Below are positions 1 through 7,828 of a stretch of DNA of 7,828 nucleotides, piece after piece. Position 1 is the first letter of the stretch. The number at the start of each line of letters is the position of its first letter. The DNA lies in the NCBI GenBank assembly GCA_003647385.1, contig QMMT01000074.1, forward strand, positions 1-7,828, in the 5' to 3' direction. Source of the DNA: Deltaproteobacteria bacterium. GTDB lineage: Bacteria > Desulfobacterota > Desulfobacteria > Desulfobacterales > Desulfobacteraceae. Position numbers and translations under genes: made by a program. The notes below the pieces were generated by a model. The model did no database searches. It was not told the DNA's origin and was given only the letters and a program-made list of their open reading frames with translations.

Positions 1-41
1 GCTCTTTCTTTTAATGCCGAAATTAATTCAAGTTTATTCAT
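1..41 (-). CDS. HU/IHF-family DNA-binding protein, N-terminal fragment
   Basis: Only the first 14 codons are inside the window, reading MNKLELISALKERA. This matches the start of bacterial HU/IHF histone-like proteins, which typically open with M-N/T-K-x-E-L-I and a short helix before the dimer core. Members are about 90-100 residue dimers that bend DNA and organise the nucleoid. The ATG at 39-41 follows a purine-rich AGAGGA on the coding strand, a slightly close Shine-Dalgarno. The gene lies downstream of the NusG-like gene on the same strand, but a candidate promoter sits in the 82-base gap, so it is probably transcribed independently. With so few residues visible the family call is moderate, and HU cannot be told from IHF-alpha or IHF-beta. 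Confidence 0.55.
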   Translation of the reverse strand, partial: MNKLELISALKER

Positions 42-90
42 ACTTCCTCTTTTAAAAATTGAATGATACTCTCTTATCATATTTTTAAGG

Positions 91-119
91 GTTCTAATTA
101 AAATTTGATAAAAAGTCAA
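91..119 (-). promoter_or_regulatory. Candidate sigma-70 promoter for the HU/IHF-like gene
   Basis: On the minus strand TTGACT (114-119) is a 5/6 match to the -35 consensus. After 17 bases comes TAGAAC (91-96), a 4/6 match to the -10 consensus. Transcription would start near position 84, giving a leader of about 40 bases before the ATG at 41. The -35 box lies only a few bases past the stop of the upstream antiterminator gene. No hairpin terminator was found between the two genes, so read-through from upstream is also possible. Confidence 0.45.
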
Positions 120-123
120 GGAG

Positions 124-648
124 TTATGCTAAAAAGTCAGGAATTTTTTCAACATTGTCTTCTTCTGCTTCAACACCGGCATACTGTCCTAAAATATCTA
201 TTTTGACAACAACACGCCCTTTTCCTTTATATCTTGTGAATTCTCCCTTTGCCCCTGCCATCGGTCCTTCTAAAATTATCACCGGGTCTCCTTTTTCAAT
301 GCGGATAGTTGTTCCTGTGATCAGATCCGTATTTGCACTTGTCAGGATTTTTAAGGACTCAACCTGTGTTTCAGGCACAGGTACAGGGCCTGCATGATTA
401 CCCAATAGCCTGACAGCCCCAATGGTTTTTAAAATCTTAAGCTGATAAGCAGCATCAAATGTTGATTTGACAAAAATATATCCGGGGAAAAGAGGAACTT
501 CTATCATAAGATTTCTATCTTTTCGTCGGCTTTTTCGTTTGCTTTTGGGTAAAAAAACTTCTATTTTTTTTTTCATAATGTTATTGTAGACCGTCTGCTC
601 AAAGTTGCTTCTTGTCAGAAGGGCAAACCATTTTAATTGATCAATCAT
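124..648 (-). CDS. NusG/RfaH/UpxY-like transcription antitermination protein
   Basis: A 174-residue protein with the two-domain NusG layout. An N-terminal NGN domain (about residues 5-105) opens with KWFALLTRSNFEQ and has the core block PLFPGYIFVK (52-61), the usual NusG signature. A C-terminal KOW domain (about 112-150) has GDPVIILEGPMAG followed by G-x-F. NusG proteins bind the RNA polymerase clamp. Specialised paralogues such as RfaH and UpxY promote transcription of long LPS, capsule or exopolysaccharide operons. The gene lies away from the secE/rplK cluster typical of housekeeping nusG and the sequence is divergent, so a specialised paralogue is favoured. Its ATG shares one base with the lptD stop (TAATG on the minus strand) and there is no good Shine-Dalgarno, which suggests translational coupling to lptD. 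A basic stretch (34-45) lies inside the NGN domain. Codons 26-28 sit in a run of ten A. Confidence 0.85.
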   Translation of the reverse strand: MIDQLKWFALLTRSNFEQTVYNNIMKKKIEVFLPKSKRKSRRKDRNLMIEVPLFPGYIFVKSTFDAAYQLKILKTIGAVRLLGNHAGPVPVPETQVESLKILTSANTDLITGTTIRIEKGDPVIILEGPMAGAKGEFTRYKGKGRVVVKIDILGQYAGVEAEEDNVEKIPDFLA

Positions 649-2870
649 TAGATACCAAACTCTCCGATTCCATGAAGGTTTATAAGAAAGGTGATGCTCT
701 GTTCATCACGTGAATCTGAATAATAGAGATTAAATGTCCAGCAGGATTTAGTAATGGTAACTCCGGCCTTTGTTTCCACGGTTTTATCGTCTTTCAGATT
801 TTTTTCAATGGAGCAATAAGCCATTAATTCATCGGTAAGGCTTATATCAATTTTTGAATACAAAGATTCCGACTCATTTTCTTTAAATCGGTATTCGGTC
901 CGTAATGCATCTCCCCGGTTATCTCGTATTGTATTGCCGATATTCAGCGTGCTAAAATTATTGGCATAGGGAGACCAGGAGAGATCTAAGTCAAGTAAGA
1001 AAAAATTGTGGGGGGAAAATTCCGAATCAAAGGTGATATCTGAAAATGGTCTTGACTCGTTATCATTTTCCTTTCTGATATCATAACTTTGGTAAAGTTT
1101 AATATAGGCAAATTCTCGATAGGTTAATTTTTCTTCTCCCTTTGGGGTCAGCCCTGATTCCCTGGAAATAAAATAATTGGTCAGAGACCATGTCAGAAGA
1201 TTCTTTTCCTCTATCCTGTCTAAACCATCAAAAGAGGGCAGATCATTCTGGATAATATTCGGGGTGAATTCATATTCAAGTTTTGGTGTCAGTTCGTGTT
1301 TGATTTTATCAGCTAATGCATTATTCGGATTATAGATTTTAATCAGTTTGGTGGATAAGTCCGCGCCAATATCATACAACAGTCTTGTCCTGAGACTGTC
1401 GGAATTACCATTAATATCTGTAAAGTCATTTGTATGATATATGGTTTCTCGGACACCAGCCCATGGTTCAAAATTAAAAAAATTACCAACTTTTACCGGC
1501 AGGAAAACTTTGGGATAAATATCTGCCCGCTGCCCGTTTACAAGTGTAAGCGTTGTGTCTTTTCTGTAAAAAGATCGAAACTCGGTATCAAGAGAATAAA
1601 AGAATTTCGAAGGACCGATTTGCTGTTTGGAAGCATTAAATTCAATGCCTGGAAGTGTCTGTAGTGTTGTGTCATCGATATCCTGTTGCCGGGCGGCAAC
1701 ATTATCATACCATAATGCATCAACATTGAATGTATAAGTGGACCATGATTTGTTAATATTCAGCCAGTTTTTTCGGGTAGTGTCATCATACTCATCCAGG
1801 CTGCGCCCAATTTTTTTATCAAAATAGTCCTTGGTATCATCATACCCTGTAAATCCGTCTTTAAATTCAAGAAGGTAATCTTCATCACTTACTATATCGA
1901 TATCCAGCTTGCCTGTAAAACCTTTAGGAAGATCCTGGTTGTGTTTCATCCTGAACCAGTAGCGGTCAGTGTTTGTTCTTTGAGGTGTGCTTTCAAAACT
2001 GTAGTTTTTTGTATTGATTGTTCCATCATCGATCTTCTCATCTTCAAGAACATCGAGAAACATGGAACCCTTTGTCTTGTTATCCAGGACATATCTAAAC
2101 TCAGTTCCTAACTTTGTTCCCCTGTCAGCCATATAGTCAACATAAACCGTTGCATCGGTATTCTTTGACATGGCAATAAAAAGAGGTTGCTCGTATTCAA
2201 ATCCTTTTCTGTCAGAGGATGTGACCCTGGGAAATAAAAGACCTGTCTGGCGTTTGGTATGGACAGGAAATACCAGAAAAGGGCTGTAGAGGGCAGGGAC
2301 TTTTTTTGCCCAGAGAACGGCATGATTTGCAGTCCCATATCCTTCAACAGTGACGTTTACATTTTTCCCCGAAATTTTCCAGTCAGGAAATTCTCCTGCA
2401 CATGACGTGATGGAGCCCTTATCCATACTATAAGAAAATTTACCTGTCTTTCTGATATTTTCACCATGAATATAAAAATTGTCTTCCTGTATAAAAATGG
2501 TGCCGTTATTTATAGTTCCAATCTCAGTTGTAAGATTGATATTCATTGCATTGCAGGCAATGGAATCTTCACCGGATATTAAAAGAACATTCCCTTGAGC
2601 AAACGCATCTTTTGTTTTGTTCGAAAATTCAACATAGTCTGCTTCAAGTCTGGTTTTACCCCCGGTGATCACTACATCGTCCTGGGCAATATAGAGGTCC
2701 CTTTTATTGTCAAAGGTCACTTTCAGTGCCGATATATGCCAGGAGAGTTCTTTGGGATTTTCGGGCAGCGCATTTGCTCTTGCACCCCCTGCGGAGACTG
2801 ATATGAATATGTAAAAAAAAGTAACCGCCACAAAAAACGGCAGAACCTTTTGCCTTAGCGAGCAGAACAT
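648..2870 (-). CDS. lptD: LPS-assembly protein LptD (OstA/Imp)
   Basis: Outer-membrane beta-barrel that, with lipoprotein LptE, inserts lipopolysaccharide into the outer leaflet. I prefer the ATG at 2870, giving 740 residues. It has a GGAAAG upstream and begins with an ideal signal peptide: basic MFCSLRQK, a hydrophobic core, and a likely cleavage after ARA or ANA. A GTG at 2894 would add 8 residues but has no ribosome site. Residues about 45-150 form the periplasmic OstA/LptA-like jellyroll that receives LPS. Next come the LptD blocks SCAGEFPDW, PALYSPFLVFP and RQTGLLFP, then a long barrel rich in alternating aromatic/polar strands ending in HGIGEFGI. The cysteine of SITSC and the single cysteine of SCW near the C-terminus are candidates for the interdomain disulfide; the E. 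coli protein has a CC pair at the latter site. It is divergent from the cysteine synthase fusion and coupled to the downstream NusG-like gene. Confidence 0.93.
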   Translation of the reverse strand: MFCSLRQKVLPFFVAVTFFYIFISVSAGGARANALPENPKELSWHISALKVTFDNKRDLYIAQDDVVITGGKTRLEADYVEFSNKTKDAFAQGNVLLISGEDSIACNAMNINLTTEIGTINNGTIFIQEDNFYIHGENIRKTGKFSYSMDKGSITSCAGEFPDWKISGKNVNVTVEGYGTANHAVLWAKKVPALYSPFLVFPVHTKRQTGLLFPRVTSSDRKGFEYEQPLFIAMSKNTDATVYVDYMADRGTKLGTEFRYVLDNKTKGSMFLDVLEDEKIDDGTINTKNYSFESTPQRTNTDRYWFRMKHNQDLPKGFTGKLDIDIVSDEDYLLEFKDGFTGYDDTKDYFDKKIGRSLDEYDDTTRKNWLNINKSWSTYTFNVDALWYDNVAARQQDIDDTTLQTLPGIEFNASKQQIGPSKFFYSLDTEFRSFYRKDTTLTLVNGQRADIYPKVFLPVKVGNFFNFEPWAGVRETIYHTNDFTDINGNSDSLRTRLLYDIGADLSTKLIKIYNPNNALADKIKHELTPKLEYEFTPNIIQNDLPSFDGLDRIEEKNLLTWSLTNYFISRESGLTPKGEEKLTYREFAYIKLYQSYDIRKENDNESRPFSDITFDSEFSPHNFFLLDLDLSWSPYANNFSTLNIGNTIRDNRGDALRTEYRFKENESESLYSKIDISLTDELMAYCSIEKNLKDDKTVETKAGVTITKSCWTFNLYYSDSRDEQSITFLINLHGIGEFGI

Positions 2871-2909
2871 GTTCTTTCCAGTAAAAAATTGCACAACAAT
2901 TAAAATTAC

Positions 2910-2953
2910 TGTATAAAGCCATCTTATACTTTAAAAGTCAAGCTTAGTGCCAA
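2910..2953 (-). promoter_or_regulatory. Candidate lptD promoter in the divergent intergenic region
   Basis: The gap between lptD and the divergent fusion gene (2871-2991) must hold promoters for both. On the minus strand TTGACT (2936-2941) is a good -35 box, but -10 candidates are poor: TTTATA at 18-base spacing or TATACA at 20. The same stretch also contains TGGCAC, 5 bases, TTGA (2937-2952 region), close to a sigma-54 -24/-12 element except that the -12 GC reads GA. On the plus strand TATACT (2925-2930) could be a -10, but no matching -35 was found. Overall this is a weak call. Confidence 0.25.
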
Positions 2954-2991
2954 GATTTGGAGAGTTCAACAGAATAAAGGTTAAATAAAAA

Positions 2992-5277
2992 ATGACGTTT
3001 TCAATACTAGATTCTATTGGTAATACCCCTATCGTTGAGATAAAAAAGATGAATCCTGTAAAAGGGGTTAAGATCTTTGTCAAACTTGAATATTTGAATC
3101 CGGGTGGTTCTGTTAAAGACCGGCCGGCCCTTTATATGATAAATGCGGCAGAGAAAACCGGTGAATTGACCAAAGATAAAACCGTTATCGAGGCAACCAG
3201 TGGAAACACAGGTATTGGACTTGCCATGATTTGTGCTGTTAAAGGATATAAAATTGCACTTACCATGGCGGAAAATGCAAGTGAAGAACGAAAGAGTATT
3301 CTGCGGGCAAGGGGAGCACAGATTATTTTAACCCCCAGGCGTTTGGGGTCAGACGGTGCTATTGAGGAGGCATACAGGCTTGCACGTGAAAACCCGGATA
3401 AATATTTTCTTGCCGACCAATATAATAATGATGCCAACTGGAAAGCCCATTATCATACGACAGCACCTGAAATCATTGAACAGACCTCTGGCAAGGTCTC
3501 ATCTGTTGTTGCAACCATTGGGACAAGCGGCACGCTCATGGGGCTTTCAAGACGCTTGAAAGAGTATAATGAGGATATCAGGATCGTCTGTGCCGAGCCA
3601 TATCTCGGGCATAAAATTCAGGGTCTTAAGAATATGAAGGAATCTTATACGCCTGAAATTATGGATAAAAACTGTTTTGACGAAAAGATAAATATTGATG
3701 ATGACACCGCGTTTGATATGGCACGCAGACTTGCAGTCAAAGAAGGGCTCTTTGTCGGAATGAGCAGTGGGGCGGCAATGGCTGTGGCCATTGAGGAAGC
3801 TCAAAAGATTAAAAAAGGTCTTATTGTGGTTATCTTCCCGGACAGCGGAGAACGGTATCTGTCTACGAGTCTGTTCTCTGTGGAAAAACATATTGCCCTG
3901 TCACTTTTTAATACATTCTCAAAATCTAAAATTTCATTTGAACCGCTTGAAAAGGAAAAAGTATCAATTTATACATGCGGTCCCACTGTTCATAAAAGAC
4001 TCAATATAGGGCAGCTTAGAAGATATGCATTTACAGATTTACTCATAAGATACATTGAGTATCACCACATAGTTGTCAACCATGTGGTCAACATCACTGA
4101 TTACGATGATAAGACGCTTCAGGGCTCCCAGAAAGAAGGAATGACACTTGACAGGTTCACACAAATTTACATTGATTTATTTAAGAACGATCTTGCAAAA
4201 TTGAATATTCGTTCGGCGGATGCCTATCCAAAAGTATCAGACCATTTTGATGAAATGATAGATGTGGCAACAAGGCTTCAGGAAAAACAGCATGCCTATG
4301 AAAAATTACACTCTCTTTATTTTAATATTGACAGCCTGCCTGAATATGGTGACCTTTCCAGGATCGATCTTGATAAAATAAAATTAGGAGCTACCGTAGA
4401 TCTTGATGAATATGAAAAACTCAACCCAAAGGATTTTACACTGTTGAAACGGGTTCGTCTTTCAGAACTCAAAAGAGGTGTGGGTATTAAGACCCAGTGG
4501 GGTAATGTCCGGCCCTCTCTTCATTTGCAGTGTGCCGCCATTGCTATGAAGTTTTTGGGAGAAACATTTGATATCCAGACGGGTGGTCGGGAGCTAATCT
4601 TTCCCCACCATGAAAACGAAGTTGCCATTGCAAAAGCCTGTAATGGGGCAAATCTTGCAAAGTGCTGGCTGCATTGTGATCCGGTTCATTATGACGGTTC
4701 TCTGTTGGCTCCAGATATTGAAGTACTGACCCTTGAAACCCTTGTAGACCAGGGCTGGGAACTCAAAACAATCCGGTTCTGGCTTATTTCAAATCATTAT
4801 CGGAAAACCTTAATCCTGTCAGAACAATCCCTGAAGCAGGCTCAGTATACACTGGATAAAATTAATCGGTGCCTTTCCACCTTGAGCATCATAAAACATG
4901 GAAGACAATTTGAAGAGATTGATCAATTTATATATGATATAAAATCTACTTTTCTTCAATCCATGGGAGATGATTTAAAAATTTCCGGGGTTATTTCTTC
5001 TTTGCTGGCAAATGTGAAAACCATTAACCGATTGATCAATCAGAACAAAATTGATCCGGATAGTGCCAAAAAACTTTTAAACTGCTTTAAAGACATTGAC
5101 TCAGTCCTTAAAATTTTTTCTTTTGATAAAAAAGAAGAATACTCAGATGAAATCCAGGATCTTATAAGGGAACGTGACCGGGCAAGAGAGCAAAAGGACT
5201 GGAAGCTGGCTGACCAGGTCCGGGAACAGTTAACCAATTTAGGCATCAGCGTTCATGATAAAAGGGTAACACCATGA
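2992..5277 (+). CDS. Cysteine synthase fused to a degenerate cysteinyl-tRNA synthetase-like domain
   Basis: 761 residues in two parts. Residues 1-300 are a PLP-dependent O-acetylserine sulfhydrylase of the CysK/CysM type: PLP lysine K42 in NPGGSVKDR, substrate loop TSGNTG (69-74), phosphate loop GTSGT (177-181) and SGERYLST (285-292). All are intact, so cysteine synthesis is likely active. From residue 305, after almost no linker, comes a full-length CysRS-like region. C329, C514, H539 and E543 match the four zinc ligands that select cysteine, and NITDYDD and a C-terminal AREQKDWKLAD helix are kept. However, HIGH reads NIGQ (338-341), and the KMSKS segment (about 568-577, DGSLLAPDIE) has no lysine. 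The E. coli active-site W205 and H224 align with L510 and Q529. Standard aminoacylation is therefore doubtful. The ATG follows a weak AAAGG 11 bases upstream. Its stop overlaps the next gene by 4 bases. Domain calls are firm; function of the second half is open. Confidence 0.9.
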   Translation: MTFSILDSIGNTPIVEIKKMNPVKGVKIFVKLEYLNPGGSVKDRPALYMINAAEKTGELTKDKTVIEATSGNTGIGLAMICAVKGYKIALTMAENASEERKSILRARGAQIILTPRRLGSDGAIEEAYRLARENPDKYFLADQYNNDANWKAHYHTTAPEIIEQTSGKVSSVVATIGTSGTLMGLSRRLKEYNEDIRIVCAEPYLGHKIQGLKNMKESYTPEIMDKNCFDEKINIDDDTAFDMARRLAVKEGLFVGMSSGAAMAVAIEEAQKIKKGLIVVIFPDSGERYLSTSLFSVEKHIALSLFNTFSKSKISFEPLEKEKVSIYTCGPTVHKRLNIGQLRRYAFTDLLIRYIEYHHIVVNHVVNITDYDDKTLQGSQKEGMTLDRFTQIYIDLFKNDLAKLNIRSADAYPKVSDHFDEMIDVATRLQEKQHAYEKLHSLYFNIDSLPEYGDLSRIDLDKIKLGATVDLDEYEKLNPKDFTLLKRVRLSELKRGVGIKTQWGNVRPSLHLQCAAIAMKFLGETFDIQTGGRELIFPHHENEVAIAKACNGANLAKCWLHCDPVHYDGSLLAPDIEVLTLETLVDQGWELKTIRFWLISNHYRKTLILSEQSLKQAQYTLDKINRCLSTLSIIKHGRQFEEIDQFIYDIKSTFLQSMGDDLKISGVISSLLANVKTINRLINQNKIDPDSAKKLLNCFKDIDSVLKIFSFDKKEEYSDEIQDLIRERDRAREQKDWKLADQVREQLTNLGISVHDKRVTP

Positions 5278-6227
5278 CACATTCATTTTTATTTTTTCCC
5301 TTCACCCATATGACAGAAAATCAGATGAATACGATTCTGACTTTTTTCTCATCATTTCATTATTTACCCGGCAGCAAGGATTTTAAGCATAATAAAACCT
5401 TGCAAAAATTATTTAAACAGGGAAAGGTTATACCTTTTTTTTTATCGCCTCATGAGCTTGAACCAGTGGAACTAAAAGTTAAGCAATACCTGGAATGGGC
5501 CCAGATCCATAAAGGAAATGAAGTCAATCTTAAATCACTTTTAAAAGCAAACCCTTATTTTACAAATGATTCAGATGTAACCGCTATTAAATCACAGATT
5601 AAAGGGGATATTGAAGAGGTGCTGCCCGGTGAATCAATCCTGCAAAAGGATTTATTATTTTTGAAGATGGCACAATTGTGTGATGTGCAAAATGAACGCA
5701 TTGATCTTAAATTAAAAGATCTGGATACAAATCATGATCAGCTTATGTCAACTCTGCGTGGAGTAGAAAGCTCTTTGAGTGAATTTGCGACCGACAAAAA
5801 GGATAGCCGTAAGGATTCCGGGGCGATGATGCCCGGCGAGCGGATTTGTGCCTGGTCAAGGTGTATGACTGCAAAAGGGGGATTGAAACAAGGTGTTGAA
5901 AGCAAAGTGTTCGTCACTACCAGTGAGGCTGTTTTTGACTATCTTGAGTCGAATTGTAAAGATGTTATAAATGCCCTTGACATTGATAAAATAAAAGTGC
6001 ATGAAAATGAATGTGAAAATAAAGACGAATGGCAACATCAATTTTGTGACTATTTGATGCGTGCAATTCAGGTAGACGGTAACCGGGAAAATGAACCGCC
6101 AAAAGTGAATGACAAGTGTTCTCTTTTCGGACAGATTAAATTGAGTTTATTCTCCGGGGATAATATTAATCAAGTCTTTAATTGTTCAGATAAACAGATT
6201 CCTGTATGCCTGATAAAATTAAAGTGA
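5274..6227 (+). CDS. Unrecognised 317-residue protein co-translated with the cysteine synthase/CysRS-like fusion
   Basis: I do not recognise a family. The start ATG overlaps the stop of the fusion gene (ATGA), preceded by AAAAGGG at good spacing, so the two are one transcription and translation unit. There is no signal peptide or membrane segment, which points to a cytosolic protein. Residues 1-90 are mixed, opening with SFLFFPFTHMTENQ. Residues about 95-175 are charged and helical, possibly coiled coil (QNERIDLKLKDLDTNHDQ). The C-terminal part from about 188 has a distinct globular look, with ERICAWSRCM and FVTTSEAVFDYL, and several scattered cysteines (in the ICAWSRC pair, SNC, ENEC, QFC, DKC, FNC and PVC). 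The cysteines could be structural, metal-binding or chance; no clean CxxC motif is present. The linked position suggests a role tied to cysteine metabolism or to regulating the fusion protein, but that is inference. Confidence 0.8.
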   Translation: MTHSFLFFPFTHMTENQMNTILTFFSSFHYLPGSKDFKHNKTLQKLFKQGKVIPFFLSPHELEPVELKVKQYLEWAQIHKGNEVNLKSLLKANPYFTNDSDVTAIKSQIKGDIEEVLPGESILQKDLLFLKMAQLCDVQNERIDLKLKDLDTNHDQLMSTLRGVESSLSEFATDKKDSRKDSGAMMPGERICAWSRCMTAKGGLKQGVESKVFVTTSEAVFDYLESNCKDVINALDIDKIKVHENECENKDEWQHQFCDYLMRAIQVDGNRENEPPKVNDKCSLFGQIKLSLFSGDNINQVFNCSDKQIPVCLIKLK

Positions 6228-6235
6228 TAAAAAAC

Positions 6236-6263
6236 TTGATTTTAATGAATACCATGTTATAAA
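6236..6263 (+). promoter_or_regulatory. Extended -10 sigma-70 promoter for the ferredoxin gene
   Basis: TTGATT (6236-6241) is followed after 16 bases by TATAAA (6258-6263), with TG one base upstream of the -10 (6255-6256), making an extended -10 promoter. Transcription would start near 6270, leaving an AT-rich leader of about 70 bases before the ferredoxin ATG. A second TATAAT at 6301-6306 lies nearer the gene but lacks a convincing -35. The site is just after the stop of the preceding gene, so the ferredoxin is probably transcribed separately from the cysteine operon. Confidence 0.55.
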
Positions 6264-6277
6264 AACGTTTTTTATAC
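6258..6277. repeat. AT-rich inverted repeat over the ferredoxin -10/start region
   Basis: TATAAAAAC (6258-6266) is followed directly by GTTTTTTATAC (6267-6277), an inverted repeat with one extra T in the right arm, centred on ACGT. It covers the -10 box and the predicted transcription start, where a repressor could act. It could instead be a weak hairpin ending the upstream operon, though a stem this AT-rich would be poor. Confidence 0.35.
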
Positions 6278-6341
6278 AAATTATATTTAAAGAATGAGTT
6301 TATAATATAATAATGTTAATTTTTTAAAGGAGGCTATTAAA

Positions 6342-6530
6342 ATGGCATTTAATCCAATTGTTGACCATGAAAAATGTGTGGGTTGTGAAGAGTGTGTAGA
6401 CGTATGTCCAGTGGAAGTTTTTGAGATGGAAGATGATAAATCAGTTCCCGTTAATGCTGAAGAATGCATGGGCTGCGAGAGCTGCGTAGAAGTTTGTGAA
6501 GAAGACGCTATTGTAGTTGAAGAAGATTAG
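6342..6530 (+). CDS. 2[4Fe-4S] ferredoxin
   Basis: A 62-residue, very acidic protein with two classic cluster motifs. The first is [12 protein letters not shown] (Cys 12, 15, 18, 22) and the second [12 protein letters not shown] (Cys 42, 45, 48, 52). Each cluster takes three cysteines from one motif and the fourth from the other, as in clostridial-type ferredoxins. It is a soluble low-potential electron carrier for anaerobic oxidoreductases such as pyruvate oxidoreductase, hydrogenases or sulfite-reduction enzymes; the partner cannot be told here. The second motif lacks the proline usually following the last cysteine (it is Glu). The ATG follows a near-perfect AAAGGAGG (6326-6333) with 8-base spacing, which together with an extended -10 promoter suggests high expression. 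A strong hairpin follows the gene. Confidence 0.93.
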
Positions 6531-6552
6531 AAAAAAATACAGTACAATAGAT

Positions 6553-6589
6553 AAGAATGCCGGGTATGTTTTGCATATCCGGCATTCTT
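6553..6589. terminator. Hairpin terminator between the convergent ferredoxin and DDAH genes
   Basis: Bases 6553-6568 pair with 6574-6589 in a 16-bp stem around a 5-base TTTTG loop, with a GCCGG/CCGGC core. The only imperfect pair, 6564/6578, is a G-U wobble in plus-strand RNA and a C-A mismatch in minus-strand RNA, so the hairpin is better formed for ferredoxin transcripts. The following TTGTTC is only moderately T-rich. It sits between the two stop codons of convergent genes, so it may serve both directions. Confidence 0.7.
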
Positions 6590-6632
6590 GTTCATACCTT
6601 TACACGGCGCACTTAAGGACGATAAATATCCA

Positions 6633-7394
6633 TTAAAATCTCAGTGAAAGACAGCTTAAACCCCCGTCAAGTTTTCTGAATTCAGACACATCCATTTCTA
6701 TAGTTTGATATCCGGCTCTTTTTATCATTTCAGCTGTTTTGGGAAATCCTTTGGGGACCAGTACCTTGTCATTGATCCAGACTGAGTTGGCAGCATAAGA
6801 TTCCTTAAGATCAACTTCCAATATATTGAATTTTTTCAGCCCAGGTTTTGTTAAAAATTCACCAAAGGCAAGCAGGTTATTGTTTTCCAGATAAGAAATT
6901 CCTGTTTTTAAATGAAGAACATTTTCAAGTTTAATGGTGGATGATGTGTACCCATATTTTTTTAATATCTTGTCCAACTGTGATGCACCTTCAATATTTG
7001 TTCGTTTTGACAAGCCTGTAAAATAATGATTTCCCACCATCATGACATCGCCGGCATCAAGCGTACCAGGACTTTGAATTTTTTCCACAGGCCGGTCTAA
7101 TTTTTTGATCTCCTCTGATATTTGAATGGTTTCATCTCTTCTTGACGCAGCACCTGGATTGGTAATGATGGCACATCGAGGCGTAACAAGACAGGCATCC
7201 TCTATAAACGTCGAATCAGGAAAGTTTTCATCCGAATCAAGCACTATTACCTTAAGACCGCATTGTTTGAGTGCCTGAATATAATTTTTATGCTGTGTTA
7301 AGGCAAGATCGAAATCCGGTTTGCCGAGATCAGCGTTGCTTATGCCGTTAATCATATTTCCACAGGGTGTTTTGACTATAGCTGTTGTAAACAA
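6633..7394 (-). CDS. ddaH: Dimethylarginine dimethylaminohydrolase (DDAH) homologue
   Basis: A 253-residue guanidine-modifying enzyme superfamily member that aligns end to end, without obvious gaps, with my recollection of Pseudomonas aeruginosa DDAH (254 residues). DDAH hydrolyses N-omega-methylated arginines to citrulline plus a methylamine. Visible landmarks: FPDSTFIED (58-66), R85/R86, SPGTLDAGD (108-116), SKRTN (129-133), catalytic H161 in LHLKTG, and catalytic nucleophile C248 in GGLSCLSLRF. The Pseudomonas catalytic Glu114 is Asp113 here, as in human DDAH, where Asp occupies this site. The protein has no signal peptide, so it is cytosolic. The start is TTG, fixed by AAGGAG 8 bases upstream and by the family N-terminus; the next ATG (residue 14) would remove conserved sequence. 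The gene follows homoserine dehydrogenase by 12 bases. The natural substrate is not certain, since related enzymes act on other guanidino compounds. Confidence 0.88.
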   Translation of the reverse strand: MFTTAIVKTPCGNMINGISNADLGKPDFDLALTQHKNYIQALKQCGLKVIVLDSDENFPDSTFIEDACLVTPRCAIITNPGAASRRDETIQISEEIKKLDRPVEKIQSPGTLDAGDVMMVGNHYFTGLSKRTNIEGASQLDKILKKYGYTSSTIKLENVLHLKTGISYLENNNLLAFGEFLTKPGLKKFNILEVDLKESYAANSVWINDKVLVPKGFPKTAEMIKRAGYQTIEMDVSEFRKLDGGLSCLSLRF

Positions 7395-7402
7395 ATTTAT
7401 AT

Positions 7403-7408
7403 CTCCTT
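7403..7408 (-). promoter_or_regulatory. Shine-Dalgarno of the DDAH homologue, overlapping the upstream stop codon
   Basis: On the minus strand AAGGAG lies 8 bases before the TTG start at 7394. Its first two bases are the last two of the TAA stop of homoserine dehydrogenase (7407-7409). This supports the TTG start and suggests that translation of the two genes is coupled. Confidence 0.75.
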
Positions 7409-7828
7409 ATTTGAAGGCATTGATAAGATCTTTTAAGACTGCAGCAGCAGCACCAACGGGCGAACTCTTGCCGCCCGTAACCGTAATACTGCCCATGGTG
7501 TCTGTCATGTAGGTAATAGCCTTTTGGGAACCGTTAATCAATGCCAGCGGATGTTTTTCATCAATGGCTTTCGGAGTTACGCTTAGCTGGATATTGCCAT
7601 CAATCATTTCGGCCGTACCGATCAATTTGATCACTTTGCCTTTTTTTGTAGCGGTATTGATGTCTTCAGGTGTTACCTTTGTGATACCTTCCACCATGAT
7701 GTCGGCAAGACCCAACGTTTTATTAAATACACGATTGGCAATCAGAATGGTCTTGTTGGCAGTATCTTTCCCTTCGACATCATAGCTTGGGTCAGTTTCA
7801 GCGATCCCCAGTTTTTGAGCTTCTTTAA
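7407..7828 (-). CDS. hom: Homoserine dehydrogenase, C-terminal part (5' end outside the window)
   Basis: The open frame continues to the right edge. A TTG at 7713-7715 is an internal leucine, not the start. About 140 residues are visible. The first block, EAQKLGIAETDPSYDVEGKDTANK read in two parts, is the homoserine dehydrogenase signature: Glu of AETDP, and Asp and Lys of GKDTANK, matching the substrate-binding Glu and the catalytic Asp/Lys pair. Later come VEGITKVTPEDI, HPLALINGSQKAI and GGKSSPVGAAAAVLKDLI. The enzyme reduces aspartate semialdehyde to homoserine for threonine, methionine and isoleucine synthesis. The protein ends right after the catalytic domain, so the ACT regulatory domain found at the C-terminus of many bacterial enzymes is absent. 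The N-terminal NAD(P)-binding domain lies outside. The DDAH homologue follows at 12 bases in a likely operon. Confidence 0.85.
   Translation of the reverse strand, partial: KEAQKLGIAETDPSYDVEGKDTANKTILIANRVFNKTLGLADIMVEGITKVTPEDINTATKKGKVIKLIGTAEMIDGNIQLSVTPKAIDEKHPLALINGSQKAITYMTDTMGSITVTGGKSSPVGAAAAVLKDLINAFK

Follow-up and report, generated by a model that had tools for sequence, protein, structure and literature searches.

Why would a bacterium with an ordinary cysteinyl-tRNA synthetase (CysRS) keep a second, CysRS-like region, and why would that region be joined in one reading frame to a cysteine synthase? The question is raised by a contig of a Deltaproteobacteria bacterium of the Desulfobacteraceae (QMMT01000074.1), of which we analysed a stretch of 7,828 nucleotides (the window). 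The source assembly is 3.07 Mb in 611 contigs and 81% complete.

The fusion gene and its two halves

The frame is unbroken from its ATG (2992) to its stop (5277) and encodes 761 amino acids (Table 1). The original prediction, made from this DNA alone, had described a single frame joining a cysteine synthase to a full-length CysRS-like region. This is what we find, but the coordinates given for the whole, 3904-5274, span the CysRS-like half alone.

Table 1. Features of the fusion locus, with positions in the window and the evidence for each.
Feature	Position	Strand	Evidence
Fusion gene, predicted cysteine synthase plus CysRS-like half, 761 aa	2992..5277	+	177 distinct fusions aligned
Cysteine synthase half, residues 1-295, loop GLKNM, presumed PLP lysine K42	2992..3876	+	TIGR01136, Pfam PALP
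K42, presumed PLP lysine	3115..3117	+	Invariant in 75 aligned fusions
CysRS-like half, residues 303-757	3898..5262	+	TIGR00435; structure model matches CysRS 8qhp, 1u0b
Putative zinc ligand C329 (E. coli C28)	3976..3978	+	175/177 fusions
HIGH position, reads N338-I-G-Q341	4003..4014	+	H37 kept 49/177, H/N40 9/177
R344, family-specific arginine (E. coli T43)	4021..4023	+	176/177 fusions
Putative zinc ligand C514 (E. coli C209)	4531..4533	+	176/177 fusions
Putative zinc ligand H539 (E. coli H234)	4606..4608	+	177/177 fusions
Putative zinc ligand E543 (E. coli E238)	4618..4620	+	170/177 fusions; lost in 7
C562, family-specific cysteine (E. coli S257)	4675..4677	+	171/177 fusions
KMSKS stretch, reads DGSLLAPDIE, lysine-free	4693..4722	+	K269 kept 8/177 fusions, 78/78 canonical
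Anticodon-binding domain (CysS_C, residues 716-757)	5137..5262	+	Pfam
Putative G34 readers R728, R732, W737, D741 (E. coli R423, R427, W432, D436)	5173..5214	+	Alignment of 177
D756 (E. coli D451)	5257..5259	+	177/177 fusions, 49/49 representatives
Conserved neighbour gene, 317 aa	5274..6227	+	ATGA overlap with fusion stop

The N-terminal half is predicted to be a complete cysteine synthase from its PALP fold (Pfam, residues 6-284, 247.1 bits), its score against NCBIfam TIGR01136 (366.8 bits, above the cut-off of 344.15), K42, which we take from family knowledge to be the PLP lysine, and the TSGNTG loop, whose residues S70, G71, N72, T73 and G74 were invariant in 75 aligned fusions. In a tree of synthases this half clustered with four stand-alone synthases and with E. 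coli CysM, whose long branch makes its placement unsure, and housekeeping CysK fell on the opposite side.

In the C-terminal half, Pfam matched tRNA-synt_1e (residues 316-618, 237.5 bits; cut-off 27) and CysS_C (residues 716-757, 35.6 bits; cut-off 23). The score against the NCBIfam CysRS profile TIGR00435 was 318.8 bits, below the cut-off of 340, and the fusion did not pass the profile for the CysRS paralogue MshC (TIGR03447, 159 bits against a cut-off of 485.1). An AlphaFold2 model of the fusion built from 75 sequences had a mean pLDDT of 87.9 and a pTM of 0.64, and residues 290-297, one of several weak stretches, had a pLDDT below 50, as expected of a flexible joint. Given this joint and the pTM, the model predicts no contact between the halves. 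Foldseek matched the model to CysRS 8qhp (TM 0.89 by target) and to the CysRS-tRNA complex 1u0b (TM 0.80 by target), pointing to a CysRS fold that includes the anticodon domain; CysK and CysM structures were also matched.

ATP motifs, cysteine pocket and anticodon domain

Our alignment comprised 177 distinct fusions and 78 canonical CysRS, with positions numbered by E. coli CysRS (NP_415059). Many of the fusions are close kin, and counts were repeated on 49 representatives below 70% identity. The predicted NIGQ at the HIGH position and lysine-free KMSKS segment are both found where they had been placed. NIGQ alone is weak evidence, since the last HIGH position is Asn in 65 of the 78 canonical sequences. 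The KMSKS change is, as had been argued, the stronger of the two: K269 is lost in all but eight fusions and kept in every canonical CysRS. None of the 177 fusions has H37, H/N40, K266 and K269 together. Over eight catalytic positions, 101 fusions keep none and 175 keep at most four; of the canonical CysRS, 73 keep all eight and five keep seven. Among the representatives, 13 keep none and 47 at most four, with K269 kept in one, K266 in 22 and H37 in 22. The ATP-motif columns lost in the fusions are H37, K266, M267, K269, S270 and N273. Ranked by variability across the representatives, the KMSKS columns 266-269 lie between the 69th and 92nd percentile and the HIGH columns between the 42nd and 73rd. 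The CysRS-like half thus appears to be without ATP-activating motifs, and the HIGH and KMSKS pair that marks a CysRS is not found in it.

This loss bears on one possible role directly. CysRS has been reported to act as a cysteine persulfide synthase, and the CysRS-like half might make persulfide independently of ATP. In such studies lysines in the KIIK and KMSKS motifs reportedly bind PLP; the CysRS-like half has no KMSKS lysines, and we regard this role as highly improbable.

All four residues predicted to align with the E. coli zinc ligands (C28, C209, H234 and E238) are in place, and they are kept in 45 to 49 of the 49 representatives. Among 72 columns conserved to at least 95% in canonical CysRS, the fusions keep 46 at that level and five in part and have lost 21. 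The lost columns around the pocket include G204, W205, E208, S210, G227, D229 and Q241, with E208, S210 and D229 replaced in nearly all fusions. The new states S204, Q208, T225, I241 and C257 occur in 0.97 to 0.99 of the 177 fusions, and the counts among the 49 representatives are S204 46, Q208 45, T225 44, R228 44, I241 48 and C257 44. Because several of these substitutions are themselves conserved, the pocket seems to have been put to a new use rather than left to decay. W205 and H224 do align with L510 and Q529, as proposed, but neither replacement is general: Leu replaces W205 in 141 of 177 fusions, Trp is kept in 28 representatives and replaced in 21, and the Q529 position is His in 91 fusions, Gln in 85 and Tyr in one.

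In the E. coli complex, Arg427, Asp436, Trp432 and Arg423 of the anticodon domain contact G34 (PMC12684709, reporting Hauenstein 2004). R423, R427 and D436 are each present in 177 of 177 fusions and 49 of 49 representatives, as is R439, and position 432 is aromatic throughout both sets (W in 100 fusions, F in 76, Y in one). Six of the 43 columns of the C-terminal domain are invariant, including three of the four known G34 contacts (p = 0.006, with kinship ignored). The canonical C-terminal tail is mostly lost (G455 in 22 and W458 in five of 177 fusions, against 76 and 70 of 78 canonical sequences), so the anticodon contacts may differ from those of CysRS. The retained residues could instead serve folding.

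With the ATP motifs variable and the zinc and anticodon residues held, constraint seems to have been dropped at the ATP site, and at KMSKS most. The original prediction had set conserved substitutions against scattered decay, and each describes part of the protein: scattered decay the ATP motifs, conserved substitutions several positions of the pocket. The zinc and anticodon residues are retained. It had also suggested a simple sensor of free cysteine. Such a feedback domain, working without tRNA, would be consistent with the kept zinc ligands and would resemble HisZ, which mediates histidine inhibition (PMC9437257). However, with E208, S210 and D229 replaced in nearly all fusions and W205 in part, cysteine may not bind as it does in CysRS, and free-cysteine feedback gives no reason for the anticodon readers to stay in 177 of 177 fusions. 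The suggestion is weakened by these results, and we now consider it very unlikely. The other role it had named, a cysteine carrier for another ligation, may still apply.

Neighbour gene, distribution and ancestry

A gene for a 317-aa protein follows the fusion. Members of its family were found no more than 800 nt from the fusion, on the same strand, in 68 of 76 loci with duplicates included, or for 63 of 71 distinct fusions; the distance is at most 50 nt in 57 loci, and the genes overlap by four bases in 23. There is one further case beyond the 68 (genome G202, locus L158). In the deep relative L011 the gene is just upstream of the fusion, and a search near the fusion in L007, L008, L009 and L010 did not find it. 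The family is present in 267 of 291 genomes and also adjoins tmk or surE at sites that lack a neighbouring fusion. NCBIfam and Pfam searches placed the protein in no known family, and there was no clear fold match. The anticodon readers and this conserved neighbour, both absent from the original prediction, point to tRNA-Cys as a ligand.

The main rival to a regulatory role is an enzyme that acts on Cys-tRNA. The zinc pocket could act as a transferase or hydrolase on Cys-tRNA-Cys or mischarged tRNA-Cys, with the synthase supplying cysteine and the 317-aa partner sharing the pathway. The fixed pocket substitutions, including the new C562, R533 and R344, are what a new active site would be expected to show, the partner gene is conserved, and cyclodipeptide synthases, which are class-I-like, do act on aminoacyl-tRNA (PMC2922099). 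We nevertheless judge this enzyme unlikely, as the fusion lies among housekeeping genes (lptD, tmk, surE) rather than in a biosynthetic cluster and the partner gene persists without an adjacent fusion.

The original prediction had tentatively placed similar fusions in Desulfobacterota, and they are widespread in Desulfobacterota-type records. A search of a 5.8-billion-protein set scored 7995 candidates and returned 7938 relatives. Among the best 120 of these, query included, 118 were fusions of at least 740 aa, and the names on these records, where given, were Desulfobacula, Desulfobacter, Desulfobacteraceae and similar. In genome_contigs, six fusions were found among the 80 loci kept of 592, from Desulfobacula, Desulfobacteraceae, Desulfocapsa, Desulfopila and two entries titled Deltaproteobacteria bacterium. 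We also searched 291 genomes sampled at class level; every one belongs to the order of the source. At least 150 hold a full-length, stop-free fusion (from residue 4 or earlier to 756 or later). The best E-value was better than 1e-185 in 253 genomes, an indirect measure of the fusion, given that the lone halves in low-scoring genomes examined reach 7.7e-113 at best; the other 38 had no match better than 1e-185. Fourteen of these 38 were examined. In G076, G107, G151, G156 and G272 there are pieces of the CysRS-like half, apparently cut by contig ends, those of G156 and G272 containing internal stops, and G274 has a run of N within the fusion gene. The rest have separate genes only and no fusion, which suggests that the system is not indispensable.

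Purifying selection acts on both halves of the fusion. In 10 pairs, dN/dS ranged from 0.045 to 0.083 in the cysteine synthase half; in the CysRS-like half it ranged from 0.080 to 0.174 and was the higher of the two in 10 of 10. This excess, the drift of the ATP motifs and the stop-bearing fragments in two genomes would be consistent with a vestigial domain kept solely for folding of the synthase. We give that explanation very little credence, since the dN/dS of the CysRS-like half is itself low, the anticodon residues are invariant and the zinc residues nearly so, the new pocket residues are fixed, and the full length is kept in so many genomes.

A check of the source genome for a second, canonical cysS, as the original prediction had proposed, found one with intact motifs. 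It is in two pieces at contig ends, the first reading HIGH and the second KMSKS; they share a 123-nt identical overlap and are therefore most likely one gene cut by assembly. All six other named fusion-bearing genomes likewise have a separate CysRS; its open frames encode 489 to 532 aa and keep eight of eight catalytic residues. The CysRS-like half has its fold, length, zinc ligands and G34 readers in common with canonical CysRS (TIGR00435; 8qhp, 1u0b). It differs in having neither HIGH nor KMSKS, in its replaced pocket, in being fused, in scoring below the TIGR00435 cut-off and in coexisting with an intact CysRS.

In a CysRS tree of 82 rows, including 28 of the 177 fusions, a branch with SH-aLRT 100 separated the fused half from the canonical CysRS found in the same bacteria. 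Deep relatives retain more of the catalytic residues, with seven of eight in L011 (which reads HLGN and KMSRS), six in L009, four each in L008 and L010, and three in L007; members of the source's order keep zero to four. The near-intact motifs of L009 and L011 suggest that a fused synthetase lost its use of ATP later. L011 clusters with L008 and L010 (SH-aLRT 94), so it is probable that more than one branch saw its ATP site erode and kept the anticodon residues. We infer that the ancestor was a bifunctional synthase-synthetase protein, perhaps an active one. The present half might then be a remnant serving as a scaffold or channel, which holds tRNA-Cys and supplies the ordinary CysRS with newly made cysteine or with tRNA. 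The catalytic residues of L011 and L009 and the well-supported branch make an active fused ancestor plausible, and the kept anticodon residues are in agreement; but a scaffold leaves the fixed new pocket residues unexplained, and we hold it to be quite unlikely.

A candidate link between tRNA-Cys and cysteine synthesis

Since the CysRS-like half is attached to an enzyme that makes cysteine, its simplest use would be to let the state of tRNA-Cys control that enzyme. We tentatively prefer this regulatory reading, in which the half may bind tRNA-Cys without charging it and regulate the attached synthase, as likened to HisZ and the HisRS-like domain of Gcn2. It is quite possible on the residues described above. 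The tRNA-Cys would dock through its anticodon; the reshaped zinc pocket would tell Cys-tRNA-Cys from uncharged tRNA by whether the cysteine thiol reaches the zinc; the signal would cross the short linker to the synthase, with uncharged tRNA-Cys giving more cysteine output; and charging would be left to the ordinary CysRS. Amino-acid biosynthetic enzymes are known to be controlled by the free amino acid or by tRNA charging, the latter at the level of RNA. If true, the present scheme would connect tRNA charging to amino-acid synthesis directly through a protein, across a large environmental bacterial order that includes Desulfobacula.

A stand-alone cysteine synthase above the cut-off accompanies the fusion in 11 of 13 genomes searched, where the fusion would thus control only part of the cysteine supply, and a CysE-type match was also found in 11 of the 13. 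G032, a complete genome, has no cysteine synthase match besides the fusion, and CysE was looked for there and not found. The incomplete source genome has, above cut-off, no cysteine synthase match other than the fusion and no CysE. We count G032, with the fusion as its lone match, in favour of the regulatory reading.

HisZ is a class II protein and a separate subunit, and the CysRS-like half differs from it in being class I, covalently attached and equipped with anticodon-reading residues. The likeness is that of an adenylation-free synthetase paralogue coupled to an enzyme that makes the amino acid in question (PMC9437257), an analogy for which we claim no homology to HisRS. The HisRS-like domain of Gcn2 is also a pseudo-synthetase that binds tRNA and controls an attached enzyme (PMC4335047), but the enzyme there is a eukaryotic kinase, and starvation for any amino acid elicits the response. 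MshC is a CysRS paralogue outside translation (PMC2922099, PMC5370406); it is ATP-dependent and tRNA-independent, whereas the fusion is without ATP motifs. A second CysRS-type protein, CysRS*, has been reported in Desulfobacterales with a selC* tRNA (PMC9437257, PMC7609411). It charges that tRNA and has no anticodon domain (PMC7609411), the reverse of the fusion with its CysS_C domain. The SepRS/SepCysS pair likewise links tRNA-Cys to a PLP enzyme that takes part in cysteine synthesis (PMC8762117), but the PLP enzyme and the synthetase are different ones; none of 10 genomes had a SepRS above the TIGR00470 cut-off of 380.65 bits, the best score being 33.7 bits and the source genome being 81% complete.

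A more specific proposal would make the fusion a protein-level counterpart of the T-box: a retired CysRS that reads the anticodon of tRNA-Cys, tests on its zinc for cysteine, and sets synthesis by charging, having descended from an ancestral make-and-charge protein of which L009 and L011 are near-intact survivors. In this full form we consider it possible but doubtful.

Our literature search, from which most subscription papers were out of reach, found no report of a cysteine synthase-CysRS fusion. In its table, a 2022 review on synthetase duplication gives only MshC and CysRS* as CysRS paralogues (PMC9437257). What appears to be new here is that the ATP motifs drift across the 177 aligned fusions while the predicted readers of G34 in tRNA-Cys stay fixed. 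Database names for the fusions vary among cysteine synthase, cysteine--tRNA ligase and cysteinyl-tRNA synthetase, and this variable naming is an annotation risk.

Cysteine synthesis and the deep fusions

A search of complete genome G032 returned the fusion as its sole cysteine synthase match and found no serine acetyltransferase, which together hint at an acceptor other than O-acetylserine in this genome. Judging from their motifs, the fusions of the deep relatives L011 and L009 are possibly active bifunctional enzymes (table).

Features at the fusion locus and deep fusions of relatives
Location	Strand	Feature	Remarks
window 124-648	-	NusG-like UpxY-family antiterminator	adjoins LptD; divergent from fusion
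window 648-2894	-	LptD	adjoins UpxY-family antiterminator; divergent from fusion
window 5274-6227	+	partner gene, 317 aa	no known family; conserved, usually adjoins fusion in the order that includes Desulfobacula
window 6342-6530		small ferredoxin	two 4Fe-4S motifs
window 6633-7394	-	dimethylargininase-like protein	360.5 bits, under NCBIfam cut-off of 450
L011:4854-7205		deep fusion	HIGH and KMSKS near-intact
L009:2890-5256		deep fusion	HIGH and KMSKS near-intact

The partner gene

Positions P9, D137, R190, W194, and T215 of the partner protein were invariant in an alignment of 61 members. At five loci of relatives (L222, L224, L225, L226, and L230) the partner gene has no adjacent fusion and instead adjoins tmk, often together with surE; the partner-gene locus may therefore predate the fusion or have no dependence on it.

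Flanking genes

An LptD relative lies on the strand opposite the fusion at 52 of the 76 fusion loci (duplicates included). Downstream, the small ferredoxin has a 97% identical counterpart in locus L006, and the end of a homoserine dehydrogenase gene adjoins the dimethylargininase-like gene.
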